Below, piece after piece: positions 1 to 64,000 of a stretch of DNA of 64,000 bases (the stretch's first letter is position 1; each line of letters opens with the position of its first letter). The stretch spans positions 1 through 64,000 of the forward strand of contig JAIENA010000052.1 in NCBI GenBank assembly GCA_019751755.1. Direction: 5' to 3'. The position numbers were made by a program, and so were the translations under genes. The notes under the pieces are model-generated. The model did not search any database. It worked only from the letters and a program-made list of their open reading frames with translations, and was not told the DNA's origin. The stretch is from Burkholderiaceae bacterium. GTDB lineage: Bacteria; Pseudomonadota; Gammaproteobacteria; Burkholderiales; Burkholderiaceae_D.

Positions 1-1431
1 ATGACGACCCTGCAAGTGAGCGGTTTGACGACCCAGCAACTGTCGGCCTCGTTTGGCACCCGGCAAGTGGCCGCGCTGCAATCGGCGCACATTGCCGCGT
101 TCAGCAGTACGCAATTCCGCGCCTTGCCGAGCGACGCGATTTCCGCCTTGAATACGTCGTCGCTGCAAGGCTTGCGCACCAATATGCTGGCCGCGCTGAC
201 CGCGCAGCAATTGGGCGGCATGACTTTGGAACAGGTGGCGGCGCTGGCCACCTGGCAAATCGGCGCCCTGAGCGCGGAAGCCTGGACCGGCCTGACGCCG
301 GACCAGATCGCTGCGCTGACCGTGGCACAGGCGCAATCGCTGCGCTTCAAGCACTTGTTCGCGCTGGCTGTCAATGGCACGCTGGGCGCGCTGGAAACCC
401 AGGATGTGGCGGTGCTGGCCACCAGCGAGCTGGCCCAGTTGGCGCCGTTCCACTTGAACTTGCTAACGGAGGAACAGATCACCGCCATGACCACGCTGCA
501 GTTCCGTGCCTTGAGTTCCACCGCGCTGACCGGCTTTAGCGGCAGCCAGATTGCCGCGATCGAGACGCGCGACCTGGCAGTGCTGCCGCTGGCCAACTTC
601 AGGCAATTCGATGAAGAGCAGATGGCGTCGCTGACGCTGGACCAAATCGCCGCCTTGCGTTCCGACCAGGTGTGTGTGTTGAATCCGCGCCAGGTGCTGT
701 CGCTGACGGCCGCGCAAATCAGCGCATTCAAGCAACCGTTCTATACCCCGGTGGTGCTGGATCTCGATGGCAACGGCATCGACACCGTGGGCGTTGACGC
801 GGGCGTGCGCTTTGATATGCAAGCGGACGGCTACCCGGTGGCGACCGGCTGGGTCGGCGGAAAGGACGGCTTGCTGACGCTGGATCGCAATGGCGACGGC
901 GCCATCACCAGCGGCGCCGAATTGTTTGGCGCCAGCACGCCATTGCAGGGCGGTGGCCAGGCGGCCAACGGTTACCAGGCCATGGCGGATCTGGACAGCA
1001 ATGCCGATGGCGCCTTGACGGCGGCCGACAGCGCGTGGCAACAGTTGCGCGTGTGGACGGACAACAACGGTGACGGTGTCAGCGAGGCGTCCGAACTGCA
1101 CACGCTGGCGTCGCTGAAGATTGCCCGCATCGGGCTCGATGCGCGCGCCACGCTGGCATCGAGCAATGGCAACATCGTTGGCCTGATGTCTTCGTACCTG
1201 CTGGAAGACGGCACCCGGCGCGACAGCGCCGACGTGTGGTTTGCCGGCCGTGCGCAGGAGTTGCCGCAAGCCGGTCTGGCCACCGGCGTGGCAAGCCTGG
1301 CGCGGGCCCTGGCCGAATATGCGCACAGCTTGCCGGCGCCGGGCACGGCGGCGCAGTCGGACGCGGAAACGCTGCGACTGCGGGCCTTGCAGTCCGATGC
1401 GGCAGCGGGCTGGCTGGCCGCGCCGAAGTAA
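1..1431 (+). CDS. Octapeptide-repeat protein, C-terminal part (probably 5'-truncated by window start), with FrpC-SPM-like Ca2+-binding module and C-terminal tail
   Basis: Octads such as [24 protein letters not shown]; then [16 protein letters not shown]...[29 protein letters not shown]...[21 protein letters not shown]. The ORF is open from base 1, inside the repeat. Confidence 0.85.
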   Translation: [476 protein letters not shown]

Positions 1432-1637
1432 GCGGCGTATCCATTGCGGCGGCGCGGAACCGATCAACGCCGCTGCAACGCTGCTTCAACCCCGGCTAAA
1501 GCGGCAGGACAGCCCGTTCTGCCGCGTTGTTCCGGGCTTTGAAAAAGCGCCGGTGCCCACTGCTCTGGGGTAGAATCCAAAGGCGTGTGCATCTTGCAAA
1601 GATGCAACTCGCGCTTTCCACATGCTCAAGCGAATCG

Positions 1638-3782
1638 ATGCACGATAAATTCCCCCATACTGCCATCCAATGCCTGACGGCGATCGCGCAGCACCATGGC
1701 TTGCAGATCAATCCGGAACGGCTGATCGACGAATACGCGCTGGGCGCGGAAGAACCGCGCGACACCTTGCTGCTGCGCATAGCCAATGACATCGGCCTGA
1801 AAGCCAAAGCGGGGCACCTGACGTGGGACGGCCTCGCGGCACAGGACGGCGTGTTCCCGCTGATGGCGCGCCTGCAAGATGGCAACATGGTGATCGTGGT
1901 CGGCGTCAAGCGCGACGGCGATAGCACCCTGGTGGCGGTCTTGAACCCCGTCAACAGCCAGGCCGGCATCATACTGGTGCCGCAAGCCGACTTTTGCGCG
2001 CGCTGGCAGGGCGAGGTGCTGTTCCTCAAGCGCCAGCATAAATTGACCGACCCCAACCAGCCGTTCGGGCTGCGCTGGTTTATCCCGGAAATCCTCAAGC
2101 AAAAGGCGGCGTTCCGCGACATCTTCATTGCCGCCGTGGCCATGCACGTACTGGGGATGGCGTCGCCGATCTTTTTCCAGCTCGTCATCGACAAGGTGTT
2201 GACGCACCAGGCCGTCACGACCTTATGGGTGCTGGCGGCGGGTATCGTGCTGGCGCTGGTGTTCGATGCCGCGTTTGGTTTCCTGCGGCAAATGCTGACG
2301 CTGGGCGCGTCCAACAAGATCGATATGCGGCTGACGCGGCGCGTGTTTTCGCACTTGCTGTCGTTGCCGATTGATTACTTTGAAAGCCATACGGCCGGCG
2401 TCATCACGCGCCACATGCAGCAGCTGGAAAAGATCCGCAACTTCCTGACCGGCCGCCTGTTCTTTACCGGCCTGGACTTGATTGCCCTGTTCATCTTCCT
2501 GCCGATCCTGTTCAGCTATTCCATCAAGCTGGCCATGATCGTGCTGGCGTTCACGGCGCTGATTGCCGCCATCGTGGCCGCCATGGTGCCGGCCTACCAG
2601 CGCCGCCTGAACGCGCTGTACGCGGCCGAAGGGCAGCGCCAGGGTATGCTGGTGGAAACCATCCACGGCATGCGTACCGTGAAAGCGCTGGCGATTGAAC
2701 CGTCGCAGCGCCGCAGCTGGGACCAGCGCTCGGCCGAAGCCATCACCATGCACTTCCGGGTCGGCCAGATCTCCATCGCCGGCAACGCCATCACCGATTT
2801 CCTCGGCAAACTGATGCCGATCGTGATCATCGTGCTGGGCGCGCAAGACGTGTTCGACAACACCCTGTCGGTCGGTGCGCTGATTGCCTTCCAGATGCTG
2901 TCGCAGCGCGTCACGCAGCCGCTGATCGCGCTGGTGGGCCTGGTCAATGAATACCAGGAAACCGCGTTGTCGGTGAAAATGCTGGGCGAAGTCATGAACC
3001 GCGCGCCGGAAGGCCGCTCCGGCGCGGGCGGACTGCGCCCGATCCTGAACGGCGAAATCCGCTTCGACGACGTGACGTTCCGCTATCCCGGTTCGCCCAA
3101 CATGGCGCTGGACCGCACCACGTTTACGATCCAGCCCGGCACCGTGGTCGGCATCGTGGGCCGTTCCGGTTCCGGCAAGACCACCTTGACCAAGGTGATC
3201 CAGGGCTTGTATGCGGTCCAGGAAGGCATCGTGCGCTTTGATGGCATCGACGCCCGCGAAATTGAATTGCCGCACCTGCGGCGCCAGATTGGTGTGGTGT
3301 TGCAGGAAAACTTCCTGTTCCGCGGCACGGTGCGCGAAAACCTGATCGTCACCAAGCCGGACGCCACCTTCGAGGAAATCACCGAGGCCGCCGCCGCCGC
3401 CGGGGCCGATGAGTTTATCGAACGCTTGCCGAACGGCTACGACACCATGCTGGAAGAAAACGCCACCAACTTGTCGGGTGGCCAGAAGCAGCGGCTGTCG
3501 ATTGCGCGCTCGCTGCTGGCCAAGCCGCGTATCCTGATTTTGGACGAAGCGGCCTCGGCACTAGACCCGGAAAGCGAAGCCATCTTCATCAAGAACCTGT
3601 CACGCATCGCCGTGGGCCGGACCGTGGTGATGATTTCACACCGCCTGTCGACGCTGGTCAATGCCGATGCCATCCTGGTCATGCAGCGCGGTCGCCTGGT
3701 CGACTCCGGCCGTCACCAGGACTTGCTCAAGACCAGCGACACCTACCAGCATTTGTGGAACCAGCAGACCAGCCACCTGTAA
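1638..3782 (+). CDS. Type I secretion ABC transporter/permease, HlyB-like, with N-terminal C39-like domain
   Basis: N-terminal C39-like domain, TM region, Walker A GRSGSGKTTL, signature LSGGQKQRLSIARSLL, Walker B ILILDEAASALD. ORF extends to 1527; alternative start 1602. Confidence 0.93.
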   Translation: MHDKFPHTAIQCLTAIAQHHGLQINPERLIDEYALGAEEPRDTLLLRIANDIGLKAKAGHLTWDGLAAQDGVFPLMARLQDGNMVIVVGVKRDGDSTLVAVLNPVNSQAGIILVPQADFCARWQGEVLFLKRQHKLTDPNQPFGLRWFIPEILKQKAAFRDIFIAAVAMHVLGMASPIFFQLVIDKVLTHQAVTTLWVLAAGIVLALVFDAAFGFLRQMLTLGASNKIDMRLTRRVFSHLLSLPIDYFESHTAGVITRHMQQLEKIRNFLTGRLFFTGLDLIALFIFLPILFSYSIKLAMIVLAFTALIAAIVAAMVPAYQRRLNALYAAEGQRQGMLVETIHGMRTVKALAIEPSQRRSWDQRSAEAITMHFRVGQISIAGNAITDFLGKLMPIVIIVLGAQDVFDNTLSVGALIAFQMLSQRVTQPLIALVGLVNEYQETALSVKMLGEVMNRAPEGRSGAGGLRPILNGEIRFDDVTFRYPGSPNMALDRTTFTIQPGTVVGIVGRSGSGKTTLTKVIQGLYAVQEGIVRFDGIDAREIELPHLRRQIGVVLQENFLFRGTVRENLIVTKPDATFEEITEAAAAAGADEFIERLPNGYDTMLEENATNLSGGQKQRLSIARSLLAKPRILILDEAASALDPESEAIFIKNLSRIAVGRTVVMISHRLSTLVNADAILVMQRGRLVDSGRHQDLLKTSDTYQHLWNQQTSHL

Positions 3783-3792
3783 GCAACGAGTT

Positions 3793-5154
3793 ATGCAACC
3801 AACCAAACCTTCTGCCGCCAAGGCCCGCGCGGGCGACCAAACGGAAATCGATTTCCTGCCGGACGCGGATGCCATCGAACGCAGTCCGCTGCCCCGTTAT
3901 GTGCGGCTGACGCTGCACGTGCTGGCGTTGGCCCTGTTCTCGTTCATCCTGTGGGCCAGCCTGTCCAAAGTCGAAAAAGTCGTGGTGGCGCATGGCCGCC
4001 TCGTCAATCCGCAACAGAACATCGTGGTCTCGACAATGGAAACGGCCATTGTGAAAACCATCGTGGTGCGCCCAGGGCAGGTGGTCAAGAAAGGCGAGCT
4101 GCTGGCCACGCTGGACCCGACCTTCACGCAAGCCGATGAAACCCAGTTGCGCAACCGCTTGCGCAGCCTCGATACCCAGACCGAAAGTTTGCGATCGGAA
4201 TTGGCCGGCAAGCCGATCCAGGGCCGTGGCAGCAGTGACGCCGACGTGCAATTGCAGGCGCAACTGGCCGGTGAACGGCAAGCCAATTACGAAGCGCAAA
4301 AGCTGCGCATGGAACAAAACGTCGCGCGCTTGCGGGCGGCGATTGAAACCAACCAGCGCGACCAGCAAGTGCTGGCGCAGCGCCACAAATCGCTGGCGGA
4401 AATCGAAGCCATGCAGGAACGGCTGGTGGCGGAAAACTTTGGCGCGAAGATGCAATTGCTGGAAGCGCGCGACCGCCGCCTCGAAGTCGAGCGTTCGATC
4501 GTGGTGGGCCGTAACCGCGATTTGGAAATGCAGCGCGAACTGGGCGGCGCCCAGGCCGAATTGTCGGCCTTTACCCGCAACTGGCGCCAGCGCGCACTGG
4601 AAGACTTGCTGGCCGCCACGCGCGACCGCGACGGCATCAACGAGCAACTGGCCAAGGCCGACTTGCGCAACAAGCTGGTGCAACTGACCGCACCGGCCGA
4701 CGCGGTGGTGCTGGAAATCGGCAAGATCTCGCCAGGGTCGGTGGCGCGCGGCACCGAAGCCATGTTCACCCTGGTGCCACTGAATGCGAAGCTGGAAGCG
4801 GAAGTGCAAATTGATTCGCTCGACGTCGGCAGCATCCGGCGCGGCGACCTGGTGCACGTCAAGCTGGACGCCTTCCCGTACCAGAAGCACGGCATGCTCG
4901 ACGGCAAAGTGGTCACCATCAGCGAAGACTCGTTCAAGCGCGACCAGGTCCGCCCCGGCGAAGGCACCAATGCGTATTACCTGGCCACGGTCGAATGGAG
5001 TCCGGACAGCAAGCTGCGCAAGATGGAGGGCAGCGCGCGTCTGTTGCCGGGCATGACGGTGACCGGTGAAATCGTGGTGGGCAAGCGCTCCGTGATGTCT
5101 TACCTGCTGTGGCCGCTGACCAAGGCGCTGGACGAGTCGCTGCGCGAACCATGA
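3793..5154 (+). CDS. HlyD-family T1SS periplasmic adaptor (membrane fusion protein)
   Basis: Single N-terminal TM (LTLHVLALALFSFILWASLSKVEKVVVAHGRLVNPQQNIVVS), coiled coil, C-terminal LLPGMTVTGEIVVGKRSVMSYLLWPLTKALDESLREP; directly downstream of the ABC gene. Confidence 0.95.
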   Translation: MQPTKPSAAKARAGDQTEIDFLPDADAIERSPLPRYVRLTLHVLALALFSFILWASLSKVEKVVVAHGRLVNPQQNIVVSTMETAIVKTIVVRPGQVVKKGELLATLDPTFTQADETQLRNRLRSLDTQTESLRSELAGKPIQGRGSSDADVQLQAQLAGERQANYEAQKLRMEQNVARLRAAIETNQRDQQVLAQRHKSLAEIEAMQERLVAENFGAKMQLLEARDRRLEVERSIVVGRNRDLEMQRELGGAQAELSAFTRNWRQRALEDLLAATRDRDGINEQLAKADLRNKLVQLTAPADAVVLEIGKISPGSVARGTEAMFTLVPLNAKLEAEVQIDSLDVGSIRRGDLVHVKLDAFPYQKHGMLDGKVVTISEDSFKRDQVRPGEGTNAYYLATVEWSPDSKLRKMEGSARLLPGMTVTGEIVVGKRSVMSYLLWPLTKALDESLREP

Positions 5155-7064
5155 TCGCAGGGCGTCACACGGTACTGGTGGTGGGCGCCGACAGCCAGGT
5201 CGGCGCGGCGCTGCTGGCGGGCTTGCCGTCAGCGCGCTACGACGTGGCCGGCACGTCGCGCCGGCCGCACAGCGCGGACCGCTATTTTTATGACCTGGCG
5301 CAGCCGGAGCACCAGTTGCCGCTGCACCAGTTCGATACCGTGGTGCTGTGCGCGGCGGTGTCGAACATGGCGCGCTGCGACAACGAACCGGATGTATGCC
5401 GGCGTCTCAACGTCGACCATACCTGCCGCCTGATCGGCGACGCCGTGGCGGCCGGCTGTTATGTCGTGTTCCTGTCTTCCAATACCGTGTTCGATGGCAG
5501 CCAGCCGTTTTATGCGCCGCATGATCCGGTGGCGCCGCTGAACAATTACGGCCGCTTCAAGCTGGCCGTCGAGCAGTATATTGCCGCCCTGCCGGCCGGT
5601 CCCGGTGCCGGTGCCGCCGCCGTGCTGCGCCTGTCCAAAGTCATTACCGCCGATGCGCCGTTTATCGTCAACTGGGAGCGCGCCGCCGCCGCCGGCGAAG
5701 CGGTGCGCGCCTTCAGCAACAAGCTGCTGTCACCGATCGCGCTGGAGCAGGTGGTGGCCGGCATCGCCACCATGATCGACTGGCGCCAGGATGGCCTCTA
5801 CCACTTGGCCGGTGACGAAGAATTGTCGTATGCCGATTTTGCGCGCCGCCATTTCGCGGCCGACCCCGTCAAATTGCAACTGGTCGACGCGGTGGCCGAT
5901 CCGTCGGCCCAGCGTGTCTTGCATAACTCCCTGAGGACCCATATGCCGAACCAATGCCATGCCTGCCACCAGCACGCGCTGCATCCGATCGCCGCACCGC
6001 ACACATCAAGCTCCGTCACCTCCGATTGCCGCCCGTGGCCGCATCCGATTGCGCTGGCGGTGTGCGGCGCCTGCGGCCTGGTGCAAAAGCGCAATACCCC
6101 GGAATACCGGCAGCAGTGCGACGAGATTTATCGCTCGTATGCGATTTATAAGCAAAGCGATGGCGCGGAACAGGCCGTGTTTACCGCGCAGGGCACGGAA
6201 TTCGCCCGTTCCGACCGCATCATCGACTGGCTGGAGCGCGCTACGCCGCTGGCCGGTGGTGGTGACTTGCTGGAGATCGGCTGCGGCAACGGTTCGTTCC
6301 TGCGCAAATACAGCGCGCGCCAGCCTGGCTGGCAATTGCTGGGCACCGAGTTCGACCGCAAGAACCAGCCGCTGATCGAAGCGATTCCCAATGCGGCCTT
6401 CTATTGCGGCGACCTGTCGCAACTCGAGCGCAAGTTCGACCTGATCGTCGCGATCCACCTGCTGGAACATATCTTCGACCCGTTGCAATTGCTGCGCCAA
6501 TGCGCCGAGCACTTGAACCCGGGCGGCCGCATCTTTATCCAGGTGCCGAACGTCAAGGAATCGCCGTTCGACCTGCTGATTGCCGACCACGTTTCGCATT
6601 TCTCGATTGAATCGCTGACCGCACTGTTGAACACGGCGGGCTTTGACATCCTGGCGGTGTCGGACACCAATATCGCCAAGGAATTGTCGCTGCTGGTGCA
6701 GCCGCGTCCGGCGACGCCGGCGATCGACGTGGCGCCGTGGAGCGCGCTGCTGGGCGACTACCTGGCGTTCTTTGCCGAACTGAAAAATGCCCCGTTGCCG
6801 GACGGCGCGCCGGTCGGCATCTTTGGCTCGTCGATTTCCGCCACCTGGCTGGCCAGCGAATTGGCGGGGCGCATCAGCTTCTTTGTCGATGAAGACAGCA
6901 ACCGCATCGGCAAGCAGCACATGGACTTGCCGATTGTCGGCCTGGACGGGATCCCGGCCGGCGCCACCGTGCTGCTGCCGATGAACCCGAAAATCGCGAA
7001 AGCCATCGCGGCGCGCCTGGCGCCGCGCCAGATCCAGTTTGTTTTGCCTGCCGATACCGAATAA
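5151..7064 (+). CDS. Fusion: RmlD-like SDR/epimerase + zinc-ribbon-like CxxC region + SAM-dependent C-methyltransferase
   Basis: N-terminal VLVVGADSQVGAALLAG and YGRFKLAVEQ; middle CHACHQ...CGACGLVQ; then LLEIGCGNGSFLRKY and HLLEHIFDPLQLLR. Start overlaps the HlyD stop (ATGA). Confidence 0.85.
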   Translation: MIAGRHTVLVVGADSQVGAALLAGLPSARYDVAGTSRRPHSADRYFYDLAQPEHQLPLHQFDTVVLCAAVSNMARCDNEPDVCRRLNVDHTCRLIGDAVAAGCYVVFLSSNTVFDGSQPFYAPHDPVAPLNNYGRFKLAVEQYIAALPAGPGAGAAAVLRLSKVITADAPFIVNWERAAAAGEAVRAFSNKLLSPIALEQVVAGIATMIDWRQDGLYHLAGDEELSYADFARRHFAADPVKLQLVDAVADPSAQRVLHNSLRTHMPNQCHACHQHALHPIAAPHTSSSVTSDCRPWPHPIALAVCGACGLVQKRNTPEYRQQCDEIYRSYAIYKQSDGAEQAVFTAQGTEFARSDRIIDWLERATPLAGGGDLLEIGCGNGSFLRKYSARQPGWQLLGTEFDRKNQPLIEAIPNAAFYCGDLSQLERKFDLIVAIHLLEHIFDPLQLLRQCAEHLNPGGRIFIQVPNVKESPFDLLIADHVSHFSIESLTALLNTAGFDILAVSDTNIAKELSLLVQPRPATPAIDVAPWSALLGDYLAFFAELKNAPLPDGAPVGIFGSSISATWLASELAGRISFFVDEDSNRIGKQHMDLPIVGLDGIPAGATVLLPMNPKIAKAIAARLAPRQIQFVLPADTE

Positions 7065-7080
7065 ACGAAGGAGATTTCCC

Positions 7081-8229
7081 ATGTCAGAAGTTGTGCCAGC
7101 GGCAGAACACAATCCGTACGCGGCGCTGCACGCCACCCTGGACAAAATGATGGACGATACGGTGCGCATCCCCGGCACCAAGGCCTGGATTTTGTTGTGC
7201 GGCTATGCGATCGGTGAAACCGCCGAAGTGTGCGGCTTTGCCGATGCCTTCGTCAAAGAACATGGCCACGGCATTATCCTGGTCTGCACCGAAAAGCACG
7301 CGGCGCTGGCGCGCATGTATGCGCACCGCTTCCTGAAAGTCGTGCTGGCCAGCGATGATTTAATGCGCGCCATGTTGCGCAGCAATTACATCGACCACAA
7401 CCGTTTCGAGCCCGATTACCCGCTCAGCGCCTGCTGGATCGACCGCGGCTTTGGCCAGTCGGACGGCATCAAGTACATGTGGCGCTACCCGGAGCGCGGT
7501 GGCATCAGTGAAACCGACATGATGCGCTTCGTGCTGCGCCTGCCGTGGAACGCGAAAATGGACCCGCCCGTGATCAGCGACGAGGCCCAGGAACGGGCCT
7601 GGCAACTGGGCCGCGAAGCGGGCATCCGCCTCGGCCGTTCGGTCCTGCTATGCCCGATTAATAACTCGGCCAAGAAGTTCCCCACCGTGTTCTGGGTGGC
7701 GGTGGCGGACCGCCTGAAAGAGCTGGGTTACACGGTGCTGACCAATATGGGCGGCTGGAAGCCGCACAATGGTCTGGACACGATGCCGATCCCCGGCACC
7801 ATCCCGGTGGACTTGCCGATCGATACCGTGATCCCGTTTATCCACCTGTGCGGGCGCGTGATTACCGGCACCAATGGCATGTCGTTCCTGATCATGCTGG
7901 GCGGCTTGAAGACCTTTAAAATGACGCAATTGCTGCCGACGTCGAAGGAAGTCAGCAACGAGCACTCGTCGCTGGGCTTCCGTGCACCGACTTACCAGGA
8001 TGGCTCGGCCATGATCGCGTCGTACCACTACATGTCGCCGGAACTGGTGCTGGACTCGCCGCTCAATGAATTCATGATTGCCTACGACGAATCGCCGGAA
8101 GAATTGCAGCGCCTGGGGCGCGTGGTGGCCGAGCAGGATACCAGCGACAAGGCGTCGTTCATGCGCCTGGCCGGCAATGGCCAGCCCTTTATCGAAGCGC
8201 ATGCCAAGTGGCTGCGCGATATGGTGTAA
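7081..8229 (+). CDS. Glycosyltransferase-like protein (possibly GT9/heptosyltransferase-like)
   Basis: GT-B-like C-terminal half ([39 protein letters not shown]...[13 protein letters not shown]); AAGGAG RBS upstream of ATG 7081. Confidence 0.5.
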
Positions 8230-8239
8230 GGAGCGCGCC

Positions 8240-8902
8240 ATGCTGTTCAGCGAGAGTAATCCAGGTCCGGGCATGGCCGTGTACGACGGCGCGCTGCGGC
8301 TGGCAGTGGGCGCCACCGTGGCGCGGGTCGAGTCACCCGGCCATCTGGTGCTCGACAAACACTCGGTGGTCACGCGCAGCACGCTGGGCAAGTATTTCGG
8401 CCTGGGCTGCTTTTCGTATGTGACCAATGCCGACATCGGGCGCTATTGCACATTTGGTTCGCGCGTCTCGGTGGGCGCGTTTTCGCATCCGACCGACTGG
8501 CTGTCGATCAGTGAATTCCAGTACCGCGACACCGCCAACGTGTATGGCGAGTCGATTATCGACGCGGGCGTCAACACCGCGCCGCAGCATGCGCGCACGC
8601 AAATCGGCAACGACGTCTGGATGGGCGATAACGTCTGCATCCGCCACGGCGTCACCATCGGCCATGGCGCGGTGATCGGCCTCGGCTCCGTGGTGACCAA
8701 GGATGTGCCGCCGTATGCGATCGCGGTCGGCAATCCGGCGCGCGTGTTGCGCTACCGGTTTGCCCCCGATCTGATTGAACAGTTGCTGGAATCGACGTGG
8801 TGGGAACTGGACATTCCCGACATGCAGGGCATTGATTTTGCCGACGTGCCGGCGGCACTGGCGGAAATCGGGCGGCGCAAGGCCGCCCTCGGTAAAGCGT
8901 AG
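8240..8902 (+). CDS. CatB/XAT-like hexapeptide-repeat acetyltransferase
   Basis: Left-handed beta-helix hexapeptides; [53 protein letters not shown]. Confidence 0.9.
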
Positions 8903-8912
8903 ACTTGCCGGC

Positions 8913-9968
8913 TTAATCCATCGCCACGATGCAGCGCCCGGCAAACGTCCCGGCGCGCATGCCATCGATCGCTTCATTGATCTGATCGAGCGTAAAGCGG
9001 TGCGTGATCAGGTTTTTCAACTGGATGCGTCCGGTGCGGTACAACTGGTGGTAGCGTGGGATATCCGTTTGCGGAATCGCTTCACCACCGGTGGAACCGC
9101 TCAAGCCCTTGCCGAAGTGCAGCGGCAACGAATAAATATTGATGTTGTTGCCCTTTTTCGGCACGCCCACCAGCGTCACGCGGCCTTGCGGCTTGGTGAT
9201 TTCATAGCCCATTTCAATGATCGACGGCTGGCCGGTGTTATCGATGAAGGCATCGACGCCATTCGGGCCCAGCAGGTCGATAATGGCCTGACGCGCATCC
9301 GTCGTGCTGCTGTTGATCAGGTGGGTCGCGCCCATTTCCTTGGCCAGCGCCAGCTTGCTGTCGTGTAAATCCACCGCAATGATCGGGTAGGCCGATACCA
9401 GCGCCGCCGCCTGCACGATGTTCAGGCCGATGCCGCCGGCGCCAAACACGACCACGGCTTCACCGATTTTTACCTTGGCATTGTTTTCCACCACGCCAAA
9501 ACCGGTGGTCACGGCGCAGCCGAACAGGGCCGCGACTTCCAGGTCGCTGTCGGCCGGAATCGCCGTCACGCGGTTTTCCGACACGATGGTGTATTCGCTG
9601 AACGTGGTGACCTGGCCTGCATTGATCTTTTTGCCATCCAGCGTGTAGTGGGCGGTCGTCGCTTCGATGCCGGCGCCTTTGCGCCAGTGCAGCACCACCT
9701 TGTCGCCGACTTTCACGTGGCGCACGCCGGGACCGATGTCGAGCACGGTGCCCGACGCTTCATGGCCCAGCAGGTGCGGGATGTATTTGTCTTCGCCCTT
9801 GGCGCCGTCGATTTCACCGACTTGCGACCCGCAGATCCCGCTGAAATGGACTTTGACCAGCACCTGGCCGACGTCGAGTTGGTCCGGCATGGTGACTTCG
9901 GCCACCGCCAGCGGCGCCTTCTGTTGCACCAGGATGGCCGCTTTCATGGTTTTTGGCATGACAGTCAT
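8913..9968 (-). CDS. Zinc-dependent alcohol dehydrogenase (MDR superfamily)
   Basis: GICGSQVGEIDG, LGHEASGTVLDIGPGV, VVFGAGGIGLNIVQAA. Confidence 0.9.
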   Translation of the reverse strand: MTVMPKTMKAAILVQQKAPLAVAEVTMPDQLDVGQVLVKVHFSGICGSQVGEIDGAKGEDKYIPHLLGHEASGTVLDIGPGVRHVKVGDKVVLHWRKGAGIEATTAHYTLDGKKINAGQVTTFSEYTIVSENRVTAIPADSDLEVAALFGCAVTTGFGVVENNAKVKIGEAVVVFGAGGIGLNIVQAAALVSAYPIIAVDLHDSKLALAKEMGATHLINSSTTDARQAIIDLLGPNGVDAFIDNTGQPSIIEMGYEITKPQGRVTLVGVPKKGNNINIYSLPLHFGKGLSGSTGGEAIPQTDIPRYHQLYRTGRIQLKNLITHRFTLDQINEAIDGMRAGTFAGRCIVAMD

Positions 9969-9975
9969 AGTTATC

Positions 9976-10644
9976 TCACTCGAAGTAGATCAGGGAATGG
10001 TCGCCGGTGTAGCCGGTCTGCTGGAACCACCAGTCCCACTCTTCCGGCGTGCAGAAGGCTTCGCAGGTGACTTGCCAGTACATCAGGTTGGCTTTTTCTT
10101 CTTCGTTGCGGTACGACTCCACGCACATGTACTTCTGCTTGCCGACCCGCTCCATTTCGCGCAGCGCCTTGTCGAGGTCGTAGTTGTGCAGGTTGTGCAG
10201 GGTGGTGATGGAAAACACCAGGTCGAAGTGTTTATCCGGGAACGGCAGGCTGTTGGCGTTACCCAGAATCAGGCGGTCGCGGATTTCTTCCTTGGCATTG
10301 TCCAGCGCGTACTGGGAAATATCGAGGCCGTGGATTTCCAGGCCGGGCACCAGCAGCGACATTTCATACAGCAGGAAACCCTTGCCGCAACCGACGTCGA
10401 GCACCTTGTCGCCGGCTTTTAAACCGTAATGGTCGATCATGGCTTGCGCCACCGGGGCCCAGCGGCCCGGCATGTACTTGTAGCCGCCGTAGCAAATCTT
10501 GCGGTCGCCATCCCAGTAGTCAAAGCCCCATTGCTTGGCCAGTGCGGCCGCTTTGGCTTTCGGGAAATCAGGGTCGTTGACGCGCGCCAGGTAGTCACGC
10601 GTGGTGCTTTTGTGGACCGCGGAAAGGAAGTCGATGTAAGCCAT
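9976..10644 (-). CDS. Class I SAM-dependent methyltransferase
   Basis: AGDKVLDVGCGKGFLLYEM...FDLVFSITTLHNLHNYDLDKALREMERV. Confidence 0.88.
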   Translation of the reverse strand: MAYIDFLSAVHKSTTRDYLARVNDPDFPKAKAAALAKQWGFDYWDGDRKICYGGYKYMPGRWAPVAQAMIDHYGLKAGDKVLDVGCGKGFLLYEMSLLVPGLEIHGLDISQYALDNAKEEIRDRLILGNANSLPFPDKHFDLVFSITTLHNLHNYDLDKALREMERVGKQKYMCVESYRNEEEKANLMYWQVTCEAFCTPEEWDWWFQQTGYTGDHSLIYFE

Positions 10645-10653
10645 GTTTGCTTT

Positions 10654-11673
10654 CTATGCGAGGTGAGTCTCAAAATAAGTGCGCGCCTTGGCCAGCTGGG
10701 TTTCCAGCAAGCCATCGGCAGCGATGCCCGCATGCAGGCGGCGCTGGCGGTCGGACGCGCGTAATTCGTTGAGCAGGATGCCACACCATTTGATGCGGTG
10801 CAGCGGCAATACCGCGGCAATGCGCCGTGCGATGGCGCCATCATCGCCCAGCGCCGCCAACAAGGTGCGCTGGAACAGCGCGCCGTGGGCCGCGCCGACC
10901 GGTACTTCCGGCTGGCACTGGAAATCGCAGATCAGCTTGGCGGGGTCGTCCCAGCCGGCATATTCAAAATCCACGAAGGCCAGTTGGCCATCTTGCTCCA
11001 GGGTGTTGTGGAAACCAAAATCGGACGGCGACAGGATCAGCGCGCAGCGCGGCAGCGGGGCGGACAGGTCGCCGTCGCCGGCCAGCGCGGCGCGCGCTTG
11101 CGCATCGAGCCGCTCCCAGGCCGGGACCAGCGTCTCGCGCACAAAGGCATGCGCTGCGCGCTCAATGGTGCTGAGGCCGCTAGCGTCGGCCGGGGCGCAT
11201 GCCAGCAGACCGGCAATCCGGCGCGCCGCCAGGTCCAAATGGGTTTGTACGGCCATGCAGGCATCCGACGCGTTCGGCAGGTTGTCGGCCCCCTCGGCCG
11301 CGCGCAACGCGCACAGCGACGCGATAAAGGCCGCTGCCTGCGCCATATGGTCGTCGCTCAGCACGGCAGGGCGCTGGCCCGGCAACAGCGCATACAGCGC
11401 GCAATTGAGCGACGCGTCCATGCCCAGCGTGCGCGGCACGGTGGTGACGCCATGGCGGGTGCAAAAGTCGAGGAAACGGTATTCCGTGCCCAGTCGGTCG
11501 CGGGTGTCGGCCTGGTGGGAAAAATATTGCTTGAGGATCCAGGGATGGCCGCTGGCGTCCGTCAGGCGCCACACTTCACTGTTGCGCCCGGCGCGCAGCG
11601 CCACCGCGTGCAGCGGTCCGCCAGCGCCGTGCTGCTGACAAAAGGCGGTCACCGCAGGGGAAAGTCCGGTCAT
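10654..11673 (-). CDS. Aminoglycoside phosphotransferase/choline kinase-like small-molecule kinase
   Basis: ALILSPSDFGFHNTLEQDGQLAFVDFEYAGWDDPAKLICDF matches the APH/choline-kinase catalytic region. Confidence 0.8.
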   Translation of the reverse strand: MTGLSPAVTAFCQQHGAGGPLHAVALRAGRNSEVWRLTDASGHPWILKQYFSHQADTRDRLGTEYRFLDFCTRHGVTTVPRTLGMDASLNCALYALLPGQRPAVLSDDHMAQAAAFIASLCALRAAEGADNLPNASDACMAVQTHLDLAARRIAGLLACAPADASGLSTIERAAHAFVRETLVPAWERLDAQARAALAGDGDLSAPLPRCALILSPSDFGFHNTLEQDGQLAFVDFEYAGWDDPAKLICDFQCQPEVPVGAAHGALFQRTLLAALGDDGAIARRIAAVLPLHRIKWCGILLNELRASDRQRRLHAGIAADGLLETQLAKARTYFETHLA

Positions 11674-11681
11674 GCCTACCG

Positions 11682-12287
11682 TTATGCCAGCTTCAGGATG
11701 CCGGGAAGCTGGTCCCACGACGTCATGACGGTCCAGCCAGGCTGGGCTTTGGTATTGCCATCCGGCGAGAACAGGATTTTCTCGACCGTGTCCGGCAGCA
11801 TGGCCAGGATTTCAGGCAAATCATCCACATAGTGCGTGCATTGCTGCGCGACGATGCGGGCGATTTTTTCTTCCTTGGTCAGCTCGAAGAACACTTGTTC
11901 CGTTTGCCATGCCAGGCCATCGGCCGCATGGAAACCCTGCTGGTCCAGCCAGCTGCGCGCGGCCGCGTGCAAGTCCCATTTCTCGCCCATATACGGCCAG
12001 CGGGTTTTATGGCTGACGATGCACATCGGAATATCGTGCCCCGCCAGCGCGCGCAGCGTCTCGCGCATGCCGGGGTAGGGCGCCGCTTCCAGGATGCGCC
12101 CGCCATAGACCGCGCCTTGCAGCTTGGTCCACTCGTCTTCCTGGTCGATGCTGCGCAGGTAGTCGCGCACCGCGTTCTTTTGCGGTGGCGTTTCTTCTGG
12201 AATCAGGTTCAAATCCAGCGCCGCCTGGCGGAACAACTGGTCATAGCTGATCAGCGTGTTGTCGAAGTCTAAGCCTAAGCGCATCAT
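11682..12287 (-). CDS. HAD-superfamily hydrolase/phosphatase-like protein
   Basis: N-terminal LGLDFDNTL (HAD motif I) and VDDLPEIL (motif IV-like). Confidence 0.75.
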   Translation of the reverse strand: MMRLGLDFDNTLISYDQLFRQAALDLNLIPEETPPQKNAVRDYLRSIDQEDEWTKLQGAVYGGRILEAAPYPGMRETLRALAGHDIPMCIVSHKTRWPYMGEKWDLHAAARSWLDQQGFHAADGLAWQTEQVFFELTKEEKIARIVAQQCTHYVDDLPEILAMLPDTVEKILFSPDGNTKAQPGWTVMTSWDQLPGILKLA

Positions 12288-13207
12288 TGACCCAGACGCT
12301 CGAGAATCTGGTGCGTAATCGCATGCGCATCCATGCCCAGCATTTCACGCGCTTCTTCCTGCTCGCCGCAGCCGGACAGGAAACGGTCGGGGCCGGCCAC
12401 GATCAGCACTTTGTTCAAGTCCACGCGCTGGGTATAGCCCCATTCCAGCACGGCGCTGCCGGCGCCGGCGGTGAACGCGTGCTCTTCCACCACCACCACC
12501 AGTTTCTTGGTGGCGAAGGCGTTGCCGAGCAAGGCGTCATCGAGTGGTTTGACCGTGTGCATGCTGACCACTTCGGCGGAAATGCCCTTGGCGGCCAGGT
12601 TTTGCGCGGTCTCCAGCGCCGGGGCAATCATGTTGCCGACCGACAGGATGGTGACATCGGTGCCGGGACGCAGGACGATGCCTTTGCCGATGGTGAACGC
12701 CGGCTCGCCGTCGTGCACGTTCGGTTCGCCCTTCTTGCCGAGGCGGATATAGGTCGGACGGCCCAGGCGCAGCGCATCGCGCACCGCGCCCTTGACTTCG
12801 ATCGGGTCGGCCGGGCACACCACGTGCATATTCGGCAGCGAGCGCAGGATCGCGATGTCTTCCATCGAGTGGTGGGTCGCGCCCAGGTTCGCATACGACA
12901 GGCCGGCGCCGGTGCCGACCACGATCACGGGCAGGTTCGGGTAGCAGATGTCGAGGCGGATCTGTTCCAGCACGCGCGTGGTGTTGAACGGCGTGATGGT
13001 GTACGTGATCGGCCGCAGGCCGGACGCGGCCAGGCCGGATGCCAGGCCCGTCATGTTGGCTTCCGCCACGCCGCAGTTATAGAAGCGGTCCGGATGCTTG
13101 TCTTTGAATTTGTCGAACAGGCGGTTGCCGATGTCACCGGCCAGCATCACCAGTTCAGGATATTCGTCACCCAGTTCGGTGACGGCTTTAGCAAAAGCAT
13201 TTCTCAT
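12284..13207 (-). CDS. Transketolase C-terminal subunit (Pyr + C domains)
   Basis: GDIGNRLFDKFKDKHPDRFYNCGVAEANMTGLASGLAASGLRPITYTITPF...; stand-alone C-terminal half. Confidence 0.92.
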   Translation of the reverse strand: MRNAFAKAVTELGDEYPELVMLAGDIGNRLFDKFKDKHPDRFYNCGVAEANMTGLASGLAASGLRPITYTITPFNTTRVLEQIRLDICYPNLPVIVVGTGAGLSYANLGATHHSMEDIAILRSLPNMHVVCPADPIEVKGAVRDALRLGRPTYIRLGKKGEPNVHDGEPAFTIGKGIVLRPGTDVTILSVGNMIAPALETAQNLAAKGISAEVVSMHTVKPLDDALLGNAFATKKLVVVVEEHAFTAGAGSAVLEWGYTQRVDLNKVLIVAGPDRFLSGCGEQEEAREMLGMDAHAITHQILERLGQ

Positions 13208-13210
13208 GTT

Positions 13211-14011
13211 TTATACGCCCAGTTCCGCTTTGGACTGTTGCACTTCTGCTTCGGTCGGAATGCGATAGTGCCAGTTATTGTCATCTTCCATGAACGACAC
13301 GCCTTTACCTTTGACGGTATGGGCCACGATCATGGTCGGCTGGTCGGGTTTGGTATCGTGGATGGCGGCCAGCAGGGCCGCGTGGTCGTGGCCGTCGATT
13401 TCATGCACGTGCCAGCCGAACGAACGGAATTTTTCCGCCAGCGGGTCCAGGCCCAGCACTTCGCGCGAACGGCCGGTGGCTTGCCACTTATTAAAATCGA
13501 CGAACGCGGTCAGGCTGCCCAGCTTGTTGGCGGACGCGAACAGCGCGGACTCCCACACGGAACCCTCGTTGCACTCGCCATCACTCATCAGCACGAAGGT
13601 GCGGTAATCCTTTTTCTGGATGCGCGCCGCCAGCGCCATGCCGTTGCCGCAGGCCAGGCCGTGGCCCAGCGAACCGGTGGCGGTTTCGACCCCGGCCAGG
13701 CGTGGCGTCGGGTGCTCTTCCAGCAGCGAGCCCTTTTTACCGTAGGTCAGCAAGTCTTCGGGCTTGATAAAGCCTTTCCAGGCCAGCGCCGCGTACAGCG
13801 CGCTGGCGGCGTGGCCTTTGGACAGGATAAAGCGGTCGCGTTCGGGCCATTGCGGATTGGCCGGATCGACCTTCAGCACCGAGTGGTACAGCACCGACAC
13901 CATGTCGATGCAGGACAGCGCGGACGCCAGGTGGGCCGCGCCGGCCCGGTGCGACATTTCAATCGCCGTGGCCCGGAATTGGGCCGCCAGTTGTACGGAA
14001 GTGGTGCTCAT
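13211..14011 (-). CDS. Transketolase N-terminal subunit (PP domain)
   Basis: RDRFILSKGHAASALYAAL, ATGSLGHGLACGNGMALAARI, VLMSDGECNEGSVWE. Confidence 0.92.
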   Translation of the reverse strand: MSTTSVQLAAQFRATAIEMSHRAGAAHLASALSCIDMVSVLYHSVLKVDPANPQWPERDRFILSKGHAASALYAALAWKGFIKPEDLLTYGKKGSLLEEHPTPRLAGVETATGSLGHGLACGNGMALAARIQKKDYRTFVLMSDGECNEGSVWESALFASANKLGSLTAFVDFNKWQATGRSREVLGLDPLAEKFRSFGWHVHEIDGHDHAALLAAIHDTKPDQPTMIVAHTVKGKGVSFMEDDNNWHYRIPTEAEVQQSKAELGV

Positions 14012-14014
14012 GCA

Positions 14015-14959
14015 TTATGCCTGCAGGTTCAGGTGCTTCATCCAGCGCACGGTGTAGTACTCGTCCTTGTCCACCAGTTCGCCGGACTTGAATTTGGCGG
14101 CAACGTCTTCGATCGCTTGCGCCACGGAATATTGCTGCTGGAAGCCGGTGGCGACCAGTTTGTCGGAATTCTGGCGGTACGAACGCGGGTCGTTCGAGGC
14201 CGACACCACGATATCGGCCGGGACCTTGGCGGCCACGCGCTGCGCGATATCCATGATGGAAATGTTTTCAAAGCCGGCGTTGTAGCAGCCGTTGTCGATT
14301 TCCGGATGGGCCAGGAAGTGGCGGTAGACATTGACCATGTCGCCGATGTGGATGTTGGGGCGGGTCTGGTCGCCGCCGAACACCGTCATCTTGCCGTTTT
14401 TCAGCGCTTGCATGGTCAGCATGTTGACCGACACGTCGAGCCGCATGCGCGGCGACCAGCCGCACACGGTGGCCGGGCGCACGCAATGGATGCGCATCTG
14501 GTCGGCGTAGGACAGCAGCACGCGCTCGGCCACCATTTTGGTCTTGTTGTAGGCGGTGATCGGCACCAGTTCCAGGTCTTCCGTCACTTGCGGGTCATCC
14601 TTGACGCCGTACACGCTGCCGGAGCTGGCGAAGATGAATTGCTTGACGCCGGCGCGCACCGCGCGGTCGGCCAGTTGCTGGGTGGCCAGCACATTGACTT
14701 CCCACGACAGCGTCGGGTTCATTTCCACGCCCGGGTCGTTGGCGATATTGGCCAGGTGCAGTACGACTTCCACGCCGTCCAGCGGAATGCTGTCGACGTC
14801 ACGGGTATCCTGTTTCAGCACGGTCAGCTGCGGATGCGGCTGCAGGTGGTTGCCAAACCATTGCGTATCGACCACGGTGATGGTGTGGCCGTCTTTCAGC
14901 AGTTGTTCGGTCAATACGGTGCCAACATAGCCGCAACCGCCGGTAATCAAGAGTTTCAT
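14015..14959 (-). CDS. NAD-dependent sugar epimerase/dehydratase (extended SDR)
   Basis: MKLLITGGCGYVGTVLTEQLL, ASSGSVYG, YNKTKMVAERVLL. Confidence 0.9.
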   Translation of the reverse strand: MKLLITGGCGYVGTVLTEQLLKDGHTITVVDTQWFGNHLQPHPQLTVLKQDTRDVDSIPLDGVEVVLHLANIANDPGVEMNPTLSWEVNVLATQQLADRAVRAGVKQFIFASSGSVYGVKDDPQVTEDLELVPITAYNKTKMVAERVLLSYADQMRIHCVRPATVCGWSPRMRLDVSVNMLTMQALKNGKMTVFGGDQTRPNIHIGDMVNVYRHFLAHPEIDNGCYNAGFENISIMDIAQRVAAKVPADIVVSASNDPRSYRQNSDKLVATGFQQQYSVAQAIEDVAAKFKSGELVDKDEYYTVRWMKHLNLQA

Positions 14960-14967
14960 GGTCGTCC

Positions 14968-15960
14968 TTAGCGCTTATGAATGTAATCCGCTGGCAGGGT
15001 CCGCAGCGTCTCCAGATTGGTATCGACCCAATCCAGCGTTTGCTTGAGGCCTTCAGCGAGGTCAATTTTGTGGGTCCAGCCCAATTCTTTACGGATCTTG
15101 GCGCTGTCGAGCAGGTAAGCCTGGTCTTTGCCGAGGCGGTCTTCGGTGACTTCGACCAGGTCGTCGAAGGCCACGCCGGTGGCCTCGCACACGTGCTCCA
15201 CCAGTTGGCGGATCGACACCGTGTCGTAGGTTGAGATGTGGTAGCTGTCGCCAGCCACGCCGTCTTGCGCGATGCGCAGCGTGGCTTCGGCCACGTCATC
15301 GATATGGATGAACGAGCGCACCGAATGGCCGCCGCCGTGCAATTGCATTTTCTTGCCCAGGCGCGCATACAGCATGGCGCGCGGCATGATGCGGTACAAC
15401 TGCTGGCCCGGGCCATAGACATTGGCCGCGCGGGTGAAGCAGACCGGGAAGTCGTAGGCCTTGAAGAAACTCATCAGATGCAAGTCGCAGGCGGCGCGCG
15501 ACACGGCATACGGCGTGCTGGGGGCGAAATGGAAGGTTTCCGGCAGCCAGCCATCGGTGCTGCCATACACTTCCGGGGTGGTCACATGGACGTATTTTTT
15601 CAGGTATTTCAGCTTGCGCAATTCATCGTGCAGCAGCACCTGGCCGACCACGTTGGTCTGGTACCAGTCGGCCGGCGTGATCCAGCTTTGCGCGACCATG
15701 CCTTGCGCGGCGAAATTGACGATGTATTCCGGCTGCTGTTCATCGATCAGCTTCATCAGCTCGGGCAGCTGGGTGTTCAGGTGGATCTGGTGGAACGCGA
15801 ACTGGCCCGGATGCGCGTGCCATTTGTAGGGCAGCAGCACGTCATGCGGCTCTTCGGAGCGGCTGACGCCGATCACACTGTGTCCACGGTCCAGCAGGTA
15901 ATTGACAAAGCTGGCGCCGGAGAAGGAATTGCTGCCGATAACGAGATAGCGATGGGACAT
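14968..15960 (-). CDS. NAD-dependent sugar epimerase/dehydratase (nucleotide-sugar 4,6-dehydratase-like)
   Basis: YLVIGSNSFSGASFVNYLL, TTPEVYGS, PYAVSRAACDLHL. Confidence 0.88.
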   Translation of the reverse strand: MSHRYLVIGSNSFSGASFVNYLLDRGHSVIGVSRSEEPHDVLLPYKWHAHPGQFAFHQIHLNTQLPELMKLIDEQQPEYIVNFAAQGMVAQSWITPADWYQTNVVGQVLLHDELRKLKYLKKYVHVTTPEVYGSTDGWLPETFHFAPSTPYAVSRAACDLHLMSFFKAYDFPVCFTRAANVYGPGQQLYRIMPRAMLYARLGKKMQLHGGGHSVRSFIHIDDVAEATLRIAQDGVAGDSYHISTYDTVSIRQLVEHVCEATGVAFDDLVEVTEDRLGKDQAYLLDSAKIRKELGWTHKIDLAEGLKQTLDWVDTNLETLRTLPADYIHKR

Positions 15961-16029
15961 GTGGATGGACTGGCAATGGATGGGCGGATTGAACGAAAGG
16001 CCGGCAAGGCCGGCCCGGATGGCGGTCGA

Positions 16030-16605
16030 TCAGGCCGGCGTTTTGGCCGGCGGATTGTCGCACAGGTATTGCATGCACATATGGCCGACCACCAGCTGCA
16101 AGTCTTCGGCGATTTGCATATCGTCGATGGCGAAGTGCAGCGGGGTGCGCGCGAGGTCCTTGCATTTGCCGCCGGAATAGCCGAGCACGGCGAAGGTGTG
16201 CATGCCGAGGGCGTTGCCGGTTTCCAGCGCTTTCACCACGTTGGGTGAATTGCCGCTGCCGGACAAAATGACCAGGATGTCGCCGGCGCGGCCCTTGGCG
16301 CGCAATTGTTCCGAGTAAATCTGGTCATAGCCGAGGTCGTTACCGAGGCAGGTCAGCACGGCGGCATTGGCGCTCAGCGATTCGACCCGCATGCCGACGC
16401 CGTATTGTTTGCCAACGCCGTACAGGAAGTCATTGGCCAGGTGGATCGCGTTGCCGGCGCTGCCGCCGTTGCCGCAGAAATAAATGGAATTGCCGGTGCG
16501 CCAGGCTTCGCGCATGGCCTCGGCCAGCACGGGCACTTGCTGCATGGCGTCGAGGTGCAGGGCCTGGGTCAGTTTGCCGACGTAGTTAGCGATTATTTGC
16601 TGCAT
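16030..16605 (-). CDS. SIS-domain phosphosugar isomerase, GmhA-like
   Basis: YFCGNGGSAGNAIHLANDF and LVILSGSGNSPNVVKALETG. Confidence 0.88.
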   Translation of the reverse strand: MQQIIANYVGKLTQALHLDAMQQVPVLAEAMREAWRTGNSIYFCGNGGSAGNAIHLANDFLYGVGKQYGVGMRVESLSANAAVLTCLGNDLGYDQIYSEQLRAKGRAGDILVILSGSGNSPNVVKALETGNALGMHTFAVLGYSGGKCKDLARTPLHFAIDDMQIAEDLQLVVGHMCMQYLCDNPPAKTPA

Positions 16606-16714
16606 GTTGAGTTTTGCTGACGGGTAGGTGACGACGGCCAGACGTGCGACAAGGTATCTGGAGCCAGGAGAGGCAATGCGCCTCTGAGCGAACCGATCTT
16701 ATTTCTCTTTGTGA

Positions 16715-17884
16715 GTGCCGTCAATCTCAATCAGGCAGGGGTTACACTGCCAATTCTTGGGATTGAACAGAGGGACAGTGATAGTGGAGCAACTTGATTG
16801 CGTGGTGGTGGGCGCCGGGGTGGTCGGTTTGGCGGTGGCGCGTGCGCTGGCGCTGGCGGGCCGCGAGGTGGTGATCCTGGAGTCGGAAAACTGCATCGGC
16901 AGCGGCACCAGTTCGCGCAACAGCGAAGTGATTCATGCCGGTATTTACTATCCGGCCGGTTCGCTGAAAGCGCGCCTGTGTGTGCAGGGCAAGGCGCTGC
17001 TGTACGATTATTGCGCCGCGCACGGCATTGCGCACCGCCGCTGCGGCAAGCTGATCGTCGCCACCGACGCCAGCCAGCTGGCGCAATTGGCGCAAATCCG
17101 CCAGAAAGCCACCGCCAACGGCGTGCACGACCTGCAATTGCTGACGCGCGAACAGGCACTGGCGCTGGAACCGCACTTGCACTGCAGCGGGGCGCTGCTG
17201 TCGCCGTCGACCGGCATCATCGACAGTCATGCCTTTATGCTGAGTTTGCTCGGCGATGCGGAGCGGGCCGGCGCCACGCTGGTGCTGCAGGCGCCGCTCG
17301 ATGGCGGCACGGTGGGGCCGGATGGTCTCTTCCTCAACGTGCAAGGTGAAACCTGGCAAGCCCGCGCGCTGGTCAATTGCGGCGGCATTCACGCGCCCGC
17401 TGTTGCTGCCACGCTACAGGGTTTGGCCGGCGAATATCAGCCCCGTGCTTACTATGCCAAGGGCAATTATTTTTCGTGCAGCGCCCGCGCGCCATTCTCG
17501 CGCCTGATTTATCCGGTGCCGGAACAGGCCGGGCTGGGCGTGCATTTGACGCTCGATTTGGGCGGCCGGGCCCGTTTTGGGCCCGATGTCGAGTGGGTCG
17601 AGACGCCGGAATATGCGGTCGACGTCGGCCGCGCCGCCAGTTTTTATGGGGAAATCCGCAAATATTGGCCGGCGTTGCCCGACCATGCGCTGCGCGCCGA
17701 TTACGCCGGCATCCGGCCCAAGCTCGACGGTCCCGGCCACGCCGCGGCCGACTTCCGCATCGATGATGCCTCGGTGCATGGCATCCCCGGGCTGGTCAAC
17801 TTGTTCGGCATCGAGTCGCCCGGATTGACGGCGTCGCTGGCGCTGGCCGAGCTGGTGTGCGCTCGCTTGCAGGGCGCCGCGTGA
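16715..17884 (+). CDS. FAD-dependent oxidoreductase of the L-2-hydroxyglutarate oxidase-like (DAO) family
   Basis: [44 protein letters not shown]. True start may be GTG 16784. Confidence 0.85.
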
Positions 17885-18045
17885 CGCAGTGGCCTGATCG
17901 GATTAGCATGAAATCCATGGTTCCGGTAATATTATTGCAATTTAGCAATTAGCTACCCGTCAACCCCTTTATTCTCCCGATCAGGCGGTACCCCGCGCAG
18001 GTAAGCTGTGGTTCCCTCACTGGATCGAATGAGATCGGATTACCC

Positions 18046-19482
18046 ATGTCAGAAAAGACTGTCCTTGTTTCCGGCAACTTCAATGTACTGCACCCGGGTC
18101 ACCTGCGTTTGCTGCGCTTTGCCAGCGAATGCGGCACCCGCTTGGTGGTGGCCGTGGCGTCGGACCGCATCGCCGGCAAGGCGGCCCACGTGCCGGCCGA
18201 ATTGCGGCTGGAAAGCGTGCAAAGCATTTCCCAGGTCAATGAGGCGTTCATCATGGACGAACCGGTGGCCGACCTGGTGGCGCGCCTGAAGCCCGATATC
18301 GTGGTCAAGGGCAAGGAACATGAATCGGCCGACAATCCCGAACTGGCGGTGCTGGAAAGCTATGGCGGACGCCTGCTGTTCAGTTCCGGCGAAAGCTGGT
18401 TCTCGTCGGCGGACTTGCTGAACAAGGAAATCGAACCGACCAACTTCAGCCCGATCGGCTTGCCGCACGATTACCTGGGGCGCCACCATATCAGCCTGGC
18501 GCGCCTGCGCGAACTGGTCAAGAAATTCGCCACCTGCAAAGTGTGCGTGGTGGGCGACTTGATCATTGATGAATACATCACCTGCGAGCCGCTCGGCATG
18601 TCGCGCGAAGACCCGACCATCGTGGTCAGCCCGATCGATACCACGCGTTTTGTCGGCGGCGCGGGCATCGTGGCGGCGCACGCGGCGGGCATGGGCGCCA
18701 AGGCGGAATTCGTGTCGTTGACGGGTGCCGACGCGGTGCGCACCTATGCGCTCGATGAATTGCAGCGCATGAACGTGTCGGCCCACATGCTGACCGATGA
18801 CAGCCGTCCGACCACCTTGAAGCAGCGCTACCGCTGCCATGGCAAGAGCATGCTGCGCGTTAGCCATTTGCGCCAGGATGCGATTTCCACGCAATTGCAG
18901 GAAGACTTGCTGGCGCTGATGGAAAAAGCCATGGAAGGCGCCAACGTGCTGGTGTTTTCCGATTTTAATTACGGCTTGCTGCCGCAGCCGGTGGTGGACC
19001 GCATCACGGACATGGCGAAAGCCAAGGGCATCTTGCTGGCGGCCGACAGCCAGTCGTCGTCGCAGGTGGGCGATATCTCGCGCTTCCGTGGCATGGACTT
19101 GATCACGCCGACCGAACACGAGGCGCGTCTGGGCGCGCGCAACATGGATGCCGGCCTGGTGGTGCTGGCCGAACTGCTGCGCGGCATGGCCGATGCCCGC
19201 AACGTGCTGTTGAAAATGGGCGGCGAAGGCATGCTGGTGCATGTGGGCGACCAGCCCGGCTCGGAATGGGTGACTGACCGCGTGGGAGCGCTGAACGTGG
19301 CGCCGCGCGATGTCGCCGGCGCCGGCGACAGCCTGTTGATCGCCAGCGCGCTGGCGCTGGCCAGCGGCGCCGATATCTGGGAAGCTGCCTGCCTGGGCGC
19401 CCTGGCGGCGGCGGTGCAGGTGGGCCGCGTCGGCAACGTGCCGATCCAGGCCGAAGAATTGCTGCGCGAGTTGCAGGCATGA
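18046..19482 (+). CDS. Bifunctional HldE-like protein: N-terminal nucleotidyltransferase + C-terminal PfkB/RfaE-type kinase
   Basis: N-terminal VSGNFNVLHPGHLRLLRFA (nucleotidyltransferase HxGH) and VVKGKEHE; C-terminal VGDLIIDEYI and DVAGAGDSLLIASALALASG (PfkB). Confidence 0.9.
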   Translation: MSEKTVLVSGNFNVLHPGHLRLLRFASECGTRLVVAVASDRIAGKAAHVPAELRLESVQSISQVNEAFIMDEPVADLVARLKPDIVVKGKEHESADNPELAVLESYGGRLLFSSGESWFSSADLLNKEIEPTNFSPIGLPHDYLGRHHISLARLRELVKKFATCKVCVVGDLIIDEYITCEPLGMSREDPTIVVSPIDTTRFVGGAGIVAAHAAGMGAKAEFVSLTGADAVRTYALDELQRMNVSAHMLTDDSRPTTLKQRYRCHGKSMLRVSHLRQDAISTQLQEDLLALMEKAMEGANVLVFSDFNYGLLPQPVVDRITDMAKAKGILLAADSQSSSQVGDISRFRGMDLITPTEHEARLGARNMDAGLVVLAELLRGMADARNVLLKMGGEGMLVHVGDQPGSEWVTDRVGALNVAPRDVAGAGDSLLIASALALASGADIWEAACLGALAAAVQVGRVGNVPIQAEELLRELQA

Positions 19483-20168
19483 GGGCGCTGTTGCTGGCAG
19501 CCGGTTTCGGCACCCGTTTGCGCCCGCTGACGGACACCATCCCGAAATGCCTGGTGCCGATCAAGGGCCAGCCCTTGCTCGATATCTGGCTTGAGCGCCT
19601 GACCGATGCCGGCGTCGGGCCGTTCCTGATCAACACCCATTACCTGGCCGACCAGGTGCAAGCCTATGCGGCGACCAGCCGTTATGCGGATCAGCTGCAA
19701 CTGGTGGAGGAAACCACGCTGCTGGGCACGGCCGGCACGCTGATTGCGAATTTGCCGTTCTTTGACGGCGGCGATGCGCTGATGATCCACGCCGACAACT
19801 ACTGTCTGGCGGACTTCAAGGCCTTTTTGGCCGCCCATGCCGCGCGTCCGGCGCATTGCCTGATGACGATGATGACGTTCCGCACCGCCACGCCGCACAC
19901 GTGCGGCATTGTCGAGCTCGATGAACAGGGTGTCGTCGTCGGCTTCCACGAAAAAGTCGCCAACCCGCCGGGCAACCTGGCCAATGGCGCGATTTATCTG
20001 CTGTCGGCCGAGCTACTGGCCCGGCTGGGAGGGGAGTGGGCGCAGGTGACGGACTTCAGCACCGAAGTGCTGCAGCACCTGGTGGGGCGCATTTATACCC
20101 ATGAAACGCCGGCCCGCTTCCTTGATATCGGCACCCCGGAAACCTACGCGCAGGCCAACGCCGACTGA
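19479..20168 (+). CDS. Sugar-1-phosphate nucleotidyltransferase (HddC-like)
   Basis: MRALLLAAGFGTRLRPLTDTIPKCLVPIKGQPLLDIWL; overlaps the preceding stop (ATGA). Confidence 0.9.
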   Translation: MRALLLAAGFGTRLRPLTDTIPKCLVPIKGQPLLDIWLERLTDAGVGPFLINTHYLADQVQAYAATSRYADQLQLVEETTLLGTAGTLIANLPFFDGGDALMIHADNYCLADFKAFLAAHAARPAHCLMTMMTFRTATPHTCGIVELDEQGVVVGFHEKVANPPGNLANGAIYLLSAELLARLGGEWAQVTDFSTEVLQHLVGRIYTHETPARFLDIGTPETYAQANAD

Positions 20169-20388
20169 GTGGGGGCAAACCAAAAAATTTCCTGTACCTT
20201 CAGATGGCCCAGTATACTGACGCGGGCTGCGGCGCTGGCCGCAATGGACAATAAAGTATTTTCGAGCCCTGTCCCTTGCGCCATGCCGGCCCCCGCAACC
20301 ACCTGGCTGGCATGGTCTTCAGCGCGCACCAGGTTCGGACTCCGGTCTGAAAAAATTGCGTTCCATCTGAAACACCAATGCAGGTATT

Positions 20389-21555
20389 ATGAAAATAGCC
20401 ATCGCCGGCGCCGGATACGTGGGCCTCGCAAACGGGGTGCTCCTGGCGCAGCACCATGAAGTCGTCGTGCTCGATCTGTCGCCTGACAAGGTCGCATTGC
20501 TGAATCGCCGGGAGTCGCCGATCCAGGATCGGGAGTTGCAGGACTACCTGCACAACCGGCCATTGAACCTGCGCGCCACGCTGGACCCGGTCGACGCCTA
20601 TCAGGGCGCGGACTACGTCGTCATTGCCACGCCCACCGACTACGATCCCATCAGCAAGGCGTTTGATACCAGCTCGGTGGAAGCGGTGATTCGTGCTGTG
20701 ACGGCGTGCAATCCTGGCGCCACCATCGTCATCAAGTCGACGGTGCCGGTCGGCTATACCGCCAAAATCGGGCAAGTTTTCGGGTCGACGCATCTGATTT
20801 TTTCCCCCGAGTTCCTGCGCGAGGGGCATGCGCTGCATGACACCTTGCATCCATCGCGCATCGTGGTGGGCGAGCGTTCGCCGCGCGCCGAAAGGTTCGC
20901 GGCGCTGTTGGTGGAAGGCGCCGTGAAGAAGGATGCCCCGGTGCTCTTCACCGACGCCAGCGAGGCCGAGGCCATCAAGCTGTTTGCCAATGCCTACCTG
21001 GCGTTGCGGGTGTCTTACTTCAATGAACTCGATACCTTTGCGGCCAGCCATGGCCTCGATTCCCGTCAGATCATCGAGGGCGTCGGATTCGATACGCGTA
21101 TCGGCACCCACTACAATAATCCGTCGTTCGGATACGGCGGCTATTGCCTGCCGAAAGACACGCGCCAGTTGCTGGCGAATTACCGTGATATCCCGCAGAA
21201 TTTGATCGGCGCCATCGTCAAATCCAATGAGACGCGCATGGATTTTATTGCCGAAGAGATCCTGCGCGGCCAACCCGGCACGGTCGGCGTCTTCGGCCTC
21301 ACCATGAAAGCGGGCGCCAGCAATTTCCGGGCGTCGGCGGTGCAGGGGGTGATGCAACGGCTGCTGGCCGCCGGCGTCACAATCCTGGTGCATGAACCTC
21401 TGCTCAGTCAGTCCGCCTACCTGGACTGTCCGGTCGTCAATGACCTGGCGGCGTTCAAGCACGCCGCAGACCTGATTATTGCCAACCGCAATTCGCCGCT
21501 GCTCGACGATGTGGCCGCCAAGGTCTACACGCGTGACCTGTTCGGAAGCGATTGA
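20389..21555 (+). CDS. UDP-glucose/GDP-mannose dehydrogenase family protein (UDP-glucose 6-dehydrogenase type)
   Basis: [73 protein letters not shown]. Confidence 0.93.
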
Positions 21556-21561
21556 CGCCCC

Positions 21562-23115
21562 ATGGACCTGCATATCCAAGATGCGCTGGAGCGTGTCATC
21601 GCCAACCCCTATGCCAGCCATTGCTGGATCGCGTTGCGCCGTGCGGTCGGCCCAACGTGGACCGAGTCGGCCCGCGACGAGGTGTTGCAGCGGCTCGCTG
21701 ATGCGGTGCGGCAGCCCGGCCTGCCCCAGTACTACCGGGCGATGGTGCTGGACATGCTGACGGGTGACCCGCAGTGGCTGTGCGCGGCCGCCGCCACGCT
21801 GGCGCTGATGCAGCCGCAAGATGCCGACCGCATGGCGGCATTTTTTAACTCGGTCTGGCAGCGCACCCTGATGCACGCGTGCAACCGACACGACTATACC
21901 GCGCGCCTGGAAGCGATCGGCTTGCCGCGCCTTGCCAGCCAGATCGACGCCGCAGTGGGGAAGCCGCCGGGGCTGCAACCGGTGGCCGCGTCGAATGACC
22001 CGCAGCGCCCGATTCGGCGCGTGGCCGTGCTGGCCCCGGAGTTGCTCGACCTTGCCCATCCGCCTACCCGCATGGTGCTCGACATGGTGGAGGTGCTGAC
22101 GGCGCTGGGTTACGAAACCCACCTGTTCAGCGCGAATGACTCCCTGGTGCCCGACAGCGAACATTTGCTGGGCAATGGCATGGCGCAGAAGCTGGCCGGG
22201 ACCAATCTCGGCGGCTGGCTGCCCAGCATGCCGGCCACGATCCAGGTCTACAGTTGCCCTCCCGCCTATTCGGTGCGCCTGCGCTGCCATGACATACTGG
22301 CCAGTCTGGAAGCGTTCAATCCGGACGCGCTGGTGTTCGTGGGAATGTATTCGCCCGTGGTGGCGCTGGCCGGGCGGCGCTGGCCGCTGCTCGGCATGGC
22401 AACCAGCTCGATCGCGCCCATGGTGCACACCGATGTGTGGTTGACAGCACAGCCGCACTTGCACGGACAGTGCGCCGCAACCTGGGACGGTTCGCCGCCG
22501 CAACAGTTGGCCTTTTATTATCCGTTCCGCCGCCAAGGCGATCCGGCGCGGCGCGCGCTACGGACTGATGCCGGCGCCGGCGCCGGCGGCCGCATCCGCT
22601 TATTAACGGTTGGCAATGTGCTGTCCTCCCGCATCAGCGGCGAGTGGGCGCGGCGGATGGTGCAGTTGCTGCTGGAGCAGCCGCAGGTGCAGTGGCACCT
22701 GCTGGGCGGCGACGGCAGCATCCCCGCGGCACTGGCGTCGTTGCCTCCGGAGCGGATCCAGGCCACGCCGCACGTCACGGACATGACGCCGCACTGGAAA
22801 GATTGCGATATCTATATCAATCCGCCAGGCATGGGTGGCGGTCTGGCGGTGGCCGAGGCGATGGACGCCGGGCGGCCTGTGGTAACCTTTGCCAATACGG
22901 ATGGCGGTGACAAGGTCGGTGCGGACGCCGTGGGCCGCCTGGACGATTATCTGGCATTGTGTGCGGCCCTGGTCACGGACGCCGGGCAGCGTGACATGCT
23001 GGGCAGCCGTCTGGCCCAGCGCTTCGACCAGGACATCGACCTGGCGCGCGCCGCGCCCCATTTGCGCCAGGCGCTGGAGCTGGCGGTGCACCGCTTCCAC
23101 ACCGTCCCTGGCTGA
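21562..23115 (+). CDS. GT-B-fold glycosyltransferase-like protein
   Basis: C-terminal GRIRLLTVGNVLSSRISGEWA...WKDCDIYINPPGMGGGLAVAEAMDAGRPVVTF. Confidence 0.65.
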   Translation: MDLHIQDALERVIANPYASHCWIALRRAVGPTWTESARDEVLQRLADAVRQPGLPQYYRAMVLDMLTGDPQWLCAAAATLALMQPQDADRMAAFFNSVWQRTLMHACNRHDYTARLEAIGLPRLASQIDAAVGKPPGLQPVAASNDPQRPIRRVAVLAPELLDLAHPPTRMVLDMVEVLTALGYETHLFSANDSLVPDSEHLLGNGMAQKLAGTNLGGWLPSMPATIQVYSCPPAYSVRLRCHDILASLEAFNPDALVFVGMYSPVVALAGRRWPLLGMATSSIAPMVHTDVWLTAQPHLHGQCAATWDGSPPQQLAFYYPFRRQGDPARRALRTDAGAGAGGRIRLLTVGNVLSSRISGEWARRMVQLLLEQPQVQWHLLGGDGSIPAALASLPPERIQATPHVTDMTPHWKDCDIYINPPGMGGGLAVAEAMDAGRPVVTFANTDGGDKVGADAVGRLDDYLALCAALVTDAGQRDMLGSRLAQRFDQDIDLARAAPHLRQALELAVHRFHTVPG

Positions 23116-23162
23116 CCACGCAGCTTGGCCGGCGGCCCGCACTGCGGGTACGCCGGGCCGAC

Positions 23163-23864
23163 TTGATTTTATGGATGAATGCTGTGTCTACTAAACTGGT
23201 TATTTTCGGAACAAGTAACATTCTGTCGGACTTGCTCGATGCCGCCTATTCGGTGGGCTGGAGCGTGTCGACCATTGTCGTGCACGAACCGGAGACCATC
23301 GAGCCGCGCAGCGTGCCGCTGCAGGAGCGGTTGGCGCGGGTGGCCGAGGTGTGGGACGCACCACAGGTGACGACACTCGATGCCTTTACCCCGGGCGAGG
23401 ACGAGGTGTACCTGCTGGGTCCGACCACACCGCGCCGGCGCCACCTGGCGGAACTGGTGCGCCAGCGCTGGGGACTGCGCTTTTGCACGCTGGTGCACCG
23501 CACCGCGTACGTCTCGCCGCTGGCAACGCTGGCCGAGGGCGTTTTCGTTGGCGCCAACAGCGTCATCGCGCCGGGCACGACCCTCGATGAACATGTGTTT
23601 GTCAATCGCGGCGTCACGCTGGGCCACGATAACCGGATCGGCGCCTATTCGCGCATCCAGCCCGGCGCCAACCTGGGCGGCCTGTCGGTCTATGGCCGTG
23701 GGGTGACGGTGGGGCTGGGCGCCACGGTGCTCGAGCGCCTGTGCATCGGCGACCATGCCGTGATCGCGGGCGGCGCCGTGGTGCTGGCCGACGTGCCCGC
23801 TGCCGTGATGGTGGCCGGCGTCCCCGCAACCGTTCGCAAACAGCTGGTGCTTGACCATGACTGA
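23163..23864 (+). CDS. NeuD/PglD-like sugar acyltransferase (left-handed beta helix)
   Basis: N-terminal Rossmann-like segment LVIFGTSNILSDLLDAA, then ATLAEGVFVGANSVIAPGTTLDEHVFVNRGVTLGHDNRIGAYSRIQPGANLGG. Confidence 0.85.
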   Translation: MILWMNAVSTKLVIFGTSNILSDLLDAAYSVGWSVSTIVVHEPETIEPRSVPLQERLARVAEVWDAPQVTTLDAFTPGEDEVYLLGPTTPRRRHLAELVRQRWGLRFCTLVHRTAYVSPLATLAEGVFVGANSVIAPGTTLDEHVFVNRGVTLGHDNRIGAYSRIQPGANLGGLSVYGRGVTVGLGATVLERLCIGDHAVIAGGAVVLADVPAAVMVAGVPATVRKQLVLDHD

Positions 23865-24705
23865 CACACGCTCCCCGTATTTAATCAACCTGGCGCTGAC
23901 CGGCATGGTGCCGACCCGCGCCATGAGCGCCAGCGTCCCGCTGTCGCACCAGGAAATCATTGATGATATTGCGCCCGCGCTGGAACTGGGCGTCCACATG
24001 CTGCACTTGCATGCCCGCGATGGCGATGGCGTGCCGACCAGCGACCCGGAACCCTTCGGGCGCCTGATCGAGAGCATCCGCCAGTTGCCTGGTGGGCGCG
24101 AGGTGCTGGTGTGCATCACCACCAGCGGCCGCAACGATCCCGGCTTTGCGGCGCGCTCGCGCGTCCTCGACCTGGATGGCGACATGAAGCCGGACATGGC
24201 CAGCCTGACGCTGAGTTCCCTGAACTTCACCGGACAAGCCAGCATCAATGCGCCGGACACCATCCGGTCGCTGGCGGCCCGCATGCTGGAACGGGGCATC
24301 CGCCCGGAGCTGGAAATCTTTGACCTCGGCATGGCCAATTTTTTACACGTGCTGATCAAAGAAGGACTGGTGCAAGGGCCCTGCTATGTCAACATGCTTC
24401 TTGGGAACATTGCCGGAGCACAGGCTAATCCGATGCAGTATGCGGCGCTGCGCCAGCATATTCCCGAGCAGGCGGTGGTGGCCATTGCCGGCCTTGGGCA
24501 TGCCCAGCTGACGGCCAACACGCTGGGTTTGCTGTTTGCCGACGGCGTCCGTACCGGCCTGGAAGACAATCTGTGGCTGGACCGCGAGCGCCGCCAGCCC
24601 GCGAGCAATCTGTCTCTGGTGCGGCGCGTTATCGCGCTGGCCGAAACGCTGCAGCGCCCGCTGGCGTCGCGGCCATGGCTGCGAGCGAGGTTGGGCTTTG
24701 AGTGA
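23851..24705 (+). CDS. Beta-keto acid cleavage enzyme (BKACE, 3-keto-5-aminohexanoate cleavage family, DUF849)
   Basis: INLALTGMVPTRAMSASVPLSHQEIIDDIAPALELGVHMLHLHARDGDGVPTSDPEPFGRLIESIR; CITTSGR; PELEIFDLGMANF. Confidence 0.88.
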   Translation: MTMTDTRSPYLINLALTGMVPTRAMSASVPLSHQEIIDDIAPALELGVHMLHLHARDGDGVPTSDPEPFGRLIESIRQLPGGREVLVCITTSGRNDPGFAARSRVLDLDGDMKPDMASLTLSSLNFTGQASINAPDTIRSLAARMLERGIRPELEIFDLGMANFLHVLIKEGLVQGPCYVNMLLGNIAGAQANPMQYAALRQHIPEQAVVAIAGLGHAQLTANTLGLLFADGVRTGLEDNLWLDRERRQPASNLSLVRRVIALAETLQRPLASRPWLRARLGFE

Positions 24706-25804
24706 TTTTTTGCCGTTTGCACGTCCGTCGATCGACGAGGCAACCATCGAGCAGGTGGTGGCCGTGTTGCGCTCCGGCTGGCTGACCGGTGGCCCGCAAG
24801 TGCGCGCCTTCGAGGCCGCACTGGGCGCCTATTGCGGCGGCCGCACGGTGCGCGTGATGAACTCGGGCACCGCCGCGCTGGCATTGGCGCTGCAACTGGC
24901 GGACATTGGCCAGGACGACGTCGTGATCACCACGCCGCTGACCTGGGTGGCGACCGCCAATGTGATTGTGCAGGCCGGTGCGCAACCGCGCTTTGTCGAT
25001 GTCGATCCGGTCACGCGTAATCTCGACCTGCGCCTGGCAGAGAGCGCTGTCACCCCGGAAGTGCGCGCCATCATGCCGGTCGACCTGGCCGGTCTGCCGG
25101 TGGATCGGGACGCCCTGTATGGCTTGGCGCAGCGTCACGGCTTGCGCGTGATCGAGGATGCCGCGCAGTCGTTCGGCGCGCAGTCGCGTGGCCAGTTGGT
25201 TGGCGCTACCGGCGACTTCGTGGCGTTCAGCTTCCATGCCAACAAAAACATCACCACCGGAGAGGGCGGCGCGCTGGTGTTGCCGGCCGATAGTGATCCG
25301 GCGCGCTGCGAGCGCTTGCGCCTGCTCGGGGTCCAGCGCTTTGACGACGGCACCCTTGATGTCGATGAAATGGGCGTCAAGGCCAATATGTCGGACGTGG
25401 CCGCCGTGATCGGCCTGGGGCAACTGGCGCGCGTGGCCGAGATTACGCAGCAGCGGCGCATGCTGGCCCAGCACTATTTTGCGGAACTGCCGCGTGATCG
25501 GGGCCTGGTCTTGCCGGCGCCCGACTTCACCGGTTCGAACTGGCATATGTTCCAGGTGCTGCTGGCGGACGGTGTCGATCGCGCAGCCGTGATCGGCGCC
25601 CTGCGCGCATTGGGGATCGGCGCCGGCGTGCATTATCCGGCGGTTCACTTGTATACTGCCTACCGGCGACTGGGCTACGCCCCGGGCGACTTCCCCGTCG
25701 CGGAAAATATTGCGCGCCGCATCCTTACCCTGCCTCTGCATCCGCAGATGACCAGCGCCGATGTCCGGCGGGTCTGCGATGCATTGCACAAAGTACTCCC
25801 ATGA
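24698..25804 (+). CDS. DegT/DnrJ/EryC1/StrS-family PLP-dependent sugar aminotransferase
   Basis: VMNSGTAALALALQLADIGQDDVVITTPLTWVATANVI, VIEDAAQSFGAQ, SFHANKNITTGEGGALV (PLP Lys). Likely TTG start overlapping upstream stop. Confidence 0.9.
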   Translation: MSDFLPFARPSIDEATIEQVVAVLRSGWLTGGPQVRAFEAALGAYCGGRTVRVMNSGTAALALALQLADIGQDDVVITTPLTWVATANVIVQAGAQPRFVDVDPVTRNLDLRLAESAVTPEVRAIMPVDLAGLPVDRDALYGLAQRHGLRVIEDAAQSFGAQSRGQLVGATGDFVAFSFHANKNITTGEGGALVLPADSDPARCERLRLLGVQRFDDGTLDVDEMGVKANMSDVAAVIGLGQLARVAEITQQRRMLAQHYFAELPRDRGLVLPAPDFTGSNWHMFQVLLADGVDRAAVIGALRALGIGAGVHYPAVHLYTAYRRLGYAPGDFPVAENIARRILTLPLHPQMTSADVRRVCDALHKVLP

Positions 25805-26829
25805 CGAAAAAAATTCTTATTCTTGGCGCCAATGGTTTCATTGGCCATCACTTGTCGCGCCGCATACTGGACACCACCACCTGGGAAGTTCATGCGATGG
25901 ACATCGCCCAGGATCGGCTGGGCGAACAGTTAAACCATCCACGCTTTCATTTTTTCCAGGGCGACATCCGGCTTGAACAGGATTGGATCGAGCGCCACAT
26001 CCAGCTGTGCGATGTCATCCTGCCGCTGGTGGCGATTGCCACGCCGGCGACCTATATTTCGGACCCGCTGTCGGTCTTTGAACTGGATTTTGAAGCGAAT
26101 TTGCCGATCGTCCGCGCCACCGTCAAGCATGGCAAGCGCCTGGTCTTCCCCTCCACCTCGGAGGTGTATGGCATGAGCACGGATGATGAATTCAATCCGG
26201 AAACGACGCAGCTGGTGTATGGCCCGGTGACGAAATCGCGCTGGATCTACGCCTGTTCGAAACAACTGATGGATCGTGTGATCTGCGCCTACGGCCAGCA
26301 ACATGGCCTGCGCTTTACCCTGTTCCGCCCCTTCAACTGGATCGGCCCGGGCCAGGACTCGCTCGATGCGGCGCATGAGGCGTCCAGCCGTGTCGTCACC
26401 AAGTTCTTGTACGCCATTCTCCATGGTCTGCCGATCACGCTGGTCAACGGCGGCACGCAGCACCGCAGTTTTACCTGCATCACGGACGGCATCGAGGCGC
26501 TGATGCGGATCCTGGACGATACCTCCGGGGCGGCGGACGGCAAGATCTACAACATCGGCAATCCGCACAACGACGTCTCGGTGGCCGAATTGGCAAACCG
26601 GATGCTGGCGCTGGCGGCGGACTATCCGGCGTTGCGCGCGTCGGCGGCGCAGGTGCAGTTCCAGGTACTGCCGGGGACCGACATGTATGGTGCCGGCTAT
26701 GAAGATCCGAGCCGGCGCATCCCCGACATCGCCGCGGCGAAAGCCGATTTGTCATGGGCGCCTGAAGTCGGGCTCGATGCGGCCTTGCGCTCGATATTGG
26801 CCACGGTGGATGCCGGCCAGGCCACGTAA
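25801..26829 (+). CDS. NAD-dependent epimerase/decarboxylase resembling the ArnA C-terminal (UDP-glucuronate decarboxylase) domain
   Basis: KKILILGANGFIGHHLSRRIL, ATPATYISDPLSVFELDFEANLPIVRATVKHGKRLVFPSTSEVYGM, FRPFNWIGPGQDS. Confidence 0.88.
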   Translation: MTKKILILGANGFIGHHLSRRILDTTTWEVHAMDIAQDRLGEQLNHPRFHFFQGDIRLEQDWIERHIQLCDVILPLVAIATPATYISDPLSVFELDFEANLPIVRATVKHGKRLVFPSTSEVYGMSTDDEFNPETTQLVYGPVTKSRWIYACSKQLMDRVICAYGQQHGLRFTLFRPFNWIGPGQDSLDAAHEASSRVVTKFLYAILHGLPITLVNGGTQHRSFTCITDGIEALMRILDDTSGAADGKIYNIGNPHNDVSVAELANRMLALAADYPALRASAAQVQFQVLPGTDMYGAGYEDPSRRIPDIAAAKADLSWAPEVGLDAALRSILATVDAGQAT

Positions 26830-26878
26830 ATCCAGGACTGGCCACAAGACGGCCAGCGTCGTGCAGCTTTGCCGCGCA

Positions 26879-26912
26879 AGCCGCCCCGTGATGCACGGGG
26901 CGGCTTTTTTTT
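26879..26912 (+). terminator. Rho-independent terminator of the 16715-26829 (+) operon
   Basis: agccgccccgtgatgcacggggcggctttttttt: GC-rich stem followed by a T tract, between convergent genes. Confidence 0.9.
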
Positions 26913-26914
26913 GA

Positions 26915-29704
26915 TCAAGCCGCTTTCGGCTTGGTCAGCAGCAAGTTGGTGGCTTGCTTGATCATCGACTGGATCGCCTCCAGGTCGAATTTGCCGGCCC
27001 GGATTTCTTCCCGCATCGTGCCCAGGTACCACAGGCAGGTGGTCAGCTTGCTGGCCAGCTGTTCGTCGGCCGTGTGGCGGTCGTCGAAGTAATGGCCGTT
27101 TTCCAGCGCGTCGCAATACAGTTGCAGCCAATCCAGGTTGGCGCGGATGGCCTGACCGTTGCCGCGCTGGTCCTGGCCGCCGTGCAGGCGGAAATAACTG
27201 AGCGTGTCCGGCAGGTACACCGCGTCATGCTCGCGCAAGATCGCCAGCCAGGTCGCCACGTCCGACAGCACCGTGTATTGGCGGCCGCAGAACATGCCGA
27301 ACTGGCGGTCCAGCGCTTTCTTACGGATCAGCACCGTGGTGGGCTCGCCGATCAGGTTGCGCCCCCCGGTCAGCAGCAGGTGGCCGAACTGGCGGCCGCT
27401 GATGCGCGCTTCCGATTCAAACAAACGCTCGGTGCCCGGGATCGGCGCCATGTGCGCGCCGTTGGCGTCGATCAGTTGGCGGAACGACGTCACCAGGCCG
27501 ATTTTTTCATCAGTCAGCATGAACGACATCATGCGCATGATCTTGTCCGGATGGTACAGGTCGTCGTCCATCAGGAAATTGATGTACTCGCTGCGCGAAT
27601 GCTTGAAGCAATTCATCGCGTTTTCCAGCGGACCGTAGCCAGGCACCCGGTAATAACGGATTTGCGGATACTTGGCGATGTAGGGCGCGAAGCGGGCCCG
27701 GGTCAGTTCATCGTCGCTGTTGTCGCTGATGATGATCTCGATGTTCGGGTACGTCTGCTCCAGCACGCTTTTCAGTGCCAGTTCGCCATAGTCGGGGCGG
27801 TTGTGGGTCGGCAGCAGGATCGACACCAGCGGCAGGCCACTTGGCGTGATGTTGCGGTCCGGATTGACGGCAATTTCCGTGAAGCGCTGTTCCAGGTCGC
27901 GCACGAAGCGCTCGCTGTCGAACAGCGGCGTGCTGAGGCGATTCGCTTCCAGTTTCTGGTGCAGTTCGGCGGTATAGGCGCGGTCATTGCCCAGCTTGAT
28001 GGCCAGTGCTTCGTAGTCGGCGGTGGTAAACGTCACCAGTTCCGGCAGGCCGACTGCGCGCAGCAGGCTGCCCGCCATGCGCGACGAGAACGTCTTGCCG
28101 GCGCAGGTCAGCACCGGCAAGCCGGCCCACAGCGCGTCGCTGGCGGTGGTGCCGCCACCGAACGGGCTGGTGTCAAGGAACAGGTCGGCCACCTGGAAGC
28201 GCGCCAGGTAATCGGCCGGCGCGACCCGCTTGGCAAATAGCAGGCGTTCCGGGTCGACGCCGCGCACCTGCGCTTCGCGCTGCAGGTTGGTGCGCACGAT
28301 GTCGCCATCGGCCACCAGCCACAGCACCGAGTTCGGCACGTCGCGCATGATGCGCATCCAGCTGTCGAATACTTCCGGGATGATCTTGAAGGTATTGTTG
28401 AAGGCGCAGAACACATACGCGTCTTCGGGCAGCCCGCACGAGGCGCGTGTCGGCTTGACGCCGATCTGGCGCTGGCGATCGTTGATCTGGAACGTGTGCG
28501 GCATGTGCAGCGGCTTTTCAGTGAAGAAAGGCTCGAGCTCGGGCGGCATCACGAACGGGTCGGAAATCACGTAATCGATTTCCGGCAGCGCGGTCGGACC
28601 TGGCAGGCCGAGCCACGTCACCTGCACCGGCGCGGGGCGGTGCGACAAGATGTTGTGGCGGGCGTTCATGGTCAGGCCGTGCAAATCGACCAGGATGTCG
28701 ATTTCGCAGGCGCGGATCAGTTGCGCCGCTTCCAGGTCTGACAGGGCGCCGATCCGGATATGGTGGTCCATGCCGGCAATCACGCGGGCGCGCAGCGGCG
28801 AACCGTCTTCATGACTCCAGCAAAAACCGAACACTTCGAATTTGCTGCGGTCGTGCAAACCATACAGCTCGGCGGTCAGGATCGACACCGCGTGCGAGCA
28901 AAAGTCGGACGACAGGTAGCCGATGCGCAGGCGCTCGTGCTTGTAGCCGGCGGTGGCCATCGGCGCCACGCCCTTCAATACTTTTTCTTCGACATAGCGC
29001 TGCGACGCGCCGACTTGTTCGATCGGTTCCGGCGACGCGCTCAGCATCGCCAGCGCCGACGTACCGTCCAGCAGCTTGCGCTCGGAAATGCCGATGCGGG
29101 TGTCGAACACGGGCCAGTTGCACTGCTTCTGGCGCAGGTGCACCCAGTGCGTGACGACGTTGCGCTGGTCCGGTTCCAGCCGCAAGCTTTCCGCCAGCGC
29201 GGCTTCGGCTTCCGGCATGCGCTTGAGGATTTCCTGCAGGCGGCCGATATTGTTCAGCGCCTGTACGCGCAGCGCCTTGGTCGGCGGTGTGGTGGGCGGC
29301 GAAATTTCCACCGCCTTGCGCCACAGTTCCAGCGATTCTTCCGGGCGCTTCATGCGCTCGAGCAGCGTGCCCAGGTTCAGCAGCGCTTCGACGAAATTCG
29401 GGTTGGCTTTCAGCGCGGAGCGGTAGGCCGCTTCGGCCCCGGCTTCATCGGCCACCGCCAGCAGCACGGCCAGGTTGAACCAGGCCGCGTACGCCAGCGG
29501 CGAAGGCGTGTTGTCCAGCCACAGCTTGTATACATGGATGGCCTGGTCGCTTTGACCGGCTTCGGTCAGCAACTGCGCCACCTGGAACAGTTCGATGATT
29601 TGCAACATGCCAGTGGCGGCTTGCTGCATGGCGGTGTCGACCTGGGCGGTCTGTTCGTGCGTGAGCGGGGTAACGGTCGTCGGTTTGGTCATGATGGCTT
29701 TCAA
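26915..29704 (-). CDS. Multidomain glycosyltransferase: TPR + SPINDLY/OGT-type GT41 + C-terminal GT2 domain
   Basis: TPR-like N-terminus; RLRIGYLSSDFCSHAV...DILVDLHGLTMNARHNILSHRPAPVQVTWLGLPGP...FLDTSPFGGGTTASDALWAGLPVLT (OGT); then LVSILLPTHNRPDYGELALKSVLEQTYPNIEIIISDN...INFLMDDDLYHPDKI (GT2). Confidence 0.93.
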   Translation of the reverse strand: MKAIMTKPTTVTPLTHEQTAQVDTAMQQAATGMLQIIELFQVAQLLTEAGQSDQAIHVYKLWLDNTPSPLAYAAWFNLAVLLAVADEAGAEAAYRSALKANPNFVEALLNLGTLLERMKRPEESLELWRKAVEISPPTTPPTKALRVQALNNIGRLQEILKRMPEAEAALAESLRLEPDQRNVVTHWVHLRQKQCNWPVFDTRIGISERKLLDGTSALAMLSASPEPIEQVGASQRYVEEKVLKGVAPMATAGYKHERLRIGYLSSDFCSHAVSILTAELYGLHDRSKFEVFGFCWSHEDGSPLRARVIAGMDHHIRIGALSDLEAAQLIRACEIDILVDLHGLTMNARHNILSHRPAPVQVTWLGLPGPTALPEIDYVISDPFVMPPELEPFFTEKPLHMPHTFQINDRQRQIGVKPTRASCGLPEDAYVFCAFNNTFKIIPEVFDSWMRIMRDVPNSVLWLVADGDIVRTNLQREAQVRGVDPERLLFAKRVAPADYLARFQVADLFLDTSPFGGGTTASDALWAGLPVLTCAGKTFSSRMAGSLLRAVGLPELVTFTTADYEALAIKLGNDRAYTAELHQKLEANRLSTPLFDSERFVRDLEQRFTEIAVNPDRNITPSGLPLVSILLPTHNRPDYGELALKSVLEQTYPNIEIIISDNSDDELTRARFAPYIAKYPQIRYYRVPGYGPLENAMNCFKHSRSEYINFLMDDDLYHPDKIMRMMSFMLTDEKIGLVTSFRQLIDANGAHMAPIPGTERLFESEARISGRQFGHLLLTGGRNLIGEPTTVLIRKKALDRQFGMFCGRQYTVLSDVATWLAILREHDAVYLPDTLSYFRLHGGQDQRGNGQAIRANLDWLQLYCDALENGHYFDDRHTADEQLASKLTTCLWYLGTMREEIRAGKFDLEAIQSMIKQATNLLLTKPKAA

Positions 29705-29712
29705 GCTCCGGT

Positions 29713-30789
29713 TCAGGCGCGCGGCGTGCTGAACCAGCGGTACGTTTTATCGATGGTGTGTTCGAGCGTGCAGGTCTGGCGCACGCCCAGGCGCTTTTCC
29801 GTGGCCGAGGTGTCGGGGAACAGGTCGTCGTCGCGCACCGGACGGTTGGGCAGGGTGTTGAGCGCGACGCGCGGGCGCGGCGCCACCTGGTCGCCGATCA
29901 GGCGCACCAGATCCAGGTGGCTGACCGCTTGCGCGCTGCCCAGGTTATACACTTCGCCATCGACCCCCTTGGCCAGCGCGGCCAGGCACCACCAGGCCGC
30001 GTCGCTGCCATACAGATAGCTGCGGCGCGCGCTGCCGTCGCCGTGGATGCGGATTTCACCACTGGTCAGGACATCGCGCAGGAAGTTGTTGATGGCCCAC
30101 GGACGGTCTAGTTCCTGGTACGCGCCGGTCAGGGTGAACGGGCGCACGGTGGACACCGGCAGGCGGTACTGGCTGCGGAAGATCGCCGCCACCATTTCCG
30201 CGCTGCGCTTGGCTTCCGCATACACGGTGTGCGGATGGCCGACCGGCAGCGCGAACACATCGGTTTCCGCCAGTGCGCCGGAACGCTGCGGCGCGCCGGC
30301 CACCAGGCAGGAACTGACGTTGACGAAGCGGCGCAGGCCGTCCAGTTGCGCAGCCGCTTCCAGCGCGTTGGCGACGCCGGCGGTGGTGGTCTGGTACACG
30401 CGCAGCGGATCGGACGCGTGCACCCGGTTGTTCGGGATGCCGGCCGCGTGCAGCACGTAGCTGGTGCCGCGCGCGAATTCAAACGATGAGCGCACATCCT
30501 GCTTTTTCAGGCGGATGTCGAGGCGGTTGGCCAGGTGCGGGCACTTTTGCGGCCACTCGCTGATATTGCGCGCATACAGGTCGAGCGTGATGCCGAGGTT
30601 GTATTCATCGTTCAGGGTGGCCACCATTTCCGCCACCCAGGTGCCGAGGAAGCCGGTGCCGCCGGTCACGGCAATGTGCTGGCGCGCCAGCGCGCTGCGC
30701 ACGTCGGACTGGCCGGCGCAGGCGGCCAGGCAATCCTGGCGCATTTCCGCGTAGCGGGCGAGGTCGTTATGGCTGGTACGGTCGGTCAT
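29713..30789 (-). CDS. NAD-dependent epimerase/dehydratase (extended SDR)
   Basis: HIAVTGGTGFLGTWVAEMVATL, YAEAKRSAEMVAAIF. Confidence 0.9.
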   Translation of the reverse strand: MTDRTSHNDLARYAEMRQDCLAACAGQSDVRSALARQHIAVTGGTGFLGTWVAEMVATLNDEYNLGITLDLYARNISEWPQKCPHLANRLDIRLKKQDVRSSFEFARGTSYVLHAAGIPNNRVHASDPLRVYQTTTAGVANALEAAAQLDGLRRFVNVSSCLVAGAPQRSGALAETDVFALPVGHPHTVYAEAKRSAEMVAAIFRSQYRLPVSTVRPFTLTGAYQELDRPWAINNFLRDVLTSGEIRIHGDGSARRSYLYGSDAAWWCLAALAKGVDGEVYNLGSAQAVSHLDLVRLIGDQVAPRPRVALNTLPNRPVRDDDLFPDTSATEKRLGVRQTCTLEHTIDKTYRWFSTPRA

Positions 30790-30793
30790 GGAG

Positions 30794-31819
30794 TCAGCCT
30801 TTCGTGGTGGCGCCGCCCTGTGCGGCCAGGTCACGCGCAACTTCAATGATCAGGCTTTCCTGGCCCGCCACGGCGTTGCGCTTGCCGAGGCCGAAGAAGA
30901 TGTCGCGCGGGTCGACGTTGTAGTCTTGCGCGGCGCGCGCCACCGGCTTGGCGAAGCCGGAAAACACGCCGGCCAGGCCGCTGACGATGGACAGCGGGGA
31001 AATGGAGGGCGCCACCGGATTGAATTCCTTTTCCGCCACGTCGGCCGCGTCGAGGATCTTGTACAGGTCGATGCCGGTTTCAAAACCAAGGCGGTCGAAC
31101 ACCGCCACCAGCACTTCGAGCTGGGTATTGCCGGCGCCGGCGCCAAAGCCGCGGATGGTGCCGTCAATGATGGTGGCGCCGGCGTTGACCGCTTCCACCG
31201 AGTTGATGACCGCCATGCCCAGGTTGTTATGGCCGTGGAAGCCGACCGGGATCGACAAGCCGCCGACCAGGGTGCCGATGCGTTCCTTGACGTCGTCCGG
31301 GAAATACGCGCCGGCCGAATCCATGATGACGATGGCTTCCGCGCCGTACGATTCCATTTTCTTGGCTTCTTCCAGCAGCACCGCCGGCGTCGCCATGTGG
31401 CTCATCATCAGCACGCCCCAGGCTTCCTTGCCGGCCTGGCGCACGTAGTTGATGTGACGGTCGGTGATGTCGGCTTCGGTGCAGTGGGCGGCAATGCGGA
31501 ACACGTCCACGCCCAGGTCGATGGCGCGGCTCAAGTCTTTCTTGATGGTGCAAAAGCCGGGAATCACGTGGATGCCCAGGCGCGAATGCTTCAAGTTGGC
31601 GCGCGCGGTTTGCAGGATGTCTTCATCGGTCAGGCGACATTCGCCCACCAGCATCGATGACGCGCCCAGGCCGTTGCCATGGCCGACTTCGACGATCGGC
31701 ACGCGTGCCGCTTCGGCGGCCTGGCAATACGCGACAAAACTTTCCCGGCTGAGCTGGTGGCGCACGGCGTGGTTGCCGTCGCGCAGGGTCGGGTCGCTGA
31801 TCAGGATTTTCTTAGCCAT
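30794..31819 (-). CDS. 4-hydroxy-2-oxovalerate aldolase-like (DmpG/MhpE family)
   Basis: KILISDPTLRDGNHAVRHQLS, VGHGNGLGASS, VGFHGHNNLGMAVINSVEAVNAGATIIDGTIRGFGAGAGNTQLEVL. Confidence 0.93.
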   Translation of the reverse strand: MAKKILISDPTLRDGNHAVRHQLSRESFVAYCQAAEAARVPIVEVGHGNGLGASSMLVGECRLTDEDILQTARANLKHSRLGIHVIPGFCTIKKDLSRAIDLGVDVFRIAAHCTEADITDRHINYVRQAGKEAWGVLMMSHMATPAVLLEEAKKMESYGAEAIVIMDSAGAYFPDDVKERIGTLVGGLSIPVGFHGHNNLGMAVINSVEAVNAGATIIDGTIRGFGAGAGNTQLEVLVAVFDRLGFETGIDLYKILDAADVAEKEFNPVAPSISPLSIVSGLAGVFSGFAKPVARAAQDYNVDPRDIFFGLGKRNAVAGQESLIIEVARDLAAQGGATTKG

Positions 31820-32714
31820 GCTGGCGCTCCTTCGCGTCGTCCGCGGTGGCCAGGCGTTCGGCCATCGCGATAGCGGCGCAATTGATGATGTCGAGGTTGC
31901 CCGCGTATTGGGGCAGGTAATCGCCGTTGCCCAGCACCTTGATGGTGGTGACCACGCGGCCGCCTTCCAGGGTCGGTGGCACGATCAACTGGTAGCCGGG
32001 CACGTAGGTTTTCAGTTGCGCCACCATGGCGTCGACCGCGGCGCGGATGGCCGGCAAGTCCGGGTCCGGGATCTTGGCGTAAATGGTGGTCTGCATGTCG
32101 ATCGGCGGATTGGCCGGATTCAGGATCAGGATCGCCTTGGCGCGCGCGGCGCCGGAAAAGCGCTGCAGCGCGTCTTCCGTGGTTTCAATGTATTCGTCCA
32201 GGTTGGCGCGCGTGGCCGGGCCGGCGCTGCGCGACGCGATGCTCGACGCCACTTCCATGTATTCGACGTTCTTGTGCACGTTGCCGATCGCATGCGCGAT
32301 CGGGATCGACGACTGGCCGCCGCACGTCACCATGTTGATGTTGCGCGAACCGGTGTCCAGGCAAGCCTGGGCATTGATGGCGGGGATGCAGAATTCGCCC
32401 AGCTTGGCCGGGGTCATGTCGATCACGGTTTTGCCGAGCTTTTCCAGCGCGGCCCAGTGTTCGATGTGGGCCATGGCGGACGTGGCGTCGAACACCAGGT
32501 CGCAAATGTCCGGGTTTTCCACGATGGCTTCAATGCCCCGGTCGGAAATCGGCACGCCCAGCTGGCTGGCGCGCTTCATGCCGGCCGAGTTGAAATTGCG
32601 GCCCGCGAACAGGGTGCAGGTCAGGTGCGGCGAGCGCATGGCTTTGATCAGCAGGTCGGTGCCGATGTTGCCGGAACCGATGATGGCTATCTTGAGCGGG
32701 GCAGGGTTTTTCAT
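31812..32714 (-). CDS. Acetaldehyde dehydrogenase (acylating), DmpF/MhpF family
   Basis: LKIAIIGSGNIGTDLLIKAMRS, NMVTCGGQSSIPIAHAIG (catalytic Cys region). Confidence 0.93.
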   Translation of the reverse strand: MKNPAPLKIAIIGSGNIGTDLLIKAMRSPHLTCTLFAGRNFNSAGMKRASQLGVPISDRGIEAIVENPDICDLVFDATSAMAHIEHWAALEKLGKTVIDMTPAKLGEFCIPAINAQACLDTGSRNINMVTCGGQSSIPIAHAIGNVHKNVEYMEVASSIASRSAGPATRANLDEYIETTEDALQRFSGAARAKAILILNPANPPIDMQTTIYAKIPDPDLPAIRAAVDAMVAQLKTYVPGYQLIVPPTLEGGRVVTTIKVLGNGDYLPQYAGNLDIINCAAIAMAERLATADDAKERQHG

Positions 32715-33664
32715 CTTGCGCTATCCATGTCGTGGTCTGCAGTCTTGCCAAGGATTATCGCCGATTCGCTGGCGATGCCATCCTCGGAAGTGTAGGCCGG
32801 TTGGTAGCCCAATTCGGCGGCTTGCCGGTTGAGCGAGTAGTAATGCGGTTTGCTGCCGGTGGCATTGACTGTATTCGCGGCGTTGTCGTCGGCCACCGCA
32901 TAGCGCAGGCCGAAGCGGCGCTGCATCAGTGCCAGCAGGGATGGTTTGTCGATGGGGGCGGCGCTGTAGCAATCGAGTGCGCGGTTGCCCGGGTTGGCCA
33001 GCACGCATTGCACCAGTTGGTGAAAGTCGGTGCGGTGCAGGTAGTCGCGCACCATGAAGCCGGGGCTGGTGTGCAGCACGCTGCCGTCGCGCACGGCGCG
33101 CAGCAGGTCGGTGATGAAAAAGCGCGCCGCCAGGTCTTGCGTATGGCTGAAATAGTTAAAGATGCGCAGGTCGGTGATGGCGTCGTCTGGCCGCGCGCGG
33201 TGGCGGCATTCGGCATGCAGCTTGGCCACCGCATAGTAATCCTGCGGCTGCAAGGCATTGATGGCCACCGTGGCGCGGGTGTCCGGCCCGGCCGGGGCGG
33301 CGAAATCGCTGCCGTACGCCGCGCCGCTGGACAGGAACACATAGCGCCGCGACGGATGGCGGCGCAGTCCGGCCAGCGCCAGGTCGTCGAACTGCTGCGT
33401 GATGGAAAAAATATCGCCGCCCATGCTGGCGGCGCGCTGCGGGTCGCCGACGCCGACGAAATTGAGCACGGCGTCGTGCGGCACGCGGTCATATGCGTCG
33501 TAGGTGGCGACCGGCAAATCCAGGCCTTGCCGGTCCAGCCACGCCTGCATGGCGGCCGTGTCGCGCACGTACAGCAGCAGGTCATGCTGGCCTGCCGCCG
33601 CCAGCGAGCGCACCAGATCCTTGGCGATCTGGCTGCTTGCGCCGAGTATGGCCAACCTGCTCAT
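32711..33664 (-). CDS. NAD(P)-dependent SDR epimerase/reductase (position-equivalent to a YerF-type reductase)
   Basis: SRLAILGASSQIAKDLVRSLAAAG; FLSSGAAYGSDF; YYAVAKLHAE. Confidence 0.8.
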   Translation of the reverse strand: MSRLAILGASSQIAKDLVRSLAAAGQHDLLLYVRDTAAMQAWLDRQGLDLPVATYDAYDRVPHDAVLNFVGVGDPQRAASMGGDIFSITQQFDDLALAGLRRHPSRRYVFLSSGAAYGSDFAAPAGPDTRATVAINALQPQDYYAVAKLHAECRHRARPDDAITDLRIFNYFSHTQDLAARFFITDLLRAVRDGSVLHTSPGFMVRDYLHRTDFHQLVQCVLANPGNRALDCYSAAPIDKPSLLALMQRRFGLRYAVADDNAANTVNATGSKPHYYSLNRQAAELGYQPAYTSEDGIASESAIILGKTADHDMDSAR

Positions 33665-33665
33665 A

Positions 33666-35495
33666 TCAGAGCGCGCGCGACTTCTCGTGCATACCGGCCA
33701 GCATGGCCTGATCGAGCACCTCGCGCGGCAGCAGCGGCGACAAGTCTTCCAGCGGTGGCGAGACCAGGCTGCCATCCGGGCGCGCCACCACCGACAGCTT
33801 CGGCGAGAACAACTGTTCCGGATGCATGAACACTTCGCAAATCACCGGACCGGTGGCGGCCTGCACCTGTTCCAGCGTGCTGTCGACTTCATCCCACTGG
33901 CGGATCTGGAACGACGGGATGTCGAAGGCCGTCGCCAGTTTCGAGAAATCAGGGCAGGACACGCCGGACGCCGCATCGGTGCCGACATAGGTGCTCTTGA
34001 ACAGCGAATTCTGCGTGTGCTTGATCATCAGGTAGCCGTCATTGTTGAAGATGAACAGCTTGATCGGCAGCTTGTGGTGCACCATGGTTTGCAGTTCCTG
34101 CAAATTCATCATCATGCCGCCGTCGCAATTGAGGCACATGACTTCGCCACGGTCGTTGGCGAACGACACGCCCAGCGCGGCCGGCAAGCCATAACCCATC
34201 TCGCCCAGCCCGGTGGACGTCATCAGGCGCTGGCCTTCCTTGAGGCGCAGCACCTGGTGGCCGCACAGCAGCGCGGTGCCCATGTCGGTCACCACCACCT
34301 GGTCCGGCTTGAAGTGCTGGTTCAGGCGTTCCATGAAGCGGTACGAGTTCATGAAGCCGCCCTTGTCGGCGTGTTCTTCGCCGACCCACGGGAATTGGGC
34401 TTCATAGGCGCGGCAGCGTTCCAGCCAGGCCGGTACTGGCTTGGCGCCACGGGCCGCCACGCGCGCGTGCAGCGCCGCGATGAATTCCCTGGCGTCGGCG
34501 ACGATGTTTTCGGTGGTGCGCACCGCGTGCTTGGACACTTCGCTCGGGTCGATATCGACCACGTCGATGCGGGCGCCGCGCGCCAGTTCCGTCAAGTCAT
34601 AGCCGACTTGCGGGATCGCCAGGCGGGTGCCGATGGCCAGCACGTAATCGCTGTTTTGCAGCACGAAGTTGGCGGCGCGCTGGCCATAGACGCCGGCGCG
34701 GCCAAACACCAGCGGGTGGTCCGAATCAATCATGTCGATGCCGGCCCATGACACCAGCGCCGGCACGCCCAGCAAGTCCAGCAGCGGCGCAATGGCGCGC
34801 TCGCCGCCAGCCAGGCGGATGCCGTTACCGAGCCACAGCACCGGCCGTTCGGCCGCCAGCAGCGCATCAATCGCGCTGTCGATCTGGGTGGAGGCGGTGT
34901 CCGACAGCGCACGGTCGTTGGTGGGCGCGGTGAAGTGCGCCATGGCGTCGCGTTCGATGCGGCTGGCCTGGATATCCATCGGGATTTCCACCCAGACCGG
35001 GCCGGGACGGCCGTCCAGCGCCACATGCACGGCTTGTTCCAGCGCATGCAGGGTCTGCTCCGGCTTGGTCACGCGTTCCTGGAATTTGGTCACGCGGCTC
35101 ACCATCTGGCACGTATCGTAGCCTTGCACGCCCCACATGCGCAGCGGGTTGTCCGGGAACGTGAAGCGCGAGTTTTCGTTGCCGGCAATGATCAGGCACG
35201 GAATCGAGTCGGCCCAGGCCGACACCACGCCGGTGACGCCGTTGGTGGCGCCGGCGCCGGTGGTCAGCAACGCTGCCGCCAGGCGGCCATGCGTGCGGTA
35301 ATAGGTTTGCACCGCCATGGCGGCGCTTTGTTCGTGGTGCACACACACGATTTCACTGTAGCCGTGGCGGGTGATGGCTTCGAACAAATGCACATTGCCG
35401 GCGCCAATGATGCCGAAAACGTGGCGGATGCCCATGTGTTCGAGCTGTTCGGCCACTTGCTGGGCGACCTTGATTTTTTCTTGTACGTTCATCAT
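33666..35495 (-). CDS. Thiamine diphosphate-dependent acetolactate synthase-like enzyme (candidate YerE-type two-carbon transferase)
   Basis: AHSHFGIIGAGN-type N-terminus (HVFGIIGAGNVHLFEAI), TTGAGATNGVTGVVSAWADSIPCLIIAG, GDGD-like LNCDGGMMMNLQELQTMVHHKLPIKLFIFNNDGY. Confidence 0.9.
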   Translation of the reverse strand: MMNVQEKIKVAQQVAEQLEHMGIRHVFGIIGAGNVHLFEAITRHGYSEIVCVHHEQSAAMAVQTYYRTHGRLAAALLTTGAGATNGVTGVVSAWADSIPCLIIAGNENSRFTFPDNPLRMWGVQGYDTCQMVSRVTKFQERVTKPEQTLHALEQAVHVALDGRPGPVWVEIPMDIQASRIERDAMAHFTAPTNDRALSDTASTQIDSAIDALLAAERPVLWLGNGIRLAGGERAIAPLLDLLGVPALVSWAGIDMIDSDHPLVFGRAGVYGQRAANFVLQNSDYVLAIGTRLAIPQVGYDLTELARGARIDVVDIDPSEVSKHAVRTTENIVADAREFIAALHARVAARGAKPVPAWLERCRAYEAQFPWVGEEHADKGGFMNSYRFMERLNQHFKPDQVVVTDMGTALLCGHQVLRLKEGQRLMTSTGLGEMGYGLPAALGVSFANDRGEVMCLNCDGGMMMNLQELQTMVHHKLPIKLFIFNNDGYLMIKHTQNSLFKSTYVGTDAASGVSCPDFSKLATAFDIPSFQIRQWDEVDSTLEQVQAATGPVICEVFMHPEQLFSPKLSVVARPDGSLVSPPLEDLSPLLPREVLDQAMLAGMHEKSRAL

Positions 35496-36823
35496 CAGAA
35501 TCCCACGCCGAAGAACTCTTCTATCTTGGTTGCGGCGTATTCCAGCATTTCTTGAGTCAGGCCGGGATACACACCGATCCAGAAGGTGTCGTTCATGACG
35601 CGGTCGGTATTGGTCAACTCGCCGGAGACGCGGTAATTGCGGCCCACCATGTAAGGCTGGCGCGTCAGGTTGCCGGCGAACAGCAGGCGGGTGCCGATCT
35701 TGTGCTGGTCCAGGTATTGCAGCAAATCCACGCGCGACACATTCGATTCCGGCTTGATGGTCATCGGGAAACCGAACCAGGACGGGTCCGAATGTTCGGT
35801 CGCTTCCGGCAAGATCAGGAAGTCCGAGCAGGTTTGCAAACGCTGTTTCAGGAACGCGAAATTGTCCTTGCGGGCCTGAATGAAGCCGGGCGCACGCTCA
35901 AGCTGGGCCAGGCCGCAGGCCGCCTGCATGTCGGTGATCTTGAGGTTATAGCCCAGGTGCGAATAGGTGTACTTGTGGTCATAGCCTTCCGGCAAGGTGC
36001 CCAGTTTCCAGCAAAAACGCTTGCCGCAGGTATTGTCTTTGCCGGGCGGGCAATAGCAGTCGCGGCCCCAGTCGCGGAACGATTCCGCGATCATTTTCAA
36101 TTCCGGGTTGTTGGTGAACACGGCGCCGCCTTCACCCATGGTGATATGGTGCGCCGGATAGAACGACATGGTACCGATGTCGCCAAAGGTGCCGACCATC
36201 TGGCCACGGTAGGTGGCGCCGAGCGCATCGCAGCAATCCTCGATCAGCCACAAGTTGTATTTCTTGCAGATCGCCGTGATGACGTCCAGGTTGTACGGGT
36301 TGCCCAGCGTGTGGGCCAGCATGATGGCCTTGGTTTTCGGGCTGATGGCCGCTTCCAGCTGCGTCACGTCGATGTTGTAGGTTCCCAGTTCCACGTCGAC
36401 AAACACCGGCACCGCGCCGAATTGCAGGATCGGATTGACCGTGGTGGGGAAGCCCGCCGCCACGCCGATCACTTCATCGCCCGGCAGGATGGCGCGCTCG
36501 CCCAGTTTGGGCGAGGTCAGGGCGGAAAACGCCACCAGGTTGGCCGACGAGCCGGAGTTCACGGTGATCAGGAATGGCACACCGATCAGCTTGGCCAATT
36601 TGGCTTCGAACTCGTCATTGAAACGGCCGGTGGTCAGCCACGCGTCCAGCGAGGCGTCGACCATCAAGCCCATTTCCGGGGCACCGACCACCTTGCCGGC
36701 CGGTGGAATCATGGTTTCACCCGGTACGAAGGCTTTCGGCTGGCTGGCCAGTGCGCCGTATTGGGCGACCAGTTGGAGGATTTGTTCGCGCAGTTGTTCT
36801 TTGCTCAGTTGATCGATGCTCAT
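35495..36823 (-). CDS. rfbH: CDP-4-keto-6-deoxy-D-glucose 3-dehydrase (E1, RfbH/DdhC family)
   Basis: DegT fold with [17 protein letters not shown] (His in place of the PLP Lys) and Cys-rich [52 protein letters not shown]. Confidence 0.94.
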
Positions 36824-36835
36824 GGTGTTGCTGCC

Positions 36836-37912
36836 TTACTCGTGTCCAGTATTTTGATAGGTGGCGATCTGCGCCAGGGTCAGCGCGCGCATGTCGGCGC
36901 CGGCGGCGTGTGCCTTGTGCCAGGCGACAATGTGGTCGATGGTTTGCGCCAGGGGCCAGCGTGGTTGCCAGCCGAGGCGGCTTTTCGCCTTGGAGCAATC
37001 CAGTTTCAAGTAGGTTGCCTCATGCGGCTGCGGGGCGCCGTCCAGTTGCCATGCCGCACCGTCACCCCAGCTGTCGCACAGGCGGCCGATGATCCATTCG
37101 ACCGGACGCGCATCGGCGTCGTGCGGGCCGAAATTGAATCCTTCGGCATAGTCGGGGCCGTGCTGAACCAGTCGCTCGGCCAGGGTCAGGTAGCCCGACA
37201 GCGGTTCCAGCACGTGTTGCCATGGGCGGATCGCGTGCGGGCTGCGGATTTGCACCGGCTTGCCGGCGGCAATCGCGCGGATCATGTCGGGAATCAGGCG
37301 GTCTTCGGCCCAGTCGCCGCCGCCGATCACGTTGCCGGCACGGCCGGAACCCAGTGCGATGCCGTGTTCGGCATAGTGGGCGGGATTGAAGTACGAATTG
37401 CGGTAGGCGCTGGTGATCAGCTCGGCGCAACCCTTGCTGTTGCTGTACGGGTCATAGCCGCCCATGGCTTCGTTTTCACGGTAACCCCATGGCCATTCCT
37501 TGTTTTCATAGCACTTGTCGCTGGTGACATTGACCACGGCGCGGATGCCGGGGGTGGCGCGCACCGCTTCGAACAGGTGCACCAGGCCCATCACGTTGGT
37601 GGAATAAGTTTCCACCGGATGCGCATACGAGTGGCGCACCAGCGCCTGGGCCGCCATGTGGATCACGATGTCCGGCTGGGCCGTCTGCACGGCCGCGCGC
37701 AGCGCGTCCGCGTCGCGGATGTCGCCCAGCGTGGACACCATGCCTTGGCCGACCGACGCCGCATCAAACAGGCTGGGCTGGCTGGGTGACGCCAGTGCAT
37801 AGCCATGGACGTGCGCGCCCAGTTGTTGTAGCCACAAGCTCAGCCAACTGCCTTTGAAGCCGGTATGGCCGGTGAGAAAAACGCGTTTGCCGTGCCAGAA
37901 CGATGGATTCAT
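36836..37912 (-). CDS. rfbG: CDP-glucose 4,6-dehydratase
   Basis: [39 protein letters not shown]...[22 protein letters not shown]; next to rfbF and rfbH. Confidence 0.95.
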
Positions 37913-38682
37913 GCGTGGCGCACCCACGGGGCCTTGCCGCTTTGCCACAGATCTTCCAGCGCCACCTTGTCGCGCAGGGTATCCATCGGTTGCCAGAAGC
38001 CGCGGTGCTGGAAGGCGTTCAACTGGCCTTCGGCGGCCAGCTGCTCCAGCGGCTCTTTTTCCCAGATGCAGTTATCGTCCGTCAGGTAATCCAGCACTTT
38101 CGGCGACAGCACGAAGTAGCCGCCGTTGATCCAGTTGCCGTCGCCCTGCGGTTTTTCCTTGAAGGCGGTGACACTGGTGCCGTCCATGTCGAGCGCGCCA
38201 AAGCGGCCCGGTGGCTGCACCGCTGTCATGGTGGCCAGCTTGCCATGTTCCTTGTGGAATTTGACCGACGCGGCAATGTCGATATCGGCCACGCCGTCGC
38301 CATAGGTGAAGCAAAACGCTTCGTCTTTTTCAATATAGGCACGCACCCGGTTCAGGCGGCCGCCGGTCATGGTGTTTTCGCCGGTATCGACCAGCGTGAC
38401 TTTCCACGGTTCCGCGTGACGTTCGTGCACCTGCATGGTGTTGTACTGCAGGTCAAAGGTCACGTCGGACGTGTGCAGGAAGTAGTTGGCGAAAAATTCC
38501 TTGATGACGTAACCCTTGTAGCCGCAGCAGATCACGAAATCGTTGATGCCATGGGCCGAGTAGGATTTCAGGATATGCCACAAGATGGGTTTGCCGCCGA
38601 TTTCCACCATCGGCTTGGGCTTGACGGTGGTTTCTTCGCTCAGCCGTGTCCCCAGTCCGCCGGCAAGAATGACTGCTTTCAT
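37909..38682 (-). CDS. rfbF: Glucose-1-phosphate cytidylyltransferase
   Basis: [68 protein letters not shown]. Confidence 0.96.
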
Positions 38683-38893
38683 GATGCTCCCTTTGGTTTT
38701 TTAGTTTGGCAGCGGAATGCGCAAGTGGGCGGCGATTCTCCTGCCAGCCTATTATCGGCCAGCGAGGGCTATTCTAAACCAGAAACAAAGGGGTTGTGGG
38801 GGGCTTTCTTGCGCCTTTTCCCTCTGGCGGCGCACATTGTGACGGTGCGGATACGCTCGCACCACATTTCGTTTGCCAACGCGCCATCCAATC

Positions 38894-38930
38894 AAAAGGC
38901 GCCGTTCCCTCGCGGGAAACGGCGCCTTTG
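38894..38930 (-). terminator. Rho-independent terminator of the giant repeat-protein gene
   Basis: Read on the minus strand: aaaggcgccgtttcccgcgagggaacggcgccttttgatt; stem-loop plus T run about 20 bp after the stop at 38951. Confidence 0.8.
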
Positions 38931-38950
38931 GGGCGGGCCGGCAGGGCGGC

Positions 38951-41900
38951 TTATTTGTTGGGCACGGTCAGCCAGCCGGTTTGCGCCTGCGTCAGGCTTT
39001 GCAGGCGGTCGTGACGCTCCACCGGCGCCGCCGACAACAGCGGTGCGTGGGTGGCGAAGTCGCGCAGCGCATCGGCCATTTGCTGCACTGCCGGCGCCAT
39101 CGCGCCGCCCTGGTCCAGGGTCAGCTTCGGTGCGGCCGGGGCCGCATCTTGCGCCATCGCATAGCTCGACAGGGCGTGCGACAAGCTGCTCACTTGCGCC
39201 GACATTGGCGAGGCCGAGGTGCGGAACCAGACGTCGGCGGTGTCACCGGTGCTGCCATCGGTCCTGGTATAGCTCGACTTCAGTCCCACGATATTGCCGT
39301 GGTCGATGCTGCCATCGGTTTGCGCTGCAATCGACAGCGACGCGATGTCCAGGTTCTGCAGGGTATGCAATTCGCCGGCATCGCTGACGCCGTCGGCGTT
39401 GGCATCGATCCAGACGCGCAAGTGGCTGAAGGCTTGGTCGCGCTTGTCAATGACGCCGTCGGCGTTGCTGTCGAGCGCACCCAGGGCTTGGTAGCCATCG
39501 GTGGCGGTGCTGCCATCGGCCAGCGCGGTGTGGTCGCCGAACAGTTCGGAGCCGTCGTTGATGGTGCCGTCGTGATTGCGGTCCAGCACCAGCAAGCCAT
39601 CGTTCGCTCCGACCCAGCCGGTGGCGGTTTTCTGGCCGGCGGCATAGATGTCGAACGCCACACCTTGCTCCAGGCCGACGGTGGTGACGCCGTTGCCATC
39701 AAGGTCGAGGATCAGCGGCGAGCCGTAGTTCGACGAGCTGGCGTTGAGCGCCATGGTTTGCGCGGTCGTCATGGCCGCCACTTGCGCCACCGTGAAGGTA
39801 TTCACCTGCGCCAGGCTGAGCGCCGCCAGGTCCTCGGTTTCCAGCGCCTGGATTTGCGTGGTGGTGAACGACACGATCGCCAGCGTGCTGAGGCCGGCGG
39901 CCTGCGTGGCCGTCAGGCTGGCCACCTGTTCGGTGGTCAGCGCCTGGATTTGCGTCGCTTTCAGCGCCTGCATTTGCAGGGTGTTGAGGGCAATCCACTG
40001 GGCGATCGGCAGCGTGCTGATTTGCGTCGCCGTCAGCGCGTTGATCTGCGCGGTGGTCAGCACCGCCACCTGGGCGTTGCTCAGTTGCGCCAGTTGCGTG
40101 GCGCTCAGCACGGCGGCCTGGCTGGCTTTGAGGGCGGCGATTTGCGTCGTGGTCAGGTAGGTGATCTGCGTATCCGTCAGGTAACCGATCTGGTCGGTGC
40201 TGAGGTTGCTGATCTGCGACGTGTTCATCACCGGCACCTGCTCGCTGTTGAGCGCGCTGATCTGGTCCACCGTCCATACCGCCAGCTGCGAATTCTTCAG
40301 CGCGGCGATTTGCTGGGTGGCCAGGCTGGCGGCCTGGGTGGCCGACAGCGCGGCAATTTGCGTATTGCTCAGGCTCTGGATCTGTTGCGTCGTGAAGCTG
40401 GTCAGTTGGGTCTCCGACAGCACGCCGATTTGGTCCACCGTCAGCGACGTGATCTGGCTGGCTTTGATGGCCTTGATCTGGTCGGCCGACAAGCTCAGCA
40501 ATTGCGCGTTGGTCAGCGCCGGCAACTGGCTGGTCGACAGGTAACCGATTTGCGCGGTGGTCAGCGCGGTGATCTGGTCGGTGGTGACGACCTGCATCTG
40601 GTCGGCCGTCAGCGCCACCAGTTGCGTGCTGGTCAGCGCCGGCACCTGGTCGGTGGTCAGCGCCGGGATTTGCGTCTGTGTCAGGCTGCTGATCTGCAGC
40701 GTGGACAGGGCGGCAATCATCGTGGTGCCCAGCGCCGCCAGGTTGGACGTTGGCAGCGTGGCCAGCACACCGGCGTCGAGTGCGCGGATTTGCGTGCTCG
40801 ACAGCGCTTCCATCTGGTCGGCGCTCAGTTCGGCAAAGTTGGCGGTATCGAGCGCCGCCATTTGCAGGGTCGTGATGGCGCGCACCTGCAAGGTGGTCAG
40901 TGCGGCCACTTGCGTGTTCGACAGGCCCATCAGCAGCGTGCTGTCGAGCGAACTGATTTGCTTGGTGGTCAAGACCGCCAGGTCTGCGGTTTCCAGCGCG
41001 TTCAACTGGTCGCTCGACAGTGCATTCAATTGCGCGGTGGTCAGCGCCACCGCCTGCGCCGTGGTCAGCGCCGCCAGTTGCCCATTGCTGAAGCCGCCGG
41101 CCAGCGAGGCCGCGTTCAGGCCTGCAACCGCGGTGCTGGTCAGGGCACTGATTTGCAGCGTGGTCAAGGTGTTGAGCTGGTGCGTATCGAAGCCGCCCAG
41201 TTGGGTGCTGGTCAGCACGCCGACCTGCACCGTGTCGAGTGCCGCCAGGTGCGTATCTTGCAGCACCGACAATTGCTGCGACGTCAGGGTACGGATGGCG
41301 GCCGTGTTGAAGGCCGCCAGTTGCGTGTCCGTCAAGCCCTGCATGATCTGAGCGGTGGTCAGCGCCGCCACAGCGCGGGTGCCGAGGGCCGCCATCTGCA
41401 CGCTCGACAGCACCGAAATCTGCAGGCTGGTCATCGACGAGAATTGCAGCGTCGACAGCGCGTTCACCTGCTGTGTGCCCAAGGTCATCAACTGCTCGGT
41501 GGTGATGCCATCGGCCAGTTGTGTCAGGCTCAGGCCGGCCAGCGCGGACGTCGACAGGGCATTGACTTGCAGCGTCGTCAGCGACGACAGCAGGGTGGCG
41601 CTCAGGGTCGACATTTGCAGCGAGCTCAGCGCATACAAATCGGTGGTTTCAATCGCCGCCACCTGGGTCGCCGTCAGCGCGTCGAACTGGGCGCTGGTCA
41701 TGGCGCGGATTTGCGCCGTGGTCAGGGCGGCGATCTGGTCGCTGGTGAACCCTTCCGAAATTTGCGTGGCGGTCAGGTTCGCGATTTGTTTCGTGTTCAG
41801 CGCACTGGTCTGGTCGGTGCTCAGCGCGGCGATCTGCTCCGACGCCAGCGCCTGCAATTGGGTGGTCTTGAGCGCATTCAAGTCAACCGTTTCCAGGCCC

Positions 41901-44900
41901 ACCACCTGGTCGCTGGTCAGCGCGGCCAGTTGATCGAGGCTCAGGTTGGCCACTTGCTGCGTGGTCAAGGCACTGACCTGGTCGGACGACAGCGAAGCGA
42001 CTTGGGTGGCGTCGAGGCCGGCCACTTGCGCGGTGGTCAACAGCGCCACGCTGTCCGTCGCCAGCGACTGCACTTGCAGGGTGGTCAGGGCGGCAATTTG
42101 CGTGCTCTTCAGGGCGCGCAAGTCGAGGGTTTCCAGCGCCGCCAACTGGGCGGTGCTCATGCCGGCCACCAGTGTGGTATCCAGGGTCGACACTTGCAAG
42201 GTGGTCAGCGCCGCCACCTGGTCGCTGGTCAGGACCTGGATTTGCAGGCTGTTCAGCGCGTTCAGTTGGACCGTGCTCAGGCGCGCGATATTGTCGGTTT
42301 CCAGCGCCGCCAACTGCGCGTCCAGCAACAGCACCAGCTGGTCGTTCGACAGACCCGTGGTTTGCGCCGTGGTCAAGGCGATCACCTGGTCGCTACTCAG
42401 CGCCTGCAACTGTTCGCTGTTGAGTACATTCAACTGGGTGGAAGACAGGTAAATGATGTCGTCCGAACCCAGGCTGACCAGCTGGCTGCTGGTCAAGGCC
42501 GCCACCTGATTGGTGCGCAACGCGGCCAGGTCGTTGGACTCCAGCGCCACGATCTGGTCGGTGCCCATGGCCGCCAACTGGTCGATGGCCAGATTGGCCA
42601 CTTGCAGGGTGGTCAGCGCTTCGACCTGGCTGGTTGCCAGCAGGGCGATCTGGTCGCTGCTGAGGTAAGCCATTTGCGCCGTGGTCAGCACGGCAATGTC
42701 ATCGGCCGCGATGGCGCGCAGTTGCGTGCTGGACAGCGCTTGCAGCAGGCCCGAGTGCAGCGCCAGCACTTGTTTGGTGGTCAGCGCATCGATTTGCTCG
42801 GTGCTGAACGCGTTCATTTGGTCGCTGGCCATGGCCGCCAGCTGGCTGGTGGTCAGGTTCGGGATTTGCGCCGCGGTCAGCATGGAAATCAGGTTACTGG
42901 TCAAGACCATGGCCGGGTTGTAGGCCAGCACCGCCAGGTCTTCCGCTTCCAGTGCATTCAACTGGTCGGACGTCAGCGCCTGCAACTGGTCGGACGTCAA
43001 GGCGTTGGCCTGGAAGGTGGTCAGGGCAATGATCTGGTCGGTGGTCAGCGACGTTACTTGCGTACTCGCCATGTTGGCGATCTGCTTGGTGGTCAGCACC
43101 GCGAAGTCATCGAGCGCGATGGCGCGGATCTGTGTCGACGTCAGGCTTTGCACCTGGTCGGACGTCAGCGCGTTCAACTGGTCGGACGTCATCGATACGA
43201 TGCGTTCCGTGGACAGCGCGATCAACTGGTCCGAATTGAGCGCGCGGACTTGCAGCGTGGTCAAGGCTTGCAGTTGGTCCGGGCTCAGTCCTTCCAGCTG
43301 GAAGCTGCCCAGGTAGCCGATTTGCGTGGTGGTCAGCGCCGCCAGGTCGTCATATTCGAGCACCAGCAATTGCGCCGAGGTCAGCGCCTGCAACTGGTCG
43401 CTGGTCAGTGCGCGGATTTGTAGCGTGTTCAGCGTGATGACCTGGTCATTGCTCAGGGCCTTCACCTGCAAGGTGGTCAGCGCGGCGATCTGGTTGGTTT
43501 TCAGGATCGCAAAATCGTCCTGTTCGATGGCCGCCAGCTGGGTCGTGGTCAGCGAGGCGATTTGCAGCGTGTTCAGCGCGCGGATCTGCGCCGACGTCAG
43601 CGCGATGATCTGGTTGGTGGTCAGCGCCGCGAACTGGTCACTGTTGAGCAACGTTACCTGCAGCGACGTCAGGGCCTGGATTTGCGTATCTTGCAGCGAC
43701 ACCAGTTGCAGGGTGGACAGCGCGCCCAACTGGTTGGCGCGCAGCGTCGCCAGGTCGGCGTCTTCCATCGCGCGCAACTGGTTGGTGGTCAGCGAGGCAA
43801 TATGTTCGGTGGTCAGCGCGCCAACTTGCAGGCTGGTCAGCGAGATGATCTGGTCATTGGTCAGCGCCTGGATCTGGCTGCTGGTCAGGTAAGCCAGCGG
43901 CCCGACCCGGATCACGGCCAGGTCTTCCAGTTCGATCGCGGCAATGCCGGCGGTGGACAGGGCCGACAACTGCGTGCTGGTCAGCGACGCGAACTGCAGG
44001 GTGGTCAGCGCCACCACGTGCGCGGTATCGAGCGCTTGCGCCTGGTCGCTGGTCAGCGCCGTCACTTGCGTCGCTTTCAAGTTGGCGAAGTCGCCCACTT
44101 CCATCGCGTTCAACTGGTAGCTCGACAGCGCGGCGATTTGCGTGTTCGACAGGCTCGACACTTGCAGCGTGGTCAGGGCGATGATCTGGTCCGAATTGAA
44201 TCCCGGCAGCTGGGTGCTGTTGAAGGCCGTGACTTGCGTTGCCTTCAGGTTCTGGATCTGGTCGGTGGTCAGCGCACCGATCTGGTCGGTGGTCAGCGCG
44301 GCCAATTGCACGGTTTTCAGCGCGCCCAGGTCGTCGGTGTCAATCGCGGCAATTTGGACCGTGTTGAGTATGCTGATTTGCTTGGTGGTCAGCGCCGCCG
44401 CCTGCGCGGTATTGAAGGCGGCAATGTGCGCGGTATCGAGACCGGACACTTGCAGTGTGGTCAGGGCGGCGATCTGCGTGATTTTCAGACGCGAGAACGA
44501 CGCGGTGGAAATGCTGGCCAACTGGTCGGTGGTCAGGCCGATGATCTGGTTGGTGCTCAGCGCCATCAATTGCACCGAGTTCAGCAGACCCAATTGCTCC
44601 GTCGTCAGTGCCGAGAATTGCAGGCTGGTCAGCGCCGCCATCTGGATCGACGTCAGCGCCAGCAACTGGTCGGTGGTCAGCGACGCGATATGGTCGGTGG
44701 ACAGGCCGGTCAATTGCGCCGATTTCAGCGCGGCGACGTCATTGGTTTCCAGCGCGCGCACCTGGTCGGTATTGAACGAGGCGATCTGCAGCGTGGTCAG
44801 GGCGGCGGTCTGCTGCGTGGTCAGCGCGGCCAGCAGGCCGGCCGACAGGGTGCCGGTCTGGTACGTCGTCAGCGCGGCAATCTGGCTGGTCTTGAGCGCC

Positions 44901-47900
44901 GCAAAATCGGTGGTTTCCAGTGATCCCAGCAAGTCGGTGGTCAGCGCGGCCAGTTGGTTGGTGCGCAGGTTGGCCGCTTGCGCCGTCGTCAGTTCGACGA
45001 TGTTGGCGGCCGTGATGGCGTTCAGCTGCGCCGTGGTCAGGGCGCCGATCTGCAAGGTCGTGATGGCGCGCAGCTGGCTGCTGGACAGCGCGGTGATGCT
45101 GTCGCTGCCGAGCGCGGCCAACTGGTGGGTTTTCAGGACCGCCAGGTCGGTCGATTCCAGCGCCAGCGTCTGGTCGGACGTCAAGCTGGCGATTTGCAGC
45201 GTGGTCAGGGCGCCCGCTTGCAGGGTGGTCAGGGCCGCCACCAGCGTGGTCGACAATTTTGCGACCTGATCGGTGGTCAGCGCGGCCGCCTGCTGTGTCT
45301 TGAGGGCGGCAAAGTCTTGCGACTCCAGCACGGCCAGCTGGTCGGACGTCAGCGCCGAGACCTGGCGCGTGTTCAGGTTGGCCGCGTGCAGGGTGGTCAG
45401 CGCCACCACCTGGTCCACGGTCAGCGTCGCCATCTGCGCCGAGGTCAGGCCGGCCAGTTGCAGCGTGGTCAAGGACTGGAATTGTGTGGTGGGCAAGCCC
45501 GGCAGCGTATCGGTGCTCAGCGCCGCGATCTGTTGCGAGCGCAGCGCCCGCAAGTCGGTGGTTTCCATCGCCGCCAGTTGGTCGCTGTTAAGCGCAGCCA
45601 CCTGGCGCGTGCCCATATTGGCCACTTGCAAGGTGGTCAGGCTCACCATTTGTAGCGTGGTGATGGCGCCCACTTGCTGCGAGTTCAGCGCGTTCAGCTG
45701 GGTGCTCTTCAACACGGAGAACGTGTTGGTCGGCAACACTTCCAGTTGCGTGCTTTGCAGCGCCGCGATTTGCAGCGTGGTCAGCGCGGCGATCTGGTGC
45801 GAGCGCAGACTCAGCATTTGATCGGTGGACAGCGCCGCCACCTGAGACGAACTCAGTTGCGTCACTTGCAAGGTGTTCATGGCCGCCAGTTGCAAAGTCG
45901 GAATCAGGGCCACGGAATCGCTGGTCAGGGCCGCCAGCTGGTGCGATTTCAGGGTGGCGAAGTCATTGCTTTCCATCGCCGCCAGTTGGTCGGTGTTGAG
46001 CAGCGACACTTGCCTGGTGCTCAGTACACCCACTTGCAAGGTGGTCAGCGCCGCCACCAGGTTGGTGCCTAGCGCGCCGACCTGCACGCTGTTGAGCGCC
46101 AAGATCTGGTTGGTGCGCAGCGCGGCAAAGTCGGTCGATTCCAGCGCATTGATCTGGTCGGACGACAGCGACGCCAGTTGGCGCGTGGTGAGCGACACGG
46201 TTTGCAAGGTGGTCAGCGCGGCCAACTGGTCGGAATTCAACACCGACAGTTGCAGCGTGCTCAAGGCCGCCATCTGCAGCGAATTGAGCTGGGTGACCTG
46301 CATCGTCGACAGCGACGCGATATTGTCGGTCGACAGCGCGGCAATCTGGTTGGTCTTCAGTGCCGCCAGGCCGCTGCTGGCAAACGCGGTCAGTTGGGCG
46401 GTATCGAACGCGCTCAGTTGCAGCGTGGTCAGCGCGATGGCCTGGATTGACGTCAGCAGCGCGATCTGGCTGCTGGCCAGCGCTTGCATCTGGGCTGTGG
46501 TCAGGGTCGCGATCTGGTTGGTTTTCAGGCTGCGCAAGTCGACGCTTTCCAGCGCGTTGAGCTGGTCGCTGGTCAGCGACTGCGTCTGGCGCGTGGTCAG
46601 CGCAGCCACTTGCTGGGTATTCAACGCCACGATCTGGTCGGTGGTCAGCGTCGACAGTTGCAGCGTCGTCAGCGCGGCCAGCAACTGCGACTGCAGGCGC
46701 GTGAAGTCGGCCGTTTCCAGCGCATTGAGCTGGTCGGACGTCAGGGCCGCCAGCAGGCGGGTGCCCAGCGCATTGGCTTGCTGGCTGTTGAACGCGATGA
46801 TCTGGTCGGTGGTCAGGGCGCGCGCCTGCAGCGACGTCAGCGACGCCAGTTGCAAGGTGTTCAGCGCTGCCGCCTGGGTCGCGCCCATGCCGCTGATCGC
46901 ATCGGTGGACAGCGCGGCGGACTGGTTGGTGCGCAGCGCGGCCAGCACATTGGTCGCCAGCGCGGCCACCTGGTCGCTGGACAGGGCGCGGATCTGCTTG
47001 GAATCGAGGCCCGGGGTTTGGGTCGACTTCAGCACCGCGATGTACGAGGTGTCGAGCACCGTCAATTGCGGCGTGGTCAGGGCCGACAACTGGGTCGATT
47101 TCAGCGCGGCAAAGTCGATGGTTTCCATCGCCACCAGTTGGCTGGTCAGCAAGGACGCCAGTTGGCGCGTGGTCAGGTTGGCCGTTTGCAGCGTGCTCAG
47201 GGCTGCCACCTGGGTGCCGTCCAGCGCTTGCAGCTGGCGCGTGGTCAAGGCTTGCACTTGCTGGGTATTGAGCAAGCCCAGCTGGGTTGAGGTCAGCGTG
47301 CTGATGGTGGTGGTCGACAGCGCGGCCACTTGTTGGGTTTTCAGCGCGGCAAACGCCAGCGTGTTCAGGGACGCCAGTTGTGTCGAGCTGATACGCGCCA
47401 GTTGCAGGGTGGTCAGCGACGTCGATTGCATCGAATTGAACGTGGCCAGCTGGCTGGCGCTGAGCGCTTCCACCTGCGTCGAGTTCAACACTGCCATTTG
47501 GGTCGAGGTCAGCACCGCCAGGTCGGTCGTTTCCAGCGCGTCGACCTGCTCGCTGGTCAGTGCGAACAGTTGCTGGGTGGCCAGGGTGCGGGTTTGCAGC
47601 GTGCTCAGCGCGGCAACATGGGTGTCGTCGAGGTTGCGGATCTGGTTTGCCGTCAGGCCGGCCAGCGCTTGTGTGTTGATCGCGCCAAAGTCGGCGGCGT
47701 CCATCGCGTTCAATTGCGCCGTCGTCAGCGCGGCCACCTGGCGCGACGACAACGCCGCAGCCTGTTGCGTGGTCAAGCCGGCCAGGTTGGTGTCGCTGAT
47801 GGCGCTCAACTGCTTGGTGGTCAGCGCATTGATCTGGCGCGTGCCAAATCCGGCAATGTCGGTCGCATCGAGTTGGGACACCTGGTAGGTGGACAGTGCG

Positions 47901-48232
47901 CCGATCTGTAGTGAGGTCAGCGCGTTCAACTGCGCGCTGTCAAAGCCTTCGGTAAACTGGCTGGGCGACAGCGCGGCAACTTGGTTGGTGCCCAGCGCGG
48001 CGATCTGCGTTGACGAGAAACCGCCGAGCTGCGTCGTGCTCAGCGTCTGGATGCCCGCCGTCGTCATCGATTTCAGCGTGGTGCTGTTAATGGCCCGCAA
48101 TTGTGCTGTGTTCAGCACTTGCACCTGGTCGGTGGTCAACGACGCAATGTCCAGTGTGCCCCAGATGGATACCTGGGCCGTGGTCAACGCGGCAATTTGG
48201 GTCGTGGTAAAGGTCGTGACGATCGAGGCCAT
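38951..48232 (-). CDS. Giant (3093 aa) octapeptide-repeat protein with C-terminal FrpC-SPM-like Ca2+-binding module; predicted T1SS substrate
   Basis: Uninterrupted ORF starting [20 protein letters not shown] with AGGAG RBS (ctgttaggagataaaatATG). About 350 octads, then [16 protein letters not shown]...[38 protein letters not shown]...[21 protein letters not shown]. Confidence 0.93.
   Translation of the reverse strand: [3093 protein letters not shown]
39745..48208 (-). repeat. Tandem 24-bp coding repeat (octapeptide [STN][TS]xQ[IVL]x[AS]L), about 350 diverged copies with 7/10-unit superstructure
   Basis: Direct octad parsing of the translation; register holds nearly throughout, apart from five nonamer units. 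Confidence 0.95.
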
Positions 48233-48378
48233 ATTTTATCTCCTAACAGCAATATATCTTACCTGCAATTGGAGCTAATTTGAGATAAGGGCACAAAAAG
48301 TATGTTAAATCTTGGTCTGGAAACAATGACTTAGCGCGTGTTCATTAACAATTCCAATAAAAGTCAGGTTATGCTTGA
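48233..48378. promoter_or_regulatory. AT-rich divergent intergenic region between the giant gene and nudC
   Basis: Divergent gene starts with locally low GC; RBS-like AGGAG before the giant gene. No specific -35/-10 asserted. Confidence 0.5.
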
Positions 48379-49233
48379 GTGAATGTTTTTTTGAAAAGAC
48401 TTAGCATGCTGAAAACACCACAGTCATTCCAGCCAACTTTTAATCACTCCGCCCACATAGGGGAAACCCGTATTTTCCTATTTTACGGCAACCGTGTTCT
48501 GCTGCGTTCCGCCGACTTGTCGTTGCCCGGCCTCGATGCCGGCTTGTCGCTGGATCCGGCGACAATGCATCCTGTTGGCATTTGGCAACAAAAAGTGTAC
48601 CAGACTTCGTGGACGGATAGTGACACCGTGCAACATCCAGACTACGCGTGGCACAGCCTGCGTTCGCTGCTGGGGGTGCTGGACGGCGAGTTCCTGGGGC
48701 TGGCCGGCCGTGCTTACCAGCTGGCGGAATGGGCCCGCACGCACCGTTATTGCGGCGCCTGCGCCAGCCCCATGCAACTGTCCGCCAGCGACCGCAGTTT
48801 TGTCTGTCCCGCGTGCGGCATGACCGCTTATCCGCGCATTTCCCCCGCCATGATGGTGTTGATACGCAAAGGCGACCAAGTGCTGCTCGCCCTGCACGCC
48901 AATGCCCCCTATAAACGGTTTACGGCACTGGCAGGATTTCTTGAGGCCGGCGAGTCGGTCGAAGAAGCCATCCATCGGGAAGTATATGAGGAAGTCGGCT
49001 TGATCGTGCAAAACTTACAATACTTTGGCAGCCAGTCGTGGCCATTTCCCCACTCGCTGATGCTGGCGTTCACCGCCGACTACCTGGGTGGCGAGATCCG
49101 CGTCGATCCGGCCGAGATTGCCGAAGCGCGCTGGTTCGGCCCGGACGACGTGTGGCCGGAGCGTCCGGCCGACGGCGCCATGGTGTCGATCGCCGCGGCG
49201 CTGATCAATGCGCACCGGCCGCCGGGCGTCTAA
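48379..49233 (+). CDS. nudC: NADH pyrophosphatase/Nudix hydrolase with zinc ribbon
   Basis: YCGACASPMQL...CPACGMTAYPRISPAMMVLI and Nudix box GFLEAGESVEEAIHREVYEEVGL. Confidence 0.92.
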   Translation: MNVFLKRLSMLKTPQSFQPTFNHSAHIGETRIFLFYGNRVLLRSADLSLPGLDAGLSLDPATMHPVGIWQQKVYQTSWTDSDTVQHPDYAWHSLRSLLGVLDGEFLGLAGRAYQLAEWARTHRYCGACASPMQLSASDRSFVCPACGMTAYPRISPAMMVLIRKGDQVLLALHANAPYKRFTALAGFLEAGESVEEAIHREVYEEVGLIVQNLQYFGSQSWPFPHSLMLAFTADYLGGEIRVDPAEIAEARWFGPDDVWPERPADGAMVSIAAALINAHRPPGV

Positions 49234-49331
49234 GCGATGTGCCTGATTCGCGGATCCGTAGGCATGGCCGATGCCGTGCCGCCGTTTTCTATATACTGGC
49301 GGCAATCGCATTTTTTATGGCTCCACAATAT

Positions 49332-49892
49332 ATGACCGCATTTACCGAAAACGATTGGCGCCGCTTCCTGGCCAGCCTGGGCGAAGATCCGGACCGTCCG
49401 GGTCTGCTGGAAACCCCGCACCGCGTGTCCAAGGCATGGAAACAATGGACTGCCGGCTATGAACAGAACCCGGTCGACTTGCTGAAAGTGTTTGAAGACG
49501 GCGCTGAGCAATACAATGAGTTGATCGTGGTGCGCGGCATCCCGGTCTACAGTCACTGTGAGCACCACCTGGCGCCATTCTTTGGCAAGGCCACGATTGG
49601 TTATGTTCCGAACGGCAAGATTGTCGGTTTGTCCAAATTGACCCGCCTGGTCGATTGTTTCTCCCGCCGCCTGCAAGTGCAGGAGCGCATGACGCAGCAA
49701 ATCGCCAATGCCCTGATGGATGCGCTGGAACCGAAGGCGGTCGGCGTGGTGGTGAAATGCCGTCACCTGTGCATGGAAAGCCGTGGCATCCGTACCCCTG
49801 GCGAAGAAACCGTGACGTCGGCCATGTTGGGCGAATTGCAGCCGAACCTGGCGCTGCGCACGGAATTCCTGGCCCTGGCGCGCGAGTCTTAA
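49332..49892 (+). CDS. folE: GTP cyclohydrolase I
   Basis: DPDRPGLLETPHRVSKAW, PVYSHCEHHLAPFFGKATIGYVPNGKIVGLSKLTRLVDCFSRRLQVQERMTQQIA. Alternative start 49317. Confidence 0.95.
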   Translation: MTAFTENDWRRFLASLGEDPDRPGLLETPHRVSKAWKQWTAGYEQNPVDLLKVFEDGAEQYNELIVVRGIPVYSHCEHHLAPFFGKATIGYVPNGKIVGLSKLTRLVDCFSRRLQVQERMTQQIANALMDALEPKAVGVVVKCRHLCMESRGIRTPGEETVTSAMLGELQPNLALRTEFLALARES

Positions 49893-51320
49893 ATGACGGG
49901 CGGCGCGGCGATCGAGTGGCAAAGCGGCGATCTGGGCGCCGCCTTTCAACTGGCGGCCGGCAATGGCCGCCCGCTGTTCCTGTACTGGGGCGCTGGTTGG
50001 TGCCCGCCGTGCAATCGCGTCAAGGCCGATATTTTCAGCCGGCCCGACTTTGCCCAGCGTATGCGCAACCTGCTGCCATTCTGGCTCGATGGCGATGCCC
50101 CCGGCGCCCAGGCGCTGGCCGCGCAATACCGCTTGCGCAGCTATCCGACCCTGATCCTGTTCAGCCCGGACGGCCGTGAAATCACGCGCCTGCCGTGCGA
50201 ACTCGATGGCGAACGCTTTATTGCCGCGCTCGACATCGCGCTGGCGGCCCGTTATACGGCCGCCGAGTCGCTGCGGGCCGCGCTGCAAGGCACGCGGGCA
50301 CTGGATGAGACCGAGTGGTCGCTGCTGAGCTTGTATTCATGGGATACCGACGAGGGACACCTGTCGACGGCGGCGGAACAGCCTGCCGTGCTGGCGCGCC
50401 TGGCGGCGGCATGTTCCACCAGCGACACGTCGGGCGAGGTCTGCGCCAACGCGGCGGCCCGTTTGCATTTGCATGCGCAGGTGGCGGCGGCGGGACGGAT
50501 CGCGACCGGCGGCCCGGCCGGCAATGCGTCGGCCAGCGCCGCGCAGGCGGCGGCGGCGATTGCCGCGGCGGCCGACCGCTTGTTGACGGTGTTGGGCGAC
50601 CCGCGCCTGGCGCGCGCCAACATGGATATCCTCGTCAATAGTGGCGTCAACCTGGTCAAGTGGTCGGGTGCGCGCCAAACCGAACTGGTGCAGACGCTGG
50701 GCCAGGCCGCCCGCCATTTCGCGGCCGACGCCAGCCTGTCAGCCGGGGACCGCCTGATGGCGGTACGCCTGCAGATGCGCATGGTGCGCATTGGCGGCAG
50801 CGCCGACGGCATGGTGGCGCTGGTGCGGCAGACGGTCGAGCAAGCATTGCAAGCCGAAGCCGATCCGGCTGCCCGTCATACGCTGGTCAACACCGCCGTC
50901 AGCGCCTTGCATGACGCCGGGCTGCCGGAACAGGCCGAAGCGCTGCTGCAAGCGGAACTGGCCACCTCGCATGCGCCGTATTATTTCATGCTGAGCCTGG
51001 CATCGGCGGCGCGCCGCCGGGGCGATACGGTCGCCACCCTGGACTGGTATGAACAGGCCTGGGCCGCCGCCGAAGGCAGCGCCACGCGCCTGCAGTGGGG
51101 CACCACCTACTTGACCAGCGTGATTGATTTGTCGTCCGAGGATTTGCCGCGCATCGAAGCGGCGGCGGCCGAACTGGCCAAGGATATTGCCGCCAACCCC
51201 GATGCCTACCAGCAGCGCAACCGCACGCAGTTGCAGCGCCTGGCCAGCAAGCTGGCCATGTTGACGGTGCCAGGACCGCATGCCGGGGCGTTACAGCGCA
51301 CGCTGACCAGCAAGCTGTAA
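49893..51320 (+). CDS. Thioredoxin-fold protein with WCPPC motif and helical C-terminal region
   Basis: PLFLYWGAGWCPPCNRVKADIFSRPDF...LRSYPTLILFSPDGREI. Confidence 0.88.
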   Translation: MTGGAAIEWQSGDLGAAFQLAAGNGRPLFLYWGAGWCPPCNRVKADIFSRPDFAQRMRNLLPFWLDGDAPGAQALAAQYRLRSYPTLILFSPDGREITRLPCELDGERFIAALDIALAARYTAAESLRAALQGTRALDETEWSLLSLYSWDTDEGHLSTAAEQPAVLARLAAACSTSDTSGEVCANAAARLHLHAQVAAAGRIATGGPAGNASASAAQAAAAIAAAADRLLTVLGDPRLARANMDILVNSGVNLVKWSGARQTELVQTLGQAARHFAADASLSAGDRLMAVRLQMRMVRIGGSADGMVALVRQTVEQALQAEADPAARHTLVNTAVSALHDAGLPEQAEALLQAELATSHAPYYFMLSLASAARRRGDTVATLDWYEQAWAAAEGSATRLQWGTTYLTSVIDLSSEDLPRIEAAAAELAKDIAANPDAYQQRNRTQLQRLASKLAMLTVPGPHAGALQRTLTSKL

Positions 51321-51372
51321 CCCCGCCATGTCCCCCCCCGGGGGTAGACCCCAAATGTGACAAAAGCGGACA

Positions 51373-53109
51373 TTATTTGCCGGCAGGCGCTTCGCGCACC
51401 GCCTTGAATTCCGCGCCCGCCTTCCACTGTGGCGCGGTGGCATCTTGCGCGGCGCGGTAGCCGGCCAGGAACAATAACTCGGCATCCTGGGCCGCCCCCG
51501 CCATGTCCCAGTCCGGCTGCACCACATCGTTGACCGTGTGGTAGTCGCGCGCCGTGTATTGCGCCAGTTTGCCGGCCTGGCCCGGCGGCTTGCCGAGGTA
51601 GGTCATGCCGCCCTGGGTCAAGATTACCGGCACGCCGGCGCGGGCGAATGCCAACTGGTCGCCACGGTAATACAGGCCCGATTCCGCATGCGCTTCCGGC
51701 TTCACCACGCGCCCCTGCGCCTTGGCGGCCGCGATCACCAGCTCATCGGCGGTGGATTTGCCATGTCCGGCCAGGATCACGTCGCGCGTCTTGCCCCACA
51801 CATTCATGCCGTCGAGGTTAATCGCCAGCACGGTCTTGGCCAGCGGCGCCAGCGGATGGCGTGTATACCACTGCGCACCCAGCAAGCCGCGTTCTTCGCC
51901 GGTGGTCAGCACGAACAGCACCGTGCGTTTGGGCGCTTGCGCCGGGGGCAGCGCTTGATAGGCGCGGGCGATTTCCAGCAGTGCCGCGACGCCGCTGGCA
52001 TTGTCCAGCGCGCCATGGAAAATCTGCCGGGAGCGGGGCCCGGGCAAGCTGTCGTCGATGCCGAAATGGTCCCAGTGCGCCGTGTACACCACGACTTCGT
52101 CCTTGAGCTTCGGGTCGGTGCCGTCGATCCGGCCCACCACGTTGTGCGACGCCATCTCGCTCCACACATTGGCCACCGCGCTATGGGCCGTCACGCCCAG
52201 CGGCACCGGCTTGAAGTCACGCGACAGCGCGGCTTTTTTCAGCGCGTCGAAATCATGCCCGCCAGCCTTGAACAGGTCGCGCGCCGATTCCAGTTTGAGC
52301 CAGCCAGACACCGGTGGCAAGCCCGGGGTGTCGCCCTTGACCTTGATGCCGTAATGGCCGCGCCCGAAGCTATTGCGCACCACCTCGAACGGATAGCCGG
52401 CCGGTTTGGTTTCATGCACGATCAGGGCCCCGGCCGCGCCCAGCCTGGCCGCCATCGCGAATTTGTACATCCAGCGGCCGTAATACGTCACGGCCGGGCC
52501 GCCAAACATGGCGCTGTCGAGCCGGTTCTTGCGCTTCGGGTCCGGCAGCGGCGGGTCGTTGATCAGCATGACCAGCGTCTTGCCCTTCACGTCCGCGCCC
52601 TTGTAGTCGTCCCACTGGAATTCCGGCGCCGTCACGCCATAGCCGACAAACACCAACTCGGAGTGGGCGACGCTGACCTTGTGCTCGGTGCGCATCGACC
52701 ACGCCACCACGTCATCCGGCGACGCCAGGTTCACGCTCTTGCCGCCCAGCGCCGCATACGACAGCGTGGGCGTCGACCGCATATACAGCATCGGCACGTT
52801 TTGCAGATAGCCGCCATCGGGCATGCCGGGCGTAATCCCGCTCTTCCTGAAGACATCCTGCAGGTAATTGAGCGTGACGGTTTCGCCCCGCGAGCCCGGT
52901 GCGCGGCCTTCGAATTCATCGGACGCCAGCGCCTGCACATGGCGCAGCAGGGCGGCGCCGTCGATTTTTACGGCGGGCTGGTCGGCACGGGCGTCCTGGC
53001 GCGGCGCGTGCGTGGCCGCAGGCGCCGCCCACGCCACCGGCATTACCGTCAGGAGCGATGCGGACAGCGCCAGCACGGGCGCCCAGGCTGGACGGAGCGG
53101 TGTGGTCAT
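51373..53109 (-). CDS. M28-family metallopeptidase (secreted; signal peptide)
   Basis: N-terminal signal-like ALSASLLTVMPVAWAAPAA; VVYTAHWDHFGI, LDNASGVAALLEIARAY, TTGEERGLLGAQWYTRHP. Confidence 0.92.
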   Translation of the reverse strand: MTTPLRPAWAPVLALSASLLTVMPVAWAAPAATHAPRQDARADQPAVKIDGAALLRHVQALASDEFEGRAPGSRGETVTLNYLQDVFRKSGITPGMPDGGYLQNVPMLYMRSTPTLSYAALGGKSVNLASPDDVVAWSMRTEHKVSVAHSELVFVGYGVTAPEFQWDDYKGADVKGKTLVMLINDPPLPDPKRKNRLDSAMFGGPAVTYYGRWMYKFAMAARLGAAGALIVHETKPAGYPFEVVRNSFGRGHYGIKVKGDTPGLPPVSGWLKLESARDLFKAGGHDFDALKKAALSRDFKPVPLGVTAHSAVANVWSEMASHNVVGRIDGTDPKLKDEVVVYTAHWDHFGIDDSLPGPRSRQIFHGALDNASGVAALLEIARAYQALPPAQAPKRTVLFVLTTGEERGLLGAQWYTRHPLAPLAKTVLAINLDGMNVWGKTRDVILAGHGKSTADELVIAAAKAQGRVVKPEAHAESGLYYRGDQLAFARAGVPVILTQGGMTYLGKPPGQAGKLAQYTARDYHTVNDVVQPDWDMAGAAQDAELLFLAGYRAAQDATAPQWKAGAEFKAVREAPAGK

Positions 53110-53197
53110 TGGGGAAATATTGCTTAAAGAGTCTATTGTGTCACAGTTACTGCTGTCTCAAATGGCACACCCGGATAGCGAAGGCGGCCGCAGAGCG

Positions 53198-53285
53198 CGA
53201 TAATCATCGGATTATCGAATGAATTTCAGTGGATTTTTGCGCTTTTTTATCGATAAAACAAATCATATGATGGGTTTATCGACAA
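53198..53285. promoter_or_regulatory. Cluster of palindromes upstream of the DUF4148 gene (operator-like)
   Basis: cgataatc-atcg-gattatcg (53198-53217); ttttatcgataaaa (53245-53258); atcatatgat (about 53262-53271). Confidence 0.55.
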
Positions 53286-53306
53286 CGTATTCCCCTGGAG
53301 CCCATC

Positions 53307-53690
53307 ATGAAAACCCAATTCCTCGCCACCGTCACCGCCACCCTGCTGCTGGCCACCGGCGCCGCCTTTGCCCAATCCGACCTCGACGTTTTTGTACACC
53401 AGGCGCAGCAGCAGAAATCCACGCTGACCCGGGAACAAGTAAAAGCGGACGTCTTGCGCGCCCGCGCCGCCGGCGAGTTGGAGTTGAACGAATCTAACTA
53501 TCCGCCGCAGCAGGCCACGGCATCGACCTTGACCCGTGAGCAGGTCAAAGCCGAGGTGCTGGCCGCCCGCGCCAGTGGCCAGCTCGATGTCAATGAAGCG
53601 CAGTACAACGGGTTTTTTGACAGCCGCGACGGCCAGCGTCCGGCGCCGGCGCTGACGGCCACCGCGAAAGCGAAAAAAGCCGCGCAGTAA
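53307..53690 (+). CDS. DUF4148 domain-containing exported protein
   Basis: Signal peptide ATVTATLLLATGAAFAQ; two copies of STLTREQVKA-[DE]-VL-x-ARA. Confidence 0.88.
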   Translation: MKTQFLATVTATLLLATGAAFAQSDLDVFVHQAQQQKSTLTREQVKADVLRARAAGELELNESNYPPQQATASTLTREQVKAEVLAARASGQLDVNEAQYNGFFDSRDGQRPAPALTATAKAKKAAQ

Positions 53691-53691
53691 T

Positions 53692-54132
53692 TTAGTTCGC
53701 GGGGGCGGGGGCGGGGGGCAGCGCGGCTGGCGCCGCCGCTTCCTCGAAGAACAGCTTGTTCTTGGCGTCGACCTTGAAGGTGCCCACCTTGTCGCCCGCC
53801 ACCGGCCCGCCTTCGCCCACCAGCGCGCAAGTTTGCGATTCCACTTGCCATACCTGGTTGCCATTGCGCAGGCTCCAGCGGTTTTCCGGCTGGGCAAACA
53901 CTTCGAGATCGACTTCATCGACCAGCATCTCCCCCAGCGGGATCTGGCGCTGGCAATCCGGCTGGCGTGTCGCCACCAGGATCACGCGCACATTGTCGCT
54001 CCAGAAATAATCTTGCTGGCGCCGCACCGATAAGGTGTGCTGGTTGCTGTCTTTGTCCACGTAATAGGTGGCGCTGTCGCGCGCGCAGGCGGTCAGCAGC
54101 AAGGGGAGCAAAGCAATCAAGAGTCGGCGCAT
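53692..54132 (-). CDS. Small putative lipoprotein
   Basis: MRRLLIALLPLLLTACARDS: lipobox LTAC. Confidence 0.7.
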   Translation of the reverse strand: MRRLLIALLPLLLTACARDSATYYVDKDSNQHTLSVRRQQDYFWSDNVRVILVATRQPDCQRQIPLGEMLVDEVDLEVFAQPENRWSLRNGNQVWQVESQTCALVGEGGPVAGDKVGTFKVDAKNKLFFEEAAAPAALPPAPAPAN

Positions 54133-54279
54133 GGCAAACAGGCAAAGTTGGCGGGTCAGGCCATTATAGCCAGCCGATTCCGGCAGTGGGGCTACGCCCG
54201 CACGATTGCCTGCGGTGGCGCGGTAAAAATTGCTTTTGGAATAAACTTGTGGCTCTCCAGTGACGATCCGGACCCCGCC

Positions 54280-57200
54280 ATGACTGGCCAGACCCCGCAA
54301 GACGACCGCAGTTTTCGCCGCATCCTGAACCGCAACATCACACTGCCGCTGGTGGCCGGCGTGGTCAACATCGCGGTGTTCATCGGCTTGCTGCTTTACC
54401 TGTTGAATGTGCTGTCGTGGGTTGAGCATACCGAGCGCACCATTGGGCAGGTCAATGAAATCGGCAAGCTGGCGGTGGACATGGAGTCCGGCATGCGCGG
54501 CTTCCTGCTGACCGGCGACGAAGCGTTCCTGGCATCGTACCAGCTGGCCAAACCGCGCCTGCAAACCGGGCTGGCCGAGTTGAGCAAGCTAATCCAGGAC
54601 AACCCGGTGCAAGTGGGCCGGGTGGCCGCCATCGCGGCCCAGCAGCAGCAATGGGCGCGCTATGCGCAACTGGTGATCGACTTGCGCCGTGGCGGCGGTG
54701 ATTACCTGGGGCCCGTCAAGGCGGGCCGGGGCAAGCTCGAATTCGACGAAGTGCGCGCACTGCTGCAGCAATTTCTGATTATGGAACAGCGCTTGCTGGC
54801 CGAGCGCAATGCCGAGGCGCGCAGCGTCACCAACGGGTCGGTGGCGGCCTTCCTGATCGTCAGCCTGGCGGTGGGCGGGGTGCTGGCCATGAATGGCCGG
54901 CGCGACATGACCCGGCTGTCTGAACAGTTTGGCGCCGCGCTGCGTGAGCAAAGCGCGCATGCGGAGCGTTTGCGGGAGCAAAGCTGGCTGCGCGGCGGCC
55001 AGAGCCAGCTGGCGGAACAAGGCATCGGCCAGATGGCGCTGCCGCAGATGTCGGAAGCGTTGCTGCGCTTTCTGTCGGAATACCTGGGGGTGGTGGTGGG
55101 GGCGCTGTACGTGCGCGAGGCCGACGGCACCTTGCGCCGCGCCGCCGCGTATGGCTATGGCCACGATGATTTGCAGCGCGATCCGGTGGTGCGGGCGGGC
55201 GAGGGGCAGGTCTGGCAGGCCGCCGAGCAGCGCCGCCTGATCCAGCTGGACCAGTTGCCGGCCGATTACGTGAAAATCAGTTCCGCGCTGGGCGCGGCGC
55301 GGCCGCGCCATGTGCTGCTGGCGCCGGTGGACAGCAATGGCGTCGTCAACGGCGTGGTGGAACTGGGCTTTTTGCAGGCGCCGCTACCAGGTCACGTCGA
55401 TTTCCTGAAACAGGCGGCCGCCAATATCGGCAGCGCCATCGAGGCGACGCTGGCGCGCCAGCGCATTGCCGAAGTGCTGGCCGAAACGCAGCAACTGAAT
55501 GAGGAATTGCAGGTCCAGCAGGAGGAGCTGCGCACCGCCAACGAAGAACTGGAAGAACAGTCGCGGGTGCTGGAAGCGTCGCAGGCCAGCCTGGAAAACC
55601 AGAAGGCCGAACTGGAGCAGAGCAACGAACAATTGTCGGAACAGGCGCTGGTGCTGGACCAGCGCAACGCCGCCCTGGCCGATGCCCAGCGCTTGCTGGA
55701 ACAGCGGGCTGGTGAACTGGAGCGGGCCAGCCAGTACAAATCGCAATTCCTCGCCAATATGTCGCATGAATTGCGCACGCCGCTCAATAGCTCGCTGATC
55801 CTGGCCAAGCTGCTGTCGGAAAACACGCACGGCAACCTCAGCGAAGAACAGGTGCGCTTTGCGCACACCATTTATTCGGCCGGCAATGACTTGCTGAACC
55901 TGATTAACGATATCCTCGACATTTCCAAGGTCGAAGCCGGCAAGCTGGAACTGGCGCCGGAACAGCTCGACGTGCGCCACGTGGCCGACAGCCTGGCGCA
56001 TATTTTTGAACCGATGGCGCGCCATAAGCAGTTGGCGTTCCAGGTGGCGCTGGGGCCGGACTTGCCGCCGGCGATGTTTACCGACCGCCAGCGCCTCGAA
56101 CAAATCCTGAAAAACCTGCTGGCCAATGCCATCAAATTCACCGACCGCGGCCAGGTCACGCTGCGCATTGCGGCGGACGGCCAGGACCGCCTGTGCTTTG
56201 CCGTGGCGGACACCGGGATCGGCGTCGCGCCGGAGCATCAGGAGGCGATCTTCGGCGTCTTCCAGCAAGCCGACGGCAGCACCAGTCGCCGCTACGGCGG
56301 CAGCGGGCTGGGGCTGGCGATTTCCCGTGATCTGGCGCGCCTGCTGGGTGGCAATATCGGGTTGACCAGTACCCCGGGTGACGGCAGCACATTCACCTTG
56401 ACCCTGCCGCTGTGGTACGTGCCGCCGCAGGACCGCGGTACGGCAAGCGGGCCTGCTCTGGGGGCCTCCGGTGCCGCAGCCGCACCAGCCGTAATCGTAG
56501 CCCCCCCGGCCGCCCCCCCTGCGGCCCGTCCGTTCGACGATGACCGCGACTTGCCGCCGCCGCCCGAACGGCTGGTGCTGGTGATTGAAGATGAACCGGC
56601 TTTTGCCCGCATCCTGTACGACCTGGCGCATGACATGCAGTACCGCTGCCTGGTCGCGTTCGACGCGGACGAAGGCGTGCAGTTGGCCACGCACTACCGG
56701 CCGGACGCGATCCTGCTCGATATCCGTTTGCCGGACCGTTCCGGCTTGTCCGTGCTGCAGCAATTGAAGGACAGCGCGCAGACGCGCCACATCCCGGTAC
56801 ACGTGGTGTCGGCCGCCGACAATGAAGAAGCGGCCCTGCACATGGGCGCCATCGGCTATGCCTTGAAACCGACCACGCGCGAGCAGCTCGAAGCCGTGTT
56901 CCGCAAGCTGGAAAGTAAGTTCACGCAAAAGATCAAGCGCCTGCTGCTGGTGGAAGACGATGCGCGCCAGCGCGACAGCATGGTGCAACTGATCGCCGAC
57001 GACGATATCGACATCACCGCCGTCGATTCCGGCGCAGCCGCGCTGGCGCTGCTGCGCACGACGATCTTCGATTGCATGATCATTGATTTGAAATTGCCGG
57101 ACATGCTGGGCAATGAACTGTTGCAGCGCATGTCGCAGGAGGAGATCGCCTCGTTCCCGCCGGTGATCGTGTACACCGGCCGCAACCTGACGCGGGCCGA

Positions 57201-57750
57201 GGAAGCGGACCTGCACAAGTACTCGCGCTCGATCATCATCAAAGGCGCCCGCTCGCCGGAGCGCCTGCTCGATGAGGTCACGCTGTTCCTGCACAAGGTG
57301 GAAGCGGAACTGTCGAGCGAGCGGCAATCGATGCTGCAAACCGTGCGCAGCCGCGACCGTGTCATGGAAGGGCGCCGCATCCTGCTGGTCGATGACGACG
57401 TGCGTAATATTTTTGCGCTGACCAGCGCGCTGGAACAGAAGGGCGCCATCGTGGAAATCGGCCGCAATGGCGTGGAAGCGCTGGATAAGCTCGATACCGT
57501 GCCCGACATCGACCTGGTGCTGATGGACGTGATGATGCCGGTGATGGACGGGCTGGAAGCGACGCGCCGCCTGCGCCAGGACCCGCGCTTTGCCCGGCTG
57601 CCCGTGATTGCCATCACGGCCAAGGCTATGAAGGATGATCAGGAACAGTGCCTGGCGGCCGGCGCCAATGATTACCTGGCCAAGCCGATCGACCTGTCAC
57701 GCCTGCATTCGCTGCTGCGCGTGTGGATGCCGGGCGCCGGGCGCGTGTAA
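54280..57750 (+). CDS. Hybrid sensor histidine kinase (CHASE3 + GAF + HisKA/HATPase + three receiver domains)
   Basis: CHASE3-like ESGMRGFLLTGDEAFLASY; FLANMSHELRTPLNSSLILAKLL; GSGLGLAISRDLARLLGG; receivers around ILLDIRLPDRSG, CMIIDLKLPDMLG and VLMDVMMPVMDG. Confidence 0.95.
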   Translation: MTGQTPQDDRSFRRILNRNITLPLVAGVVNIAVFIGLLLYLLNVLSWVEHTERTIGQVNEIGKLAVDMESGMRGFLLTGDEAFLASYQLAKPRLQTGLAELSKLIQDNPVQVGRVAAIAAQQQQWARYAQLVIDLRRGGGDYLGPVKAGRGKLEFDEVRALLQQFLIMEQRLLAERNAEARSVTNGSVAAFLIVSLAVGGVLAMNGRRDMTRLSEQFGAALREQSAHAERLREQSWLRGGQSQLAEQGIGQMALPQMSEALLRFLSEYLGVVVGALYVREADGTLRRAAAYGYGHDDLQRDPVVRAGEGQVWQAAEQRRLIQLDQLPADYVKISSALGAARPRHVLLAPVDSNGVVNGVVELGFLQAPLPGHVDFLKQAAANIGSAIEATLARQRIAEVLAETQQLNEELQVQQEELRTANEELEEQSRVLEASQASLENQKAELEQSNEQLSEQALVLDQRNAALADAQRLLEQRAGELERASQYKSQFLANMSHELRTPLNSSLILAKLLSENTHGNLSEEQVRFAHTIYSAGNDLLNLINDILDISKVEAGKLELAPEQLDVRHVADSLAHIFEPMARHKQLAFQVALGPDLPPAMFTDRQRLEQILKNLLANAIKFTDRGQVTLRIAADGQDRLCFAVADTGIGVAPEHQEAIFGVFQQADGSTSRRYGGSGLGLAISRDLARLLGGNIGLTSTPGDGSTFTLTLPLWYVPPQDRGTASGPALGASGAAAAPAVIVAPPAAPPAARPFDDDRDLPPPPERLVLVIEDEPAFARILYDLAHDMQYRCLVAFDADEGVQLATHYRPDAILLDIRLPDRSGLSVLQQLKDSAQTRHIPVHVVSAADNEEAALHMGAIGYALKPTTREQLEAVFRKLESKFTQKIKRLLLVEDDARQRDSMVQLIADDDIDITAVDSGAAALALLRTTIFDCMIIDLKLPDMLGNELLQRMSQEEIASFPPVIVYTGRNLTRAEEADLHKYSRSIIIKGARSPERLLDEVTLFLHKVEAELSSERQSMLQTVRSRDRVMEGRRILLVDDDVRNIFALTSALEQKGAIVEIGRNGVEALDKLDTVPDIDLVLMDVMMPVMDGLEATRRLRQDPRFARLPVIAITAKAMKDDQEQCLAAGANDYLAKPIDLSRLHSLLRVWMPGAGRV

Positions 57751-57759
57751 GGAGCGACG

Positions 57760-58602
57760 ATGACACGTCCGCATGATGCGTTGCCGCCGTCCAGCTTCGA
57801 GATTGAACTGTCGATGCTGATGGAAGCGATTTATTTGAAGTACAGCTATGACTTCCGCGACTACACGGGCGCGTCGCAAAAACGCCGCGTGCTGCACGCC
57901 ATGCGCGACATGGATTGCGGTACGGTTTCGATGCTGCAATCGCGCGTGCTGCACGAACCGGCAGCGTTTTCCCAACTGCTGCAGTTTTTGACGATCCCGG
58001 TGACGGAAATGTTCCGCGACCCGCCGTATTACGCGGCGCTGCGCGCGCATGTATTGCCGGTGTTGTCGACCTATCCGTCGCTGAAGGTATGGGTGGCGGG
58101 ATGTTCCACCGGCGAGGAAGTGTTGTCGCTGGCGATCTTGCTGAAAGAGGAAGGACTGCTGGAGCGCACCATCATTTATGCCACCGACATCAATCCCGTA
58201 TCGCTGGAAAAAGCCCGCAAGGGCGTGTTTCCGCTCGATGCGATACGCGGCTACACCGCCAATTACCAGGCGGCCGGCGGCAAGCGGGCGTTTTCCGACT
58301 ATTACACGGCGGCCTACAACGCGGCGCTGTTCGACCGCGCACTGTACGAAAACGTCACCTTCGCCGACCACAGCCTGGCGACCGACAGCGTGTTCGCGGA
58401 AACGCACTTGATCAGTTGCCGCAACGTGCTGATCTACTTCAAGAAAGCGCTGCAGGAGCGCGCCTTCGGCCTGTTCCACGAATCCCTGTGCCACCGGGGC
58501 TTCCTCGGCATCGGCAGCAAGGAAACCCTGGATTTTTCGGCGTTCTCGCCCCGCTTTGACGATGTGGCGCGGCGCGAGCGCATTTACCGGAAGCTGTCGT
58601 GA
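57760..58602 (+). CDS. CheR-type MCP methyltransferase
   Basis: VTEMFRDPPYYAALR, VWVAGCSTGEEVLSLAILL, LISCRNVLIYFKKALQERAF. Confidence 0.94.
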   Translation: MTRPHDALPPSSFEIELSMLMEAIYLKYSYDFRDYTGASQKRRVLHAMRDMDCGTVSMLQSRVLHEPAAFSQLLQFLTIPVTEMFRDPPYYAALRAHVLPVLSTYPSLKVWVAGCSTGEEVLSLAILLKEEGLLERTIIYATDINPVSLEKARKGVFPLDAIRGYTANYQAAGGKRAFSDYYTAAYNAALFDRALYENVTFADHSLATDSVFAETHLISCRNVLIYFKKALQERAFGLFHESLCHRGFLGIGSKETLDFSAFSPRFDDVARRERIYRKLS

Positions 58603-59231
58603 AACAACCGGCGCCGCCCGATGTCGCCGCCAGCGTGGCAACCCTGCTGCAGGGACGGCGCTGCGAGGCGGCCGTGATCGGCGCCTCGGCCGGCGGCGTG
58701 GCGGCGTTGCTGGACGTGTTACCCGGCTTGCCGCCGCAGGTGCCGGTCCCCGTGGTGGTGGTGGTGCATATGTTGCGGGGGCGTGCCAGCCAACTGGCGG
58801 AATTATTTGCCGCGCGCCTGGCCGTGCCGGTGCGCGAAGCGGCGGACAAGGACGCGGTGGCGCCGGGCGCGGTGTATTTCGCGCCGGCCGATTATCACCT
58901 GTCGCTTGAAAATGACGGCACGTTCTCGCTTAGTAACGAGGCGCCGCATATCTTTTCCCGGCCCGCGATCGACTTTGCCATGCAGTCGGCGGCTGATGCC
59001 TACGGGCCGGCGCTGGTGGGAATACTACTAACCGGGGCCAGTCATGACGGGGCGGCGGGGCTGGCGGCGATTGGCGCCGCCGGGGGCCTGACGGTGGTGC
59101 AAGACCCGCAGCAAGCGCAATCGCCGCTGATGCCGGGGGCGGCGATCCGGCTCAGAGAGCCGGACCTGATTTTGTCGTTACAGCAGATTCGGACGTTGCT
59201 GGCGATGCTGGGAGCCGGTGGCCCGGGGTGA
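58599..59231 (+). CDS. CheB-type methylesterase (stand-alone catalytic domain)
   Basis: AAVIGASAGGVAALLDVLPGL, VVHMLRGRASQLAELFAARL, GPALVGILLTGASHDGAAGLAAIGAAGGLTVVQDPQQA. Confidence 0.93.
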   Translation: MKQPAPPDVAASVATLLQGRRCEAAVIGASAGGVAALLDVLPGLPPQVPVPVVVVVHMLRGRASQLAELFAARLAVPVREAADKDAVAPGAVYFAPADYHLSLENDGTFSLSNEAPHIFSRPAIDFAMQSAADAYGPALVGILLTGASHDGAAGLAAIGAAGGLTVVQDPQQAQSPLMPGAAIRLREPDLILSLQQIRTLLAMLGAGGPG

Positions 59232-59256
59232 CGGATGTCCGGCTTGCGAAAGTGGC

Positions 59257-60948
59257 TTAAAACTCTTCCCAATCATCGTGCTTCGGCTGCGCCGTCGACT
59301 TGGGTGGGGTTTTCCGGGCCGCCGGCTTGACTGGCGCCCGCGCCGGCGTGGCCTTGGGCGCCAGCGCCACCGCGTGCGACCTGATCGCCGCTGGCGCCGC
59401 CTGCGCGCCGGTCGAGAAGAATCCAACCACCCGCACCAGCTTGTTGGCCTGTTCCTGCATGCTTTGCGAGGCCGCCGCCGCTTCTTCCACCAGCGCGGCA
59501 TTTTGCTGCGTGCTCTGGTCCATGTGTGCGATGGCCTGGTTGATCTGCTCGATGCCCCGGGTCTGTTCCTGGCTGGCCGACGTGATCTCGCCCATGATGT
59601 CGGCCACGCGCTGGATGCTGTCGACGATGTCGCCCATGGTTTGCCCGGCGTCGTTGACCAGGCGTGAACCGGCATCGACATTGGCGACCGAGGCGTCGAT
59701 CAATTCCTTGATTTCCTTGGCCGCCGCCGCCGAACGCTGCGCCAGCGAGCGCACCTCGGACGCCACCACGGCAAAGCCCCGGCCCTGTTCACCGGCGCGC
59801 GCCGCTTCCACCGCCGCATTCAGTGCCAGGATGTTGGTCTGGAACGCAATGCCGTCGATCACGCCGATAATGTCGGCGATCTTGCCGGACGAGATGTTGA
59901 TGGCGCCCATGGTGTCGACCACCTGCGACACGATGGCGCCGCCGCGCGAGGCCACTTCGGACGCCGAATGCGCCAGCGTATTGGCCTGGCGCGCATTGTC
60001 GGCGTTTTGCCGCACGGTGGAAGTCAGTTGCTCCATCGACGACACGGTCTCCTCCAGCGAGCTCGCTTGCTGTTCCGTGCGCGACGATAAATCCATATTA
60101 CCTGCCGCGATTTCATGTGACGCCGTGGTGATGGCGTCCGTGCCGGAGCGCACCTGGCCGACCACGCCCAGCAGCGCGTCATTCATTTTCTTCAGGGCCT
60201 GCAGCAGGCGGCCCATTTCATCCTTGCCATCGGTATCAATGTGGGACGTCAGGTCGCCGGACGCCACGGTTTCCGCCACGCGCACCGCGCGGTTCAGCGG
60301 CACGGTGATGGATCGGGTGATAAACCAGGCCACGCTGATGCCCAGCGCCATGGCAATCGTGCCCAGCGCCAGTTGCATGATGCGCGCCGTGCTGTACACC
60401 TGTTGCACATCGGCGCCGGCTTCCTCCATCAACCGGGTCTCGTGTGCAAAGACTTCGTTCAGCGCCGCCAGCGCCTTCGCTTGCACCGGGCCGGTTTCCG
60501 TCAACAGGTATTCGACGGCCGCCTCGGTCGCGCCTTCCTTGCGCATCTGGATCAGCTTGTTGTTCTTTTCCGCACCGGTTTTCAAGGCGTCGTCCACGGC
60601 GGCCAGCAGCGTTTTTTCCTTCTGTTCCGTCATCATCGCGGCCAGCTTGCCGCGGGACTCGCGATAGCGCTTGCGGGCCTCGTCGACCTTGGCCAGTTCC
60701 GCGTTCAGTTGCTCCGGGCTCGAGACCACGGTCATCGTGGTCAGCGCCAGCGTAATGGTGCGAACGTCGCCGACCATGCTCCTGACCGCCGCCATCTTGA
60801 CGTTTTTGTCGTTCAGAATGTCTTGCGTGCGGTCGCCAATGCGCGACATCGAGGCCAGGCCCAGCAGCATCATCGCCGTCAGCAAGGTCAGCACCACGCC
60901 AAAACCGAATCCCAGGCGCATTCCTATCTTTAAATTTGCAAGCGACAT
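59257..60948 (-). CDS. Methyl-accepting chemotaxis protein
   Basis: TM + HAMP + signalling hairpin [59 protein letters not shown]-terminal pentapeptide-like DDWEEF. Confidence 0.95.
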
Positions 60949-61108
60949 GTCTTTCCTTATAGTAATTTTCGCAAGAATGTCATATCCCGGCCCGTGTGTC
61001 TGCCCGCCGTGGCTGCGGCGTTGCCAAGTTTGTATCCATGCAACAACGTGGGCGGAAGATGCGCCGCCGCAGCAGTAAAATCGCGATACGCCGATGGGAA
61101 AGTACGCT

Positions 61109-61567
61109 ATGCAGCGGGATATTGAAAAACACGAATGGCTGTTGCGCCGCAATTGTTCGCTGACACCGCGCCAGACGGTGGTGGCCTATGGCGCGCTGTG
61201 CGCGCTGTCGCTCAGCGTGGCGATGCTGTTCCTGTTGCACGGCGTGTGGCCGGTGCTGGTGTTTACCGCCATTGAGTTGGCCGCCGTCACGCTGGCGTTC
61301 ATTTTGTATGCGCGCCACGCCGCCGACTATGAACACATCGTGCTGACAGCGGGCTGCCTGCTGGTGGAGCGGGTGTCGGCGGGATGCGCGTCGCACACCG
61401 TGCTCGAGCCGTACTTCACGCGGGTCGCGACACCGGCATCGGCGGGCGGCCTGGTGCTGCTGGAAGCGAAGGGCGCCACCCTGCACGTGGGGAGATTTGC
61501 GCTCCCCGCGCAGCGGCGCCGACTGGCTGACGAGTTGCGGCAGGCGCTGCGCGATCAGGCGCCGTAG
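61109..61567 (+). CDS. DUF2244 family integral membrane protein
   Basis: [36 protein letters not shown], two TM segments, [30 protein letters not shown] opens at 61094. Confidence 0.8.
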
Positions 61568-61657
61568 TCAGAGCTGACATCCGATGCCATCATCCGAGCC
61601 GGACATCCGGCACGGACCTCCGACGCGGTGATGAGCCGCGCTGATTAGCAGCGGTGA

Positions 61658-62284
61658 TCAGAAGCGGTAGCCGACGCCCACGCCCAACAGGACCGGATCG
61701 ACTTTGGCGCGGCTGGCCTTGGCGCCGGCGATCAGCACGTCGCTGCGGATCTGCACTTTTTTCACATCGAAGTTCAGCGACCAGTGGTCGTCCAGTCGCA
61801 CGTCGGCGCCGGCCTGCAGGGCCAGGCCAATGCTGTCATGTTCCAGGCTGGCGCCGCCGTTCAGCAGGCGGTTCTTCGAGAACGTGGTCCAGTTCACGCC
61901 CACGCCCACATACGGGCTGACGGCATTGCCCGGAGCAAAGTGGTATTGCGCCAGCAAGGTCGGCGGCAGGTGACGGAAGGTGCCGATGGCTTTCTGGTCC
62001 AGGTACACGGTGTGCTTTTGCGGGTAGGTCAGCACCAGTTCCGCTGCCACATTGGGGGTGATGAAATACGAAATATCCACTTCCGGAATGGTCTTGCTGC
62101 TGACGCTGATGCGGTCCGACGCGCCGGTGCCGGCGACTGGATCGGATTTGTCGGCCGGGTCGATATGCACGGCGCGGGCGCGGATCAGCCAAGGGCTGCT
62201 ATCGGCGGCCTGTGCAGGGACGGCGCTCAGCGCGGAGACGGCGGCGAGGACGAGGGACAGGAGGGTGACGTTGCTGGTTTTCAT
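61658..62284 (-). CDS. OmpW-family outer membrane protein
   Basis: Signal peptide, SPWLIRARAVHIDPADKSD, ISYFITPNVAAELVLTYPQKH, C-terminal GVGVGYRF. Confidence 0.92.
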   Translation of the reverse strand: MKTSNVTLLSLVLAAVSALSAVPAQAADSSPWLIRARAVHIDPADKSDPVAGTGASDRISVSSKTIPEVDISYFITPNVAAELVLTYPQKHTVYLDQKAIGTFRHLPPTLLAQYHFAPGNAVSPYVGVGVNWTTFSKNRLLNGGASLEHDSIGLALQAGADVRLDDHWSLNFDVKKVQIRSDVLIAGAKASRAKVDPVLLGVGVGYRF

Positions 62285-62427
62285 ACACATTCTCTTTCTT
62301 TGCTGTTGAGTTGCAAACAAAGTGTATAAATCTCAAACACTAAAAACTTTGATACAAGTCAAAAGTTCCAAAATGAAAAGGTGGGGAGTAAGATCGTGGG
62401 TGCTTTTTACTCTTTGCGGGAGAACGT

Positions 62428-62946
62428 ATGGCCAGGCTGAACATCAATGGAGCAATCCGGGACGTCGATGCGGAGGGGGATACGCCGCTGCTGTGGGCGC
62501 TGCGCGAGCAGCTGGGACTGACCGGCACAAAATATGGCTGCGGCGTCGCGCAATGCGGCGCATGCACCGTGCACATTGACGGCGAGGCCACGCGCAGCTG
62601 CGTGCTGCCAATCTCCGCACTGACGGACAAGCAGAAAATCACCACCATCGAAGGCTTGTCGAAAGACGGCAGCCACCCGGTGCAAAAAGCCTGGGCCGCG
62701 CTGGACGTGCCGCAATGCGGTTTCTGCCAGTCCGGCATGATCATGGCCGCCAGCGCGCTGCTGAAACAAAAGCCCAAAGCCACCGACGCCGACATCGACG
62801 CCGCCATGACCAACATCTGCCGCTGCGGCACCTATAACCGGGTGCGCGCCGCCATCAAGGTGGTGGTGGCCAAGGCCAGTCCGACATCGGCCGGCCTCGA
62901 TATCGTGCATCTCGATCCGGTCTACACCGCTGGAGACAAGGCATGA
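62428..62946 (+). CDS. (2Fe-2S)-binding small subunit of aldehyde/isoquinoline oxidoreductase (IorA-like)
   Basis: [25 protein letters not shown] and [16 protein letters not shown]...[15 protein letters not shown]. Confidence 0.93.
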
Positions 62947-64000
62947 ACGCGCCGGCATCTACTCCTGTCACCGTCCCTGTGGCCGCGCCATCGGCGTCGC
63001 GCCGCGGCTTCCTGAAAATCGCGTCGCTGGCACTGGGCGGCCTGGTGGTGCCGTTTGCCATTCCGTTCGATGCCGAGGCGCAGCCAGCCGGCGCGCAGCC
63101 GCCGGAAATCAATGCCTGGGTGGTGGTCAAGCCCGACGACACGGTGGTGATCCGTATCGCCCGCTCGGAAATGGGGCAAGGCACCTTGACCGGCCTGGCG
63201 CAACTGGTGGCGGAAGAACTCGATGCCGACTGGTCCAAGGTCACCACCGAATACCCCAGCCCGGGCCGCAACCTGGCGCGCAACCGCGTGTGGGGCAGTT
63301 ATTCGACCGGCGGCAGCCGTGGCATCCGCGAGTCCCATGAATACGTGCGCAAAGGCGGCGCGGCGGCGCGCATGATGCTGCTGCAGGCGGCGGCCGAACA
63401 GTGGCAAGTGCCGCCGGCGGAATGCCGCGCCGCCAACGGCGTGGTCAGCCACGCCGCCTCCGGCCGCAGCGCCACCTATGGCAAGTTGGCCGAAGCTGCC
63501 GGCAAGCTGGCGCTGCCGACCGACATCAAGCTCAAAGATCCGAAAGACTGGAAGCTGGCCGGCAAGCGCCTGGCGCGGCTCGATACCGTCGACAAAACCA
63601 CCGGCGCGCAAGTGTATGGCATGGATTTGACGTTGCCGAACATGCTCAACGCCGCCATCAAGGATTGCCCGGTATTTGGCGGCAAGGTCAAAAGTTTTGA
63701 CGCGGCCGCGATTGCGCAGCGTCCCGGCGTGAAAAAAGTGGTGCAGGTGGGCGACAGCGCGGTGGCCGTGGTGGCCGACACCTGGTGGCGCGCCCGCACC
63801 GCGCTGGCGGACTTGCCGATCGTGTGGGACGAAGGCCCGAACGCGAAGCTGTCCAGCGCCGATATTGCCGCCATGCTGAAGGAAGGCCTGAGCGCGCCGG
63901 AAGGCGTGGTGGGCAACAGCAATGGCGATGCGCGCGCCGCCATCCGTGACGCAAAGCGCACGGTGCAAGCCGTGTATTCGTACCCGTTCCAGAACCACGC
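62943..64000 (+). CDS. Xanthine dehydrogenase-family molybdopterin-binding large subunit (IorB-like), truncated by window end
   Basis: ATG at 62943 overlaps the upstream TGA; Tat-like [38 protein letters not shown]; frame stays open to 64000. Absent from the ORF track because it has no stop. Confidence 0.88.

Follow-up and report, generated by a model that had tools for sequence, protein, structure and literature searches.

The giant protein encoded by a 3093-aa ORF (hereafter P0001) in the analysed window, a 64,000-nucleotide stretch of a Burkholderiaceae contig, consists mostly of 353 eight-residue repeats (octads; Pfam PF20080, ALTTAQ repeat), each predicted to form one short helix. The spacing of its charged octads is what is expected if the chain winds into a screw with about 3.4 octads (about 27 residues) per turn, a rule that is shared by related giant proteins across the Proteobacteria. 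P0001 has a predicted pI of 4.2, contains no Cys and 24% Ser+Thr, and is probably secreted. The relevant features of the window are the following:

38951..48232, minus strand: ORF of 3093 aa (P0001), comprising the octad-repeat region and a C-terminal FrpC-like domain.
39746..48232, minus strand: 353 tandem octads, consensus T-[TS]-x-Q-[LIV]-A-A-L (98 stretches matching PF20080).
41600..47870, minus strand: core in which acidic marker octads (E-x-x-D) recur at 7, 10 or 17 octads.
44102..45325, minus strand: 408-aa segment (three 17-octad super-repeats) modelled with AlphaFold2.
41090..41749, minus strand: four of the five single-residue insertions that turn an octad into a 9-mer ending -G-[FIL] (the fifth is at 47942-47944).
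39227..39718, minus strand: C-terminal domain homologous to the Ca-binding self-processing module of FrpC.
1..1431, plus strand: second ALTTAQ protein (476 aa, cut by the start of the contig) with a FrpC-like C-terminus.
1527..3782, plus strand: ABC transporter with a C39-like N-terminal domain (type I secretion), next to the second ALTTAQ protein.
3661..5154, plus strand: HlyD-family membrane-fusion protein (type I secretion).
26915..29704, minus strand: protein with TPR, GT41 (O-GlcNAc-transferase-like) and GT2 domains.

A preliminary description of this sequence had reported that an acidic octad recurs after 7 or 10 octads, giving a higher-order period of 17 octads (136 aa, 408 bp), and had named the absence of an autocorrelation peak at 136 aa, or a random distribution of acidic octads in a shuffle test, as grounds for rejecting the claim. 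Neither was found, and the observation is confirmed. In the whole protein, residue identity by lag is highest at 136 aa (0.352), followed by 56 (0.341) and 80 (0.323), whereas other multiples of 8 lie at 0.24-0.31 and the composition expectation is 0.108; within 41600-47870, lag 136 gives 0.442. At the octad level, identity peaks at lag 17 (0.425), whereas 500 octad shuffles never exceeded 0.368. The 30 octads with Asp at position 4 show successive spacings that are almost all 7, 10, 17 or 27, with 16 pairs at lag 17 (random mean 2.4, maximum 9 in 5000 draws) and 11 at lag 7. The seven marker Asp codons listed in that description are exactly where it placed them (low bases 46130, 45962, 45554, 45314, 45146, 44906 and 44738; octads 87, 94, 111, 121, 128, 138 and 145 in our numbering), and the degenerate marker PTNTFSVL is octad 104, the skipped +10 site after octad 94, which is still followed by a Lys octad. 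Two corrections apply. The repeat region extends beyond 41600-47870, to about 39746-48232, with the marker fading after octad 274, and the preserved unit is the octad count rather than the number of residues because the five single-residue insertions do not disturb the 7/10/17/27 counts.

The period was originally proposed to reflect either a structural rule or a 17-octad amplification unit, an interpretation that our results support, with the structural rule being the better answer. Spectral analysis of P0001 yields a peak at 0.294 cycles/octad (3.401 octads per turn) for acidic markers, for Lys/Arg and for all residues together. For the marker and Lys/Arg, the peak holds in both halves of the protein separately, and for pooled residues it holds after removal of the marker octads and positions 1 and 4. 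Among homologues, which had been suggested as a test of whether the period is conserved, 44 of 62 non-redundant proteins have the global peak at 0.285-0.305 cycles/octad (about 3 expected by chance) and, by our count, 14 of the other 18 peak at an aliased harmonic of the same step. The same value appears in Cereibacter sphaeroides 2.4.1 (3.407), Rhodovastum (3.390), Rhizobium lusitanum (3.390) and Niveispirillum (3.431). Exceptions exist, namely L042 (12-residue units, 15-octad period; L-numbers are our labels for homologues and their loci), Pseudomonas asturiensis (period about 22), L091, L093 and L095, and part of the phase coherence of each protein could be inherited from old duplications. 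The marker phase is coherent along nearly the whole of P0001 (R=0.91), Lys/Arg residues lie at 113 degrees, all five 9-mer insertions of P0001 fall at 154-230 degrees from the acidic stripe, and 9-mer insertions in 27 proteins cluster at 150-210 degrees. The first-return times of an arc of 0.08-0.10 turn at a step of 0.294 are exactly 7, 10 and 17.

An alternative is that the 136-aa period merely records amplification of a 17-octad DNA unit, with 7 and 10 being accidents of the founding unit devoid of structural meaning. Paralogues in the same genome do amplify large units recently, close to whole turns (27 octads, about 8 turns, 78% octad identity), and P0001 itself shows a slight excess of codon identity at lag 17 (0.578, against 0.529 expected, about 0.54 at off-period lags and 0.67 between orthologues). 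However, different proteins have different units (17, 24, 27 or 31 octads) but the same angular step, 3.37-3.44 octads, and a founding accident does not predict the phase-matched covariation described below. The P0001 copies retain almost no silent-site memory, and its length is fixed in orthologues. A scan with the single protein found only two close orthologues; length is conserved in two Pseudoduganella orthologues, orthologues at 71-80% identity align without a gap over residues 1-3041, and the marker Asp is conserved in 26 of 26 positions in both. Recent amplification of P0001 is thus rejected, and the pure amplification scenario is strongly disfavoured and appears very unlikely, although the 17-octad unit may be how P0001 grew long ago.

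A Fourier spectrum sampled once per octad cannot separate 0.294 from 0.706 turn per octad, so that the geometry might instead be the alias of about 1.42 octads (11 residues) per turn, or some other packing that samples the same phases. Covariation argues against this possibility. Excess mutual information against a phase-matched null peaks at octad offsets +3 (position pairs 5>4, 5>1 and 2>7) and +4 (6>1 and 6>4), in four clades, and is lower at +2, +5 and +6 in most clades, although in the clade labelled f87 covariation at even offsets is contaminated by a strong two-octad alternation. Furthermore, octads with helices of 5-6 residues leave no room for 11 residues per turn. The alias is accordingly considered very unlikely.

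Modelling of three super-repeats with AlphaFold2, another check proposed at the outset, gives one helix of 5-6 residues per octad (mean pLDDT 95.1, pTM 0.80), and the same arrangement is predicted in a second, distant clade with pLDDT 95. The alignments supplied to AlphaFold were made largely of register-shifted copies; octads per turn and handedness were not measured in the model, and a search for a 3.4-unit periodicity in its helix lengths found none that was significant. A leucine-rich-repeat-like beta/alpha solenoid of about 24-27 residues per coil is suggested by weak HMM hits to LRR proteins (Pfam LRR_EndoS, 3.5e-10, and several PDB LRR chains). However, neither model contains any strand, the octad period is uninterrupted, and the best PDB sequence hit is the octad protein HeliScrew4 rather than an LRR, so this reading appears the least likely of those considered.

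Taken together, these observations are best explained, with fairly high confidence, by a giant, most likely type-I-secreted, surface or extracellular protein in which each octad forms one short helix (capping box T-x-x-Q) and the octads wind into a solenoid with a non-integer number of units per turn. In this model, each octad packs on octads i+3 and i+4 of the next turn, as residues do in an alpha-helix but one level up, and acidic octads (E1, D4) and the Lys/Arg octads that follow them are kept on narrow longitudinal stripes. A stripe about 30-40 degrees wide would be revisited only after 7, 10 or 17 octads, yielding the 7/10 order and the 136-aa period, and gene growth would keep register because duplications persist only when they add close to whole turns (17 octads for 5 turns, 24 for 7, 27 for 8, 31 for 9). 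The periodicities, stripes, covariation offsets, predicted octad helices and conserved length come directly from the present analysis, whereas the pitch in three dimensions, the approximately 104 turns and length of roughly 0.1 micrometre, the secretion of this particular protein, and a role of the stripes, whose function was not examined, as lateral-contact, cation-binding or register sites are inferences.

Genes for type I secretion ABC and HlyD proteins are located beside ALTTAQ genes in several clades and beside the paralogue at 1-1431 in the window. In Cereibacter sphaeroides 2.4.1, the ALTTAQ gene (WP_011836189.1) has an ABC/HlyD pair and a GT41 neighbour. No such gene lies immediately beside P0001, the nearest found being about 34 kb away, so that gene context leaves the route of P0001 undecided; passage through the type I system with an uncleaved C-terminal signal was not assayed. 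In addition, GT41 genes are found near ALTTAQ genes in Cereibacter, Rhodovastum, Niveispirillum, P. asturiensis, L039, L040, L042, L048, L082, L087 and in this window. Given the Ser/Thr content, it is possible, although doubtful, that the stripes are glycosylation or lateral-assembly registers, i.e., that the screw is a glycoprotein modified by a GT41 transferase before or during type I secretion and forms an extracellular layer, a scenario that adds to the screw model rather than competing with its geometry. However, only 12 of 70 loci contain GT41 within the examined flank, no background rate was computed, and nearby glycan genes are common in such islands.

Solenoid proteins such as TPR, HEAT and LRR are normally described with a whole number of secondary-structure elements per turn. 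ALTTAQ proteins probably represent a natural class of non-integer solenoid, in which surface features obey return-time statistics (7, 10, 17, 24, 27) the way residues obey 3-4-7-11 in an alpha-helix, and gene amplification is restricted to near-whole-turn units. The sequences of this large, barely studied family indicate a pitch of 3.4 octads, predict which surface positions line up over about 100 turns, and explain why super-repeats come in 17, 24, 27 or 31 octads. This makes the geometry directly testable, provides design rules for long rigid rods, and offers a concrete hypothesis, that of secreted, possibly glycosylated filaments, for proteins that are currently misannotated as ice-nucleation or heme-utilization proteins.

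The repeat itself is already known as Pfam PF20080 (1354 bits against a gathering cut-off of 26.4, E about 0), but the Pfam model is a 38-residue profile with no higher-order rule, and members are annotated as hypothetical, "heme utilization protein" or "ICE nucleation protein". Ice-nucleation proteins, the annotation used in Cereibacter, contain beta-solenoid octapeptide/16-mer repeats (AGYGSTxT), in contrast to the octad consensus TTAQVAAL and the helical prediction for relatives. No RTX family (nonapeptide GGxGxDxUx) is present among the Pfam hits of P0001, and both the ice-nucleation and the RTX-repeat readings were rejected. Residues 2839-3002 are homologous to the FrpC self-processing module (PDB 6SJW/6SJX; E=7e-40), but the scissile Asp before the conserved Pro is Ser in P0001 and Ser or Thr in 34 of 34 ALTTAQ proteins in which the junction was found, so clip-and-link processing is not expected.

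The octad fold is probably known from PDB 9ZEM (HeliScrew4, 120 aa), the name of which suggests a helical screw and which matches without gaps over about 105 residues with the same octad (L-T-P-E-Q-I-A-A; E=1e-26 with the alignment profile). HeliScrew4 is short, near-uniform and probably designed, as inferred from its name and sequence, with Pro at position 2 and no acidic-marker stripe; its pitch and handedness were not compared with those of P0001, and it was not among the listed Foldseek hits (entries to April 2026). Literature searches for ALTTAQ, PF20080, HeliScrew and octapeptide-repeat solenoids returned nothing relevant, and we found no description of the non-integer pitch, the stripes or the 7/10 rule. 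Foldseek searches of viral and PDB libraries identified no close fold, the best hits being ARM/HEAT-type alpha-solenoids such as mesothelin, a right-handed solenoid of 24 short helices (PMC10035497). Mesothelin reaches a TM-score of only 0.2-0.3 (0.1-0.3 for the hits when normalised by query, below the 0.5 taken to indicate membership) and has two or three helices per repeat in irregular 27-37-residue units, without an octad repeat or a non-integer rule; ARM/HEAT solenoids have an integer number of helices per repeat, compared with the period of 3.4 helices per turn derived here from sequence. Finally, the principle is the same as in the heptad and hendecad patterns of coiled coils, where units of about 3.6 per turn (here 3.4) put every 7th or 11th (here 7th or 10th) unit on one face, but it operates on octads of a solenoid rather than on residues of a helix.

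The periodicity lies inside a 3093-aa ORF (hereafter P0001), of which residues 1-2829 parse into 353 octads with only five single-residue insertions inside the array. The consensus by position is T/S, T/S, variable, Q (271/353), L/I/V, A, A, L (291/353), and the repeat is recognized by Pfam as PF20080, the ALTTAQ repeat. Residues 2839-3002 are homologous to the FrpC self-processing module. Orthologues of identical architecture are present in Pseudoduganella ginsengisoli (80% identity) and P. rivuli (71% identity), with conserved neighbours on both sides. The features discussed below are located as follows:

38951-48232, minus strand: the ORF encoding P0001
39227-39718, within this ORF: the FrpC-like C-terminal region
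1-5154: another ALTTAQ gene with adjoining type I secretion system (T1SS) ABC and HlyD genes
26915-29704: a GT41 (O-GlcNAc-transferase-like) gene

The absence of an autocorrelation peak at 136 aa and a random distribution of the acidic octads in a shuffle test had been set out in advance as the outcomes that would count against a nested period, and neither was observed. Lags 136, 56 and 80 are the three highest in the autocorrelation, and at the octad level lag 17 gives 0.425 identity whereas 500 octad shuffles reached at most 0.368. Octads with Asp at position 4 recur at 7, 10, 17 or 27 octads. Thus, the observation made in the preliminary description, that acidic octads recur after 7 or 10 octads within a 17-octad period, is confirmed, and the positions that it assigned to the marker Asp codons are exact.

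The octad-indexed Fourier spectrum of P0001 peaks at 0.294 cycles per octad, that is, 3.40 octads per turn, for the acidic markers, for Lys/Arg at position 1 and for all residues pooled. For the acidic marker and for Lys/Arg the peak appears in each half of the protein separately, and for the pooled residues it survives removal of the marker octads, their followers and positions 1 and 4. The other peaks (0.412, 0.118, 0.176 and 0.47) are aliased harmonics 2f-5f of that one frequency. A period of 17 alone would not dictate that k=5 be the strongest.

To extend the analysis to homologues, we retrieved ALTTAQ genes from the same genus (68 of 75 genomes carry the repeat), the same order (5 of 150) and the same phylum (28 of 399). 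Of the 62 non-redundant proteins with at least 100 octads, 44 have their global peak at 0.285-0.305 (about 3 expected by chance), and in 14 of the rest, by our count, the peak is an aliased harmonic. The super-repeat units differ among these proteins but all are close to whole turns at 3.4 octads per turn, namely 17 octads (5 turns), 24 (7), 27 (8) and 31 (9). Four named alphaproteobacterial relatives give 3.39-3.43 octads per turn. The exceptions are the members at the numbered ALTTAQ loci L042, L091, L093 and L095 and the fragmented gene of Pseudomonas asturiensis. The L042 member (genome G131), with regular 12-residue units and a 15-octad period, does not fit the 3.4 rule and may have a kink or a different packing. 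The P. asturiensis gene (plasmid locus L101, 9458-16749) is split into three frames with an unusual 22-octad period and is a possible pseudogene or assembly error. In family f87 (L044-L046 and L088-L094), a strong two-octad (16-residue) alternation overlies the 3.4 periodicity.

To separate packing from inherited periodicity, covariation between octads i and i+d was compared with that between i and octads of the same phase in other super-repeats. The excess mutual information peaks at d=3 (positions 5>4, 5>1 and 2>7) and d=4 (6>1 and 6>4), with an adjacency signal at d=1 and less at d=2, 5 and 6. This pattern repeats in the own genus, in other beta/gamma members and in the f84/f91 group; in f87 it is visible (2>7 at +3 and 6>1 at +4), but even offsets are contaminated by the two-octad alternation. 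Such offsets are expected for 3.4 octads per turn and not for the alias of 1.42.

When projected at 0.294 turn per octad, the 26 E/D-x-x-D markers have R=0.91 along nearly the whole protein, Lys/Arg at position 1 lie at 113 degrees (the next octad) and D3 lies at 268 degrees. Single-residue insertions in 27 proteins cluster at 150-210 degrees and 6-residue short octads at 240-300 degrees, although some of these are copies inherited through duplication. Several members (L011 2362-10605, L054, L060-L062, L073, L075 and L077) have a 17-octad unit of 134 aa instead of 136, in which one octad per unit is two residues short, and these short octads fall on one face of the predicted screw. For a rotation of 0.294, an arc of 0.08-0.10 turn is revisited after exactly 7, 10 or 17 steps, so the 7/10 rule follows from pitch and stripe width. 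Of the two readings offered in the preliminary description, a structural rule or a 17-octad amplification unit, it is the structural rule that is supported.

The marker Asp is identical in 26 of 26 cases in both orthologues, whereas position 3 of the same octads is 31-38% identical, and there is no gap over 3041 residues. Silent-site identity at lag 17 is barely above background and below that between orthologues, so P0001 is old and length-constrained. By contrast, paralogues such as those at L010 (78% identity at lag 27) and L053 (86%) have amplified recently, in 27-octad units. The L010 paralogue (939-8012), which is encoded in the same genome, has near-identical 27-octad (218-aa) units, which is evidence of recent amplification in a near-whole-turn unit.

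Whereas the periodicities, the stripes, the covariation offsets, the predicted octad helices and the conserved length come directly from the analysis, the function of these proteins is inferred. T1SS ABC and HlyD genes adjoin ALTTAQ genes in the present window, in many members of the genus, in f87 relatives and in Cereibacter sphaeroides 2.4.1. In the latter, a tractable laboratory strain, an ALTTAQ protein annotated as 'ICE nucleation protein' (plasmid pA, locus L100, 6382-13092) is encoded beside an O-GlcNAc-transferase-like gene, a peptidase-domain ABC transporter and a HlyD gene. GT41 genes recur near ALTTAQ genes in unrelated clades (in the present window and at L039, L040, L042, L048, L082, L087, L100-L102 and L104), suggesting glycosylation of these Ser/Thr-rich proteins by a possible cognate system. 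About 104 turns at roughly 1 nm each, a rise that is assumed rather than measured, would make a rod near 0.1 micrometre. In 34 of 34 ALTTAQ proteins in which the FrpC-like C-terminal junction was found (P0001 and members at L010, L011, L038, L039, L043 and L052-L087), the residue before the conserved Pro is Ser or Thr rather than the scissile Asp (mechanism in PMC7078468). Ca-dependent self-cleavage is therefore not expected, and the module is more likely a Ca-folded cap than a self-cleaving linker.

An AlphaFold2 model of P0001 residues 970-1377 has a mean pLDDT of 95.1 and a pTM of 0.80, with a 5-6 residue helix predicted in nearly every octad, and a segment from a distant clade without the same marker arrangement gives 95.1 and 0.82; pitch and handedness were not measured in the model. 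Among solved structures, Foldseek offers only mesothelin-type short-helix solenoids at TM 0.2-0.3, and the closest solved sequence is that of HeliScrew4 (PDB 9ZEM).
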